Origin: Schizochytrium sp. TIO01
Lineage: Eukaryota; Sar; Bigyra; Thraustochytrida; Thraustochytriidae
DNA: 64,000 bases
Direction of reading: 5' to 3'
NCBI GenBank assembly: GCA_004764695.1
Contig: SMSO01000034.1
Location: 1,133,501 to 1,197,500, forward strand
Positions 1 through 64,000 of this stretch are shown one piece after another. Position numbers and translations under genes: made by a program. The notes below the pieces were generated by a model. The model was not told the DNA's origin. It worked only from the letters and a program-made list of their open reading frames with translations, and did not search any database. How positions within the stretch are numbered: position 1 is the first letter of the stretch; the number at the start of each line of letters is the position of its first letter.

Positions 1-280
1 CCACAACACGCAAATTGGGTCTCTCTGCAGAAACCTGGTCTCCAAGAATCCCAAGACCGCGCTCCCTGTCTTCTCTACTCTTTACATTGAAGAAGTATGC
101 GCGGCAAGGCTCCCCTTTTAAGTTGTCAAAGTCAAAATGTGACGTCTTGAGGTCCAGAAGTGCCTTTGCTGCGTTGCCTCCAGAGGACTCGTTCACCATA
201 ATGAATACCTGGCCCTGTAGTGCTTCTTCCGGCACATCCTGGATTACCTCCAGTCCGTGCCTCGAGGTTGAGCACCCCAT
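1..280 (-). CDS. Diacylglycerol kinase-like protein, N-terminal part (runs off left edge)
   Basis: The minus frame beginning at the ATG at 280 stays open to base 1 (93 codons). Residues about 27-50 read VFIMVNESSGGNAAKALLDL, the nucleotide-binding start of a diacylglycerol kinase catalytic domain (family pattern: hydrophobic strand, then N-x-x-SGG). The spacing that follows also fits that fold. Such enzymes phosphorylate diacylglycerol to phosphatidic acid at membranes. The protein begins MGCSTS, which matches N-myristoylation (Gly2, Ser6) with a neighbouring palmitoylatable Cys3, so membrane anchoring is likely. An in-frame TGA lies about ten codons upstream of this ATG, and no other ATG lies between. 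Oddity: another minus frame just upstream (about 405-250) also reads like coding sequence but has no ATG, so an upstream exon or a one-base error cannot be excluded. The family call is firm, the exact start less so. Confidence 0.72.
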   Translation of the reverse strand, partial: MGCSTSRHGLEVIQDVPEEALQGQVFIMVNESSGGNAAKALLDLKTSHFDFDNLKGEPCRAYFFNVKSREDRERGLGILGDQVSAERPNLRVV

Positions 281-1921
281 CCTTACTGAGCGCCTCCACG
301 ACTTCACTCACTGCTCGTGGCGGCGTCCGTTTCGACGCCTGTTTAGCTGCTTTGGTATCTGGTTCGCTCGCGCGCTCGCCAGCAGGACCAGCGGCAGCAC
401 GTGCAAAATGTCGCTCCTATAATAGACGCTATATAACAACTAGCCACTTGAATCTATGAATCATTCTTTTTTTCTATTTTTCTTATTGTGAAAGTGCGCA
501 ATCAGTAATAGAAATTAATTGCACGCGCTGGCGATTGACGGCCTTACGCTTGGATTGGGCCTTTGATGCCACCTGAGCAGGGTACACGAAAAGCATCCGA
601 CACATTATTCATAGGCAAGCATGCTTTGTTTCTTCGTCTGCCTCCTGTAACGAGCTAAAGAGGGCTCAGCGGCGTGGATTTTCAGTTCAACTGCACCTTT
701 TTTCATCTCATGATCAATACTAGTATTAGATAGAATATTCAATAGCAAGGTCGAAAATGATTTGTTCCTTCAATGCCATTTTTGCTTCCATCTATTTACT
801 TCACTATATTCTAACTTATGATCTAGTACTTACAGATCACATTGCTAGTATCTACTTAATAAAAACTGGTTCAGTAGTACTTACCTACGTGTTTTGGAAT
901 AGATACCTGCCTCGACAACCTCACTTCACTTGGCAAGTCCTTGGAATCTTTTGGCATGGGTGTAAAACTCAAGACAAAGAAATCACTGTGGCCTCGATAT
1001 AGTAGTGGGCGGCCCTGAGCTACATGCATGAAGTAAATCTATTATCTAACTTTCCAGTTGTTTTTATTTTTTTGTGGTCTTGAAACTTTCTTCGTTGGCT
1101 GACTTATTTTTTGACTGTAGCTCTAGACTTGTACTGAGGAATTTCTTTGTTCTACTGGGGACCTCATCCCATTTGCTTATTTATCTTGATTGCAAGTCTT
1201 GCTCTTTGGGTCGGACGTTGAAGCATCTGTAGCGTTTTGGTTTACGAGGAGCAGTGAGTTATTGCAGAATTTAGTATAAGATGAGGTCATTGATGAGTCT
1301 GCTGTTCAGAGCACTCTCTTCAAATACGAGTCTCCCTTTGGTGTCAGTGCAATCTAACAATGCTTTTACTGGTTTAAACGCGCAAGAAGTCTCGTGCTAC
1401 ACATCATATAGACTGGAGCAGTCGTTTTTTAATAGCCATTACACCATTACAAAGGCATACTTGCACCCTCCCCCCCCCCAAAAAAAAAAGAAGAAATTAT
1501 TGAGTCATGTGCAAAATATGACAATATAACTAAGAGAGGAGTCAATGACAAAGCTACGATTGTAGCCGTGGAACCGTGCGCTGAAAAGTCTGATGTAATT
1601 GGAAAAGGAGTGCAGGTCAAAGGGGCTTGAAGTTTTGCAAGTATGCAGTTGTCTTGCTAGAGGTATTGTGGGCTACAGACGTGATTGTCATTATGAAGGA
1701 GAGAAGTTTCTTGAATAACTTACATTTTGCTATAAAAGGTCATTCTTGTATTATCTCGACATACACATTCTGCAGACCCATTTGTAATCAACAAAACAAT
1801 ATTGATATACATTACATAATTTTAAAAAACATTAAAAACAAAAACAAAAAAGTATTAAAAAGGCATGGGCGCCATCTCTTGGTCAAATACCTCTAGAGTA
1901 ATCTCTGGAGGATAGACATGC
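281..1921. other. Intergenic spacer, no gene seen
   Basis: This A+T-rich spacer lies between the start of the diacylglycerol kinase-like gene and the 3' end of the next minus-strand gene. It has a C-run joined to an A-run at about 1469-1490. The short open frames (757-1002, 1281-1529, 1627-1896) have no recognisable composition or motif. It presumably holds the promoter of the left-edge gene and the 3' UTR of the gene ending at 1922. Confidence 0.6.
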
Positions 1922-3433
1922 TTAGCAGACCGGAACCTTAGCGCGTCTCACACTTCGCAAACGAGAAACAGAATGACGAAATCGAGAAATCAGAGCAAAA
2001 GGCGATGATTGCGAACTGTTCAGAGAATCCTCGCGGAATGTGGAATGAGGGAAGCCACTCTCAATCATAAACGATGCCTTATGCACATAATCAATACGAT
2101 CATCCCCAACCGCATGAAGATCCCAGTCTACAGTCATTGCTTTACCAAAAAGCTTTTGAACTTTGGAGCTGCACTCTCCACGAAATTGGTCGCGCAGTTT
2201 AGAACCAGATAACCGATGTCCTGGTTCATTGATGAGCACAATTCTTAGAATCTCATTTTGAAACTCACCAACATGATCAAGAAGACTTTGCATGGCTTCA
2301 TCATCTTGGAGAAATTCGCGTCCAGTTACGACGCAAACAACATGTTTATGCTCCTCATTGCCGCGCTCACCATCATCGCTATCGTCATCGTTCTCGTCTT
2401 CGTCATCATGATTGTGTTTTCCTGGAGAATCCTGTGCACGCATGGCTGATGCGCTTGACTGAGATGAAACGTTTAATGCTTGCAAACGTGATTTAGAGAC
2501 AGGTCCAGAAAAGTGATGGCACTCAAGGTCTTGAGACTCGTTATCAGACTCGTCATCAGACTCGTCATCACTTTCATGCCAGCTGAGCCAGCTTGTAACA
2601 ACACGTTCATGCATGAAGTCGTCCAGGAGAACAGAAGTGCCCCGCTCAATACTCGAAAATGATCCGTGGAAAACAATGACATCAGGATTTTGCTCGTCGT
2701 CAAAATCATCATCTTCGCTCACATGGTCGGGATCAAAGTTACTTGCTGCTGGACGCTCTTGGTGTTGAAGATAGTCTTGGGTGGCTCCTTGTACAAGCAC
2801 CTTGAGCAATCTGTTTTGCATACTTTTAACTTGACCATTCACAACTTTGAAAAGAACCTCCTTTGCCTCGCCCAAGGCACGAAAAGCCTCGCGGAGCTCT
2901 TCCAGGGATACATTATCTTCATCAAGCTGGCCCAGAACTTCCGTAGGAATATTTTTAAATGCATTTCTGAGATCATCCTGGATTTCGGCGTCACAGTCGC
3001 GGGCACGAAGGGCAATCAAGGTTGCTCCCTCTGCATGAGACCTACTGAGATTTTGCAGTGCAAGCTTGTCTCCAAGAAGTGACTTGGTGACAACTACTAC
3101 GGCTACGGCAGCAATCGTCATGTTCTCGCTGTCACTAATATCAGTTTCTGTGCAACAAGCGATGTGCATACTCTCAAGGTCAGATTTCATTTCTAAGAAC
3201 ACGAGATGCATCGAATCGTCACAGACAACCAGCAGCTCAAGGTCCAACAAAGCAACTTCATTAAGGAGCTCTGGGTCAAATTCGAAGTCCTCTTCATAAT
3301 CGATGATGGCGTTGCTTCCGGAGAGTTTCGCATTTTTATCCACCTCGCCATAGCCGCTCTGTGCGTCCTCTGACGTCACCTGCTGCTTCCGGCCTGAAAT
3401 GCACAAAAGCTTCTGAGGCCCCCGCATCACCAT
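1922..3433 (-). CDS. Acidic hypothetical protein with two faint TIR-like segments
   Basis: 503 residues, starting at the ATG at 3433 and ending in TAA; a second Met at residue 3 is an alternative start. I do not recognise a named family. Residues about 63-146 alternate short hydrophobic strands (LELLVVC, AAVAVVVVTKSLL, GATLIALRARD) with helices in the order of a TIR-type beta-alpha fold. Residues about 250-282 (DVIVFHGSF) and 364-403 (HVVCVVTGREFL, ILRIVLINE) could be a second such unit, split by a very acidic, Ser-rich insert at about 286-362. A helical linker lies at about 148-222. The TIR resemblance is inference from strand pattern only; no catalytic Glu can be assigned. The C-terminus is basic and Ser-rich. 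Unbroken length and balanced composition support a real gene. Confidence 0.7.
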   Translation of the reverse strand: MVMRGPQKLLCISGRKQQVTSEDAQSGYGEVDKNAKLSGSNAIIDYEEDFEFDPELLNEVALLDLELLVVCDDSMHLVFLEMKSDLESMHIACCTETDISDSENMTIAAVAVVVVTKSLLGDKLALQNLSRSHAEGATLIALRARDCDAEIQDDLRNAFKNIPTEVLGQLDEDNVSLEELREAFRALGEAKEVLFKVVNGQVKSMQNRLLKVLVQGATQDYLQHQERPAASNFDPDHVSEDDDFDDEQNPDVIVFHGSFSSIERGTSVLLDDFMHERVVTSWLSWHESDDESDDESDNESQDLECHHFSGPVSKSRLQALNVSSQSSASAMRAQDSPGKHNHDDEDENDDDSDDGERGNEEHKHVVCVVTGREFLQDDEAMQSLLDHVGEFQNEILRIVLINEPGHRLSGSKLRDQFRGECSSKVQKLFGKAMTVDWDLHAVGDDRIDYVHKASFMIESGFPHSTFREDSLNSSQSSPFALISRFRHSVSRLRSVRRAKVPVC

Positions 3434-4567
3434 TCTGCCCTGTCTTGACTGTGTCTTGTTGGCCGTTCCTGTCTACTACGCTACCTACGGCAGACTTCAA
3501 ATCGTTTATATGCTTAGACTCCTCGCTCAATATTCCTTGGTGTCCCCAACGTTTCCTCAGCACGTGCAAGAATGGCGCACGTGCGCGAGCCACTGCACTA
3601 TCCGAGCTTGCAGGTTTGCACGACTGCAAATCGTAGATTGCCGCGCGGCTCTACTGATACAAGGTCCTCGCTTGGAATACCACTTGTGTCTATTCGAATA
3701 CGCAGTTTGCCGCGCGTCCTGAGCTCCGACGGTGCTGGGCTCTCGGTCAGTGGTGCCTTAAATCTGCAAAAATTTAGAATTGCGTTCCTTTCTTTTCTTC
3801 CTTTTCGATGAAACTTGTTTTCTCCTAATTAGCTCTGTCGGTAAGAGTCCCTCTAGAAGTCAAGTTAAAAGGGGAGCAGAGCAAAATCATGAAAAGAATC
3901 AGAGTTTCAACCTATCAACAGCTAGTGCTTTCCTATGAAGTGCTGGACACTAATCAAGATAGGAAAGTAACGATCTATGTCGAGAAACCCCAAAGGTGTT
4001 TCTCAAGGCCATCATGATTGCCGACAATTTTTACAGTCAAGCGAGGCAGGCCAGCGTAGAGATCGTGATTTTGATAGATATTCTGAGTCAGCTACAACCG
4101 AACAAGCACATCAAGTAAGCCATCCTCGCCATCGCATGTAACATTTGAAGAAGATGGTGGAAGACAACTCAGTAAGAGTCGTCCGTTCGCTGTGGCCTCT
4201 CCAAACTTCTACAGATCTTGATAACTTGTTCCTAAGAAGGACCATTCGTTTTATTTATCTTCATCCGGACTTTTATGATTGCTATCAGTAGCAGGCAATC
4301 GACCGCACGTGACATACGCTAATAACTGGAAAGCATACGCTGCTGGGCCTAATAACCATTCAATGCGCCGTCAACGATGGATGGCCAAGCAACATAGCTT
4401 TTGAAGAAGGCCATTCGAAAGAAATCAGTTTCAGATACTCTTCTGCCGCGCTTGGATTTAAAAAGAAAAGTAGTTTTAGTCACTACATAGGTATGTCTTA
4501 CTACTTGTAACTTGATAACAACTTTCAGTATTTAATACATTTGTTATAAGATCTGAGCGCCTCAAGT

Positions 4568-5062
4568 TCATATCATGCCAGTACCATGGAGATCATGATT
4601 GAAGTAGCGGCACTGACATTGCCCAGCCACAGCCATTGCGGTTGGTCCGAGCTTGGCAGCCTGCTCGACAAAGAATGCAATTGCTTGTGCTATTTCCAGG
4701 TTTGCTTGTTCTGAAAAACCGGAAAACAGTGCTGACGAGAGAGGGAGACGGGGTGTGCGAAGCCTATTATCACTTCGATCATTGAATACTGTTTTCATAA
4801 TCATCGTACCAGGGTAGATCACGATTCAACCAATCGATTATTGACATATTCGGCTCCAATCGCTGTCATTTCTTGCAACCTATTCGGGTATCGAGTACTC
4901 TTCCCAGTGCCACTGCATGCAACGTCCTCCAGCCACCCAAGTCAAACCTTGACCAACCTTTGCTACGGATCGCGAGTGACCGCTCAATCTCTTCTTCCAC
5001 GACCATCCTGGAAATGCTGATTTATGGAGAGGCTCGCACGTGTTCGAAATGGAGATCAGCCT
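4568..5062 (-). pseudogene. Ankyrin-repeat-like relic
   Basis: Read on the minus strand, three ankyrin-like signatures follow one another in different frames. They are EPLHKSAFPG near 5030, GGWRTLHAVALGR near 4930 (about 36 residues on, close to the 33-residue repeat length), and RTPRLPLSSALFSGF followed by LEIAQAIAFFVEQ, then GPTAMAVAGQC at about 4750-4620. Each keeps the TPLH-A-G or T-A-A core of an ankyrin repeat, but frame changes and a TGA separate them and no start is evident. I read this as a degraded ankyrin gene. The plus strand is also partly open here, so chance resemblance is possible. Confidence 0.35.
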
Positions 5063-5076
5063 TTGAAGACACTTAA

Positions 5077-5415
5077 GGAACGCCATCCCACGCTAAAGGC
5101 GCTGGGATCGCGGGGTCAGGCGGAGTGATCGGGAGTGGGTTTGCGCTACAATATAATGGCCTTTACTACACTCAAGTCTGGCGCCTTCTCAAAGGCGCTA
5201 AAATGTTGAACCATATGTGGTAGATTTCATAAGGCAGGTATGACCAAGGAAAAGCAGCATTTCAGTCAGCGAAACACGATCAGCCTGATTACTTGTCTGA
5301 AGCATCCCTCGCCGCGACTATCCGCTTCGTTTATGATGTATTCTTGATAAAGACGGGCATGCAAAGGATAAACGAGATAGTGCAACAGCAAACGTATACA
5401 TTGGAGACTGGCTAA
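5077..5415 (+). other. Coding-like stretch with in-frame stops
   Basis: One plus frame from 5077 to 5412 reads as plausible protein, with only TAG and TAA near 5220-5232 interrupting it (for example QYNGLYYTQVWRLLKGAKML before the stops and LSEASLAATIRFVYDVFLIK after them). It directly follows, in the same frame, an open stretch at 4873-5076 that ends in TAA. I do not recognise the family. It may be a dead gene fragment on the strand opposite the ankyrin-like relic. Confidence 0.3.
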
Positions 5416-6340
5416 AGTAGGCTACCAGCCCTCATCGAAAATGGGAATACATATTCCTTTGAGATTTCTTATAGAAAAGACCCTCCTCCTTATTTCACAA
5501 AGTCATTGAGTGCTCATCAAACCAACATCGAAGCTATTCTATACGGTATGCTTTGATCCTCTTCCAGGCCCTCGTTAATCATGACTCTAGTGGGGTCATT
5601 TCTCGCAAATCATTTTGATGTATTACAATTTGAAACGTGTTACTGTATAAACCTCTCTTTATTTTTGGGGTGGGGGGTTAACTAGGCTTGCGTATAGGAA
5701 TATAGATCCTGGATCACAACTTTTAATCAGGGCTGGTATTTCCAGTAAGCCTGTTCTGAAAATCGTATTAACTCAATGTTCAATACCACTTTCCCTAGCT
5801 AGAAGTTCATCCTGCCAATCCTTTTGACTTGGCCAAAATCTAAGTAAAAACATCTTCTACGTACTCTCACTCATAAAATAAATAATTTAGGTTCTTGATC
5901 TCGCCACACGTGACTGCAATCGCAGCCTTCTGGTTCGCCATGGCTTGAGAATGAACTTATTCCTGTACATCACGCGCGCCTTTGCACTAATAACTAGGCC
6001 ATCAGCCAATCGTCTTCTCTGTCCCTTTCACTTGCTTAAAACAATCGCTGATCTAGGTGCACTCTTTATTCAGAGGCTGGTCCTATCGATCAATTCTTTC
6101 TAATAGATTAAACTCAAAGCCACAATCATGAGCCTTATTCTTCACGTTCTCGCGCCCTGCAAGGACCCACCCAGATACAGATATACTTTCTCAGCAGTCC
6201 TCATTGAATCCTCAGCCAGATCATTATATTGACCTGAGTGAGCTGCTTTAAACCTACTATCCGAACCAGTAGAAGATGCTAGAACCCAAGTGTCCTGCAC
6301 GTCGTGTGCGCTTTTTATTACTAATGTCATGAAAACTAAT

Positions 6341-6382
6341 AAAAAAATGAAAATGAAAATGAAAATGAAAATAAAAATAAAA
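6341..6382. repeat. TGAAAA microsatellite
   Basis: About six tandem copies of a TGAAAA/TAAAAA hexamer in a noncoding spacer. Confidence 0.85.
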
Positions 6383-7612
6383 GTCACAGTCATGATGAGC
6401 TACTTTCAGCTGTTTACGCTCTTCCATAAATCAAAATGGGTGATGTGCTCACGTAGAGCTTTCGGGGCAGGGTCGCTAGGATCCCTTCGCGCCCATGTTC
6501 TCGCTCGCAGCTCCTGCGCTGCTCTCGACCCTGCGTCCATGCTTCCTGGACCCTGGCGTGCGGCGTAAACGACGAACTTGAAAGTTTGCAAGCAAGAAGT
6601 AGCATGCGAGTTGTTAGAAATGCAAGCTTGTAGACTATGCTTCACAAACAAATGCTGCCGCAGTAGTAGATAGATAGATGGATAGAATAACAGATTGGAC
6701 AGACACGTTCACCCTCATTCAACTGCTTTCGGCCGTCAATCGTGGACTTCGATCGAGAGATCGATCATAGACCAGCCACAGAAAGTAGAAGGTATGGGGG
6801 TGCACTTCAGAAACATCCCTCGCTTCGTCTCCCTCTGCTTTAATCTTTTAATTAAAGGGAGTTTTCTGTGAAATTATAAACTAAAGTAACTTTTTGTTTC
6901 GGTTGTTCTCTTTTCTTCTTTCTTCGATCCTTGAGAACCAAAGCAGGAGCGACCAAAAAGAAGGCCAGCCTTCGTAGCGGCGCCTAGGCAGGCAGTAGCA
7001 GTCCTGGCCCGACTAGAAGCGATCCAAGCGGTCGATAAATTGATAGGGATTGTCAATAGATTGATTGAGAAACCCTTTTAATTCTTACGGTGTGTGAAAA
7101 TCTTAGTGATAAAAAGAAAGAAAAGAACTTCAAGCACCGCACCAGAAATGCACGGCGCTGGTGCTTGAGCAGAGGGTAGGCCAATCAAGGCGCCTTTTGT
7201 GAAGCAGTACTGGTCTCGTATCTTGACTGCCATTGGGCATATCTGGGTTGTTCATTCTTTGGGGTCAACCATAATTTTCATCTTCATGACAATCTATTTC
7301 CGACTAACTTTGGATTTATAATTTAATAAAAAAAATTCAAAAGTAAAGAAGTTTAGAAAAAATATAACTAAGAATGTACTAAGGTTACTCGTAGTACTTC
7401 CTCTAAGTTCATTCGGAATGTCAATCAAACAACGAGCAAGGAGCAAGCCCTCGATTAATTGCGTTCATCGCAACATACCATTGCGCGTTCGCTCGCCCAC
7501 CTCCTCGCTCGCTCAATTTGAGTCACTCAGTTCGAGTGTCTCATTGTCGATCACGCTCCAGTCACGCAGTATTGAACCCTTCGTGTACCCACGCTAGATC
7601 CACGAGGGCGCC

Positions 7613-10600
7613 ATGCTGCGCGCGGAGGCCGCTGCTCTTGAGGCAGATCGCAACTCTGAGGCAGAGGCAGCGCAACGTTGGCAGCATGAACATCAACTTG
7701 GACAAGATATTAGAGATGAATTTGGAGCACAACAAGAACAAGTCTTGCAACAAAAGCAGCTGCGCCAACAAAAGCAACAAGAGAAGCAAGAGCAATTGCA
7801 TGAAGACTTGGATCTTCATCAAAAACGAGTGCAACAAATACAGCAAGACCACCAGTCTGAACAAGAAAAACTCCATGAAAAACAAAATATTCAAGATATA
7901 CATGTTCAAGTTCATGACCAAAAGCAAGAATTGCAACGTGAACAATTGAATAAACACCAAGATCTTCATCAGAAACAAGACGATGTTGTTATCGTTGGGC
8001 AGACGCAACCTTTTCGGAAAGACACAGACGGTGCAGAACTAGTTCAGGATGACTCTGATGACGAAGAAGATGACAAAAGGAATGTAGATGATGATGACGA
8101 AGATGACAACGAACACGAGGAGGATGGGGATGAGGATGAGGATGAAGATACTGAAGCGGAAGGAACCTACATGCGACCTGGGGCGACTTTAGCCTCTGCG
8201 ACAGGGGTATCTAAGACAACACACTTTGTCAAGGGAAAACAGGCCAAGCAGCACGCGCAGTGGCATCCTCAGGTACATCAAAATCAGCAAGTCCAACAAT
8301 ACCAGGATAGCGATGCAGGAAACCGGCACGCTAGGGCAAGATCAACGTTGCAAAGCCAGAAGCAGGTGAACTTTATGATAAATAAAAAGAAGCACAGCAC
8401 GTCACCAGCATCTGGATCAGCATCAATGGTCATTAGCCGTACGTCATCATTGCTTCAGCCAGACTCATCACATGATGATCTTACCGCACTTGCCAGAACT
8501 TCTACCCAGCAATCTGCCACTCAGACCAGAGATGTGGGCCAATCAAAATGGAAAGGCCGTGTACAGTGGCCACCTCCACCAATATCCACCACTGTACAGC
8601 GCACACGCAGTCTCTCTCGGAAAACATCACCGCCTCCCCAGCGCTCTGTGAGCTCAGACACCTATCCATCTTTAGAATCACCGAGCAAGCCACATGACTC
8701 GCCTTTTGACCCAAAAGACAAGACATTGGCTTTGTTCAAAAAAGGCTTTCGTCGCACCAAAACTGCCTCCTCGTGGGTCCCCAAGTCTCTTGCACCATCA
8801 TGCTACGGGTGCAAAACAAAGTTTTGGTGGCTCGCACCAAACTGGACAAAGCATCATTGTCGGATTGACGGAAATGTATATTGTAGTGCCTGCACGCAGC
8901 ACAGAATTTCTCTGGAACCTGGGGAAGAACCTGTCCGTGTTTGCAACTCTTGCTACTACAAAAAGCTCAAAGAAACTGGCATTGAGCGACAGGAAATGCC
9001 CAAGCACGTGAATACGGTGCTTGAGGAATCCTCGACATCGTGGATGCTTCCTGGAGAAGAGCTCGTAGGGAAATTCGAGCACATTTGGTTTGAGAATGAA
9101 CCTCATGGATCTGTGCTTCTCACTACGTTCCAACTGATCTTGTTTGATCCATCATCATCACTAAAAGCAGTGGCTCATATTCCGCTCATGAGCATCGAGC
9201 GTATCGAAATTTTGATTTACGACGCTTGCGAGGCCGGCGTCTTGAACATTCACTGCAAAAACTTTCGTTTTCTTCGACTTGTTGTATTTGGAATGGTTTC
9301 TGAACAACGGTTTGTGAAGTTTCATGAATTGGAGCACGCACTGGTTCGTCTAGCCTTTCCATCCGGGACATCATCCAAAGCGGAGACTTTTTCTTGCGTG
9401 CTGGATCATACCATTTTAAAAGGAATACCATCCGCTCCGGAACTCAACAACTTTTCTGGCTGTTGCTTAGACAACCATGTTAATGACCTTCAAGAACTAG
9501 AACGGCTTGTGAAGGATGTTCCTGGATGGCGAGTCTCCCGGGCAAACGAAAATTTCGAACTTTGTCCATCGTACCCACGTTTTCTTGCCGTACCTGCCAA
9601 AGTTAGTGATACGGAGTTAAAACTTGTGGCGGACTTTCGAATTCGCCGCCGCATTCCTATACTTTCGTGGATTGACCCTGTAATGAAGGTAGCGGTTTGT
9701 CGTTCGAGTCAACCCAAATCGGGCCCATGGTACAGACGCTCAATCGCAGATGAAAAGCTTATTCGTGAAGTTGCTCTTGCCAGCAAGTCTGGCCTGGTTA
9801 TTATTGATGCCCGACCCCCAGCAAATGCTAGTGCAAACCGAATCAAATCGGGCGGAGGTTTTGAGGATGTCATTAACTACAATAGTCACACAGGCCAGGC
9901 TCCTGTCTCAATCGAATTCATGAACTTGGAAAATACAAACGTCGTGCGGGCGAGTATGAATAAGCTCAAGCAGATAGTGGGAACCCGTCTTAAACGCGAA
10001 AGGAAATTTGTCCTCGGCGCGAATGGGAAATATGTCATGTCAGATGCTGATACACATCCTGGGGCACTTTCTCTTGATGACGAAGACGGCATTGAATTTG
10101 AAATTAGCTGGCTCACCAAGCTCGCTGAGACACGTTGGATACACCTTCTTGCATACATAATCAAGGCTACATGTCGTGTCATTCAAATTATCAAGGAAGA
10201 AAAAAAATGTGTGTTGGTGCATTGCTCTGACGGTTGGGACCGCACTGCGCAGGTAGTATCTCTCTCAATCTTGTGTATGGATAGCTACTATCGTACAGTA
10301 AAGGGCTTCATTGCGCTCTTGGAAAAGGAGTGGTTTTCGGTTGGTCATGCCATTCGCACCCGCAGTGCAACAGGGGCACCTCCCGGAGCAAAATCATCTC
10401 GCGAAGTGATCACGCACTCATCATCCCATGTCGCTCCTGTTTTGGTGCAATTCATGGATTGTGTTTGGCAACTTACCCAACAGTTTCCGAAAAGCTTTGA
10501 GTTTAATGGGAAATTACTCGTCACTGTCCTGGATCGTGTATACTCTGCTCAGTTCGGCAATTTCCTTGCAAACTCTCGTAAAGAAGTTCTTGATGACAAC

Positions 10601-11173
10601 TTACTCTTTACATCTCATTGTGCCTGGTCAGATATATCTCAGGATCCGACTCCATACATGAATTCTTTGTACGACGTTGCAACCTCCCCAGCAACGCTGC
10701 ATCCATCATTCAGTACAAAGCAACTGCAACTGTGGAGAGATTACTATCTTCGTTTCGACGAAAGTTGTCGCGATGAGGGTCTCCCTGCAAAAACTATCCC
10801 GATTGCGCCTTCAAATCGTGTGGGTCCTTGTGTTCAAACTAAGCATACAACACCAGACGAGCCACGCCCTAAACCACGTCATGCTTCCGTCGTTGAGCTT
10901 TATGTTGACAGCTCCATGTACAATGCCGATACAGACTCAGTAGGATTACGCTCAGATGTAGAAGGCGAGTTCCCCCTTGAGGAAGAGTCTGCGCGTTCCC
11001 CACTTGATCCAAGCTCTGCGACGAAGAGTTTGGAAAGTCTAAGGTCGACATCAATGTCAGAGGGGACTTCCGCACATGGATTGCATTCTCCCGGGCATGC
11101 ATCTACGGGGCCAGGCGAGTCGGACGAGAGGCCTGCTACCCCTCCTCAGCGTAGCTTATCAAATCTAGGCTGA
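7613..11173 (+). CDS. FYVE-GRAM myotubularin phosphatase (3-phosphoinositide phosphatase)
   Basis: 1186 residues from the ATG at 7613 (context CGCCATGC). Residues about 40-125 are a Gln/His/Lys-rich coiled coil, and about 140-185 are strongly acidic. Residues about 395-455 form a FYVE-type zinc finger: C397, C400, the KHHCR core, then C-x2-C and C444-x2-C447. A GRAM/PH-type domain follows at about 475-600, and a myotubularin phosphatase domain from about 625 to 1060. The active site is CSDGWDR, with Cys871 and the Arg six residues on, so the CX5R loop is complete and catalysis is expected. Myotubularins remove the 3-phosphate from PI3P and PI(3,5)P2 on endosomal membranes. Oddities: FYVE precedes GRAM, whereas in animal MTMR3/4 it is C-terminal. 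The finger has Asp where one zinc Cys is usual and lacks the WxxD Asp. The tail is Ser-rich. Convergent with the sulfotransferase at 12035. Confidence 0.95.
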   Translation: MLRAEAAALEADRNSEAEAAQRWQHEHQLGQDIRDEFGAQQEQVLQQKQLRQQKQQEKQEQLHEDLDLHQKRVQQIQQDHQSEQEKLHEKQNIQDIHVQVHDQKQELQREQLNKHQDLHQKQDDVVIVGQTQPFRKDTDGAELVQDDSDDEEDDKRNVDDDDEDDNEHEEDGDEDEDEDTEAEGTYMRPGATLASATGVSKTTHFVKGKQAKQHAQWHPQVHQNQQVQQYQDSDAGNRHARARSTLQSQKQVNFMINKKKHSTSPASGSASMVISRTSSLLQPDSSHDDLTALARTSTQQSATQTRDVGQSKWKGRVQWPPPPISTTVQRTRSLSRKTSPPPQRSVSSDTYPSLESPSKPHDSPFDPKDKTLALFKKGFRRTKTASSWVPKSLAPSCYGCKTKFWWLAPNWTKHHCRIDGNVYCSACTQHRISLEPGEEPVRVCNSCYYKKLKETGIERQEMPKHVNTVLEESSTSWMLPGEELVGKFEHIWFENEPHGSVLLTTFQLILFDPSSSLKAVAHIPLMSIERIEILIYDACEAGVLNIHCKNFRFLRLVVFGMVSEQRFVKFHELEHALVRLAFPSGTSSKAETFSCVLDHTILKGIPSAPELNNFSGCCLDNHVNDLQELERLVKDVPGWRVSRANENFELCPSYPRFLAVPAKVSDTELKLVADFRIRRRIPILSWIDPVMKVAVCRSSQPKSGPWYRRSIADEKLIREVALASKSGLVIIDARPPANASANRIKSGGGFEDVINYNSHTGQAPVSIEFMNLENTNVVRASMNKLKQIVGTRLKRERKFVLGANGKYVMSDADTHPGALSLDDEDGIEFEISWLTKLAETRWIHLLAYIIKATCRVIQIIKEEKKCVLVHCSDGWDRTAQVVSLSILCMDSYYRTVKGFIALLEKEWFSVGHAIRTRSATGAPPGAKSSREVITHSSSHVAPVLVQFMDCVWQLTQQFPKSFEFNGKLLVTVLDRVYSAQFGNFLANSRKEVLDDNLLFTSHCAWSDISQDPTPYMNSLYDVATSPATLHPSFSTKQLQLWRDYYLRFDESCRDEGLPAKTIPIAPSNRVGPCVQTKHTTPDEPRPKPRHASVVELYVDSSMYNADTDSVGLRSDVEGEFPLEEESARSPLDPSSATKSLESLRSTSMSEGTSAHGLHSPGHASTGPGESDERPATPPQRSLSNLG

Positions 11174-12034
11174 ACTTAATTTTGGTGAGTGGGCCGTTGT
11201 TTATTCTGGGATATCTCCCACGCAATTTGGTATGATTAGAACTTATGATTCAAACCTTTGAATGCTTATCCGGAATTTGTATATGTCAGTATCGTCGTTT
11301 TGACCGCTATAATTAAAAAGCATGTCTCTTGTGCTAATGACGACCATTGACAACTTCAGAAATTTCATTAAATGTAAATATTATTCCCCATATTTTCTCG
11401 GTGTTTGAAATTATGATATGCATAATGATGGTTCATGTGCCTGGGCTTAACAGCAACTGATGACATGCATGCTGGTCCTTCGATAGTTAGGCTACCAAAA
11501 TCAATTAACAGACGCCATGTTAAAAAATGCCATTGATAAAATGAGCCTACCAAAGAAGAACCCAATCTACCTTTAAAATTGTTAAAGGTTATGGAAGAAA
11601 CATGTTTGCAAATACTGACCTTAAGATTATCTTGAAACTGCCTTCGTTCAAAGGTGTAGAATATTAGGGTGTGTCCTCAAAACTTCTAGCAGAGAGATTC
11701 GGCTAGGTAGGATTGATTTTCCTTTTCCCTTTTTTTTTTTTTTAGTTATAAAGAAGTTTTGGCTGCAGCAACTAAATTTAAAATTAAAAAATTGAATAAT
11801 AATTATCTATTACCCTGGAACAAAGGAAACAATTGAAGAGCAGAAGTATTTGGTGAAGTATTAAGCTTCATCGCGTTGTGTCAAATCAAGACCTTACACA
11901 GTGCTAATGTACGAAGAGTATAATCGATTAGCCAGATGATTTTCTCGCTTAAAATGACAGAATTTTGAATGCCGAATGATAGTTAGGTAAATGTACTGAA
12001 GCAAAGGCAATACAGTGCATCACAGAGCAACGTT
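11174..12034. other. Convergent intergenic spacer
   Basis: A+T-rich sequence between two convergent stop codons, with a T-run near 11730. It presumably holds both 3' UTRs. No gene seen. Confidence 0.6.
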
Positions 12035-13384
12035 TTAGCACATGAGAACCTTGGGGTGATAACGCCATTTAAGCTTATTGGTTCGCGATGCTTTAATGTT
12101 ATCCTGAAACGACTTGACTCTTGCCTTGAAAATATTGACTAGTTCTGTAAACTCTGGTCCTAGGCGGGCTATATAAGCTTCAAACATATCTCGTGCGTGT
12201 TTATAAATGACGTCTTGGTTTTTCGAACAGACCTTGATTTTGTCCAGTGCCCACGCATGTTCGCCCACGAGGTGTTTCGGCGAGACCTTCACGTTTCCCT
12301 CTTCTTTGCACTTTTCATATATCATTGTATCCAAGGACCATCCGAAGCGTAGAGCAATAAGGACAAGGAACTCATCCAGGTGCTCAGTAGTTGCATACAA
12401 CGCATAGTCCCGCTTCAATTCAGTGATTGTGGCAGCCGTATCTTGTGTTGCACTCATCGTAACTGATGAACATGTCTCGCCACAGGGACTGGACGAGTTA
12501 GGTAAGCCCTTGACCCGCGCAAGAAACATTTTCAGAGTCTCATTGTGACGAGAAAGGTCATCGCTGCACAAATCCTTGCCGTCGCCTTTGGGCTTACGAT
12601 CCCCCTTTGTATAATCACATTCTCTATCAGGGTAATTGATGAAGTACTTTCGATTTTTTGCCCAGGTCATTTTAGAAACGTACTGACTCGTAGCCTCACG
12701 AAAAATTGTGACGATGGCATGGTTGGGTAAGCACTTTTCCATCCATTCGCCGCGTGTGGCATGTGCATAGTATATTTGAAACTTCTTCTGATCACATTCG
12801 GCCACTCCTTTTTTCGTTGGGCCTTCATGAAGACGATAATATTTCGTGGCGTTCATCAATGCAAGAGCAATACTTGTACCCCCTACTTTGTGGAGTTTGA
12901 GAAACACCAGGCTCTGAGGATTAAACTCTTTTCGAAACATTTTAAATTCCGGATTGTCAATGCCTCCAAGTTTGTCAGAGACTTGTTGGCGTAATAATCC
13001 TTCTTCAGCTGTCGTGAAAAGAGGTGGAAACTCAATGTCTGAAGGAGTTTCTGTCTGGTCAGTAAGGCCACTTTCAGTACCACTACTTTTGTCGCCGTCA
13101 AGATCAAGGGCAAGTCCGGCTGCTGAGTTAAGGCCATCTAATCTAGAAATGTATCTGTGCTTTGTGCTATATGCAAATTGGTCTGCTGACTGAGAGCTGC
13201 GAAATAGGTGTTTCTTGCTCTCGTGCTCTACAATATAAAACTTCATCTGAGACACATTATGATCAGACAGCCATGTAGATGCAGCCAAGAGAACCACGCT
13301 CAATGATGAGACAAAGCATGCTACGAAAATCCTGGCATTGAGTGACTTTAGACCAAACATTTTGCTATCCCTCAGTGTCCACAT
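12035..13384 (-). CDS. Golgi-type membrane sulfotransferase-like protein
   Basis: 449 residues from the ATG at 13384; Met9 is an alternative start. A single N-terminal membrane segment at about residues 17-38 makes it a type II membrane protein, the usual topology of Golgi carbohydrate sulfotransferases. Residues 161-172 (FLKLHKVGGTSI) match the 5'-phosphosulfate-binding loop of this superfamily, which holds PAPS. Residues 223-237 (AIVTIFREATSQYVS) match the 3'-phosphate-binding strand, where the usual R-P or R-E is followed by a conserved Ser. An acidic, Ser/Thr-rich stem lies between about 90 and 145. The closest families are galactose-3-O and heparan-2-O type sulfotransferases; the acceptor cannot be told from sequence. 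Length is normal. It ends convergently with the myotubularin gene. Confidence 0.82.
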   Translation of the reverse strand: MWTLRDSKMFGLKSLNARIFVACFVSSLSVVLLAASTWLSDHNVSQMKFYIVEHESKKHLFRSSQSADQFAYSTKHRYISRLDGLNSAAGLALDLDGDKSSGTESGLTDQTETPSDIEFPPLFTTAEEGLLRQQVSDKLGGIDNPEFKMFRKEFNPQSLVFLKLHKVGGTSIALALMNATKYYRLHEGPTKKGVAECDQKKFQIYYAHATRGEWMEKCLPNHAIVTIFREATSQYVSKMTWAKNRKYFINYPDRECDYTKGDRKPKGDGKDLCSDDLSRHNETLKMFLARVKGLPNSSSPCGETCSSVTMSATQDTAATITELKRDYALYATTEHLDEFLVLIALRFGWSLDTMIYEKCKEEGNVKVSPKHLVGEHAWALDKIKVCSKNQDVIYKHARDMFEAYIARLGPEFTELVNIFKARVKSFQDNIKASRTNKLKWRYHPKVLMC

Positions 13385-16300
13385 GACAAAAGAGAATCAA
13401 GTACGTAAGGTGCTTGCTTTAAGTACTTGATCATACACTGCTCAGTGAGTTGTGGTTTTGCTTGCAGCTGGTCTGTTGTGCTCTATTTTTTTTATCGGCG
13501 AGTGTTGGAATATATATTGTTTTTTAGTGTTGACTCCTCTCTTTAATTCAGCTTCGGACCTACTTTCCTATTGTTGCTGCATCCAAGAGAATATCTAACT
13601 TTGTACCTAGCCTGACTATAAAAAGATACAAACAATTTGAAAGTTTTACGTGCACGTAATACGATCGCATTTGAACCTTCCGGTTACTGGGTGGGAGATT
13701 AGAATTAATGGTAAATCTAGGTGAGAACTACACAAAGATCAAACATTTGCATGTATATACTTGGGGGTATCCAAGGCTGCTGTTGGCCCCAACAACGTGT
13801 ATGCATGCGCCTTGCACGTCTTCGCTCTTATTTTTAATTCAAAAGTTTTTTAACACGTGGGTACGCACATTTCCAAAAGCAAGATATTAAAAAATGTCTC
13901 GCTTGAAATCAAGCTCTTAAAGTTCGAATAGCATTTGCACACTCGAACCCTGACCTATTTTTGGGCTCTCAGAGAACAGGTGCAGCCATCTTCACAACAT
14001 GCCACATAGAACATTGCCGTGTCTTCGTTTGCTCAACGCGTCGTCAACTGTTGATCTTGTTAGCTAAGCGAGCAACTCGAAGTTTTCTCTGCCAGTCCTT
14101 TTATTCAATTCATTAAAAATTACACAGGCCTACAAATTAACCTTTTATTCTAATGACTCTTACCTCGCTGAAGTGAGGATGTTGAGGTCTCCTGAATATC
14201 AAGCACACCTTTCGTTCTAACTCTCAGTCATGACTGCTCGCTAAAACCAGTGTCAGAACATAGGCTCGAGCCTACGCAAAACTATAGCTTTAAGAGACGA
14301 GTGAAGTGCAAATGAGTGATTCCAACTACTCCTGTGGCTGCCAATGGTTCCGGTGGGAGGTGGAATTGGGCATTGTCTTCTGCTGCAATGGCTCGAAAGT
14401 TCTCAACATGCCACCTCTGTCGACGGCATGATGCAATAAAAATAATAGTGCACTGCTGGAGCAATCAAATTATAGCACTCGAGCGCAATTATAACGTTTG
14501 AAGGCCCGTTCGCAAGAAGAACGACTGTGATTATCTCTATGGAGCGTAGTAATGTATCCTGCTAACCTACCTAGGTAGGTGCGTACTCGCTCCGACTCAG
14601 GTTCTCCTTGCCTTTTCTATAAATAATGAAAAGAAAAGGTATTTGTTTCAATCACCTAAGTTCCAAAACATTAAAGATCAAGCTTTGCACTTCACAAATG
14701 CATACCAGCCAACCAGGCATCCCTTTCAGGCGTTTGTAATTTGTCGGGCTTCTAAAGCGATTGCAGACTTTGATCACAGAGCCCCACTGTAGACCGGTCG
14801 GAATCGAATCGCGCGTACATGCATTAATTTTAAAAGGAAAAAAAAATGGTAGGCGGAAAGTTGAAAAGGAACTTTCCCTGACCGCTACACACCCGAATTA
14901 CTGCTAAAAGAGCCCAGGATGAGCTTAGTTCTACTTTAAAATTAAGATTATCAATGCTCCATAGATTTTAAAGCTGCGGTGCTTACTCCTTATTGATACT
15001 GCTATGCTCGATTCTAGTCTAGACTTCCACATAGAACAAACAACTTTTGCTAGATGCCAGACATCAGTATCTCTCCTTCGCGATCAACGCAGTTTCAGCG
15101 AATACAAATTCGCACGACTAAAGAAAGCAACTCGAGGCTCCCTCTTCGAAGGTAATCTCCAATGATTGTAATCATCTCTGCTACTTGTTAATTTCCCTTC
15201 TAGCGGGAACGAAGCACCGACTTTTGTTAATATATTGTAGGTAGAGAAGTTCAACATGAACCCAGTATAATTATTGCTTTGAACATGAAGAGTTTGAAAC
15301 GTGCACGAAGGACCTTCAAGTTGATTGCAGGACTTATTAATTTAAGGAAACATTGCTTGAGGTGGCAGGGATAACAGCTTGATGGGTACGTATATAAGAT
15401 CAAAGAATGCGTCTTCCTGGAACGTAGCAACTACCTGAGTACCGGCTAGTATTAATTACTTTTTTATTCTTCTGAGGAAACAGTGCGTACCCTTCAAGCC
15501 AAAAGATCCATGAAATATAGCTCTGAGTATCCCAAAGACTTTTGGACTTCAATTTCTGACTAAATCTTCAAATGCTGCTGTTATAATTCACATTGGAGTC
15601 GTTGAATCTATTGGTTTACAGTCATTTTCCGTAGAATGAGTTGGTCTAGCACGATACATCATTTTTATAAAATTAAATAATTGTAATTAATTATAAAACC
15701 CTTTTTTTTTAAATGTGAAATATCATAACTTTGCGAGTTCAATGGTTACCTCAAGTTGATGTTCAGCCTGCTAGTAGTTCCTGTTTAGTGTCCCGCCAAA
15801 TGCAAGAAATCGCGGCACATGATGCATATGACGTGTGGCTCTCAGAATTAAGGATAGTTTACTCTTGTTGATGTTGTTGCTTATGTTAGTTTTGGTATGA
15901 TTGAAGGCTAATCAAGTTCTAGTCAAACTACCAATAGGTCTATTAAAGTGGAATATGTTTTTTCTCAATTTTGTTTCTTAATTTTTTGAATTAGATATGC
16001 ACAAGATGTACATCGAAACCAGCATGCTCCTGCATGCACGGCCTGGAACTGTTGGCAATTTCAATTTTGCTTTAAAGAACTAAATGAAAGCCCGACTTGT
16101 AATCGCCAACTTTTCTGCACTTTTACTAATCCGGCGTGCTCAATCATGCCGTGGTGTTGTTTTACCCGCAAATTCAACCATTGTATTTTTTGTTGGCTTT
16201 TGTAATTAAAGTTATCTATATGTCCAGTGATCAGGAGTGATTGATCATATCATACTTTCAAAACCGACTTATCTCTTCAAAGGAAGGCACTGGCTAGATA

Positions 16301-19055
16301 TGAATGACTAGACATGCATGAACTTGTATTACCGTATTCATACAATGTATGACATTACGGCAATGGTTATTATGGGAACTATATGCTAGACTTCAATCGA
16401 CCTCCTATTCTCTTAGAAGTCCTGCATTTTTTTAATCTGCCATAGTGATTTATACTTTTTAGGTTTATCTACCATGATATCTGACTGAATGTTGTACTTC
16501 TGATTTTAAAAGTATTTTTTGGTTAATATATTTTATCTTCAAAAGAAGCATTGCCTCAGCCCTGCCTAGACGCACACGTACATGGATAGGAATTCGCGTA
16601 CCAAACATATAGTATTGGCCTCACAATCTGGCTTTGACTCTTGGAGTTTGAGTTTAAGATTGAGTGCCTGATGAGTATTAACTTTCGTCGTCCTATTCGT
16701 CAACACTTTTTGCAAGTATTTTGCTGAATCGATATCCTCACTGCAAAGCGACTTATAAAAACCTTTAGCTCACGTATTGAAATGACTGAAAGCTGTAGAG
16801 AATAGGACCATAGTCGAAGAAGTTTGAACCTGCAGGAGACTAAAAGACCAATGACGATATTGACTCCTCCCCGTTTATTATAATTGTTTTCAAAACATCA
16901 CTATGGTAGAAGTCTGCATCAAGTTTTCTTTACCCAATTCTTTTCCTAGACATGTGCCTTTAGTTGGCCTTGCGGCGATACTTTGATAGTTTGGAGACGA
17001 ACCATAAAATTCAAACACTAAGCAGGAATTCTTAAGAGTTCTGAGTTCCGAAACTGTACTTCGATTATTTTCTCTCTCAGCCCTTAAGTTAAGAGGGAAA
17101 CTTAAGCATCATGTAGAATATTTCCCCGCAAAATTGCCCCAGCAAGGCCTCAAATATTCGTTTTTGGAAACTATTGATTCCTCGGAAGTATCCATCTTTG
17201 ATTTGATGGTTTCGATTCATGAAGATTCCTGGTGTCGATACAAATGCAACAAAAGTTTGCAAATGAGTTTTTTTTTTTTTTTTCAAAGTACTTCCATAAT
17301 CTAATTTTGTGTCTGTAAACGAATTGTGTGGCGAGATTAAAGTTATCATAATTTCTGCAAAATACCCTTGAAATTAATAAAAGATCTACAAGAGCGTTTC
17401 GGGACACTCTTTTTCTAAATTTTACTCTCCTCCTGCGTCTTCATCTCAGTCTAAATATATCTAATGTTGAGATCCGTTCGACAGAATCGGATTTCAAGTT
17501 GGAGGGCTCGTCCATAAGCTTAGGAAGCTTTCAGATTTCAGTCGGTCAATTCCTTAAACCTTAATTGCTGTATATTGCAGCCGATTATGCCAGTCAATTA
17601 TATATAGTATAATTGACGGTCTGTTCACAACGGGGGTAGTCTCACCAAAGTCCGATAATCTTAAAAATACAAACAAAAGAACTTCTAAGTTTCAGCCTGT
17701 TGCTCTCTTAAAAAAAGAATCATATCTTTGAAGCACCAACGCTTTATCTACTTTCTTGTTCATATTTTTTAATTTCAATATTTTAAAACTACTAGTATTA
17801 TAAATTAAAACATAGTAAATTTTCAAGTACAGAAAAATAGATTTATTAGTTAAAAATATGTTTTTAATATATTTAAAAAAGCAGAACTAGAAACTTTGCA
17901 TTTCACAATACGGTAAAGCTTGCTTTTACGAGAATGAATTAAATTTAATTTATATTTCTTGGGAAACGGGAGTTCATACTATTAAATATTGTTCCTGGAT
18001 AGGTAGTGCAGAGTGATACCTGGAGAAAGCAACCGTCTTAAAAATACATGCGTTTGCATATGGAAAGGCCTTGGCATCACAATGTTGAATGCGGAAACGC
18101 ACGTATTGATTACACGTCTCAAAGTAAAACCTGCTCATAAAATAATAATTTAACTTGTGGGTAAAGTCTGGGTTTGTAAATGATTATTTCACGAAGTCTA
18201 GAAAGATGGGTAACAAGGACACCTAAAAAAGGACATTGCTAATTACCTGCTTACAGAAATAATAATCTCATCAATCGGCCATTTGGCTTTTAAATACTTT
18301 TGGTCATCTTCTTGGATGTCTCGAATCAAGGTAACATAACGAGAATTTCCTCAGAGCTAAAGTATGAGGAGTCATGTTCTTCATAGTGAATACAGATTTG
18401 GGTCCTGATTTGTAGAAAATATACGATTTGTGTATGGCAGAAGCATAGCGCCAATGACAAGTTTTTGAAAATAATTCCTTTATATGTTTGTTAAACTCAG
18501 GGCTATGTAGCTTCAATTATCACGATGCTAGTTCGAACTGACATGAGAGGGAGGGGAGTGTTGCCATACTTGCCTTATTTATGTCTTGCTGAGTACGCAG
18601 TATTTCCTGAGAGACACTAATCTAAGTAGCGTTTCCTGAAGTACCTGTTTCGCTAGTACCCTTATACTTACTATGACTATTTTCTTCAAACCCTTGGTCA
18701 CATATAGGAACAACTTTAAGCGTTAAGCTCGCCTCCTATTGTTATCTATAGTAACCTACTAGAAACTAATAGTACGGGTTCTCTTTTGGTGTCCTCGGGG
18801 ATACGTTGAGGACTCACTCTGTAGAAACCTGCGCGGCGGAATTGGCGCGGAATCCAATCCCAATAAGAACCGAGCAGAAGACGCGGTGTAAGCACCCAGC
18901 TCAAACCTTCGATGGGTTGTGTCCTATTCATGGATCCCAAAGCTATCAAGGGTGGCCAAATACCATTTGAGGCGGCAAGTGCGGCACTTGGCGCTGCATG
19001 CGCAGACGGAGAGGAATAGTACAGTACTGGTGACTTTGAATGCTCTTGGGGCAAG
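13385..19055. other. 5.7 kb A+T-rich spacer
   Basis: No convincing gene on either strand. It contains homopolymer T-runs (about 15700, 17270), A+T-only stretches (17760-17900) and a perfect 16-bp palindrome (listed). A minus open frame at 18304-18516 contains a WRYAS...YIFYKSGPKS segment that distantly recalls the GW-motif domain at 57-58 kb. This is too weak to call. The 3' end near 18770-19055 is more G+C-rich and probably contains the promoter and 5' UTR of the next gene. Confidence 0.5.
14565..14580. repeat. Perfect 16-bp palindrome ACCTACCTAGGTAGGT
   Basis: The sequence equals its own reverse complement. Related CCTAC/GTAGG palindromes recur in other spacers (22491-22530, 22680-22717, 53744-53756, 62818-62829). 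Function unknown: possibly a protein-binding site or the end of a small inverted-repeat element. Confidence 0.8.
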
Positions 19056-21260
19056 ATGAAGCCCGTCGCTTCACAACAGCAGGGTCATCGTTCGATTCTC
19101 CAGCGCCAGCGTGAGAGAGAGCGTCAGATTCGGGAAAAGCGTCGTCAAGAACGCGAGGATGGTACAAGCTCTAGAGCTGCTCCGTCCCCCTCTCAACGCC
19201 TTTCTAAAAAGGCAGGCAGCATGACACGTCCAAGCGAACAAAACAATGGCGCGAATATTAAGAATGTTAATCGAAGGAGCTATGGTTATCAAAACATGCC
19301 AGATCGCCAAGACAAAGGAAGAGGAGAGAAGCCTTCTCAGCAATCGCAACAACGGGGTGCTCAAAGGCTGAGTGATAAGCGTCGTGACAAGCTTCTAAAG
19401 GTACTTGCTCGCGAAGAAAATAAACCATATGTATGCAAGCACGACCCAAATCGAGCTTATGTGCTTGTTGATGGTGAATTCCTTGAGCTAGATCAGGAGA
19501 CTTGGGAAACATTAGGTCTTAAAAAAACCAACCGGGTGAAATCAAAATCACGGAATCGGTCAATGGAGGAGAAATATAACAATGAGTACGAATGCAAATA
19601 TAACAGCGAAGAAGAAGAAGGGGATGGTGAGTTCTACGTAGAGAGTGCACAAAAATATTCAAATGGCGCACGTCTCAATCTAGGGTCTCTTGCTCGTGGC
19701 GAAGAAATAAAACTTACGAACCTGCCCTGCACTCTGATTGAGGAAACCGTCTTCTTCAATGGGTGCAATCACGTTGTCTCTGATATGGAGAAACTGAGCA
19801 GCTCGACTAGCCAGAGGGATGCTGCTGTAGCAATTGAACTCTGGGTACTGCCTGTTTTCGACCAGGATGCAGATCGGCACTTGCGAACGTCGAGACACGA
19901 CCTTGGCTTTCGCAACTCCTTGTTGGCTACTGCAAAGGACCGCTCCCCGTGGCGCTATATACTTCGTAAGAGTCTCTCCACTAACCTCAAAAATGTTCCT
20001 GGAAATAGACTCCAGCATCAAGACAGTTTGCGATCCGTCCATCCACTTGTTGGAGACCGTTTGAACTGCACCCCGACAATAATGCTAAATCAAGCTTCTG
20101 GGCAGCTTCGCGTCGACCTTTCATTATGTACATGGAAAGAAGAAAAGTCGATGGACCTGCTAAACTGGCAGATCGAAGTTGCCAGCGAATCATTTACTTC
20201 AAATGCTCATTTGAAGCATGGGCAGTGGTCACATTTAGCATTACTAGTCACAAGCTCCGATGCCTTGCTCTTCGTCAATGGACGAATGGACGCAGCTTTT
20301 TCGGGGCGTGGAGAGCAACGCATCGCCATGAATCGTTTTCCAATGTTTATAGGTAGCTGTCCAAGGATGGATTCCAATGGAACACTTATTGGCACAGATG
20401 GGATTGTTGGCTTTGTCAGTCAAGCAAAATGGCACTCAAACGTCACGGATCTATCATTTTTTGCAAATGATGAGATACTGGCAAATATGCCGCCACAGCC
20501 TCGACCACCCAATGAATGGAAAGATGTAATGTCCAATAGAAACGGCGCTAGCCAAAGCTCGTCCTCTGGTATAGGCGTGTCGCAAGCGGAGCAACAGCGT
20601 CGTATTCGAGAACGGCAAGAAATGCAACGCAGTTGGTTAGATCAGCAAATGAAGGAAAAAGAGACTTTGCGTGCGAAGGAACACAGCGAACGCCTCCGGT
20701 TTGCTCAGGACGTTGCACAACGCGCTAAAGAGTATGCAAAAGAACAGCTTGCTTATAGAGTCGAGCAACAACAACATAGCTTGCGTGTTTCCAAGGAATT
20801 GAAAGACAATCTTATGTCTGTTCAAGAGCGGAAAAGACTAGAAATGCTCGACGAGCGTATCTCAGATCAAGCTCGTTTTGGCGGTTTGCAGGACAAATAT
20901 CGCAAGGACACATCACGAAGGCATATAAGCAACGATGACTATGCACGAGAACTCAAGGCTGAGGCTCTCAAACGGGAACTTGCTCGTAAACAGCAGAATG
21001 AACACCAGACTTATATTGAGCGTGTTCGTGTTGAAGCTGAAAGAAAAAAGTATTTGTTAGAACAAGCGTTGAAGAAACAACAAGAGCTAGAAAGAAAAGA
21101 AGCCTTCAGAAGAGAGTTGCAGACTCAAATCGATGAGAAACGATCTAGTACACTTTATTCAGTTGCAGGCAATGATAAGTTCATGACTGCTGAAGAGCGC
21201 GCTCTCAACACACGTGTTCTACGAATGGTAGCAAGCACACGAATCTCGCAAAACTTCTAG
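19056..21260 (+). CDS. LamG-like/coiled-coil hypothetical protein
   Basis: 734 residues from the ATG at 19056. The N-terminus (1-115) is basic and rich in Arg/Gln/Glu (RQRERERQIREKRRQ), likely helical. Residues about 225-465 look like a concanavalin/LamG-type jelly roll: IELWVLPVF at about 260, then GQWSHLALLVT..LLFVNGR with the Trp-Ser-His and V-N-G-R signature of that fold, then MFIGSCPRM. Residues about 505-715 are an almost continuous charged coiled coil (QRRIRERQEMQRSWLDQQMK and onward). There is no signal peptide and no membrane segment, so the jelly roll is probably intracellular. That is unusual but is seen in cytoskeletal or ciliary proteins. No specific family recognised; a cytoskeletal or flagellar role would be a guess. 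Confidence 0.85.
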   Translation: MKPVASQQQGHRSILQRQRERERQIREKRRQEREDGTSSRAAPSPSQRLSKKAGSMTRPSEQNNGANIKNVNRRSYGYQNMPDRQDKGRGEKPSQQSQQRGAQRLSDKRRDKLLKVLAREENKPYVCKHDPNRAYVLVDGEFLELDQETWETLGLKKTNRVKSKSRNRSMEEKYNNEYECKYNSEEEEGDGEFYVESAQKYSNGARLNLGSLARGEEIKLTNLPCTLIEETVFFNGCNHVVSDMEKLSSSTSQRDAAVAIELWVLPVFDQDADRHLRTSRHDLGFRNSLLATAKDRSPWRYILRKSLSTNLKNVPGNRLQHQDSLRSVHPLVGDRLNCTPTIMLNQASGQLRVDLSLCTWKEEKSMDLLNWQIEVASESFTSNAHLKHGQWSHLALLVTSSDALLFVNGRMDAAFSGRGEQRIAMNRFPMFIGSCPRMDSNGTLIGTDGIVGFVSQAKWHSNVTDLSFFANDEILANMPPQPRPPNEWKDVMSNRNGASQSSSSGIGVSQAEQQRRIRERQEMQRSWLDQQMKEKETLRAKEHSERLRFAQDVAQRAKEYAKEQLAYRVEQQQHSLRVSKELKDNLMSVQERKRLEMLDERISDQARFGGLQDKYRKDTSRRHISNDDYARELKAEALKRELARKQQNEHQTYIERVRVEAERKKYLLEQALKKQQELERKEAFRRELQTQIDEKRSSTLYSVAGNDKFMTAEERALNTRVLRMVASTRISQNF

Positions 21261-23044
21261 GTTATAGCTTAAGATACAATTATCCTCTTGTTCATTTTAT
21301 ACATATTCGAGAACAACAATACACGTTATTATATCCCTGTGTATTGTGAGCCTTCCTGATCACCACCAAAAAAATACGATGGATATGATTTATTTTGTGA
21401 GTTATGACCAACCTTGAAGCCAATGAGTGAAGAGGAGCAGCCTTTTGGCTCTCTCACTGGTCAGCGGTATCACTTGTCAGAGATAATGAGTCAAGTAAAA
21501 TCTTTGAGCCTTCCTAGCCAGAACAATCATCTCTCTGGTTGTAGTCTCTATTTGAGAGTGCCCAAAGATGAAAAGTCAAGACCAAGCTTGGCTTACACTA
21601 CCTATCTCATCTAAATTTTCCCTATTTTAAAGGCAGTATACAATCAGACCAAAAATTACAGGCAGCAGTTGCATAAACCGTTGGGTGCTCTGACAATCCC
21701 GGCTTTTGTGAAGACAAGGGGTGCCGATCATTCCAAGGTGAAGGTGCCGGCGAGATTTGCGTCGCTCTGATTATAATATAGCAACAGAGTTTATTCTAAT
21801 TACGGGACAAAGTGTCATAATAAAGATGCCAATTTAGGACCATTCTTTTAAATTGTCAACGATGCCATGAGGTCGGTTCTAAGGCAGAGGTGATTTAAAT
21901 TGACAGCCTGGCTTTTACTTCCCCAGAAATGAATGTACGTACCTCAACAGGGCGTCTTATATCGGTTCTGATGTACACACAAAAGTTATGTTGAAGAAAT
22001 CTAACCTTGATATCATCTCAGGTGACCGTCGGTACCTACTCTGCTGACGAAAGCATAAAAAGATGAAAGGGACTACTAAGATGAGACCCACTGCCATAAA
22101 ACCCAGGATTTATTTTTCTCTGAACAATGCGGACATATGAAAGCAAAAGACACAAATATCTTTAATAATAGTTAAAGCTATCAAGACTTTAAAGCTCTAA
22201 TATCATAGTCATCTGTCCTCTTGGATGATCCATCCAACCTTCGGGACGCCAGTGACGCCATGCTACCCGGTCCGGACTCCATCCTTGTACAATGTTGCTT
22301 GCGTTAGACTCCCCCCGCCATGATCGTCTCTTGCATGTATCACTTGCCTATGCAGCCGGACTGGCAACACCTTGTTTGATGTTAAAAAGCTATGAGTTCG
22401 CTCTCGTCGCCACAAAGGCTGAATGACGTGATGTGGAGACAACTCCGAACAATTCTTTGCCAAACTACCCTTTGCAAATCTTTGCATAGTACGTAGGTAG
22501 TAGGTAGGTAGGCGGTAGGCACCTACCTGCTTATGCAAAACAAATCCAAGAATAAAATAAATGACACAAAAATCATCACCATGAGCACTCGCGTCTTCTC
22601 CATCAAAACAACCCGAAGACCAGAATGACTCAAGCTCTACCATGTGATTCTCCAAAGCCAAGCTTGGAGAAGACCAACTACCTACGTAGGTGCATATCTA
22701 CCTTCCTAGGCAGGTAGTTCAATAGTCAGGATCTCATGCATTGTTCAAGCTGGATAGATGGCAAACAGGAACGAAGAGAACGCAAGCAAAAGTCACAGGG
22801 ACTATAGGAAAAGAAAAGGAGAAGGCGGAAGGAACAAAAGAAACGAAGGAGTAAAAAAGCAAACTCCGCAGCCCAAGAAACTAGCCAAGTAATCCTTGTA
22901 GCCACAGACAAATCCAACTAAACGAAATCAAAAGCAGCCCAAGATGAAAGAACTTGAAGGAAAGAAAAAGTCTGAGGCCGGATTTAGTTGTCCCAACGAA
23001 AGAAGAAGACAAAGAAGAAGAAGAAGAAGAAGAAGAAGAAGAAG

Positions 23045-23075
<31 letters not shown>

Positions 23076-24287
23076 TTTGTTGTCTTCAAGTCTGGAGCAC
23101 CCCCAACCTGAGCACGGGCGAACCAAGACTCGACGTTTTCCGCCGCCATTCATCACAGGAGTCGCAGCTTTCCTGCATTGCTCCTGAGATCTGACTAGAG
23201 TTGAAACCCAAGTTATAGTACCTATTGTCTTGAGATCGCAAGTTCATGGCTGGCTGATCAATCCGTTTGGCAAGAGCACAATGTGACTGACTGGTCTTCG
23301 TGGTATTTTCTAAACCTAGAACCACTATTTTGAATCACAAAGACTTCATCTTGCGCCCGAGCTGGCATCATCGAGCTTTATCCAAGTGCCCCAAAAAACG
23401 AAGAGCACCACCACGAGCAGGAGCGAGAGAGAGCCCCGTCTACGAGCGCTCCAACCTCTCAGGGGCTCCCTTCAATCAAAGCGAACTAAATTTGAATTGA
23501 ATATGAAATCGCGGCCGCCGCTTTTTTTTTGGCTCCCCTTTGTCCCTTATTGAAAGGCCACCACTTTCATCGTCGTAAGAACATCATGAGAACACTACGT
23601 AGTAGTCAGGCAGCACTACCACAGACCCATAGGAGCTACTATTACTTCACTAGTGGCGGCGTTTCCAAAAGCGAAGAAGGAAAGCTTGAGCGGAATAATA
23701 GGAAGCCAAGAGTAACTACTACGGTTTAGCATAGAAGGCGGGACCCGTCGTGCCCTTCACGACGACGAATAGAAATCGAATGAGAAGAGAGGAATAAGGG
23801 AGAGAAATTGGAATGACCATCGTATGATGTGTCATGGAATGGTGAATTGGAGAGGAGGACTGTGTTTGGATGCGTCGAAGCCAGAGGAAGGAAAGAAGAA
23901 GATGCGGTCTCAGAGGTCTCAGTTGCAGTATCGTTCACCTTGAAGAAAGCAGAGAGAGAGAGAAAGAAAGAAAGGAAGGAAGAAAGAACAAATAAAAGAA
24001 GTTCTTTGGAGTTCAACTTCGGCGGAGGGGCGTTTCTAGTACAAGACTCTGCATTTGTGCTTGCTTTTCTTTCAAAGAGTTTGGAAATTAAAATTTGAAT
24101 TTGAATTCGAAATTTGAATTCGAAATTTGAAACAAGCAGCGGCAGATCGATTTGTTTCAAGGGAAAAGAAGCAAATCGCAATCGAGGCGCCTGGCGGACG
24201 GGCGCTAGCTTGTTCGGGAGCAGCGTCTGTGCCGCAGAGACAGCTTGGAGCGACCTGGGCAGGAAGACGCGGACGGCAGGGAGGAAC
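21261..24287. other. Spacer rich in simple repeats
   Basis: It contains GTAGG/CCTAC palindromic clusters (22491-22530, 22680-22717), a long GAA array (listed), AG-rich tracts (23950-23985) and AATTTGAATTCG repeats near 24083-24131. A minus open frame at 22263-22643 (126 codons from an ATG) overlaps the GTAGG cluster and has no recognisable feature. The G+C-rich 24160-24287 segment is probably the 5' UTR of the next gene. Confidence 0.5.
23012..23074. repeat. GAA trinucleotide array (about 21 copies)
   Basis: Pure GAA/AGA repeat, noncoding by position. It creates poly-Glu and poly-Lys frames on one strand and poly-Ser and poly-Leu frames on the other; these are artefacts. Confidence 0.95.
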
Positions 24288-25226
24288 ATGGGCTCTCCTC
24301 GCGCACTGCGGAGGCTGCGGGCCTTCGCGCACGTGAATGCGGCGGTAGTGGCTGTGGCGGCCATCGCGCATGAGCTCGGGGCTCAGGCACAGGTCCACGC
24401 GCTGAAGGAAGGCTTGGGAGGGATAGATACAGCGGACTGGATGAGGCTTTACCTTTCAGCAGCGATCAAAACAGCGGCTTTCCTGGTCATCATCACGGCG
24501 AGTGCTGCACGGAGACCTAAGATCCTCGGTGAAAAACGCACAAAGGAGCCCCAGCCTCAGGACACGGCTAAGCTCGTTGTCCTGGCTCTCACAACAGGCC
24601 TTTTTGAGGCCGTTGAGCTCGCCTATGTGGCAAGGTTTCTGGATCTTGACGCGCCAACCTGGTCTATCGCTGAAATGTGGAACAAATTTGGTATAGCAGA
24701 CGCCCTTACGCTGGTGCAGCAGCTGCCGACGATGTGGTTGGTTTTTGTGATCAAATCGTTTGCCTTTGAGATCCTCTTTGACTTTTTCCATTACTGGGGT
24801 CACCGTATCGCTCATGAGATTCCTCGTCTGTACCGCTTTCACAGAAGCCATCACAAGTATTTACACCCAACGCCACTCGCCACGTATCAGCAGCATCCCT
24901 TTGACATTGTCTTTACTAACCTACTACCCAATGTCGCTGCCGTTGTCTTGTTGCGAACCTTTCTTGGCATTCAACTCAACAGTTTTGAATATTCTTTGTT
25001 GATGTCATATAAAGTTTTTGTAGAGATTGCTGGACATGCCGGCATTGAAACGACTGCCACTTCGTTTCCACAGTGCGCACCTCTGCCGGAAGCTCTTGGC
25101 ATTGAACTTCACACTGATGATCATGACTTGCATCATTCTTTTCCAGGTATGGCTTGCAACTACGCCAAGCGCTTCACGTTGTGGGACCGTGTGTTTGGCA
25201 CATACAAGGTCCACAAATCACAATAG
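24288..25226 (+). CDS. Fatty acid hydroxylase/sterol desaturase family membrane enzyme
   Basis: 312 residues from the ATG at 24288, the first ATG in a frame that is open further upstream. The three histidine clusters of this di-iron family are all present: HYWGHR (H168, H172), HRSHH (H185, H188, H189), and HTDDHDLHH (H275, H279, H282, H283). Hydrophobic spans at about residues 11-30, 60-78, 95-115, 145-165 and 200-235 suggest an ER membrane protein. The family hydroxylates or desaturates sterols, sphingoid bases or fatty aldehydes using O2; substrate cannot be fixed from sequence. The C-terminal block (FTLWDRVFGTYK) is typical of the ERG3/ERG25-like side. It ends convergently with the DLST gene, 1.5 kb away. 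Confidence 0.9.
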   Translation: MGSPRALRRLRAFAHVNAAVVAVAAIAHELGAQAQVHALKEGLGGIDTADWMRLYLSAAIKTAAFLVIITASAARRPKILGEKRTKEPQPQDTAKLVVLALTTGLFEAVELAYVARFLDLDAPTWSIAEMWNKFGIADALTLVQQLPTMWLVFVIKSFAFEILFDFFHYWGHRIAHEIPRLYRFHRSHHKYLHPTPLATYQQHPFDIVFTNLLPNVAAVVLLRTFLGIQLNSFEYSLLMSYKVFVEIAGHAGIETTATSFPQCAPLPEALGIELHTDDHDLHHSFPGMACNYAKRFTLWDRVFGTYKVHKSQ

Positions 25227-26770
25227 AATAACCTCTTCACTCTGTCTTTGCCTGTCTGCTTGACACCCCTAGTTTTTTGGTAGATTTCCTTGCGGCTTTT
25301 TACTTTGCCGCTTACTTTCTTTTTTTTTCTGACTTTGAAACTCTACGCTAGAGGATTAGCAAAACACCCACGGAGCTTCAAAAAAAAGGGGGGGGGGGAG
25401 GGAGTGGAATTTGCCTCATAGAGGGCCGGCCCCATGTCTACATTTAGTATATGTATGGCGCATTCCTCATTTTGAATTTCCGAAAATGTGATTTTTTAGA
25501 GAACCCGTACCTCCTCGACAGCACCCTTCAGACAAGACTGTGTTGCATGTGCAAGCCAGCGAAGATTGGACTACCAATTTCAGATAGTAGAGTGTGACCT
25601 GCCCCTCTCCCATCGCCCCTCTTTTTGACAGATATTCATCACTTGCTGTATATGCGGCTCTATGAATCTTTTATTATACTACATCAACTTAATCCAATTT
25701 CTTCAAATGTTTTATAGAATCAAAGCTGTGTTTTTTTTTTTCCTATTTGAGAGTTCCAATTACACTGCATGGGCGCATCTGCGCAACCTGAGCAACCATC
25801 ATAAGGATAGGCACCATCTTTTTTAAACAATGAAGAAAAGACATATTTGATTCTATGAAAAACGAACTCAACTACCTTTTTTAAAACTAGGACTGTTATC
25901 AAACTGTGGGTTCATGAGGAAGCTTCTCATCTGAGCGTCTCAAATGTCTACTTGTGTGATGATGAGTGTTACTTACAATGATATTGATGTGGATCTACCC
26001 TAGAGTCTTCAAGAAAGGGAAAGGTGAGTGTCTAAAATACGTATTAGTCCTCTTCCCGAGCATGACATCATGCCATTTCATTAGCTCATGAATTCATCGA
26101 GGTTCATTAATTGAAGTTTGTGTACTGAGCAACAAAGGTTTATCTGATTCAAAAAAGTCATTAGTATTTGATTCAAAGAAAGTGAAAATGTAGGGGTTGG
26201 CGTACTTTTAGTTTTGATTGTGAAAAAAAGGAGAATGCCTATAGATGCACTCTGGTGTTAAAAAGAGAGAGAAGGTGGAGGGAGGATGTGCGAGTCGCTA
26301 TAGAAGTTCAAACGTGCATAGTAAGTCAGGTAAACGCCAGTTACCTATAATGCATCTTGTCAATTGTGTTTTTGCTTTGCAAAGTTGTTGTGGATTCAAC
26401 AAAATAGCTCGCCCCGAGCGTCTTTTTGTAGAAGGCAGGCTCGTGTGTGCGAATTCTATTGGTGGCATATTTGCCAAGTGGACGTACGTGGATGCAAGCT
26501 CTCCTGACTTCGATTGCTAAGTGGTTCGCTGATCAAAAGAAAGCCAACCAGAAAGAACGGAAGCCGTCCAATACCTTATTCTTATTGTTATCCACATTTG
26601 TGCTGTCTGACATGATAAGATTCGGTGGATTTACACTGCCAAGAAACTAGCCATGACAGGCAGAGTACGACGAGACAAACAAGAGCAAGCAAGAGAGAAA
26701 TAAAGAAAAGGACGCAAGCGAGCAGCAATTAACCACGGAGGGCCAGGTTTATTAACCATGCTCACCCAGC
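25227..26770. other. Convergent spacer
   Basis: Noncoding A+T-rich sequence between two convergent genes, with A7-G12 runs near 25380-25402. The open frame at 26245-26520 has no recognisable motif and I do not call it. Nothing else seen. Confidence 0.5.
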
Positions 26771-28156
26771 TTAGAGGCCGAGGATGAGGCGCTCAGGGTC
26801 CTCAATCTTCTCCTTGATGGACTTGAGGAAGGTGACACTCTCACGGCCATCGATGAGACGGTGATCGTAGGTGAGGGCGATGTACATCATGGGGCGGGAG
26901 ACAACCTGGCCATCGACGACGACAGCGCGGTCCTTGACGCCGTGCATGCCAAGAATGGCAGACTGGGGCATGTTAAGCATGGGGGTGGAGAAGAGGGAGC
27001 CGAAGACGCCACCGTTGGTGATGGTGAAGGTACCACCGGCCATCTCCTCCATGGTGAGCTTGTCAGCGCGAGCCTTGACAGCAAACTCGCCAATAGTGCG
27101 CTCGATGTCAGCAAAGTTCATGTCCTGGCAGTTGCGGATGACAGGCACAACAAGACCGCGGGGAGCAGAGACGGCGACGGAGATATCAACGTAGTCACGG
27201 TACACAATCTCCTTCTCGTCAATGACGGCGTTGACAGCAGGGACCTCCTGGAGAGCCTTGGTGGCGGCAGCAACGAAGGCAGACATGAATCCGAGCTTGA
27301 CTCCGTGGACCTTCTCAAACTGGTCCTTGTACTTCTTGCGGAGGTTCATGAGCTTGCTCATGTCGACCTCGTTGAAGGTGGTGAGGAGAGCGGCAGTAGA
27401 CTGGGCATCGACAAGACGCTCAGCAATCTTGCGGCGCATGGGGGACATCTTGACGCGCTTCTCAGTGCGGGCGCCCTGGTGAGCAGTGCCGGGGACCTGG
27501 GTGGTGGACTCGCCCTTAGGCTGCTGGGGTGCCTTGGGTGCCTCCTTGGCGGGTGCCGGAGCAGCAGCCTTGGGTGCCTCGGGGGCGGCGGCAGCAGGGG
27601 TAGCAGCGGGGGCAGCGGGGGCAGCGGGGGCCTCCTCCTTGGCGGCAGCAGCCTTGGGAGCACCACCACCGGGGGCGTCGGCCTTCTTGAACTTGACGAG
27701 GGGCTCGCCAACCTTGACCTCGGAGTCAACCTCAACGTAGATCTCAACAATCTCACCGGGCTTCTCAACACGGACAGGGAAGGTGACCTTGTCAGTCTCC
27801 ATGGTGGCGATCTCATCGTCCTCGAAGCAGTAGTCACCGACAGACTTGGTCCACTCAACGACCTCACCCTTGGTGATGGAGTCACCGAGGGGCGGCACGT
27901 TCATGACCCACTCGTCAGCATCCGCGGAAAACCAGCGGCGCTCGAAGCCCATGGGAGCGCAGCGTGCGGCAAGAGGAGCGACGTTGCGCATGGTGGGGAG
28001 GCCAGAGGAGGCCACGCCAGCCACGCGGCCGAGGGCCATCAGGGAGCGGCCTCCGAGCACGCGGGAGGAGGAGGACGAGAACTGACGGCTGCTGCCGCGC
28101 ATGACATGATCCCGCGAAATGGCCACCACGCGGGCGGAGCGCGAAGCGGAGAGCAT
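26771..28156 (-). CDS. DLST: Dihydrolipoyllysine succinyltransferase, E2 of 2-oxoglutarate dehydrogenase, mitochondrial
   Basis: 461 residues from the ATG at 28156. Residues 1-77 are an Arg/Ser-rich mitochondrial presequence ending [11 protein letters not shown]. The lipoyl domain spans about 82-156, with the lipoylated Lys123 in METDKVTF. An Ala/Pro-rich linker covers about 158-225. There is no E1/E3 peripheral-subunit-binding domain, as in other eukaryotic DLST. The acyltransferase domain fills about 232-461, with His432 and Asp436 in the YDHRLIDG active-site motif. The enzyme transfers succinyl from lipoamide to CoA in the TCA cycle. Codons are G+C-rich and highly biased compared with neighbouring genes, suggesting high expression. 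That bias also opens a 495-codon frame on the opposite strand, which is a shadow. Confidence 0.97.
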
Positions 28157-29903
28157 CGTCTTGTTTGCTGCTTTTTCTACTGCTACGTAGACTGCTGCTG
28201 CTGGAGAGCGATGGAAGCTGGAGCTTGCTTTAAGTCTCTGGAGAGAGCTGCTCGCTGCTCGACGCGCAAGGCGATCGGGCTTTGCTTTGCTGCTGCTCTG
28301 CAGAGAGATTGTGAGAGAGAAACAGTGCTCAAAGAAGAGATCATTTAGTTAGTTAGCTAGTTGGCTAGTTAGCTGATTAGTTAATTGAGTAATTGTTCGA
28401 TTCAGTATTTTATCTACTCTCGTTATTTATTTACTCCTTTCACTAAGGCAGCAATCTATAAAGAGAGGAAGAAACAAAGATAATGTATGTTCAATCTGCT
28501 TATCTTTTCAACGAAGTGATGGTTTGTTTCCTGAAAGATAGTCATCCTTCTTCTTCTTCCTCCAATATATGTATGGTAAACGAATAGTTAGTTATCTGCA
28601 TAACAAACTCGTAATATCTCTGTTTCTATCTATTGATATGATAATTAATTGTTCATTTTTGTTTATCTCTGCGAAGAATTGTTTTCATTTCCTTCACTTT
28701 CTCAGTTTTAAAATGCTTTTCGCTTTCTTTTTCCTGTTTCAAAGCTTACGAATACGGAGCGCAATGGCGTTATAGAAAGTGAGGCAGACGATAGATACGT
28801 CATCAATAACACCAGCACCATGACCAACAACGAGACAATAAGCACATAGCTTACTAGAAGCAAGTAAGCAAGCAAGTGCTCTCAAGACGATGATCGAAGA
28901 GGAAAGGCAGTGCGAGTGAGGGTGTGAATGTCAGAGAGCCTATTATGAAGTGGCGCTTTTCGCTTTTTGCCTGCGAGAATTCATCGTTTTTAGCGATAAC
29001 TTTTATTTCAACTAAAAGAATGAAACTTAGAAATGAGGAGGGAAGGAGGCAAGGAGGTGAAGAATCTATCTATATATATATACCTTCTCTTCTCAGCAGC
29101 TGTTAATTTTCTCTTGAAATAAAATAAATAAATATTTTGTTAATGAATTAATTGATTGCCTGAGACGACGTGAGCCTGCAGTGTCATTCGCATGCTTCAC
29201 TTGCGAGGGCACAGCAATCGCCGCCTCCGATGGCAGGCTTCCGTTCTCTTGCGAAAGCCACCTCTCTCAGTTGACTAAGCTGCTGGGTGGCATGGCATGC
29301 ATTCGTGTACTTCGGCGATGGTCATGACTCCTGCTCTAAATGTTTTAGTTTTATCATTTCCTCTTTATCATTTCTTTTGAATCAAAATCAAAATTAGTTT
29401 CTGGCTCTGCTGCGCTAGGTAGGTAGTCAGACGATTTGATTTACACGCACGCAGATCAATCGATTGATGATACACACGCACACACATACCATCTTTGAGG
29501 CTTCTCCGCTTCCTCTGAGCCCATCTTACATGATGTATGCATAACTTCATTCACGAACTCATTCTACTTTCACCTCTGCAAAGAGGAGGAGAAGATGGAA
29601 TTGCGAATGAATGAACGAATGAATGAATGTCCTAACTAGTCGATAAGTGGTCGGTTTCCTCCTCGTTTCCAAGGAAAATAATTCAATGCGTTAATGCGTT
29701 GCCAACAGAAAGAAGAAGAAGCCATCACACGATCGTGAACCTCAAGCGCCACCGCACCGGTGAGTGCATTCATTCCGCCAAAGTTTAGCTATCGAACTAA
29801 GATAGATCCACCTCGTTTCTGCCGAGCCTCTTCCTCACCGTGCTCGATGCACGCACGTTCTTTCCACCACCTGGACACGACTGCTTTTATTTCACATCCC
29901 TCG

Positions 29904-30088
29904 ATTCATTCATTCATTCATTCATTCATTTGATTTAATTACATTCATTTTGATTTTGATCATTTGATTTTAATCACATTCACTCATTTAATTACATTCA
30001 TTTTGATTTTAATCACATTCATTCATTCATTTGATTTTAATCACATTCATTCATTCAATCAATCATTCATTTGATTTTAATTACATTC

Positions 30089-30139
<51 letters not shown>

Positions 30140-30156
30140 CATTCATTCATTCATTC
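29904..30156. repeat. ATTC/AATC tetranucleotide arrays
   Basis: Tandem ATTC, TTTGATTTTAATCAC and AATC units over about 250 bp. AATC and ATTC phases alternate in blocks, as expected from slippage and point change. Confidence 0.9.
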
Positions 30157-33008
30157 CTTGATTTTATAGTGTCTGAAGCGACGGATGACTAACCGACTGA
30201 CTGACTGACTGACTAATCGGTGAGTGAGTGAATTAGTGCGTGAGTGAGTGGAAGATCTGCAGCACCTAAAACTTCTCCGGCAGCTAAGACATTCATTCAT
30301 TCATACCTGGGCATAATCGTTCGCAACTTGAGGCTGGTCGCTGGCAGAGCAGGCGTGCTTACCTGCATCTTGCACTGCATCGCACCGCACCGCAATGCAC
30401 GGCAGCGAGCGAGCCATTCGACTGGCCAGCCACTGCATGGAAAACAAGCGGGGATACCCCAGTGCAATGCAGCTGCAGTTGTCTAACACGGGGTCGGCGG
30501 AACAAGAAGAGCTGCTGTTGTGAAAGCAAGCAAGCAAGCAAGCAAGCATTTCTAAAAAAGCTTTGTCCTCTCTTTCGCGGTCTTTAATGAGGAGATGAGG
30601 CCTATGGAGACCTACGTGAGATCTAGCCGAGCTCGTCTCTGGCAGAAGGACTGAGTCGTTAAAACTTCAGAAAGAGAAAACAGTTTTACTTTATTTTTCA
30701 ACTTTTTCAATAAAGAAATTAAAATTAGGAATTCGTGATAGTGAAAATCAGTGCCATCTGTTTTCATTTTATACTTTTCCAAAGTGAGACCCGAAGGCCC
30801 AATGCGAAGAGCAAGGAGAAAGAAAATGATCGAAAGATGAAGCTGACGAGCTCGCGAATAGTGGCTGATTCTGCAATTTGTTGCAGATGAAGATGCCCAT
30901 TTGCACCTGTTCGAGGTCAGAACTGTTCTTTCTACAATATCATTGTCTTACTCCGTTTCTTAAGTCTACTACTTTTGCTAAAAACATACGTAGGCTTTTT
31001 TAATTTTAATTTTAATGTCATTTTAAAAAATAATGAAAGTGAAATTCATTAAACCTTGCTAACGAATGAATGAATACGCCAGCATCTGATGGCCTCAAGG
31101 AAACTCTAGCGCAATGCTAAACAATCAAGAAAAGCGTCGAATTATCAACATAAAAATGGCAAGATCTGTTTTACACGTATGTCTCTCCCTTCTGGTTAGT
31201 CTGGACTTACGACTACTGACGATGATGTCAACGACAACACGAACGAAGTATTTCTCTTAAAGTACGAGACAATTTGCATGGCTGGCTAACGCGTTGCAGA
31301 GCTTGATGCTTGCGAGGCTCGCGGCCCACAAGTAGCAATCGATCACGTCCCAGACGCACATATTTTGCCGGAACCCTACCAAAGGTTCTGCGATTTGATC
31401 TTGGCCAGCAAATAAGATCAGCTTCCCAATGTTGTGCTCGCGCGATCGAGAATGAGCGGGACAAGGAAGCAAGCTTGAAAACTGTTTTGCAGAACCTCAT
31501 ACAAATACTGATTACACTTTGGGGAAATCTTCTAGTTATGGAGGGTTGAATTAAGGAATCTGAGAAACTTGTAGAAAGAAGTGCCTGACTTTTTGTAAAG
31601 AACGAAGCTGTGAGCTGCTTCTGCTTCAACTCGCATGCTTCTCAGACGTAGAGATTGGCTAGTTGCTGAGATAGCAATGTAGTTCCTTTGTCGGTGTAGA
31701 CAGATACCCATGTACAGGCATTGTAGGCATCTGACACCGGGCAGTACGGTTTTTTTGTAGTTATTCTCTTTTTTTTTTTGTAAATATCACTGAGCCATCC
31801 TTCTATAAAGTTTTCAGTTTCGTTGTGAAAATCTTCGTGTTTGGTTTTTACATTTTTAATTCCTTTATTTTTCTCTTCAACTTCTGTGTAATGCATGCTG
31901 TTTTTTTCCTCGTCCCATCGTATGCCATCGCACAAAACTTAACCAACTTTAACTCCACGAGTTGCACGAAACGGAGTCTCCAAGTTGGAGATTCGCAAAC
32001 TCGCAAACGCGTGGAGATAGCCATAGCTAGTCGAGTCACCATTGGAATAATAGCTCCGCAACCGTGGAGGCGCAGTTTTCTTTGTTTCAATCTGAAATAC
32101 CCTGACCCTCTAACAAACCCCAGGTTCTCAATCAAAGTCAGAAGAGACAGCCTAACTCAATGACACATTTTATATCTTGCACGCAAATTCTAAAGTGGAT
32201 AAATCTCCCTCTGATGACGTATAGATTCTCACATATGCTAGGACCCATCATGATTTTAATATTGAAAGCACAAATTCGGGGGTGTCAGAAGCAACCATCT
32301 GCCTCAACGAGGACCTGGGAGCGGCATACGTGGCAAGACTCCAAAATTGGTAACCCGTTTTTTTTGCTCCAAAGTTCAAGATGGATTCCGGTCTCAGATC
32401 ACAAAAGCTACCTTATTCCCTAGACGTGTATAAATTCATTGTGTAAATTGTCTCGCGGACATGTTCCACAGCGACAATTAATTTGATTGCTAAGCTAGCG
32501 ACAACTAAATTTGAGAATATTATGAAGGTCGAGCAGGAGTTGTGGAGGTCGTCTCGAACAGCCCAGTTCTCATACCATGCTGATATCATTTCGCCAGATC
32601 ATTTATCAAAAATTGTTTTATTCTAAATGTAATTTTCAATAAATAAAAAAACATGCTAAAGTTCTCTGTTTTATTTTTTATCCTTTGGAGGCCCTCTTCT
32701 GAATCGCCCCAAAACGCTTTTAATAAATAAGAGAAAGAGTAAAACGTTTTTTACTACTTCTCGCAAAGTTAAAAGTCTGTCAGCAGAAATCTTCGATCAG
32801 CATCTGTTTCTCAACTTGACCGCAAGCTCGGCCCCACGTGAAGTCAACCCCTCTGCACCATGCACACGGGTTATCATGTCCCCGCGAGCGTGGATTTCTT
32901 CGTTCTCGAAGCGTTCTGCATCGTGTCGAACCCGCAATATCCCGCCTCACCAATCGCAGGAATGGTTGATGCCCTTCTTTCCATTGATTATTTTTCTTTC
33001 AGGTAAAG

Positions 33009-33043
33009 TCTTCTTCTTCTTCTTCTTCTTCTTCTTCTTCTTT
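33009..33043. repeat. TTC trinucleotide array
   Basis: About twelve tandem TTC units in a noncoding region. Confidence 0.9.
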
Positions 33044-33522
33044 CAACACCACAACTACACCTGCATATCATAAAATTGCATAAAATAAATTGAAATAAAC
33101 TAGAAATAACTTAAAATGAAATAAAATACATGGCTGATTCCTGCTCTATTCTATCTGTTTCGTCATCCTTCGCTCTTTCTCTTTGGCCCTTTCAACTTCG
33201 TTTCATGCGTCTTTCTGTCTACGCAGACACGCGACGTCGAAGCTACTCGCAATTAGTTGAAGCTTCGCGCAGCCCCGGGAACGAACTCGCTGCTATCGCG
33301 CAGCCTCAACTGATATGATCCACTCACACCTGTGCCGCGGCCCAAGGCGAGCACGCCAGCGCCAAGCCCGCAGACAGCTCCTGGCGTCACCAAGGCGCGG
33401 CTCTGTCGTCGTAGAAGCCGTCGTGGCCGAGAGGCAATGAATGAATGAATCAATGAATGAATGGATTTACATTCATTCCCTCTCATCGATGTTACTTTGC
33501 AAACAAATAAACAAACAAACAA

Positions 33523-33557
33523 CCTTTTTATCCTTTTTATCCTTTTTATCCTTTTTC
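33523..33557. repeat. CCTTTTTAT 9-bp tandem repeat
   Basis: Three full copies and a partial fourth, next to an AAAC array and a GAATGAAT array. Confidence 0.85.
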
Positions 33558-33734
33558 TCAACAATGGGAATTGCATCTAATAAACAACAGCCTGCTTCTC
33601 TACTTTAACATGTTTTTACTCAAAGCTCTTATTTTGATTTATTAAAAAGTATGTTTTTAATATATTATATAAAAAATAAATAATAAAAAAAACACGATTG
33701 AAATGCATTTTCTACCTTTAAATAATTTAAATAA

Positions 33735-33786
33735 ATTAAAAATCTACATTAAAAATCTACATTAAAAATCTACATTAAAAATCTAA
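33735..33786. repeat. ATTAAAAATCTAC 13-bp tandem repeat
   Basis: Four consecutive copies, the last with a final base change. Confidence 0.9.
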
Positions 33787-35763
33787 ATAAAAAATCAGGA
33801 AAGAAATTGTTTATTTATTGTTCGAATGAGTGTTTAAAATGAGGGGAAATCCTCGAGACGGAGATTTGCAAGCGCAGCGCACAGTATTAAGGAGGGCGAC
33901 CCAGCTATGCGTTACGCTAGCACGGCGCTAGCGCTCGGGGTGCGCCACGGCTTGGGCGGTGATTTGGTGGCCGCTCGAGGAGAACCTGTTGTTTGTGTGT
34001 GGAGGACTTTCTTGAAGAACCTCGAGTCAGCGCATGCGCTGGCGGGAGAAGGCCTCGCTAACGATTGCGGCTAGCAGGTGCGAAACGTGCAGAGCAGCTG
34101 GGGTTCTGCGGCGGCATTTAGCGGCTCGGGTGAGGACGAATGACACGGAGATTTGTGCAGCCATGGCAATGTGCGGGTTTCTGAAGAGGCGCGGCTGTGG
34201 TAGCGCTGGCGGCTAGGGGATACTCTAGCACGTTCCCTGGCTAGCCACCCTAGCGAGTGCATAGCTAGCTAATAAGCCCGCTAGGAGGTGCCTAGGAAGC
34301 AGTAGCCAGCAGAAGAAAACTGTGTTTCATTCATGATGAATGAAAAGTGGCGATGGTTGTGTTAAACTTAAGAGACCGTCTAAAATTGTACATGTATGTT
34401 TATTCTTTGAGGCCTGCTTCTTCTTCGTCTTCCTCTTTTATAGTTTTATTAAAATGAAGCACTCAGCTCCTAGGGAGAGGTGAGGAAACCAACTTTAGGA
34501 GAGACTGCTCAGGTTAGTATGCGGCAATATCTTTAATTTTAACTAAAAAGAAGAGCATATAGACAACAACAACAACAACAACAAAAAAAAAAAAGACTTT
34601 GGAAATAAGAGCATTGCAGTGCGCTCTGCGAGTTGCTCGAAAAGTACAGCCGGAGCCGCCGCGGGGGCTACAAAATGATGCGGTAGGCACCTACGCTTGT
34701 GCCCAAGGTGGGAGTTCACGAGCTTGGGGCCGGCTGGGCGAACGCGACACAAATCAGAGTCGCCCGTGGTTGCGTTTCGTCAAGAAAGAAGCAAGTTCGT
34801 CTTGAAGGCCTCTCAAGCAAGGCAGTAAATAAGCAGCAGCTTGGCGCTGAGGAAGCCGTGTCGGAGAGCTCGGTTCTTCATTCGCTGGTGAATCGCTCGT
34901 TCCTTGAACACTCGGTAATTCGTGTGCACGCAAAGCTGCGGTTCCTCTCGCTGCACGGCAGCAGAGGGAGCTCCTGCCTGCCTGCTGCCTGGTGCTGCTG
35001 CATGCGTCGACCTAGGTTGAAGTGCTCTTGCGTACGCCGCTCGCCGGCAAGCTCATGAGCGAGTGAGCGAGCGTGGACTTCAAGTTGGGGCTCACGACCG
35101 ACCGCTCGCAGCAACTACGAGCGCTGCAGTCGGCGACGAATCCGAAGAGAGCCACGGACGACGGATGGAGGAGGGAGGGCCTATCGACCCGCTGCATAGA
35201 ACGAGATCGCAGCAGCATTCATTCCTCCAGAGCGCTCCTATGTTCACGGACTTCTTCTGTTCTGAAGGACTGCACCCCCAACTGCTGACATGCGCTGCTC
35301 CCGAATACGAATCTTACAATATTGTGCAGCGCATTGGCGAACCAGGTTCAACGTTTCCACGATGAGCAAGGATGCAATAAAGAAATGAATAACCGACCAC
35401 GCGAATCAATCGGTAACGCGCAGTGAACAACCAACGTAGCAAAGCAGTCCAACAAGTCATCCCTGCATCACATTCGCACACCACACATTCATTCGCATTA
35501 GTCATTCACATCGCACATCCACGCCGTGTCTGTCTGTCTGTCACTCAATCGTCCTTTGCTTGCTTGGCCAATTGGCACTGACTGCTAAACGTCGAGGTCC
35601 GAGTGCCAGGAATGGATAGGCAGCGAGCGCCGCTGCTCAATTGGAAGCTATCCAGCATTCGCTGCCTGGCTTTTGTCAGAAGCAACCTCGCAGACCTATC
35701 TTCGCGGAAACTTGGTAGATGAGCCACCAATTCGTTCGTTGACCCGCTCACACTATGGTAGTA

Positions 35764-35884
35764 AGTCAGTCAGTCAGTCAATCAATCAATGTATCAATAT
35801 ATCAATATATCAAGATTGATCAATCAATTGATCAATCAATTGATCAATGTATCAATATATCAATCAGTCGGTCAGTCAGTCAGT
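35764..35884. repeat. CAGT/AATC/ATATC array with inner palindromes
   Basis: Starts and ends with CAGT units and contains mirrored TTGATCAA palindromes in the middle, so it could fold back on itself. Confidence 0.85.
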
Positions 35885-37346
35885 CCTCGTAATGCGGTTC
35901 TTTCACCTCATCTCCAAGCGGCGAAGTCCTTCTGAAGTGAAGTAGTTAGTTAACAGGGCGATTGAACGAACTTGCTTACTTACTTCGGCGCCGGTGGCCT
36001 GTGTTCGTTTGAGGCTTTTGCTTTGTCCATGACGAGGTTTGGCAGAAACCTCAAGAGTTCTTGCACGAGTGAATCATGAATGCATGCAAGCAAGCAAGCA
36101 TGCATGGTTTTTATAGATATCATGGAAAGATAGATGGGTTCGCCGGCGAAGGGAGTGGTGAACCGCTCGACTTGGGGATTCGGAATGCCTATGTTAATTC
36201 GAATGACTGAGGGGAGAGCATCTCTAGCTGGTGGGAGTAGGTACCCACTACACTACTACACCGCAGACAGACATATTGTCGCTGCGCTGGTAATGGATGG
36301 GATGAGACAGCGGCGATGTTGGAGAAATCTAATATCGACAAGATGAGTTAGTAATTCAATTTGCAGACTTGTGAACTCATAGTGTCTACATCAAAAGTTT
36401 GCTTTAATCTCTTTTTTTAACCTCTTTTTTAATTTATTATAAAAGAAAAGAAAAGAAAAGAAAAACATAACCAAGATATTTTTGTCCTTAACTTTCAATT
36501 TTATAATATTGTTCTCTTTTTTATTTAAATTTAAAAATACACTTTTCAAGAGAGAAGATATTTTTTTTTGTAAATTATATTTTAAATCTTTAATCACGAT
36601 AGTTACTTTCCGCCGTCGATGTATGATGATGGTTTAAGCTGCCACTGCGTATGCACTCCTCTTGCCTTACTCTTAAAAGTTCGGGTTATACAGAATACAT
36701 GACTCTGCGCTGGTTCAAGAGAAGCTCGTTCCTGTTATCATGGTCCTGCACCAATCCTGCTGACTATGCGAAGCTCTGATTCTGATCTTGCCGCCAATAG
36801 CAGATGTTCAGGGTTTTATATTTTTTTGGTTTTTTAATCAAAGAACAGAATTATCATCAGTTCGGACATCGAGTAAAGAAAGTATTCCGCAACCGAGACT
36901 TTTCAAGGAAACCCTTCAGAAGCTTACAATAATTGTGGTGCACAATGAGAGCTATCACCTTCGTCACAGTAGAGAACGGGCCCGAAATAGTGCAATGGCA
37001 AAGGACTCCACAGTAGCAGTAGAAGATAGAAATTAAGTAGGCAATCGGACGATCGCAAAGCAGCTTAAGCAGTGCATAGTGAGTAATAGCGCTGCAGGAT
37101 AGTGTCACTTACTGCTCACATCATCGGTCTCAATCTGTGACGTAGTAGTACTACTACTACTATCTGAAAGAAAAAGTAAGTGTCATCGTTTCGTTTCGAA
37201 CAACATTCTTACTCTAGGCCATGTATTTATCCTATGGACAATCTGTAATATATTTTTCCATATTTTTTTTAACTTTTCTTTTAAACTTTTAAAGGTTTAG
37301 AATTTTCTCACGCCGGCACCAAAGTAAATATTAAAGAAAAGAAACC

Positions 37347-37596
37347 TTTGTTTGTTTGTTTGTTTGTTTGTTTGTTTGTTTGTTTGTTTGTTTGTTTGTT
37401 TGTTTGTTTGTTTGTTTGTTTGTTTGTTTGTTTGTTTGTTTGTTTGTTTGTTTGTTTGTTTGTTTGTTTGTTTGTTTGTTTGTTTGTTTGTTTGTTTGTT
37501 TGTTTGTTTGTTTGTTTGTTTGTTTGTTTGTTTGTTTGTTTGTTTGTTTGTTTGTTTGTTTGTTTGTTTGTTTGTTTGTTTGTTTGTTTGTTTGTT
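37347..37596. repeat. TTTG tetranucleotide array, about 62 copies
   Basis: 250 bp of uninterrupted TTTG. All three forward frames read as a four-residue FVCL-type repeat and the reverse as NKQT; these are not genes. Perfect purity implies recent expansion or ongoing slippage. Confidence 0.98.
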
Positions 37597-37948
37597 CTGA
37601 CTTTCTCTGATTTATTATACTTTACATTAGAGCACACCACCTTGTTATTTACATAATATTTAACATATCTACATATTTTTAATTAAGTATCACAAACTGA
37701 TGGAGCAAAGAGAAGACTAGTTTGGGCAGATTCCTGTAGCTATGCCTAGAGTACTTCATATCAAACTAAGTAGTAGAGTAGATTTTACTCTGCTTCTGCG
37801 TCCTATCTTCCTCTTGACGAGCTGCTCGGCTCCTGCACAGCAAAATGTGGAATGAGACCGAATGTGGAATGAGATTCCAAGGTTTCTCTAACAAATGGGT
37901 TGCTTGAATCTTGACCATTCTCGACCTAGACGACCACTTCAACGTAGA

Positions 37949-38032
37949 ACCTGTTCAATAGGTTGCTGGACCTGTTCAATAGGTTGCTGGACCTGTTCAA
38001 TAGGTTGCTGGACCTGTTCAATAGGTTGCTGG
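37949..38032. repeat. 21-bp direct repeat, four copies
   Basis: Four exact, contiguous copies of ACCTGTTCAATAGGTTGCTGG. Each copy contains a small inverted repeat (ACCT...AGGT, 7-base loop). Because 21 is a multiple of three, the surrounding frame (37895-38338) encodes four TCSIGCW heptads. I cannot show that it is translated. Confidence 0.95.
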
Positions 38033-39860
38033 GCAGAGGCAGTATTGGTTGTTGTCGGCGTCATCGTTCATGGTACGATTGTTAAGGCTCTCCATTTTAT
38101 GCTGGGTAGGACGTACTTGTACAGTACCTCTCAGTCTGAGGCGATTTGGAGATGCAGTGAATTAATCTATCTATCAATCACTCAATTCACATGGCAACGG
38201 TGCAAAAGTCCACTTCTTGTATCACGCCAGTCAGCATGTGGCTGCATGACCACCCATCAAGGAGCTGTGTTGTCTAGACTGCTCGGCAGGATCAATCACT
38301 GCTCGCGTCGTGGAAGCAGCATTGAAAGAAGGATTTGAGTTCTTTTACATTTGTTACGAAGATGAGTGGCAGGCAGCAATCGAGACCTCTATAGTAAACC
38401 TTATATAACCCATAACAAATAGTGCGGTTGAAAAGAGGTCTATTGTTGGAACAGGTAGTACATAAAATCGATTCGAGAATGGGCCACGCTGACGTCACCG
38501 TGCAGGAAAGCGGGCCGGCCTGGAAAGCGGAAATACCTACCGATGGCCCAGAGATCCCCAACCATACATTCTAAAATTGAAGCACTTCTCTCCATCTCAA
38601 AGACTGGGGCTGGCGGGCTTGGTACTATTAAATTTGGAATTCCTCGGCAGAGCATTGATTTGATTTTGAGACTGCGGGTACCTTCACTATGCTATAGTCT
38701 CACGCTGTCTCCTGAACCTAGTAGTAGGTACCGTATGCCATTCACCTCTTTTTCTTTTAATTTGTGTTTGCTTTAATTTCATTGTTCGACGCGCCCTGTC
38801 CCGGGTAGCTCGCAGCACTATGCCTCAGACATTTATAGCATTCGATGAAATTAGTATCTCATAGAAGCCATCAGTCTAACCAAGACAAAGAAGAACATAT
38901 ATTGAAATCCCTCCGTCACCTTTATTAAATTGGCTAATATATTCTTTGATTTCACTCAAAAATGTGTTTACTCGTTCTTCTCTAGAGGCATGCAATCGCA
39001 AGCGGTTCGACTGTTCAATTTTTCTTCATGAACAAAAAGAAAACTCGAATATGGAAAGCGTAGCAGCTTTGAGCCAAGACAACCGCTCAAATCACAACAT
39101 GAAAACCTTCGCAAAACTGAGCGTAAATATGCAGTACTATGGTATTGCAGTATTTATTCTCATTTGTTCAGAGCAATCTTGAAGGTGAACGGAATAGCAT
39201 GATCTCAAGCAACAGAGCGCATAGGTGATTAGCCTGATAAAACATATTTCAAAGGCCAACAACCTGTGGTATACATTCCGACGCTTTCATACGGATAGTT
39301 CATTAAGAATATGCGATACACCCCACCCCCTTCTATGGTACGGCATTTAATTAAGCACTATGATGATATCAAGAATTAGCAAAAGAAAACAAAGCAAAAT
39401 CATTCATTTTAGGTCAGGCATGGCTTTTCAAGCAGTCATACATTCAGGCAGAGTCGCATATGTTTGTTTGACAATGCGTGTCATCGGGCATTAAGTTGCG
39501 AAACCCATTTTCCCCAGAGCTCAACAACTGGCCTCTGATTCACAATGCTTTTTCTTTTTTCTTTTTTCATACAATGGTTACGAGGTACCATCCCTGCGGC
39601 ATTGAGTGTTCATCACTACGCTGTGATTCAACTCTTCAAGTTGAACGCTGATCTGAAGCCTCACTCTGAGCAAACTTTTCATCTTTTCCTCCTTCTTATT
39701 ATTATTTGCAGGACTTTCCATTCTGGTATGACAGCATCTCGAAAGTCACCGCAGAGCCATACATGCCAGGTAGAGGAGTTTCGTAGGCATGCATATCCAA
39801 TAACAACTACATCATACAACGTGCTACAGAAATTATGGCATGGTTTTCAAAACACCTTCA

Positions 39861-41215
39861 TTAGATAGCGAGCGGTACAGACGATCCCGAAGAAGACGAA
39901 GATCCTGATGAAGAGGATGAATTAGCAGAGGAAGATGACAGACCAAAAGAAGAAGAAGAAGAAGAGGACGACGACGAAGAAGAAGAAGAAGAAGAAGAAG
40001 AAGACGAGGATGAAGAAGATGAGGTAGGAATCATAGCAGGGAAGACACCTGGGAAAACAACGGTTGCATTGGTTGAAGAGGGCACAGTGCTAAGGAGCAA
40101 CCCAATCTGTGTGTTCGACATGGACGGCTGAGTATGCGGATTCCGAGCAATACCATCAAAAAAGTGCATGATAGCAATAATGTAATCACGAAACCCATAT
40201 TCGTTCCTCGTAGCCCGGTTTGGAGGGCCACGAAGAAAGGTAAGGTATTGGCAGAGGCTCTGCTGAGCAAAGCCACTATCTGCACGAGCCAAGAGTTCAA
40301 AATTGTGCTGAAATGTTGGTAGAATCTCCGTCAGAATGACCTGTGCTGCATCTTCTGTCTCAATGTCATCATTGTTTACATCCTCAATCACAGATAGGAT
40401 CTCCGCCACTTGCTCACCCAAGTAGCGCTCCAAGCCTAGAATTGCATCTCGTTGACAACGTGCATTTTTGTACTTTGCAGTTGCATGGAAAGCTTCCACA
40501 ACACTTTGTCGCTTAGCTGCTACTGGTGCCATGGCGCCCTTCATCTGCGACATTGTATTCGCTCGAGCTACTGCCTTCCTAGCAGGAGCGCAGCACGGCT
40601 TGGTGCAAATTCCTACTCTGCCCTTGAACTTTTGCTGGTTGCCCTTGGCTGCATTTTCTCGGTCAAGTATCTCCATCACTTGTTTGTCGAGTCTTTTGAG
40701 GTCCTCCAAAGGAACTGTGAGTCTTGTGAGTGGGTCTTTAAAGTCTCCTGCCGCAATCATGTAGTCCGCTAGCGAGACGGCATCATATTGGCCCTTGGTA
40801 CCATTCGGTCGCCTCAGTTCAAATAGGCGATCCTCTGCGATTACCTCGAGCGTAATGGGGTCTCGCGGCTTGGCATCCTCCTCCTCCTGCATCCGTTGCA
40901 TCCTCTCCAGTTTTGCTGCAGACCTCGTCCGCGGGGCAAGGGGTTTGGTGTCCTCGTCGTCCTCTTCTTGGTCATCAGCATCGCGCTCCTTATTTGCTAG
41001 TTTGCGACCCTTGCCACCAGCGCGACGCTTGCTTGGTCTGGCTGCAGAGAAGATCCCGCCCCCACCACTGCTCACGCGCGACCTCTTCCTCGTTCTTGCC
41101 GGGGAGGCCAGAGTGGTCGATGTTGCCGCGTTCGGCCCAGCAGCGCTCGGGCTTCCGCTCTCAGATCTTGCCCTGGAGCCTTGGTTTCCATCAATCAGTC
41201 GGTTCTCTGTTGCTG

Positions 41216-41246
<31 letters not shown>

Positions 41247-41540
41247 CCTTGCACCGCTCGGGGTTCTCCTAGCAGGCGCCGGGCTAAGTCTTGCACGAGT
41301 CCTGGATGCCACGGGCTGTTGCGCGGAACTGGGTCCCGTGAAGCGTCCTCTCGGAGACCTTGAGCGCCCTCTCGAGGTTGAAGATGCCGCCGCTTCTACC
41401 AAGGATGATGTTGCTGACGGGGAGAACGCCAGTCTTGGCTCCTCCACGTTTCCCTGGGTTCCCAGCGCTTCCATTGTCTGTGCAGGCGCGCCCGGCGTCT
41501 GCGATGTGGGTCTTCGTGAAGCGGACCGCGTGCGAGGCAT
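39861..41540 (-). CDS. U-box-like nuclear protein with poly-Ser tail
   Basis: 559 residues from the ATG at 41540, the first ATG in a longer open frame. Residues 1-225 are Ser/Arg/Ala-rich and probably disordered, with basic clusters at 150-156 and 170-181 that resemble nuclear localisation signals and an acidic patch at 186-199. Residues 227-290 (DPITLEVIAEDRLFELRRPN, then YDAVSLADYMIAAGDFKDPL) resemble a U-box: the PITLE entry, a Y/D turn and the DPLTR exit are there, without zinc Cys. U-boxes recruit ubiquitin-conjugating enzymes, so an E3 ligase role is possible but not proven. Residues 300-500 are helical and unknown. From about 505 to the end is almost pure Ser, encoded by an imperfect trinucleotide repeat that is probably length-variable. 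Confidence 0.75.
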
Positions 41541-43838
41541 TGTGATTCGAGTTTGACTTCCTTCGCGATGTCTTATGGATTTGAATCGATTTGGTGCCTT
41601 AAATTTCAAAACAAAATGATAAATTATTTTGAAATTCAAAGACCGCAAAAATAGAACAGCAGACAGTTAATTAAACAACCCTCACAATCAATCAATCAAT
41701 CAAACCAACTCAATCAAGCCAAGCCAAGCCAAGCCAGGAAAGCAACCAGGCGGCGGGATTGAATAACGGCAACCGTTCGCGCTTTCCGCAGCCAACGGAG
41801 ACGAGTCCAGGCACTCCACGCAGCGACCGCAAGAGATGAGCAGGCTCGACGAAGCACCGGTTCTATACAGAGAGAGAGAGAGGTGTTCTCTTCAAGCGTT
41901 CCGTTCTCTCCAATCGTCTCGTCTGATCTCGTCTAATCTCGTTGCGAGCTACCAGGTTACCTTCTTTCTCTTCGCAGCCAGCTAGCTGTACGGAACGCTG
42001 CTCTGGCGGGAAGAGCTCGGCGGTGCTTTGCGGAGGCCTGGGGATCTTTCCTCCCCGTGGCCAGCTCAGCGAGAGAGCGAGCGAGCGAGAGAGCACTTGT
42101 GTAAGTATCAGCGGAAGTGGGATCGAAAAGTACAGATCCCTACCTACCTTGAGGAAAAAAAGAACACCCCGGAAGGCCCGCCCTCCTACTCAAAACCGTA
42201 GTAATCCGACCTGGTGCAGTAGGCCCCTGAGGCGCGCAGGGAAAGAACGAAAACTTGAAGAACGAAAGAACGAAAGAACGATTGTGTTCTTTTTGACCGG
42301 GCGACAGATAGGCGCAGAAGAGAGAGTGTTCTGTTGTTTAGGCCTGCGAGAAAGAACAGGATCAACTAACGAAGTGAGTTTTTAAAATGCGAATTTGAAT
42401 TGAAAACAAGCAACTCTTTCTTCTCTTCCCGACCAACTCTTGTCCTCCCTCCTCTGCGCGAAAGACCAAGGCGGCGCTGGGAGACGCAGGAACGCCTCTG
42501 CTGCGGCCTCCTGGGACCTTTGTCTCGAGCTTGGCCTGCCTGCTTGCCTGCCTGCCTGCTCGCTCGATCAGCTGGGTTGAAATTTGAATTTGGCCTGCTT
42601 TTGAAACAAAAGAAGATGCCAGAAAACGCGGAGAAGGCCCAGGAAACGGGGCCGAAGGGCCGCGCCAAAGCGCAGAAGCTGCCAGTGTCGTGTAGAGGGT
42701 CTCAAATATGCACCGGGACCTGCCGCCAGCGCGTCCTGCCCCCTGTCTGCTGCTCGCCGCCAGCGGGATGCGGGTATTCCTCGTCTGTAGAGGCGCCTCT
42801 CCAAAGAGCCTAGGCGGGTCTAGCGACTCCTACGCCCCTGCCTGCAAAGCGCGGTTAAGTTTGGAACGGAACGCAGAGAACGGAGGAACTTAAGGAACTT
42901 ACGGAACGTGTGGAACTTGCGAAACGCCTGGAAGGCACGAAAAGCGAGAGGAAGGAAACCCGGTTCCAGGGCGCAGAACTGAGCCCAAGATCGCGAGGAA
43001 CTCGGTTCGAGGTTTGCTCAGGGCCTCGGGCGAGGCACCGGAGCGGCGGGAGAGAGTGCAGGAGGAGCCGAGGGAAAAGGCCTGAGACGGCCGCCAGTTT
43101 TGGCTTTGCCGGGAGCCGCGGCTGGGCCTGCCGGGGCTGCGATGGGACAGCGGCGTGGGAAAAAATTGCGTCAATGGAGGCTGATAATTAATTAATTAAT
43201 TAATTAATCAGGGCGAAGGAGGAGCGACCTGAGCAACCGCTGGAAAGGGGGCGCCACTGGGCCCGCGAGAGGGGCTGATTTCCAGTGGGGTGGGAGGTAA
43301 CTGGCGTGGGGTGGAGGAGAAAGGCGCCCTCCAGGCGTGAGGGGCGAAGCACGAGAGACAGAGACGCAAGAGGAGAAGGAAAATCTTGGTTCTGCGGCTA
43401 TCTTGAGGTCCAGGAGAAGTCCGCGGATCAACCGCCGGCTCCTCCTCAGACTAACTTGTTTCCCCGTGAGGGGGTGTCTTACCAGAGGGGCAAAGAGACC
43501 GCGAAAATTTCCCCATGTGGATCTCGCCCAGTGACGGGCTATTATGAATGGTAAGGTAAGTATCACCGATTATCCGACCAGCGGAGTTCCAGGTGTTCTA
43601 TCAGAGTGCTGCTTTTATTTAATGGTTTAACTTTTTGTGAAGATCATCATGATAAAGTTGCTGTAGGCAAGCAAGCAAGCATTCATCCTGCAAGTATCGA
43701 ACGCGGGGCGAAGACTCCTGCGACTGAGGAGAAAGGATTGACACAGAAGAGGTGGAGTTTAAGGCCAGGGAGGAAACCTCTTTGCTGCTGCTCGCTCCTT
43801 GAATAAGGCGTGTTGGTAGAGGCTGAAAAGAACACGAG
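41541..43838. other. G+C-rich spacer upstream of the CHORD-like gene
   Basis: Mixed sequence: AATC and GCCAA repeats near 41690-41740, then G+C-rich DNA at about 41950-43600 with many open but mutually overlapping frames and no recognisable domain. It includes TAAT repeats at 43180-43208. It is probably a promoter or long 5' UTR region, and may hold noncoding transcripts. Confidence 0.4.
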
Positions 43839-44162
43839 ATGAGCTCTGAAGAGACTTCTTCTTCTCTGCAAGTGACGGCAGAGCCTCCAGCGCCAAAACC
43901 CCAGCCGAGGCTTTTGTGCAGGCGCTGCAAGGAGCACTTTTACCCTTCAGAGAATAACTCCCAAGCATGTGCATTTCATACAGAGTCATGGAGTGGAGAA
44001 ACGGCGCAAAGGTGGCTCGAGCCCGGTGACATCAAAGACGGAGGGGTACAGCACTGGTTTTGGACGTGTTGTGGAGCACCGAACGCAGACAGCCTTGGGT
44101 GTGCGCGAGGACGTCATGCAACATATGATGAGGAACCAGGTGTATTGTACTCGCAGCAGTAA
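43839..44162 (+). CDS. Small CHORD-like zinc-binding protein
   Basis: 107 residues from the ATG at 43839 to TAA. After a Ser/Pro-rich N-terminus, residues 27-93 carry the ordered ligands of a CHORD-type domain: C27-x2-C30, C44-x2-H47, the adjacent pair C77-C78 after a Trp (WFWTCCGAP), and C88-x4-H93. That is six Cys and two His, the number that binds two zinc ions in CHORD proteins (RAR1/CHORDC1, HSP90 co-chaperones). Those proteins carry two CHORDs and often a CS domain; here a single domain stands alone. The loop between H47 and W73 is longer than usual. Role unknown; a chaperone-linked function is only an analogy. Confidence 0.8.
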   Translation: MSSEETSSSLQVTAEPPAPKPQPRLLCRRCKEHFYPSENNSQACAFHTESWSGETAQRWLEPGDIKDGGVQHWFWTCCGAPNADSLGCARGRHATYDEEPGVLYSQQ

Positions 44163-45701
44163 ATTTGTATGTGTGTCAGGATTATGCAGACCTCACTCTC
44201 ATCAACCATAGAATTACAATTATTAAGATTGACCTGCACACACGATCTTAACTTTTCACGTATGCGTATTTATTATTTTAGGCATGTCTTGCTTTGGAAG
44301 TGAGTTTTTACAGTGAGACTGGACAAGGACATTTCAAATTTGTGGCCATTCCTGCTTTTTCCTCTCTCTAAAAATAATCTGAACTTGAAGGTTTCAGGGT
44401 TGACAAATATGTATATATATATATATTCTGTGGACATAGCCTTGATGCTTTGTGAGACTTAGTTTTAGTTCTTCTGTTTAGTGGAGAAGAAAGTTGGGAG
44501 AGAAGCTAGTAGTAGAACTTTGAAGGTTGAAGTGGTTACAAAATTTCCAATGCTTTGTTTGGGAATACATTGATGCAAAGGCGCGCACGCACGATGTCTC
44601 GTCAGACTTTACATGTTGAAAAATTCGGCAACTCCCTTTTGGTTGTTGTTATTATTTGTTCTTTATAATATAAAAATAAGACACCATTTTGTTTATCCTG
44701 CTTCCTACTGTTTGATATTTAACATTCTGGGTCATCCATTGATGTACTACTCTTTTTCATAGCTCCAACCCAGTTCAAACTTTCTGTGGGATGACTGTAT
44801 CCTGGTGATGACTTATGATCACCACAAAAGTTGTGGGGAAGAGCTTTTTCTTTTTTCTAGTTTTGATCAAGAAGAGCAACTCAACATTCAAAATTGCATC
44901 TTGCTTCAGGATAGTAACTATAGTTTTTTTGTTTTTGTTTTATGATTAATGAACTACCTCGTTATTGGAACACTTGGCACCAAAAGTTTCACTTCTTTTC
45001 TTCCTTCCTTTTTTCATTAAAAAGCCAAAACAGCATAAAAAGAAAATTGAAAACCTCTCTTCCTTACATTTTTCTTTCCTATTTCTGAAGACATGTACAA
45101 TTCTCTGTCTGGATGCTCACCGTGAAGACATTGCCTTATTCGCTCGAGCTTGTCCGTGCTCAATTGAACTCATTTGGTGTATTTTCTAGCCCCTTTACTA
45201 AAATTGAACCAGATTATGTCCATTTCGTTTTTCTAATCCAAGTGACTCTACTAGAACCTACTATTTAACTATTATTGCCTTCTTATAGACATCCTAAGAG
45301 AAAACAGTCGAGGGAAAGATACCTTTACTACGCGTATATAGAACTAACGCTAAGCAACCTCTGTGGACGGTGGTGATCATCATCGCTTCTGATGAAATGA
45401 TACACCACCTCATTTAGGTTCTCCAGGTCCGCATCGTTTTCTCCGGCTCAACTTAAGAATGAATTCTTGAGCTGTGAGTCTTCACACGGAATGGCGTCAG
45501 GCTAGTGCCCATGTTCGAGGTAGTCGTGGCCCGTAATGTGATCCAAGTTCGGATTAAAAAATATATATATCATTTAGTGGCACTAGAATCAAGAACAATA
45601 AAGGACAACAAATCAATCGACCGATCAATCGACTTCAAAGCCCGTTCAAAACGGCAGCTTCCCGCGGGCCACCAAGGGCTCCCGCGCCACTCAGCAGCAA
45701 C
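44163..45701. other. A+T-rich spacer
   Basis: T-rich noncoding DNA with a TA-repeat near 44410-44425. The 3' end, from about 45630, becomes G+C-richer and is likely the NRAMP 5' UTR. No gene seen. Confidence 0.6.
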
Positions 45702-48461
45702 ATGGACAAGACGTCGCCCACCAGTGCTCCCGCGGGTAGTTTTGGCGGCTCGGACGGTGGTAACGGTGACCGCAGTCGCCGCCACGGTGGTGCAAACGAA
45801 AGCTTTCGTGACGACCAAGTCCAGGATGACGGACAACTGGGATCTCAAAAGGCAGCTGAGAATGCTGCTTGGAGTCACTGGTCCACGGATAATGGCGCCG
45901 GTGGCATGCAGGGCGCGACAAGGAGCTCTGCACGCAGCGTTGGCACGATTCTAGAGTCGGGACACCCGTACAGCGCAGCCCTAATGCCGATGCTATTTCG
46001 AGGTAAAGTACCTGAGGCCAGAGGGAGATTGCATACCGATGGACTGCGACATGAGCACGATGAGGCCATCCGTTCGGCCCGGAGACCAAGGTCAACCTCA
46101 TGGGACCATGCACTGAAGAAAAAGAAGCGTCGCGAGTCGATCAAATTCGACTTTGACATTCTCACTCGAACTAACTTTCGTCTCGATGAGGATCACAAGG
46201 TTCACATTCCCGATGATGATGACGAAGATGAAAATCAGGTTGATGGTTCTCAAGGTGCAGTTAACGAAGATGATAAAGACATCGTTACACTCGAGGAAGG
46301 CGTTGATGAAGACGAGGACAACAATCTTGAAAAATCTAACGCTATGAATGAGGATCGCTATGAATATGCAGTCGATGTAGAAAGCGCATACGCTCGCCAT
46401 GGTAGTGATGGGGTGCGATCTGTAGAATCCCCACGAGCCGTCACCCGGGCCTCAAGTCTTGGTAGCACTAGTAGCGAGATTATTGCAGAATTACAGCCTG
46501 GTAGCATGTCACCTCGCTTTGGACGAGCTCTCTCTGATGAAGGAGATGCGGTGACCGGGTCACCTCGCAACAACACCGGACGGCTTTCACGAATTTCGAG
46601 CTCAGATGAAGACACCTACTCAACTTTTGTTTCAGTTACCCCGAGTCGCTCCCCCAAAGCACCTGTGGCTGCGGAGACGCACCCCCTTCTTGGAAAGCAA
46701 GATTCCAACCAGAGCATGGGTAGCTATCTTTTCAACGGGGGTAGCCCCCGTACCGGAGGACAAGGAAACTGGAGGTTCTCATTTCGCAAGTTTTGGTTGT
46801 ACTGTGGTCCTGGATGGCTCATGTCAGTGGCATACTTGGACCCTGGCAACATCGAATCTGATCTTCAGGCCGGAGCATTTCACGGTTACCAACTTCTATG
46901 GGTACTTAGTGTTGCAACAATCCTTGGGCTATTTTTCCAATGCCTAGCAGTCCGCCTTGGTGTTGTTATGAACAAGAATCTTGCTGAAGCTTGTCGTGAA
47001 CACTATAGTCGGGGTGATACCTATGTGCTCTTCACAATGATGCAGCTAGCTGTTATTGGGTCTGATTGCCAAGAACTTCTCGGCTCCGCTATTGCTTTTC
47101 GCGTCCTCTTCGGTATTCCTCTTTGGGTTGGTTGTCTTTTGACAGGATTGGACACTCTTACATTTCTTGGACTTCATGTAATTGGTGTTCGCCAACTTGA
47201 GCTCTTTTTTGTCATTCTCATCGGCTTAATGGTGCTCTGCTTTGTAGGTACCTTTTTCTCTGATCCTGGTGACCCAGTTGAAATGGCACGTGGGCTTTTT
47301 GTACCCTATGTACAGGAAGAAGCCTCTGTGCAGGCTGTTAGTATTTTGGGTGCTGTAGTGATGCCCCACAATATCTTTTTGCACTCTGCACTGGTGCTCT
47401 CGCGTGATATTGACCGCTCGCGTCCGCACCGCATTTCTGAAGCCAACTTTTACTTTTCTATTGAAGCAGCTGTTGCATTATTTGTTTCGCTGCTTATCAA
47501 CGCCGCTGTAGTCTCTGTATTTGCACACGGATTTTTCAGTGAAACTTGTAGCAACATGAAAGACATACTTTTCCTGGAACCTGGAAACATCCGTGTAGAA
47601 CCGCCTTATGCGTGTGTTCCAAACGGGGTGGACAGCCATTCCAAGTATTCTACAGTACCCTGTATGACAGATGGCGGTGTCCAAGGTACTTGTATGCCGA
47701 TTGGACTGCAGGGAGCCGCGTCGGCACTCGGTAGTTTTGTGGGCAATGGTGCGGCTGTCATTTGGAGTATTGGCCTACTTGCTGCTGGTCAAAGTTCTAC
47801 TATGACTGGAACCTACGCTGGGCAGTTTATCATGGAGGGGTTTCTTGAGCTGGAAATTCCCAATTGGGTCCGTGTGGGACTCACGCGAGCTGTTTCTCTC
47901 ATTCCAGCACTCATTGTTGCTGTTCTTGCTAATTCTAATATGCTTGCAGCTGACAAACTTGACGAGCTTCTCAATGTATGGCAAAGTTTGCAGCTCCCGT
48001 TCGCACTCTTTCCGCTTCTTCTCTTTACTGGCTCATCCCGGTACATGGGCCAATTTAGGAACAGTTTCAAGGTTCAGATTCTCGGTGTTTTGATTTGTCT
48101 CTTGGTCCTGATGATCAACTTTTACCTCGTATTTAACACGGTAGACTTTATCGCAATGTCTCTTGCAGGAAAGCTTTCTACTCTTGGCTTTGCTTCTGTG
48201 TATATGTATATCTTGTCTCGCTTGGCCAAGAATATGTGGTACTCTACAGACCTTGGTGCGGCTTACAGAGGAGCTGCACCAACTACACATGAACACAAGC
48301 ATATCGAGGAGTCAAATGGCCATGCAAATGGTAAACCTGCGTCTAGTTCAGGCCCAATGCCTGTTCCTGCCCTACTTGGCCACGGAGGATACGGTGCACT
48401 CGATAAGAATATGCCACTTCAGGGACGGAGTCATTCTCAATCTATCCCAAGCCTTGATTAG
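45702..48461 (+). CDS. NRAMP-family divalent metal transporter (SLC11-like)
   Basis: 919 residues from the ATG at 45702 (context CAACATGG). Residues 1-355 are a hydrophilic, acidic and Ser-rich extension, far longer than the usual short N-terminus. The transporter core follows. TM1 holds DPGN (Asp380 onward, in SVAYLDPGNIESDLQAGAF) and TM6 holds MPHN (Met554 onward, in GAVVMPHNIFLHSALVLSR), the two signatures that bind Fe2+/Mn2+ and couple transport to protons. About eleven hydrophobic spans lie between 365 and 855, with an extended Cys-containing loop at about 615-665. The tail is short, with a His-rich patch (THEHKH) that could sense metal. It acts in the plasma or a vacuolar membrane. Ends 386 bp from the convergent kinase gene. 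Confidence 0.96.
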   Translation: MDKTSPTSAPAGSFGGSDGGNGDRSRRHGGANESFRDDQVQDDGQLGSQKAAENAAWSHWSTDNGAGGMQGATRSSARSVGTILESGHPYSAALMPMLFRGKVPEARGRLHTDGLRHEHDEAIRSARRPRSTSWDHALKKKKRRESIKFDFDILTRTNFRLDEDHKVHIPDDDDEDENQVDGSQGAVNEDDKDIVTLEEGVDEDEDNNLEKSNAMNEDRYEYAVDVESAYARHGSDGVRSVESPRAVTRASSLGSTSSEIIAELQPGSMSPRFGRALSDEGDAVTGSPRNNTGRLSRISSSDEDTYSTFVSVTPSRSPKAPVAAETHPLLGKQDSNQSMGSYLFNGGSPRTGGQGNWRFSFRKFWLYCGPGWLMSVAYLDPGNIESDLQAGAFHGYQLLWVLSVATILGLFFQCLAVRLGVVMNKNLAEACREHYSRGDTYVLFTMMQLAVIGSDCQELLGSAIAFRVLFGIPLWVGCLLTGLDTLTFLGLHVIGVRQLELFFVILIGLMVLCFVGTFFSDPGDPVEMARGLFVPYVQEEASVQAVSILGAVVMPHNIFLHSALVLSRDIDRSRPHRISEANFYFSIEAAVALFVSLLINAAVVSVFAHGFFSETCSNMKDILFLEPGNIRVEPPYACVPNGVDSHSKYSTVPCMTDGGVQGTCMPIGLQGAASALGSFVGNGAAVIWSIGLLAAGQSSTMTGTYAGQFIMEGFLELEIPNWVRVGLTRAVSLIPALIVAVLANSNMLAADKLDELLNVWQSLQLPFALFPLLLFTGSSRYMGQFRNSFKVQILGVLICLLVLMINFYLVFNTVDFIAMSLAGKLSTLGFASVYMYILSRLAKNMWYSTDLGAAYRGAAPTTHEHKHIEESNGHANGKPASSSGPMPVPALLGHGGYGALDKNMPLQGRSHSQSIPSLD

Positions 48462-48847
48462 ATCGAAAGACAATGCAAAGAAACCCCGCTGGGAGAAATT
48501 ATATTTCTAAACCATACACGCGGCCTCCGAAATTTAAAACAGCATAGTTACTCTCTAATAATCAAAATAGTCTTTCACTTGTAGGAAGATAAAGGAAGAG
48601 TCATGCCTCATCCATTGAGTTTTTAACCATCTTTTCAAAATTAAGTGTAAAACAAAGCTAATGTGAGTATTATTAGCCCTGAGAAACCTCCCCCGCAAAG
48701 AATACAGAAGAGTGATAGGTTGACAATACCAATGTCGAATTGTTCTGTTCGTTATTTTATAGGTGTTTTACTACGTCTTGGATGCATAAGCTCAAATGTG
48801 TACAATCTTTGCTGGACATGGTGGTACCAATTGCTTTGTATTTTGTT
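48462..48847. other. Convergent spacer, 386 bp
   Basis: Holds the 3' UTRs of the NRAMP and kinase genes. Nothing else seen. Confidence 0.7.
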
Positions 48848-51343
48848 CTATTTGTGCATAATATAATTACTGGTGTTGTATTGTCGAAGTGGCGGAGTTT
48901 TACTCCATTCCTTTCGCGTTCGTGAAACCGCGTCACTTGCTAAAGATGCTCTTGCAGCTGCAATAGCAGGCGAAAGCCCCCATGGGCGTCCTGAGCGACG
49001 AGCGTCATACGATGCTGTTAGACGCTCTCTGCGTCGGATAGGCTCATTCCCAGTTTCTTGCGACGTTGTTCGAGTCAGAGGATTCCGTGCATCTATTGCT
49101 GGAGGCGGCTGGTGGTGAGAAAACGTTGCACTCGCCCCTGGTGTGGTGGAATTTCTTTTGCTAGACTTTGATTTCCCTAAACGAGAGGCTGCATGTATGA
49201 CCATATCTCCCTCCCCCATAGGAAGAATTGGTGCATATTTATGCTTCTCCCATTTTGGTGTACGTGAGCCTGGAGTACCTAGATAATCTGGAGTCGAAGG
49301 GGCATTGCTACCATACCCATAAGTATTATTGTTGTTGTCACTATCGTTGCTCTTATCGTTATTATTACTCGCAGTACTGCCAACCAAGATATTTCTCGGG
49401 TGTGACGGGCTCTCCGTACTGCGTGACCAGCGTGCACTCTTGGGTAGTGACGCACCTGAACTAGGTGCTTTAAGCGGAGGCACAGCGTTCTGTCGACCGG
49501 TGCAACTGCTACGGCTGCTGCCAGTACTGCGGCTGCTCAAGGATAAAGGATGATGCGAAATCATTTCTGTATCGCTAGAATCATAGGAATTTCCGAGTTC
49601 AGCAAGACCATATTCTGCTGGAGACAGATCATGACCGCGTCCTAAAGAGAGAGAATTCATAGCATCTTGGACCATCTCGAAAGGGTCACTAATAACACGA
49701 ACAGCCCTATGCTTAGATACACCCCCAGATTCTTTTGCGACGCCCACCTGACTGGCGACTAGATTTCCCTTGGCAGCTGACTTTGACTTTGATTTTGATT
49801 TTTTGCGGCCTTGCGATCCCTTGACTTTAAGTTTGGGGAGTTTGTATGGCTTTGATGAGATAAATTGCGACATTTCTGATGGTGATCCATCATATGAATA
49901 ATGAGAAGAACTCGAAGAGCATGAACTAGTCGTCTTGGCACTTGCCATGGTCTCCTCCTCACTAACCTCGTCGAGATGAGCAAAGTGCAGCTCATGCTGC
50001 CTTGGAGAAGTCTCAATGTAAAATTTAGATGGAAGGTGTAACTCCACACGTTCATCCTCCTCACTACGCCCAGAATGAACAAGCTTCAGGTCTAGCTTTA
50101 CAGGCATACTTTCATCATCATTGTCATCACTATCATCGTCATCACCAAAATGCTTAGCTTCACGACCACGATTCCGCCTCTTGGATCGCGACTGAGAGGG
50201 ATTTTGCGAACGTACATCTTGCTTGTTTGCCATGGATCCCCTTTGCGCTTGGGCTAAACGCCACTCACGCCGTAATCGAATTGCCTCTGACTCTGGACCA
50301 TGCTGCACAGTTGAGACGGATCTTGAAGTTGCCAGAGGGGCTACATAAGTTTCAATTGCCATTTCTGCACCACGAGCCCGCTCTCCAGCTCGAGCCACAA
50401 ATGGAAAGAAAAGAATTGTAGATGCGTCTGGACGCTCTTTGGGATCCTGTCGAAAACATGCTTCAAGAAATTGCTGGCCATGCGCAGAAAGACCTTTTGG
50501 GATTTCTGGCGTACTCTGACCGCACGCAATATGGTACATAGCTGTAACAGGATTTGAAAATTGATGCCAAGGAGGTTTGCCAGTGAGCATTTCCACGACT
50601 GTACAACCAACACTCCACATGTCAGCTTTTTTCCACATACGTTCAGATTGGTCTTCTCGAATAACCTCTGGTGCCATCCACATTGCCGTGCCTTTGATGC
50701 CATACGCAACTCCGGAATACCTAGCCGAACGAGAAGATGAACTCCAGATGCGCTTTGATGCCCCAAAATCTGCTAATTTGACAGTCCCATCGTGTGCCAC
50801 GAGAACATTACCCCCTTTAATATCACGGTGAGCTACACCATTCAAATGCAGATATTCGAGCCCTAATAACAGTTGTCGTGTATAAACACGAACCACTGAT
50901 TCTTCGAGCATACTGAATCGCTCAAGCAAGCCGCAAATAGATCCACCGGAAACATACTCCAGAAAAATGCTAATAGATGTTTCTGACCGCTCGTAGCCAA
51001 GATACTGCACAATATTTTCGTGCTTGCATTGCTGCAAGGTCTTGATCTCGTTTTCAAGCGCAGACAAGTCTTGTTTGCCGGCTGGGGTGTCATCGAAGTC
51101 TTCAATTTGTTTGACTGCAAAGAGCTTGCCATTATCAAGGTTCAGGGCCAAGTAGACGCTTCCAAAGCCGCCCTTACCCAGCATCTGTCCACGTTTCCAT
51201 CGTGTAATAGCACCGTCGCTGCTTGTACTTATAGTAGCAGGAGATGCATTGCTTATTATACCACTTTGCTCTAGACCGAGACGAAGTGGGAGACGTCCAA
51301 CCGGGCTGGGGTCTGCATCGCCTTGCTTTCCCTCTGAGTCCAT
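48848..51343 (-). CDS. MAPKKK/STE11-type Ser/Thr protein kinase
   Basis: 831 residues from the ATG at 51343. The open frame extends three codons further to a GTG, which I do not use. The kinase domain is at about 49-316: glycine loop GKGGFGSV (56-63), Lys78 in FAVKQIE, HRDIKGGN with Asp174, DFG 192-194, and activation segment GTAMWMAPEVIRE (218-230). All catalytic residues are present. The W-M-A-P-E segment and the position near the N-terminus fit STE11/MAPKKK kinases (ANP/NPK1 type), which phosphorylate MAPKKs. The remaining 500 residues are Ser/Asn/Asp-rich and disordered, with basic patches, and probably regulatory. They include short AT-rich codon repeats (Asn/Asp run near 670). Convergent with NRAMP. 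Confidence 0.93.
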   Translation of the reverse strand: MDSEGKQGDADPSPVGRLPLRLGLEQSGIISNASPATISTSSDGAITRWKRGQMLGKGGFGSVYLALNLDNGKLFAVKQIEDFDDTPAGKQDLSALENEIKTLQQCKHENIVQYLGYERSETSISIFLEYVSGGSICGLLERFSMLEESVVRVYTRQLLLGLEYLHLNGVAHRDIKGGNVLVAHDGTVKLADFGASKRIWSSSSRSARYSGVAYGIKGTAMWMAPEVIREDQSERMWKKADMWSVGCTVVEMLTGKPPWHQFSNPVTAMYHIACGQSTPEIPKGLSAHGQQFLEACFRQDPKERPDASTILFFPFVARAGERARGAEMAIETYVAPLATSRSVSTVQHGPESEAIRLRREWRLAQAQRGSMANKQDVRSQNPSQSRSKRRNRGREAKHFGDDDDSDDNDDESMPVKLDLKLVHSGRSEEDERVELHLPSKFYIETSPRQHELHFAHLDEVSEEETMASAKTTSSCSSSSSHYSYDGSPSEMSQFISSKPYKLPKLKVKGSQGRKKSKSKSKSAAKGNLVASQVGVAKESGGVSKHRAVRVISDPFEMVQDAMNSLSLGRGHDLSPAEYGLAELGNSYDSSDTEMISHHPLSLSSRSTGSSRSSCTGRQNAVPPLKAPSSGASLPKSARWSRSTESPSHPRNILVGSTASNNNDKSNDSDNNNNTYGYGSNAPSTPDYLGTPGSRTPKWEKHKYAPILPMGEGDMVIHAASRLGKSKSSKRNSTTPGASATFSHHQPPPAIDARNPLTRTTSQETGNEPIRRRERLTASYDARRSGRPWGLSPAIAAARASLASDAVSRTRKEWSKTPPLRQYNTSNYIMHK

Positions 51344-54205
51344 GTCTTTCACCCAAGCCCAGCGTCTTATTTCGCAGTGCTGGACGCTTTGGCGTGTGCC
51401 TCGTGAACCTTCTCACAATAGAGGCAGGGTGAGCAAGGATTGTATTACAATAAAGGCTCTGTACGTTCTTGTACTTCTCTATTGTAGACGTCCACCACTG
51501 CGCAGCTGCTGTTGATGCCAGAACTTCTAGGCTCACCAAGCTGGTGGTGCGCTTCTTGTTTGAGCTTATCCGCTTTATTCTACCTCTCGCGAGATTTCAC
51601 ACAAGACGTTATCAAGGTCTAATTTAACAGAGACAACACAAGTTTACCATATCAGAGTCGTCCAATCGCAACAGACGACTCAGCTGTGCTAGGCTGTCAA
51701 GGCCAAAGACGGCGTTCGAACAGCTTGCACTGCTCCTCAAACAATATACACTTATGCAAACTAACACGGTGAAATAGACATAGAAGCAGGAGAGAGGGAT
51801 GGAGAAAGCCCACTGGGGTCTCTGCTGCTCCTGGGACACCTCCTCTCAAGTTCTCTTACCCTTCACCACCGTTTCACTAGAAGTAGAAGTCGCAAGAGCA
51901 ATTTATTCTTGTCGTAGGCACAGTAAAAAATGCAGTGCCTAAGCTTAAATATATTTCTCAACCAAGGGCACCTACCTTAAAGCACCAAGTTCTCCAACCC
52001 AAACAAATTTCAAGACGCGCACTCTCACCAACTATGTCTAACCAATACAACCCAACGACCAAGTCCAGCCTTAAAGTCAGTCAAGCCCTCGCTACTTCAA
52101 CAAGCTCTCCCGAGCGAAAGCAAGCTATCAAACAACCAAAAGGACTCCGCCATGAGCAGTGAAGTGCACCCCCACTCACTCTCATATCCCATCAACTCCC
52201 AGGTTCAACGGCCATCGGGTTGCGCAGTCCACAAATAAAAAAAAATAAAAAACATAATCGAAGAGCGCGTGGCCTCGAGACACTACCAACCAACCCGAAA
52301 ATAACACACTCGCTAGCTCACATCATCGAAACCAAAATAGACCAAGCAGCCAAGCGAAGAAGATCTGGCGGATTTAGAGCGCTTCGAGGGCAAGATAATA
52401 AGTGCCAGGGGAGGAGGAGCAAGCGGTCTTTAGGTTTTGCAAGAAGAAGCACCTGCGAAGTCCTACCTCAATGCAATGTGCAGTCTCTAGAGTACTGCTT
52501 AAGGAAATGTGCAGTATAGGTGGATAGATAGGACTCCATAGTGGTTCTCAAAGTGAGCTGGAATTTTGTTACGTGGAAGCTTTTCAATTGAAAACAGTTT
52601 TAAAGATTGGTCTTTTCATTTGTTTGTTTGGTTTTCCAAGTCAAAATTAACGTTTTAAAGAAGAATGTGACATCAAATTGGCCAAATGATTCATACTTCA
52701 TCTTCACTTTAACTATAACTATATATATATACTTTATCTATTATTTTAAAAAAAAAGTTTCTCAATTAGATTTAAAAAGAACATTAAAAAACATTAAAAA
52801 TATAGATATATAGATAATGAAGAAAACGAAAAGAAAGGAAAATGAACTCGGGAAAGGATGAAAGCGTCGATAATAAATATTCCCTGAATGAGATATGAAT
52901 GGGTTTTCTTCTTTTCTCAAACTTAAAAAAAAAAAAGTAAAAAAAAAAAAGTAAAAAGGTAAAAAGAATGGAAATCACTATATTGCGTAGTTAGCCGGTA
53001 CTAGTACACTTTAGATAGATAAGCAAAATGTTCAATGCTTAGCTTTAGTTTTTACTAGCATCTGCGTAGCTGGTACTACCTAGTTAGCGTCAAGTCATGA
53101 AAGCCATTTATGTGAGAAGATGGGCAAAGCAAAGTTCTTTTCAATTAATTGGTGATGGATGACGCCAATTCTAAGGATGAGGAGCGCCGCGGAGACTGCA
53201 ATTGTTTGTTAATGTATTGGAGATGGTCAATTGGCGGAGGAAGATGAAGAGCTGAAGACGATTAATCACACGGAGAGAGAGCGCTAGATAACTATGGGTT
53301 GGAGGCGGTGGCATGAAACGCCAGAGAGCTAGCTAGCTTGCTTGCTGTGAGTGAACGCAGCATGTCCTTTCATGCCTGAAAAGGCCAAAACTCTGGAGAT
53401 AAATTAACAAACGAGGGTTCTCGGAAAGTCTGCGCCGAAGAGCGAACAATGGAGCACAGACTGACTGACTGATTTAATTTGACTTAACTCACTTACTCAC
53501 TCATTCCTGTCACAAGGAGGCGTCACCGATCGCTCGCTGTCCTCTCATGCACCATAACGGTGGCATTGTCTGTCATGAACGAATCAATGCACGAATCTCT
53601 TGTGAGGATCGAGGAAACCAATAGGCAGTCAGGCAGTCAGGCAGTCAGTCAGTCAGTCGCCTCGGAAATTGGTGAAATGTCCCCTACGAGCGAAGCGTGG
53701 AAGGAAATCTTTGAGCAAGAGCACTCGCTCTGAGGGGTTTTAGCAGGTACCTACGAACTGACTAGCTGCCTATGGGGGGGCATTCATTCACTCATTCATT
53801 CATTCATTCATTCATTCATTCATTCATTCACTGACTCATTCATTCATTCATTCATTCATTCATTGACTCATTCATTCATTCATTCATTCATTCATTCATT
53901 CATTCATTCATTGACTCATATTTAGTAGGCGTGTATTACATTACATACACATTACACCTTTTGGTGGCATTACAATGCTGCAGTTCTGTATTAGATTGCG
54001 CTGCTACGTAAGGTGGAGGCAGGCTTGGAAGCCGACAGGCGGCTGCTGAGACGCAGAAGGCGGGCAGACAAATCAAGAACTGCAGCGCCGGGCCTCGCAG
54101 AGCAAAGTCCCCGTGGCAGCGGCCCTGGCGGCGAGCGCATGGTGAAAGGCACGCTGGCCAAGAAGCCCTGGCAAAGGCGGCTTTGACGAGGCAGGATTGT
54201 CAAAA
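51344..54205. other. Spacer with repeats
   Basis: It includes the kinase 5' region (to about 51600), A-runs at 52921-52966, CAGT units at 53620-53660 and the ATTC array (listed). A GGTACCTAC palindromic site is at 53744-53756. I see no gene. Confidence 0.5.
53781..53920. repeat. CATT tetranucleotide array
   Basis: About 33 units of CATT with scattered GACT interruptions. Confidence 0.95.
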
Positions 54206-55429
54206 ATGTTCAGGGCGACAACTACGTGTGCTGGTAACACGAGGGGACTCCTTTGGAGCGGAGAGGCTGCTGCAAATGTCGAGGGGAAGGCTCGAGCAGG
54301 ACTCCAGATGCGGCAACTGGGGCAAAGGCTGGGGAACAATGTCGGACGCGCAAAAGTTGGAGACATGAGGACAATCGTGAGAAAGCGAAATATTACGGTA
54401 AATTTGCCGAGAGTGGAGACGCTGTGCTCGCGTCTACGCTCCAAGCTTGGACCTGCCAAGCTCAACTGGATCTTGCACACCGGCAATATATTGGCCATTG
54501 GGGCAGCATCGAGCGATGACATGTTGCAGCTACGAACATGTATGGCGTGCGCAAGTGGATGCAGCATCCTTTTTAATATGCTGCAACCGAGGCCTTTGTG
54601 GAATCCCGCTGCGTGGAGCTTATTTTTTCTGACTATGCATAGCTATCAGATTCGTCGTATTCTCCTTGAGAACCAGCCTTTACAGCTTTCCCCTCGTGAG
54701 CATGAACTGTATGAACGGGCTTTTATGCCTTTCGGCTTCACTCCACGAACCTTCAAAACTCTGATGCGCAACGCAGACTGCCAGTGGGAAGTCATTGAGC
54801 CTGGCGATGCGATTGCCAAAGCCGGGCACAATCAGAAAAGAGCTGCATTCGTAATGGATGGCACAGTGCAAGTCTTCAGCTCACCAGATCTCATGGTAAA
54901 TCGGATTTCAGTGATGCCCGAGAAAACGCATGGTGGTTGGACTGCTCACCCTTGGCATTCGGAAATTGACGAACGCGGGATTCGTCGCTGGAAGCAAACT
55001 CTCATCGCAGAAACTCGTGTTCATTTAGTAAGCTTTGATATTCGCAAGTTTTCCGAATACGTGCAGCAAAACCCAAAGCTCATTATGGCATCTGAGCGCT
55101 TGCAAATTGAGGACCTCTGGGGAAGATTACGTGGCTCGCATGCTGAAAGATTACGTCAAATCGATGAACTCAAGGCTCAACTTGATGAGCAAGTTCTTGA
55201 GGCGTATTTTGCCATGATCCAAATCGCCGTTTCGGACGGAATTCTCACGCATGAGGAAATCGAGAGTTGCGATAATTATCGCAGAGAACATGGCATCACT
55301 GATGCACAGCATGATAAGGTCATGCACCAGGTTGGCTGGTGCAGCTCAGATTTTACACCTGGCACATGCACACAGTTTGCTCGCTCCAAGTTCTTGATGA
55401 AGTCTACCCCGCAGTCAGCTACTTCTTGA
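54206..55429 (+). CDS. Popeye-like membrane protein with C-terminal helical domain
   Basis: 407 residues from the ATG at 54206; Met54 (ATG at 54365) is an alternative. The Arg-rich, Gly/Ala-rich first 50 residues could be a mitochondrial-type presequence. Residues about 84-148 contain three short hydrophobic segments. Residues 132-190 (LWNPAAWSLFFLTMHSYQIR, then LSPREHELYERAF) match the conserved entry of the Popeye domain, which continues as a cyclic-nucleotide-binding-like beta fold to about 285. Popeye proteins bind cAMP through a conserved D-S-P-E-W motif. That motif is not visible here (the region around 243-254 reads GGWTAHPWHSEI), so ligand binding is doubtful. Residues 325-378 (VSDGILTHEEIESCDNYRRE) look like a TerB-type helical module. 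Family call likely; function unknown. Confidence 0.75.
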   Translation: MFRATTTCAGNTRGLLWSGEAAANVEGKARAGLQMRQLGQRLGNNVGRAKVGDMRTIVRKRNITVNLPRVETLCSRLRSKLGPAKLNWILHTGNILAIGAASSDDMLQLRTCMACASGCSILFNMLQPRPLWNPAAWSLFFLTMHSYQIRRILLENQPLQLSPREHELYERAFMPFGFTPRTFKTLMRNADCQWEVIEPGDAIAKAGHNQKRAAFVMDGTVQVFSSPDLMVNRISVMPEKTHGGWTAHPWHSEIDERGIRRWKQTLIAETRVHLVSFDIRKFSEYVQQNPKLIMASERLQIEDLWGRLRGSHAERLRQIDELKAQLDEQVLEAYFAMIQIAVSDGILTHEEIESCDNYRREHGITDAQHDKVMHQVGWCSSDFTPGTCTQFARSKFLMKSTPQSATS

Positions 55430-56410
55430 GTGCATACACTCTGTTATTGCGATAGTTCCCTTCATCTCGTCTCGTCTCGTCTCGTCTCGTCTCGCCTCTT
55501 CCTCATGTATGATAAACAGAACCCTGGCCTTTTGTTGCAAAACTATTTGGTACTGCATAGAAAACACTTTTTGTAAAACTATTTTATTCTGTAGCAGTAT
55601 CCATTAATTCGTGCGTTGACTTGCTTTTCGCTCAGCCAGATCTATCACAGCGTTTCCCCCCAACGCAATAGACTAGTCTAGTCAACTAGTCTAGTCAACA
55701 TATCAAGATTGAATGAGTTTGAGTTTAGCGTCACCCGTTTGCCTCCAGGAAAGTGCAGCTCTTATTCTCGTTTATCATCAAGGTTTTTCTCCTTATCCTG
55801 ATATGATTGCTCCCTCACAATCAATAAGTACCTTGACAGTAATTGAGACCTCTCCTATGCTAGCCATTGCCAAACACCCTGCCCACTCTGGATGCTGATA
55901 CATTATAATAGGTAGGCCTACACCTGGGAGGATCTCATATCATTTGGCACAAGTACCCTATCAGAATAATTCTAGGCCGACCTTGCGGGCAGAATTTCCA
56001 GAACCTGACAAGAGCCTCCGATTTGAGAGATCCTAGTGTCACGAGAGAAAAACCGGAGCTTTCTGCAAGTACAAGAAGTCTTAGCTAACTTTGTCCGACA
56101 GTAAGAGTTGCGGCATTAAGTGTATCCCAACTTAAGACGCCTCAATAATTCGAAGTTTCAAGAAGAACCCGTTTTCGCTTATCTTCTGGAAGGAAAGGAG
56201 TTCTGAGGTCACGAAAGACGGATTACTTAGGAACTTGAAAGAAAATACTATTAGGAGTATGTATTAGGTAGGTGTTAGGTAGGTACTTATTTTGTAGGCC
56301 GGAAAATGATGTCTAGCAAAGCCAAAACGAAGACTTGTGCTTGAAGATCCGTGGCATAATCTCGGGCTGTTTGGAGGCGGCCGGTCGACGTCACTCGCCC
56401 TCTGGTCGCC
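55430..56410. other. Spacer
   Basis: It contains the TCTCG array (listed), a doubled CTAGTC element at 55671-55697 and GTAGG repeats at 56262-56287. No gene seen. Confidence 0.5.
55465..55494. repeat. TCTCG pentanucleotide array
   Basis: Six exact tandem copies just downstream of the Popeye-like stop codon, probably in the 3' UTR. Confidence 0.95.
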
Positions 56411-56881
56411 ATGGTTTGCATCGAGAGCGAGGGCGAGTCCGGAGGCTGGACACCCTCGCGAACGTGGACCTCAGTGAGAACGCAGGCTTCGCGTGGGAAA
56501 CTTGAAACTTCGACCGCGGCCTCCCGATTCTTGAACTCGCAGGCGCTCCAGGGCGTTGCACAAATGGCACATGCGTACAGACGCGTGCAAAAGCTCGTAG
56601 CGCATCTCTCTGCAATCCCATTTAATGCAACACATATGCAGAACATGCCTCGATTGGCGCTTGTACCTAAGCCTGGAACTTGGGAATATGAGCAATGGCT
56701 TTCGACCCTGCGTTCGTTTCCAAATAACACTGCAGGAGGTCGTCTTTTAGCAGAGTGGATTCGATTTTTTCAGGCATCAGGGCCGAGTGTAAATCGTGCG
56801 TTGAGGAGATTCTTAGTCATTTCTGCGCACCTGACGGCTCCGGCTTACCCTCATACTTTGCAGATAATAGAGGTCAACTGA
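56411..56881 (+). CDS. Small orphan protein, possibly LYR-like
   Basis: 156 residues from the ATG at 56411 (context CGCCATGG). Residues about 52-68 (MAHAYRRVQKLVAHLS) recall the L/A-Y-R start of LYR-motif mitochondrial assembly factors, and residues 80-122 are helix-forming (TWEYEQWLSTLRSFPNN, LLAEWIRFFQAS). The match is weak. From about 56790 another plus frame (to 56961) also reads plausibly and runs longer, with a KSC/CAPD Cys pattern. The true C-terminus may therefore lie in that frame after an intron or a one-base error. I do not assign a function. Confidence 0.5.
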   Translation: MVCIESEGESGGWTPSRTWTSVRTQASRGKLETSTAASRFLNSQALQGVAQMAHAYRRVQKLVAHLSAIPFNATHMQNMPRLALVPKPGTWEYEQWLSTLRSFPNNTAGGRLLAEWIRFFQASGPSVNRALRRFLVISAHLTAPAYPHTLQIIEVN

Positions 56882-57375
56882 CGCAATCTATGCCTTTTCG
56901 AGAAGTTTACTTTAGAATCTGTGCTTGCCCAAATAGTTTTCCCAACGTGTATGTACCATAATACTTTCAAAGTTGCTTCGACACAGAAACTTGCTCTACA
57001 CTAGCTGATAGTACACAGGATTAAGAAATAAAGGACAAACCAAACCCAAAGCAACAAAAATGACCATCATAATACACTCACCTACTGACCTATAATCTTT
57101 GGGACTTCATGTCCACATGGACACAATATGCACTGCATTAACCTTTGTTATCTCATTGTGCAAATCAGTAGTTGCTTTCTCTCTTTCCAGTCTAGGTCAT
57201 GCCCTCTTCAGTTATGCAATGCTGTAACAAATCAATTCTAACATAACATCCCACGACTATGCAAAGTTTTTGAGGAAATTCCCCTTCATAAAGTATTTCA
57301 ATAATTTGATTTCTTTTATTCCTTACATGAATATGAATTTGCCCTTTTACGCTCAAAGTGTATAAGCTTTTTTTT
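56882..57375. other. Spacer
   Basis: Noncoding A+T-rich sequence apart from the alternative C-terminal frame of the preceding gene (to 56961). Nothing else seen. Confidence 0.5.
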
Positions 57376-57672
57376 TCAAGAATTGTAATTGTCTTCGATT
57401 AGATCTGGACAATGTTGCTTGACATATCTCCAAAGCTCGCTATACCCCATGAAAAGAGTTTGCCCATGTATACCACTACTTTTTTTAACACCTGGCTTAA
57501 GAAAACAGTAAGTAACGTTATGATTGCCACTAGCGTGAGTCCACCCTTCCTTTCGCAGAGTCAATCAAGCCAAACTAGCGCGATACCCATCGCTATCTTC
57601 AGTTGACTGAATAGGGCTTCTTCGAGTCAAGCGCAATGGGGTCACACCACCTCTTTCATCTGCATTAACATT
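57376..57672 (-). pseudogene. GW-motif domain fragment with in-frame stop
   Basis: The minus frame reads from 57672 to the stop at 57376 with one TGA at 57567-57565. After the TGA comes LTLRKEGWTHASGNHNV, then YCFLKPGVKKSSGIHGQTLF and SELWRYVKQHCPDL. This W-L-GW ... Y-x-KPG ... G-x-x-F ... E-L-W-x-Y pattern parallels the domain in the neighbouring frame at 57799-58122. A TGG to TGA change would account for the stop. An acceptor-like TTAATGCAG lies just upstream. I read it as the second domain of a broken two-domain gene. Confidence 0.45.
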
Positions 57673-57798
57673 TTATATCGTGAATGTTTCGTTTTTGTTG
57701 CCTGTGTATCATGTTTCGGCGAATTTGAAGCAAAGCACGTGTTCTCTGTCTCAGTAAGTGTAGGGTGGGGTTGGGTTCTTTCGGAGCTCTCCGTGGAG

Positions 57799-58122
57799 TC
57801 AGGAGTCGAAGGTATCCAAAAGCATTTTCAGAACCTCCATTTGACTTCCGGTTTTTAGAATTCTTTTGGCGGAGGATTTTTTCCGCAGCAGGAAACTCTT
57901 TGTAAAACTTTTAAGAAGAGATGGCCTCTGCAGGACATTTTCTAAAAGACTTTTGCGGGTCTCCCAAGTCTTGCCGCTCTCCGGGTCCTTGTAGAATATG
58001 CCACTTGTAGACTTTGTAGTGGTGCAGATGGCCCAGCCAAGCTTCTCTAGAAATGTCCAAAGATTGTCCAAGACATTGGGTAGTTCATCAACCTCAGTCA
58101 GATTGACTGGTGGGTTGCTCAT
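57799..58122 (-). CDS. GW-motif domain protein, probably truncated
   Basis: 107 residues from the ATG at 58122. Residues 18-65 (NLWTFLEKLGWAICTTTKS, then GIFYKDPESGKTWETRKSLL) form a compact domain with L-W-x-x-L-x-x-x-GW, then an aromatic-K-D-P-x-S-G-K, then a helix. The same order appears downstream at 57376-57564. The tail is basic. I know of similar GW-type domains, often repeated, in stramenopile hypothetical proteins, but have no name or function for them. The short length and the broken second copy suggest a pseudogene or an unrecognised intron. Confidence 0.45.
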   Translation of the reverse strand: MSNPPVNLTEVDELPNVLDNLWTFLEKLGWAICTTTKSTSGIFYKDPESGKTWETRKSLLENVLQRPSLLKSFTKSFLLRKKSSAKRILKTGSQMEVLKMLLDTFDS

Positions 58123-59143
58123 TCTTTGGTTTTTGCAATGACGCAAACCAAATTGCTCGCCCCAGCTACAGATCAAAAAGATATGAAAGGTTTTGTAAGA
58201 TAAGATGCGCCACGCCTAACGTAAGTGAAGGGCCGTCTTGGTGTTTGATGGTCCTAGGCCGGGCTCTTCTGTCCGAAAATGCAACCGTGCGTTGTCTCGC
58301 TCAAGTAGCGATTTTGCAAGTTAGACTTCGTCCTTCCAAGGTTGTGCCCGGAAACCGCAAGCGCTTGCTTCAGGCCCTGTCCTCAGCGAACTCGTTTGGA
58401 GTGCACCAAGGTTTGCTCACTGCCTTAGGTGTCTGGTTGCTCTATTGATGGTGGCCACATTACTTCTTCGCTTTTTGAGAGCGTAATCATAGGGTACCAT
58501 GGCTACACTCTCGCTCACCGCTGCAGAATCTGAATTTAGCAGCAAAGAGGTCTTTTCCTTGGGTTCATTTTCCCTACAGTTTCTTTGAATGCTGCTGACA
58601 AGTTTCTAACCCACCCTGCTGGCCAAGCGAGAACAAAATATATTGCTTTTTGCTCAATATGTGGTGGTTAGTAGATGAGCGTTCTCCATTGTTATACATT
58701 ATATATTTTAATTTTTAAAAATTATTTTAAAAGAAAAGAAAAGATGCAGCATGACGCGGCCGCCATCGCTAAGGCATACATACATACGCATGAATACCCA
58801 TCGTGCTTCACTTTGACTATGATGCAGCTTCTGCTTTCTGAAACCTCTTTCTTACTTATTGCGCATGCATATACTTTCTGCTTTTTGACTGCAAGGACCT
58901 AAGAAATGCCACCTGTATTTCGCCTTCTGTTGTTTGTCACGTTCTTTATTTTTCGTAATACTACCAACCTACTCGTTTATTAGAAGGGAACAGGGCTTAT
59001 ACTAAAGTGCTTGTGACTTTGAACGGAAGAAGACAGCTACAGGTGGAGAGATTGATAGATAACTCGAAGAGAAGGTTTGTGTTATCTATAGTTAAGGAAA
59101 AAGAAAAGACATTCGCAAGAATGATCTAGTACCTAGGTTATTC
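58123..59143. other. Spacer
   Basis: A plus frame at 58250-58445 is open with balanced composition but no ATG context or motif. The rest is A+T-rich. No gene supported. Confidence 0.45.
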
Positions 59144-61879
59144 TTATTCATCATCATCATCGTCATCGCTAGAGTCAGAAGAAATATCAGAAAATTGAGG
59201 CTTGGAACCATCCGGTTCTTGTTCTTCATCGGAATCTGGAGGTTGCTCTTCAAGCGCGAACCAAGATGGTAGTGAGGCTCGCGAATATAAGTCAGTGACA
59301 ACATCAGAAGGCTGCACTCGGACGATGCGGAGAATACCCAGACCATCGGACTCAGAACCTTTATGAGGGGGGGTACTGGAAAGGCGGAGTTTCGGTTCCA
59401 TCTCATTCCGCGGCTTGCGCACCTTGGTGATTGCAGTCTCAGCAGCGCCACAAAGAACTAACTGTACTCCGCTCTCTTGAAACTTATCCACGAAACGATC
59501 GCGAACGCTGGCTGGCATGACGTGAGAAATATGAGACTCTTGCCCTGCAGCTTGATCTTCTTCGAAAAGCCACATGTGATGAGAGAAAATAATGACGTGA
59601 TGCGCACAAACCTTTCCTTCAAGTACCATATGTTCAAGCCACTTTGCTTGTTTCTCGGCCTCCTCGTCGCCACCTTCGTGGTCAAGCTTGGCCAGCTGGA
59701 AAGAATCAATTACAATCACAAGAACACCCTGAATGTACAGCGAATAATACATATCACCGAATGCTTCCTTATAATCAGCAGCAGGACGGCCGTCAGGGAC
59801 ACACGCAAGGGCAATATTCATATCTAGACGGCAGAGCGCAGGTTTAAGCACAGAAGCTTCGCCGAGGCTTCCTCCGCACACGACAAGACGAGGAGCGGGT
59901 TCAAGGCGGTTAATGCGCCGCATTGTCGCTTCGACTTGATCCGTATCAAGATCTGCTAAAGATCCGAGGTGAACAAGGAGAAATGAGTCCTTAAACTTGT
60001 TTTCCTCAGCCTCAGACATGCCAGCAAAACCATGCCCTGCAGCTCGTTGAAAGCGCGCAGCCTCCTCGCTCGGAAAGAAAAGCTTAAAGATGTGTTGATT
60101 CCGTAAAGCAAGACGTTGTGCAAGCATTCCCATCAATGTATTACGTACCTTTGTGTCTGTCTTGGGCTCTGCAAAGGTCCCTGGAGTCTTTGCCCAATCT
60201 GGCAAGGTTTTCGGCTTTGGAAATTCCGGCAAACGAACATTAGACCCTGGTCCTTTTAATGGAGGAGGTGGGCCTGTGAGGACCTGCACGACACCCTCTG
60301 CGCAAAGCTCAAACAATGTAGGAACGGGCTTCACTGGCTGTTGAAGGATAGCTGCAAAATCTACACCTTCAAACGCCGGATGTTGTTTAATGGATGCCAT
60401 GCAATCATTGGCACCAAGACGCTCGCTGGGTTCTTCGACAAAAATCTTGCTCAGGAGATCTTGAAGGTCTATAGAGAAATAGTTTGGCATTTCATAATTG
60501 AGCGCTTGGGTTTTCAAGAAAGTCAAGTATGGACTATTTCCCTTGAAGGGGATGCGACCACTATGCAGCTGGAAGAGTGTGGCTCCCAACGCCCACAAAT
60601 CCAGCGCAAAGGTGGGAGCTGCTTTGCCTGCTATGGCTTCAGGACTCATGTATTCAGGTGTGCCTACAAAATGAGGGCCATTCAGCTCCTTATCCTCTGT
60701 ATCGTAAGCAGTACCAAAGTCAATGAGTTTGAGACGCTCTACTCGGCCACCCGATTCTGGCTCGGAGAACAGCATCATGTTTTCGGGTTTAATGTCACGA
60801 TGGATGACACCTTGCGTCTGCAGATACTCGAGCGCATTTATGATTTGGGCACTGAAGAAAAGAGCCTCTGAGGGCCTCAAAGACACAAGCGCAGCGCGTC
60901 CATAGCGCAATCGGGCCCACAACTCACCAGCAGTTGCCAATTCGGTAACATAGTATAAGTTACGTACATCCTGCATTGTGAAAAACAATTTCACAACATT
61001 AGGGTGGCTAAGGCGAAGTAAAAGACGTTTCTCCATCACTAGCTCATTGTGTAGATTTGGGTGGCGGCGAGACATGCGCTTAGCCTTTTCCTTATCCACA
61101 GATTTGATCGCAAAGCGTTCTCCTGTTGCCTTAAAGGTAGCACTGTGCACCATGGAATAATTGCCCTCTCCAAGAAGCTCATCCACCTCAAACATAGACA
61201 AGGACAATTTTGTTGGGCAGCCCTTGATAGTGCTGTGTTTTTCCAGGTACGTATCAATTTTAGTTTGTGCAGACTGAAGTCCTGTTTGTTTCTCCAACAA
61301 CTCCACCTGCTTGCGGAGATACGCGTTTTCGGGATCAAGTTCAGCCGCCAGGCAGTAAGTGTCCCGGGCCTCCTCAAGCATGCCAAGCTCCACAAGAGCC
61401 TGAGCTTTTCGGTGGTGACCCTTGACCCAGCCTGGGCGAAGCGCAACGGTTTGCTCAGCATCTCGCAGTGCTTCGTCAAACCTAGCAAGTTTTGCCAAGG
61501 CCGCGGACCTGTTGCACAGTAACGTTGCAATGCTCTCTAGATTGGCTGCCACACTCCGAGCATCTTCACGAGCACCGGTTGTCATTGCAGCCTTCGCGAT
61601 GACTGCTGCTGCACTGGAATTTGTGTCTTCGGTATTATCTCCGACTACCATGCTTGTATCCACATTTATGTCCTTCTCGTCCACGCCTGCTAGATCCGAG
61701 TTCTTTCCAAGAGATCTCGACACATTCAAGGCATTCGCAAGCGCACTGTTGCTCCCTGAAAGCTCACAGCATTCAGAGAGCGCCTGTGAATAGTAGTCTA
61801 CAGCATGCTCGAAATTCCCAGCCTTGAAAGCGGCGTTGCCTTGCTCTCGAAGTAAGCCCACGCCGTCTGGGCTCGCCAT
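59144..61879 (-). CDS. TPR - PDK1-like AGC kinase - CPPED1-like pseudophosphatase fusion
   Basis: 911 residues from the ATG at 61879. Residues 7-36 and 115-185 are TPR helices (REQGNAAFKAGNFEHAVDYY; WVKGHHRKAQALVELGMLEE), split by an acidic loop. The kinase is at 230-503: GEGNYSMV loop (237-244), Lys259, HRDIKPEN (Asp362), DFG 387-389, FVGTPEYMSPE (405-414). It looks active and is closest to PDK1, which phosphorylates AGC-kinase activation loops; no PH domain is present. Residues about 632-865 match the CPPED1/CSTP1 branch of calcineurin-like phosphoesterases: MRRINRLEPAPRLVVCGGSL, FGDMYYSLYIQGVLVIVIDS, FSHHMW, VDKFQESGVQLVLCGAAETA. The metal ligands are mostly lost (GG for GD at 669-670, PDGR near 695 for GNHD, GAAE at 811-814 for GHxH); only the FSHH histidines remain. 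The tail is acidic. It is probably a signalling kinase with a dead phosphatase-fold module. Confidence 0.92.
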   Translation of the reverse strand: MASPDGVGLLREQGNAAFKAGNFEHAVDYYSQALSECCELSGSNSALANALNVSRSLGKNSDLAGVDEKDINVDTSMVVGDNTEDTNSSAAAVIAKAAMTTGAREDARSVAANLESIATLLCNRSAALAKLARFDEALRDAEQTVALRPGWVKGHHRKAQALVELGMLEEARDTYCLAAELDPENAYLRKQVELLEKQTGLQSAQTKIDTYLEKHSTIKGCPTKLSLSMFEVDELLGEGNYSMVHSATFKATGERFAIKSVDKEKAKRMSRRHPNLHNELVMEKRLLLRLSHPNVVKLFFTMQDVRNLYYVTELATAGELWARLRYGRAALVSLRPSEALFFSAQIINALEYLQTQGVIHRDIKPENMMLFSEPESGGRVERLKLIDFGTAYDTEDKELNGPHFVGTPEYMSPEAIAGKAAPTFALDLWALGATLFQLHSGRIPFKGNSPYLTFLKTQALNYEMPNYFSIDLQDLLSKIFVEEPSERLGANDCMASIKQHPAFEGVDFAAILQQPVKPVPTLFELCAEGVVQVLTGPPPPLKGPGSNVRLPEFPKPKTLPDWAKTPGTFAEPKTDTKVRNTLMGMLAQRLALRNQHIFKLFFPSEEAARFQRAAGHGFAGMSEAEENKFKDSFLLVHLGSLADLDTDQVEATMRRINRLEPAPRLVVCGGSLGEASVLKPALCRLDMNIALACVPDGRPAADYKEAFGDMYYSLYIQGVLVIVIDSFQLAKLDHEGGDEEAEKQAKWLEHMVLEGKVCAHHVIIFSHHMWLFEEDQAAGQESHISHVMPASVRDRFVDKFQESGVQLVLCGAAETAITKVRKPRNEMEPKLRLSSTPPHKGSESDGLGILRIVRVQPSDVVTDLYSRASLPSWFALEEQPPDSDEEQEPDGSKPQFSDISSDSSDDDDDDE

Positions 61880-62204
61880 GTCGATCTGTCCGAGTCGGAG
61901 CCGAAGGCGTTAGCGAAGCGGCAGCGGCAGCGACAGTGGGTAGGGTGACAACACACACCGAGAAGGGGAGGTGATGAAGGTAAAGGCTTCAATTCCCCGT
62001 TGGCAGCAAATACTAGCGGCCTTTGGAGATGAGGATTTACTCATACTAGTAGTACTCCTCCAAACTGTTCTTCAACGTTTTTTTGTTCTTATTTGCCTAT
62101 AAGTCCAGTAACTTAAGTTATCTAATGACTTAGAATTTAACCTATAAAATTTGCAAAACTTGCATTTCCTATAATGACTTGGGGGTAAAGTTTAAAGACA
62201 AATC
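61880..62204. other. Short spacer / promoter region of the kinase fusion
   Basis: G+C-rich next to the kinase start, then A+T-rich. No gene seen. Confidence 0.6.
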
Positions 62205-62874
62205 TTAAATCATGTCCTTGAATAGGTAGCGTAAAAGGCTGCCTCTGGCGTCGTGGGTATCAAGACCTGCTGCGTGTTTGCGTTTTTGGGGGTATTGAAA
62301 ACCTCGGATGTTCTGAGCTTGATGTGGATGGTACCATATTCATTGCATGTTCTTGAAGTGTAACCCTCTCGGCAAATAACAAGTTTACACCAGAAAAAAA
62401 CTCGACTTTGTGAATGGGCGCTTGACGAAAACCAAAAGTGACCCTACGAAGCATCATTCGAACTGTCTTAATTTTGATTCATCTTGTTATTTTGTCGAGG
62501 TTTCGAATTTATACAAAAGGATGGCACGGTAATTCTCACAGAGCCAAAAAGCAAGCTTACGGCAAACCTCGGTGGTCTTGTTCTTGATCTTGAGAAGTGC
62601 GCGTGAATATGCTCGTCTCAAGGTAGCTTTGCCTTTTTTTCTTTTGAGCCACTCTACCTTGGATTTTGTCGGCGCAGCGACAGAGAAACAATATGGTCTT
62701 TGTATCCTCCCCAGTGCCCCACTCAATGGCTCGTCCATCAGCATCGCACATGGTTTGAAATGCGCGTGGCTCCAAGGCAATGGTAGTATGGTGTGCATTG
62801 GGTGAGACAGCGCTTAGATACCTAGGTATATAGTACCTATACACTCTCACTTGCTCGAGGGAGTAAGTTAACAT
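62205..62874 (-). mobile_element. Fanzor/TnpB-type RNA-guided nuclease relic (broken)
   Basis: Read on the minus strand, the C-terminal half of a TnpB/Fanzor protein appears in the correct order across several frames. RuvC-I region: HTTIALEPRAFQTMCDADGR then AIEWGTGEDTKTILFLCRCA (62790-62670), where the LDPG catalytic Asp is Glu. After a frameshift in an A-run near 62635: LRRAYSRALLKIKNKTTEVC, KLAFWLCENY, KFETS (62625-62495). After a stop and a frame change: KTVRMMLRRVTFGFRQAPIH (62475-62420). After another change: EGYTSRTCNEYGTIH, the RuvC-II/zinc-finger landmark (about 62373-62330). After another: DARGSLLRYL and the final TAA at 62205. At least five lesions; clearly dead. Upstream N-terminal remains may reach about 63080. 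Fanzors are the eukaryotic relatives of IS605/IS607 TnpB nucleases. Confidence 0.8.
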
Positions 62875-63751
62875 ATTTTAGCAACTTGTGGTAAAACTCA
62901 AGCAAAACAATCACTACAGAGAATGTAGGTCTGAAAGACATCTCGAAATGTATACCTGAGCAAAATTGCAAGAAGCTTACGGTGGAAATTGAATGACCTC
63001 CTACTCCGTTGGTAGAAAACGCATACCTTCGAGAATTTCTGTATCCTAGATCAAGTCTCTTTTTATCCTCTACAATTGGCAAATCGCTGTGTAGATTACC
63101 GGCTCACTGTGAAAGAGACAAAGTCTTTGCTAAAGAAAATAACTTTTTATGGCCATCAACTGTCCAGGTGTTTTTAACGTTGCGGTTGAGTACTACGACT
63201 GGTTTCTCCTACTCACCTGCATCGTTTCAAGGCATCCTGGTCATTGTACACTGATCTCTCCAACTTTTGTCCCCGAAATGCACACTACTTTGTGTAAAGG
63301 AAAGAGTCCTTTGCATAATAGAGATATTATTCATTTTGAATTCGTGTGAAAAGAAGCCCATTTTCTGTGTTTCGACGAGTGAGCGACGTATCTTGATTCG
63401 TGCATTTGAAGGCTATCTCTGAGCTTTATCTATATCTGCTGAGTTCCTAGGATTTTTATCAGGCAATTTTCTGCTTTTCATTGGGGCGTAGGCATTTCAG
63501 GAGTTTCTGATAAGCAGTAACTATGCCCATAGTACCTACTAGCAGTAGCTAGTGCCGTTGTCGTTTTTATAAGAAGCTATTGAAAGAACGAGAGATGGCT
63601 TTCTTTTCTTTGGTTTCGACGTTTTCCAAAGTCACGGGCACACGCGAATTGACGCCATTACTTACTCGCTTGGCCTGCAGGAGGCTGTGACGAAGTCAGC
63701 GTTTGAGCTGCTGTATAGCTCTGTTGACCTACAAAGAGCGAAGTGCCAACG
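62875..63751. other. Spacer, possibly with N-terminal Fanzor debris
   Basis: A minus frame at 62837-63082 (FEMSFRPTFSVVIVLL, KYVNLLPR) weakly resembles the region before RuvC-I in Fanzor proteins. The rest is noncoding by eye. CTAGGTA palindromes flank at 62818-62829, and a TAGTACCTA element lies near 63530. Confidence 0.35.
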
Positions 63752-64000
63752 ATGAGCGTGGATTTAGGTGCGGGTCAGGACCCCCAAAAAAGAGAGGGTC
63801 CAGCGGGGACCACAGGTGTGGCGGAGGGGACGAAGAAAAGTTCAAGTGCAATGAAGGGAGGGAGGCCGCTTGTGCGAATTCTTGCACAAATTGCAGAGGA
63901 ACTTGAGCTAGAAATAATGAATATATCCAATGGGTGGATTACGATTCTCCAAACGCGAGATGGGTCCAAGAGATGCGTGGTCGCTGGAGCCGCATTTCCA
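63752..64000 (+). CDS. N-terminal part of an unknown, possibly ATP-grasp-type protein (runs off right edge)
   Basis: An open frame of 83 codons from the ATG at 63752 to the window end, with an in-frame TGA ten codons upstream and no earlier ATG. Residues 1-37 are low-complexity (Gly/Ser/Lys/Gln). From about residue 38 the sequence reads RPLVRILAQIAEELELEIMN, then SNGWITILQ, then VVAGAAFP. This arrangement (R-x-L-x-x-IA, GWI-x-L, G-x-x-F) resembles the N-terminus of a group of ATP-grasp enzymes related to cyanophycin synthetase, but too little is present to be sure. No membrane or targeting signal seen. Confidence 0.55.
   Translation, partial: MSVDLGAGQDPQKREGPAGTTGVAEGTKKSSSAMKGGRPLVRILAQIAEELELEIMNISNGWITILQTRDGSKRCVVAGAAFP

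Follow-up and report, generated by a model that had tools for sequence, protein, structure and literature searches.

Does a single gene of Schizochytrium sp. TIO01 join a kinase of the PDK1 type to a relative of CPPED1 that has lost its metal site, and what might such a protein do? AGC kinases share PDK1 as their activator, and the PH domain of PDK1 normally ties it to the membrane lipid PIP3; some PDK1s lack a C-terminal PH domain. We addressed this question in a 64,000-nucleotide stretch of contig SMSO01000034.1 (hereafter the window), with own-genome searches covering 64,063,054 bases in 37 contigs. Positions 59144..61879 hold, on the reverse strand (as do all features described here), one uninterrupted open reading frame of 911 codons (911 aa), from ATG to TAA and with no internal stop, just as the original prediction had placed it. 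Based on the ORF listing and codon usage, its layout comprises TPR repeats, a PDK1-like kinase, a putative pseudo-CPPED1 domain and an acidic tail. With a codon-usage score trained on 8499 codons from 13 ORFs whose reading is known, the frame of the gene ranks top of the six frames in all seven segments, linker included. The linker itself (residues 521-630, 59990..60319), which is proline-rich by eye, is devoid of a PH domain and matches no Pfam family, scores +0.259 bits/codon, with both other forward frames negative. That two genes have been misread as one is very improbable: no stop lies between the domains, and the coding bias runs through the linker. The protein ends in an acidic, Ser-rich tail (residues 876-911, 59147..59254) whose translation terminates in DDDDDDE. 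A search of the window against Rfam gave no match, and no informative repeats were found in 59000-62000.

The protein kinase domain (Pfam Pkinase, residues 230-495, 60395..61192, E 2.5e-52) retains the catalytic residues K259, E283, HRD 360-362 and D387. The description of this kinase as intact holds for these residues but not for the T-loop, where PDB alignment places His403 (60671..60673) at the position of the activating Ser241 of human PDK1. The canonical PDK1 encoded elsewhere in the genome (L094) has, by eye, a Thr at this position; neither the His nor this second gene featured in the original prediction. Since no phosphorylatable residue occupies the Ser241 position, kinase activity would be independent of trans-autophosphorylation there, and might be either low, with partners setting its level, or free of regulation. 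As read from the alignment, the PIF pocket is kept, with T301, Q303 and L308 corresponding to human T148, Q150 and L155, and human K115 and R131 are represented by K263 and K284; T148 and Q150 we take to be PIF-pocket residues. The available text of PMC8986801 assigns L155 to the same pocket and describes the effect of the S241A substitution in human PDK1.

Among solved structures, the nearest relatives of the kinase are PDK1 chains (162 bits), followed by 4c0t ('likely protein kinase', 141) and PKA (138), and the PDK1 rows exceed the next non-PDK1 chain by 22 bits. The best-scoring chain, 3nun_A, carries the deposited name 'PkB-like' and was taken as human PDK1 because named PDK1 chains score equally. 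A 34-row kinase tree groups the window kinase, on a long branch, with human PDK1 and L094 (93/90), a placement that does not decide the matter. Human PDK1 also shows the highest identity within the kinase set (38%). Together with the absence of a Pfam match to the AGC C-tail (Pkinase_C) in the window protein, and with the worse fit of a tree that joins this kinase to other AGC kinases and leaves the two PDK1s outside (p-AU 0.040), this identity and the ranking of solved chains argue against an AGC kinase that has diverged and looks like PDK1 without being PDK1 by descent. That alternative, which we consider rather unlikely, is favored by the T-loop His, by the lack of any Pfam match to a PH domain in the window protein, by a tree placing the window kinase outside the other sampled AGC kinases, which was not rejected (p-AU 0.151), and by a search of the genome with human PDK1, in which the window kinase ranks 14th, behind 13 other kinases. 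Because a separate canonical PDK1, L094, lies on another contig and carries a PDK1-type PH domain (PH_3, 97.3 bits), the window kinase is not the main PDK1 of the genome and appears to be a diverged PDK1 paralogue. The simple designation as PDK1 is only partly supported: it stands as regards sequence proximity, and has to be qualified in view of the canonical copy and of the surviving alternative tree. The substrates to be expected, AGC kinases that carry the C-terminal AGC tail, are also encoded in the genome. The PADLOC and NCBIfam entries for kinases that the window kinase matched were taken as generic.

The predicted N-terminal TPR repeats were recovered by three Pfam TPR models, with best stretches at residues 9-36, 118-148 and 155-185. 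Motif 1 (residues 7-40, 61760..61861; Pfam TPR_2 and alignment with HOP TPR1, PDB 1elw) is separated from motifs 2 and 3 (residues 118-185, 61325..61528; Pfam and HOP alignment) by an insert (residues 41-117, 61529..61759) overlapping a possible in-frame intron at 61546-61767 (222 nt), which is one among several GT-AG possibilities; residues 41-115 score +0.148 bits/codon. All five positions of the carboxylate-clamp rule for three TPR motifs, given as K5N9-N6-K2R6 in the available text of PMC2939883, are filled, by R11 and N15 in motif 1 and by N123, K153 and R157 in motifs 2 and 3, with a single K to R change (R11). HOP/STIP1 ranks first among the PDB chains matching this part, and HOP TPR1 alone ranks fifth. 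Given the full clamp, the TPR part probably docks on HSP70/HSP90. A candidate target in the same genome is the HSP70 L120, with C-terminus VEEVD; L086, the single HSP90 with a cytosolic-type end in the genome, terminates in MESVD, not MEEVD. The original prediction made no mention of the carboxylate clamp.

The putative pseudo-CPPED1 domain (residues about 631-875, 59255..59989) is supported by genome search, blastp, profile, tree and motif count. Pfam (residues 540-911) and NCBIfam (residues 600-875) yielded no match, and a PDB sequence search with residues 600-875 returned a single match at chance level (E 1.6). A CPPED1-family profile was built from 41 bacterial homologues, fetched by two peptide patterns, together with L040 and L041, so that the score of L040 itself is by construction. 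The window protein reached 55.4 bits over the whole sequence and 52.7 bits for the best stretch, compared to a best of 7.4 bits among 2000 shuffles; we therefore rejected a chance resemblance, and the proposed likeness to CPPED1 is borne out. Searching the whole genome with residues 540-911 (limit E 10) retrieved only the query itself and L040 (E 1.2e-4), a 455-aa calcineurin-like phosphoesterase with intact CPPED1-type motifs and a C-terminal Myb-like domain. This intact CPPED1 was not part of the original prediction. By blastp, the domain and L040 share 27% identity across 195 aa (E 5e-14 in this one-to-one comparison), and among 1835 own-genome ORFs only L040 falls below E 0.9; the rows after it, some of them in metallophosphatase loci, range from E 0.97 to 9.7.

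The same profile gives 57 bits to L027 and 47 bits to L025, with the window domain (52) between both; L027 and L025 are purple acid phosphatases by eye. A tree nevertheless splits these two from the 42 other rows, the window domain among them, at 100/100. We rejected a general metallophosphatase in place of CPPED1 on the strength of this split and of the blastp preference for L040, the profile scores being mixed. Within the tree, the window domain pairs with L040 at 86/62, a grouping flagged as two long branches meeting, and we therefore make no claim of direct descent. A family profile built without the window domain, from an alignment of L040 with 24 of the 41 bacterial homologues, finds Rv0805 and purple acid phosphatases in the PDB. 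L048 and L071, whose ORFs end inside the match, were left out of alignment, tree and motif count, and L057 also of the alignment. Taken together, the sequence profiles answer well for a calcineurin-like relation of residues 631-875.

The metal motif D..GD..GNHD..H..GHxH keeps only one of its eight positions, His767 (59579..59581), whereas none of the eight varies among the 41 relatives. By motif count, Ser640 (59960..59962) replaces the first-strand metal Asp, whose invariance in the relatives is partly due to selection because one of the search patterns contained it; Gly670 (59870..59872) replaces the Asp of GD; and A812-A813-E814 (59438..59446) replace the HxH of GHxH. The changes of GD to GG (G669-G670) and of GHxH to GAAE (G811 to E814) had been correctly foreseen. 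The proposed change of GNHD to PDGR does not hold as an exact substitution: alignment and motif count reveal a 15-column gap at V694-P695 (59795..59800), and PDGR (residues 695-698) follows it. The Ser640 change and the retained His767 are additional to that account. With seven of the eight motif residues changed or deleted, we rejected a still active metallophosphatase, for which the retention of His767 speaks and which we regard as extremely improbable. ORF, profiles and motif count thus support the central proposal that the same open frame encodes a PDK1-like kinase and a domain derived from CPPED1 whose metal site is no longer usable.

A domain of this kind could be a vestige, left by the accidental fusion of a CPPED1 gene or of a copy of one, which then lost catalysis and has been decaying with no function to maintain it. 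Its branch in the CPPED1 tree is very long (3.88 changes per column), and 24 of 39 non-metal near-invariant positions are lost; the retention of 15/39 scaffold positions versus 1/8 metal-motif positions is not a significant difference (Fisher p 0.23), and this test is therefore compatible with decay of the whole domain. Against such decay, the domain remains an open frame of 245 codons that shows coding bias (+0.253 bits/codon, compared to negative scores in the other forward frames, which contain 6 and 19 stops), and its hydrophobic strands can still be aligned, as can the last strand, ILRIVRV. We consider the vestige unlikely. Less probable still is a former metal site converted into a pocket that holds no metal but binds a phosphopeptide, a nucleotide or an inositol lipid, the domain acting as a ligand sensor in place of the PH domain in its lipid role. 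The domain does occupy the PH-domain position, and human CPPED1, which binds proteins of the PI3K-AKT pathway, is grouped with class III cyclic nucleotide phosphodiesterases (PMC8366450, available text), but the loops lining the site are among the most changed or deleted parts.

The architecture can be read from the sequence, and from it we infer a possible function. We tentatively favor, with somewhat less than even confidence, a PDK1 paralogue that lacks a PH domain and docks on chaperones, and in which the dead CPPED1 domain would serve as a metal-free docking scaffold comparable to VPS29. The TPR part would hold the enzyme on HSP70/HSP90 via their acidic C-termini, and the kinase would act on AGC kinases with a hydrophobic motif suited to its PIF pocket, phosphorylating their T-loop. 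At the PH-domain position of PDK1, the dead CPPED1 fold would retain the protein-binding face of CPPED1, and contacts with chaperones and other proteins would replace PIP3 in recruitment. A more specific version, in which a PDK1 lineage swapped lipid control for chaperone control, with the TPR tying the kinase to HSP70/HSP90 and the dead CPPED1 replacing the PH domain and reading or docking AKT-type substrates, is conceivable but doubtful.

Compared to known systems, the window protein shares with PDK1, including L094, the nearest kinase domain, the PIF-pocket equivalents, the catalytic residues and the lack of a detected AGC C-tail, and differs in the missing PH domain, a T-loop His for Ser/Thr, the extra N-terminal TPR and the C-terminal pseudo-CPPED1. 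Its homology to CPPED1/CSTP1 (calcineurin-like, class III PDE-type) covers most of the domain to the last strand; in contrast to that family and to L040, with its intact motifs and Myb-like domain, it keeps one metal residue of eight, lacks the GNHD loop and is fused behind a kinase. VPS29 of retromer has a metallophosphatase-related fold reported as a metal-independent scaffold (PMC3101248, available text), but belongs to another subfamily and is a separate subunit with no kinase fusion. PP5, a signaling enzyme controlled by TPR docking on chaperones according to the available text of PMC11259706, and HOP likewise have all clamp positions, whereas in the window protein the clamp shares its chain with a kinase, has R for K at the first position and is followed by a 77-residue insert after motif 1. 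A kinase and a carboxylate-clamp TPR also share one chain in the rice CC-TPR/kinase/U-box protein Os06g06760, as far as its available description goes. Oomycete fusions of kinase and phosphatase domains in one chain, PP2C-kinase and PhoD-STE kinase, are precedents missed by the original prediction; in the available text of PMC3019232 and PMC10925823 they involve other phosphatase families, are not reported dead and include no PDK1-CPPED1 pair. Scans of viral contigs with CPPED1 queries and with the C-terminal part of the window protein revealed no relative, tblastn of that part against plasmids gave no match, and no fusion of PDK1, a calcineurin-like phosphoesterase and tetratricopeptides was found in the literature searched, which covered few subscription journals.

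If the more specific version, with docking of AKT-type substrates, is true, the fold of an enzyme that takes phosphate off AKT now serves as docking arm for a kinase from the family that adds it. A PH-less PDK1-like kinase combined with a chaperone clamp and a pseudophosphatase of the opposing branch would constitute a natural rewiring of a pathway by domain replacement. The window gene would then test how dead metallophosphatases turn into scaffolds, with the intact paralogues of each half in the same genome, L094 and L040, as natural controls.

The window belongs to C33, one of the 37 contigs that make up a 64,063,054-base genome. The minus-strand ORF at window positions 59144-61879 runs without a stop from ATG to TAA and encodes 911 residues. 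Using a codon usage score trained on 13 ORFs from the same genome, its frame ranked top of six in 7/7 segments, with +0.259 bits per codon in the linker between the kinase and the C-terminal domain and +0.253 in the C-terminal domain itself; in both, the other two forward frames had negative scores and stops. One antisense frame almost equaled the ORF frame in the two TPR segments, but it contains stops. The stop-free frame and codon usage that extends across the linker therefore identify, at the level of sequence, a single coding unit.

The same window encodes on its plus strand a myotubularin-type phosphatase (7613-11173), which contains the sequence HCSDGWDRT and is preceded by a FYVE finger, and a Popeye-domain (POPDC1-3) protein (54197-55429; 41.5 bits). 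A minus-strand gene for a lipoyl-domain 2-oxoacid dehydrogenase acyltransferase (26771-28156) is overlapped by a 495-aa open frame on the plus strand (26861-28348), in all likelihood a side effect of codon usage.

Residues 230-495 of the window protein matched the Pfam Pkinase family (E 2.5e-52), and PDK1 chains came first in the PDB (162 bits; the top entry, 3nun_A, carries the deposited name 'PkB-like'), followed by 4c0t, a 'likely protein kinase' (141), and PKA (138). The catalytic residues K259, E283, H360-R361-D362, N367 and D387 are present. In PDK1 the PIF pocket holds the substrate's hydrophobic motif; the window kinase keeps T301, Q303 and L308 of this pocket, the counterparts of T148, Q150 and L155 in human PDK1. 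The central residue of the human pocket is described as L155 (PMC8986801). Two features set the window kinase apart from PDK1: the T-loop Ser/Thr is missing, His403 aligning with Ser241 of human PDK1, and no PH domain was found by Pfam in the 911 residues. The S241A substitution is reported to lower PDK1 activity on Akt 50-fold (PMC8986801).

A search of the genome with human PDK1, in which 138 of 384 candidates were scored, placed the window locus 14th, at 160.9 bits. Judging from its sequence, L094 (G000 C13:5427263-5428003) is plainly the canonical PDK1 of the genome, with 49% identity over the aligned stretch and, by Pfam, a PH_3 domain of the PDK1 type (97.3 bits). The Pfam scan took in L094 and six more of the 13 loci ranking above the window kinase, detecting PX domains in L089 and L091 and an AGC C-tail above cut-off in L089, L090 and L092 and slightly below it in L093 (20.1 vs 20.9); L097 had neither a PX domain nor an AGC C-tail. 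L092 (G000 C6:2322044-2322862) combines its AGC kinase and C-tail with an N-terminal, lipid-/actin-binding Myosin_TH1 domain (87 bits). A tree of 34 kinase domains grouped the window kinase with human PDK1 and L094 (support 93/90) on a long branch (1.71). Constraining the window kinase outside the other sampled AGC kinases was not rejected (p-AU 0.151), and constraining it with them, leaving both PDK1s outside, was poorer (p-AU 0.040). On the basis of this grouping and these comparisons, the window kinase is probably a diverged PDK1-like paralogue.

Searches with the C-terminal region matched no family in Pfam (residues 540-911) or NCBIfam (residues 600-875), and the best PDB sequence match of residues 600-875 was at chance level (E 1.6); likewise, none of the 41 matches of PF00149 across the genome fell at this domain. 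As a genome query, the domain matched only one other place, L040 (G000 C33:258183-258746), with 27% identity over 195 residues in a two-sequence blastp (E 5e-14). L040 encodes a 455-aa protein with a Metallophos domain and the motifs ADTQFG, GDL, GNHDVG, FTHIPPF and GHYHRN, which we take to be CPPED1 landmarks. It also carries a C-terminal Myb-like domain (PF13921, 25.1 bits vs a cut-off of 22.9), joining a phosphoesterase with its metal motifs present to a DNA-binding domain.

Scanning prokaryote genomes with patterns from L040 and a Parabacteroides homologue matched 502 stretches, 41 of which encode relatives, and a family profile was built from these, L040 and a further family member, L041. 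The profile scored the window domain at 55.4 bits (best stretch 52.7), compared to a maximum of 7.4 bits over 2000 shuffles. Over 1835 own-genome ORFs it ranked the window locus (51.9, within the whole ORF) below L040 and L027 and immediately above L025 (47.3). L025 and L027, assigned by eye as purple acid phosphatases, were absent from the best 15 blastp matches of the window domain among these ORFs (E up to 9.7). Of the 41 bacterial proteins, 40 matched the window domain in a blastp comparison (E <=0.05 in that small set), the lone miss being an incomplete ORF, L048. Among PDB entries, the profile, which was built without the window sequence, matched Rv0805 as well as purple acid phosphatases; the predicted family fold is therefore calcineurin-like. 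A 44-row tree put the window domain among the CPPED1 rows, beside L040 (86/62), on a terminal branch of 3.88 marked as uncertain.

The CPPED1 motif is described as D-GD-GNH[E/D]-H-GHxH (PMC8366450). Its eight positions are each invariant in the alignment of 41 relatives (39 bacterial rows, with L048 and L071 dropped, plus L040 and L041), the invariance of the first Asp being partly due to selection because one search pattern included it. The window domain, in contrast, keeps 1/8: the first Asp is Ser640, the Asp of GD is Gly670, the GNHD stretch is deleted, His767 is retained, and the two His of GHxH are Ala812 and Glu814. Judged by these residues, its metal site cannot work as in the relatives. 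Outside the motif, 39 columns are conserved in 85% of rows or more, and the domain keeps 15 of them, a difference that is not significant (Fisher p 0.23), and we therefore do not claim a selective loss of catalysis.

Carboxylate-clamp TPRs bind the acidic C-terminus of HSP70/HSP90. Pfam placed TPR motifs at approximately residues 9-36, 118-148 and 155-185 of the window protein, and the top PDB match of residues 1-210 was HOP/STIP1, with the isolated HOP TPR1 (1elw) ranking fifth. Read against the 1elw/HOP alignment, the clamp positions are R11, N15, N123, K153 and R157, which satisfy in sequence the K5N9-N6-K2R6 rule (PMC2939883) with a single K-to-R change. A 77-residue insert separates motifs 1 and 2. 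Splicing out a candidate in-frame GT-AG intron on the minus strand (61546-61767; 222 nt, donor GTGAGC), one of several from that donor, would delete most of this insert, yielding a compact three-motif domain with the clamp residues untouched. Among ten HSP70-family matches in the genome, the four C-termini read were VEEVD (L120), HDEL (L121), EEKKK (L119) and MDVD (L122); the three HSP90 matches end in MESVD (L086), KLEL (L087) and ELLKK (L088). The cytosolic-type HSP90 end among the three, that of L086 (G000 C13:2825898-2827403), is thus MESVD rather than MEEVD, while the HSP70 L120 has EEVD.

Comparable fusions have been described: Phytophthora infestans, an oomycete, has kinases fused to PP2C and PhoD (PMC3019232), five P. 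sojae PPMs bear kinase domains (PMC10925823), and a rice protein combines a carboxylate-clamp TPR, a kinase and a U-box (PMC2939883). Within the literature searched we found no case of PDK1, TPR and calcineurin-like phosphoesterase joined, and what is new is the domain combination. We class the window protein as a PDK1-like kinase with a CPPED1-derived pseudoenzyme; as the T-loop Ser/Thr, PH domain and metal motif are missing, neither half is filed as a plain family member.

The sequences thus provide the architecture, clamp and catalytic residues and metal-site loss, together with an EEVD-tailed HSP70, AGC kinases with C-tails and an intact paralogue for each half (L094 and L040). TPR docking on HSP70/HSP90 can deliver PP5 to substrates and relieve its autoinhibition (PMC11259706), and VPS29 illustrates that a metallophosphatase-related fold can act as a metal-independent scaffold (PMC3101248). 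In the mechanism we propose, the TPR clamp would dock the window protein onto HSP70/HSP90, and the acidic C-terminal tail could, speculatively, fill its own clamp in a PP5-like off state. The kinase would phosphorylate the T-loops of AGC kinases via its PIF pocket, and the dead CPPED1-derived fold may serve as a docking arm, taking the position that the PH domain has in PDK1.
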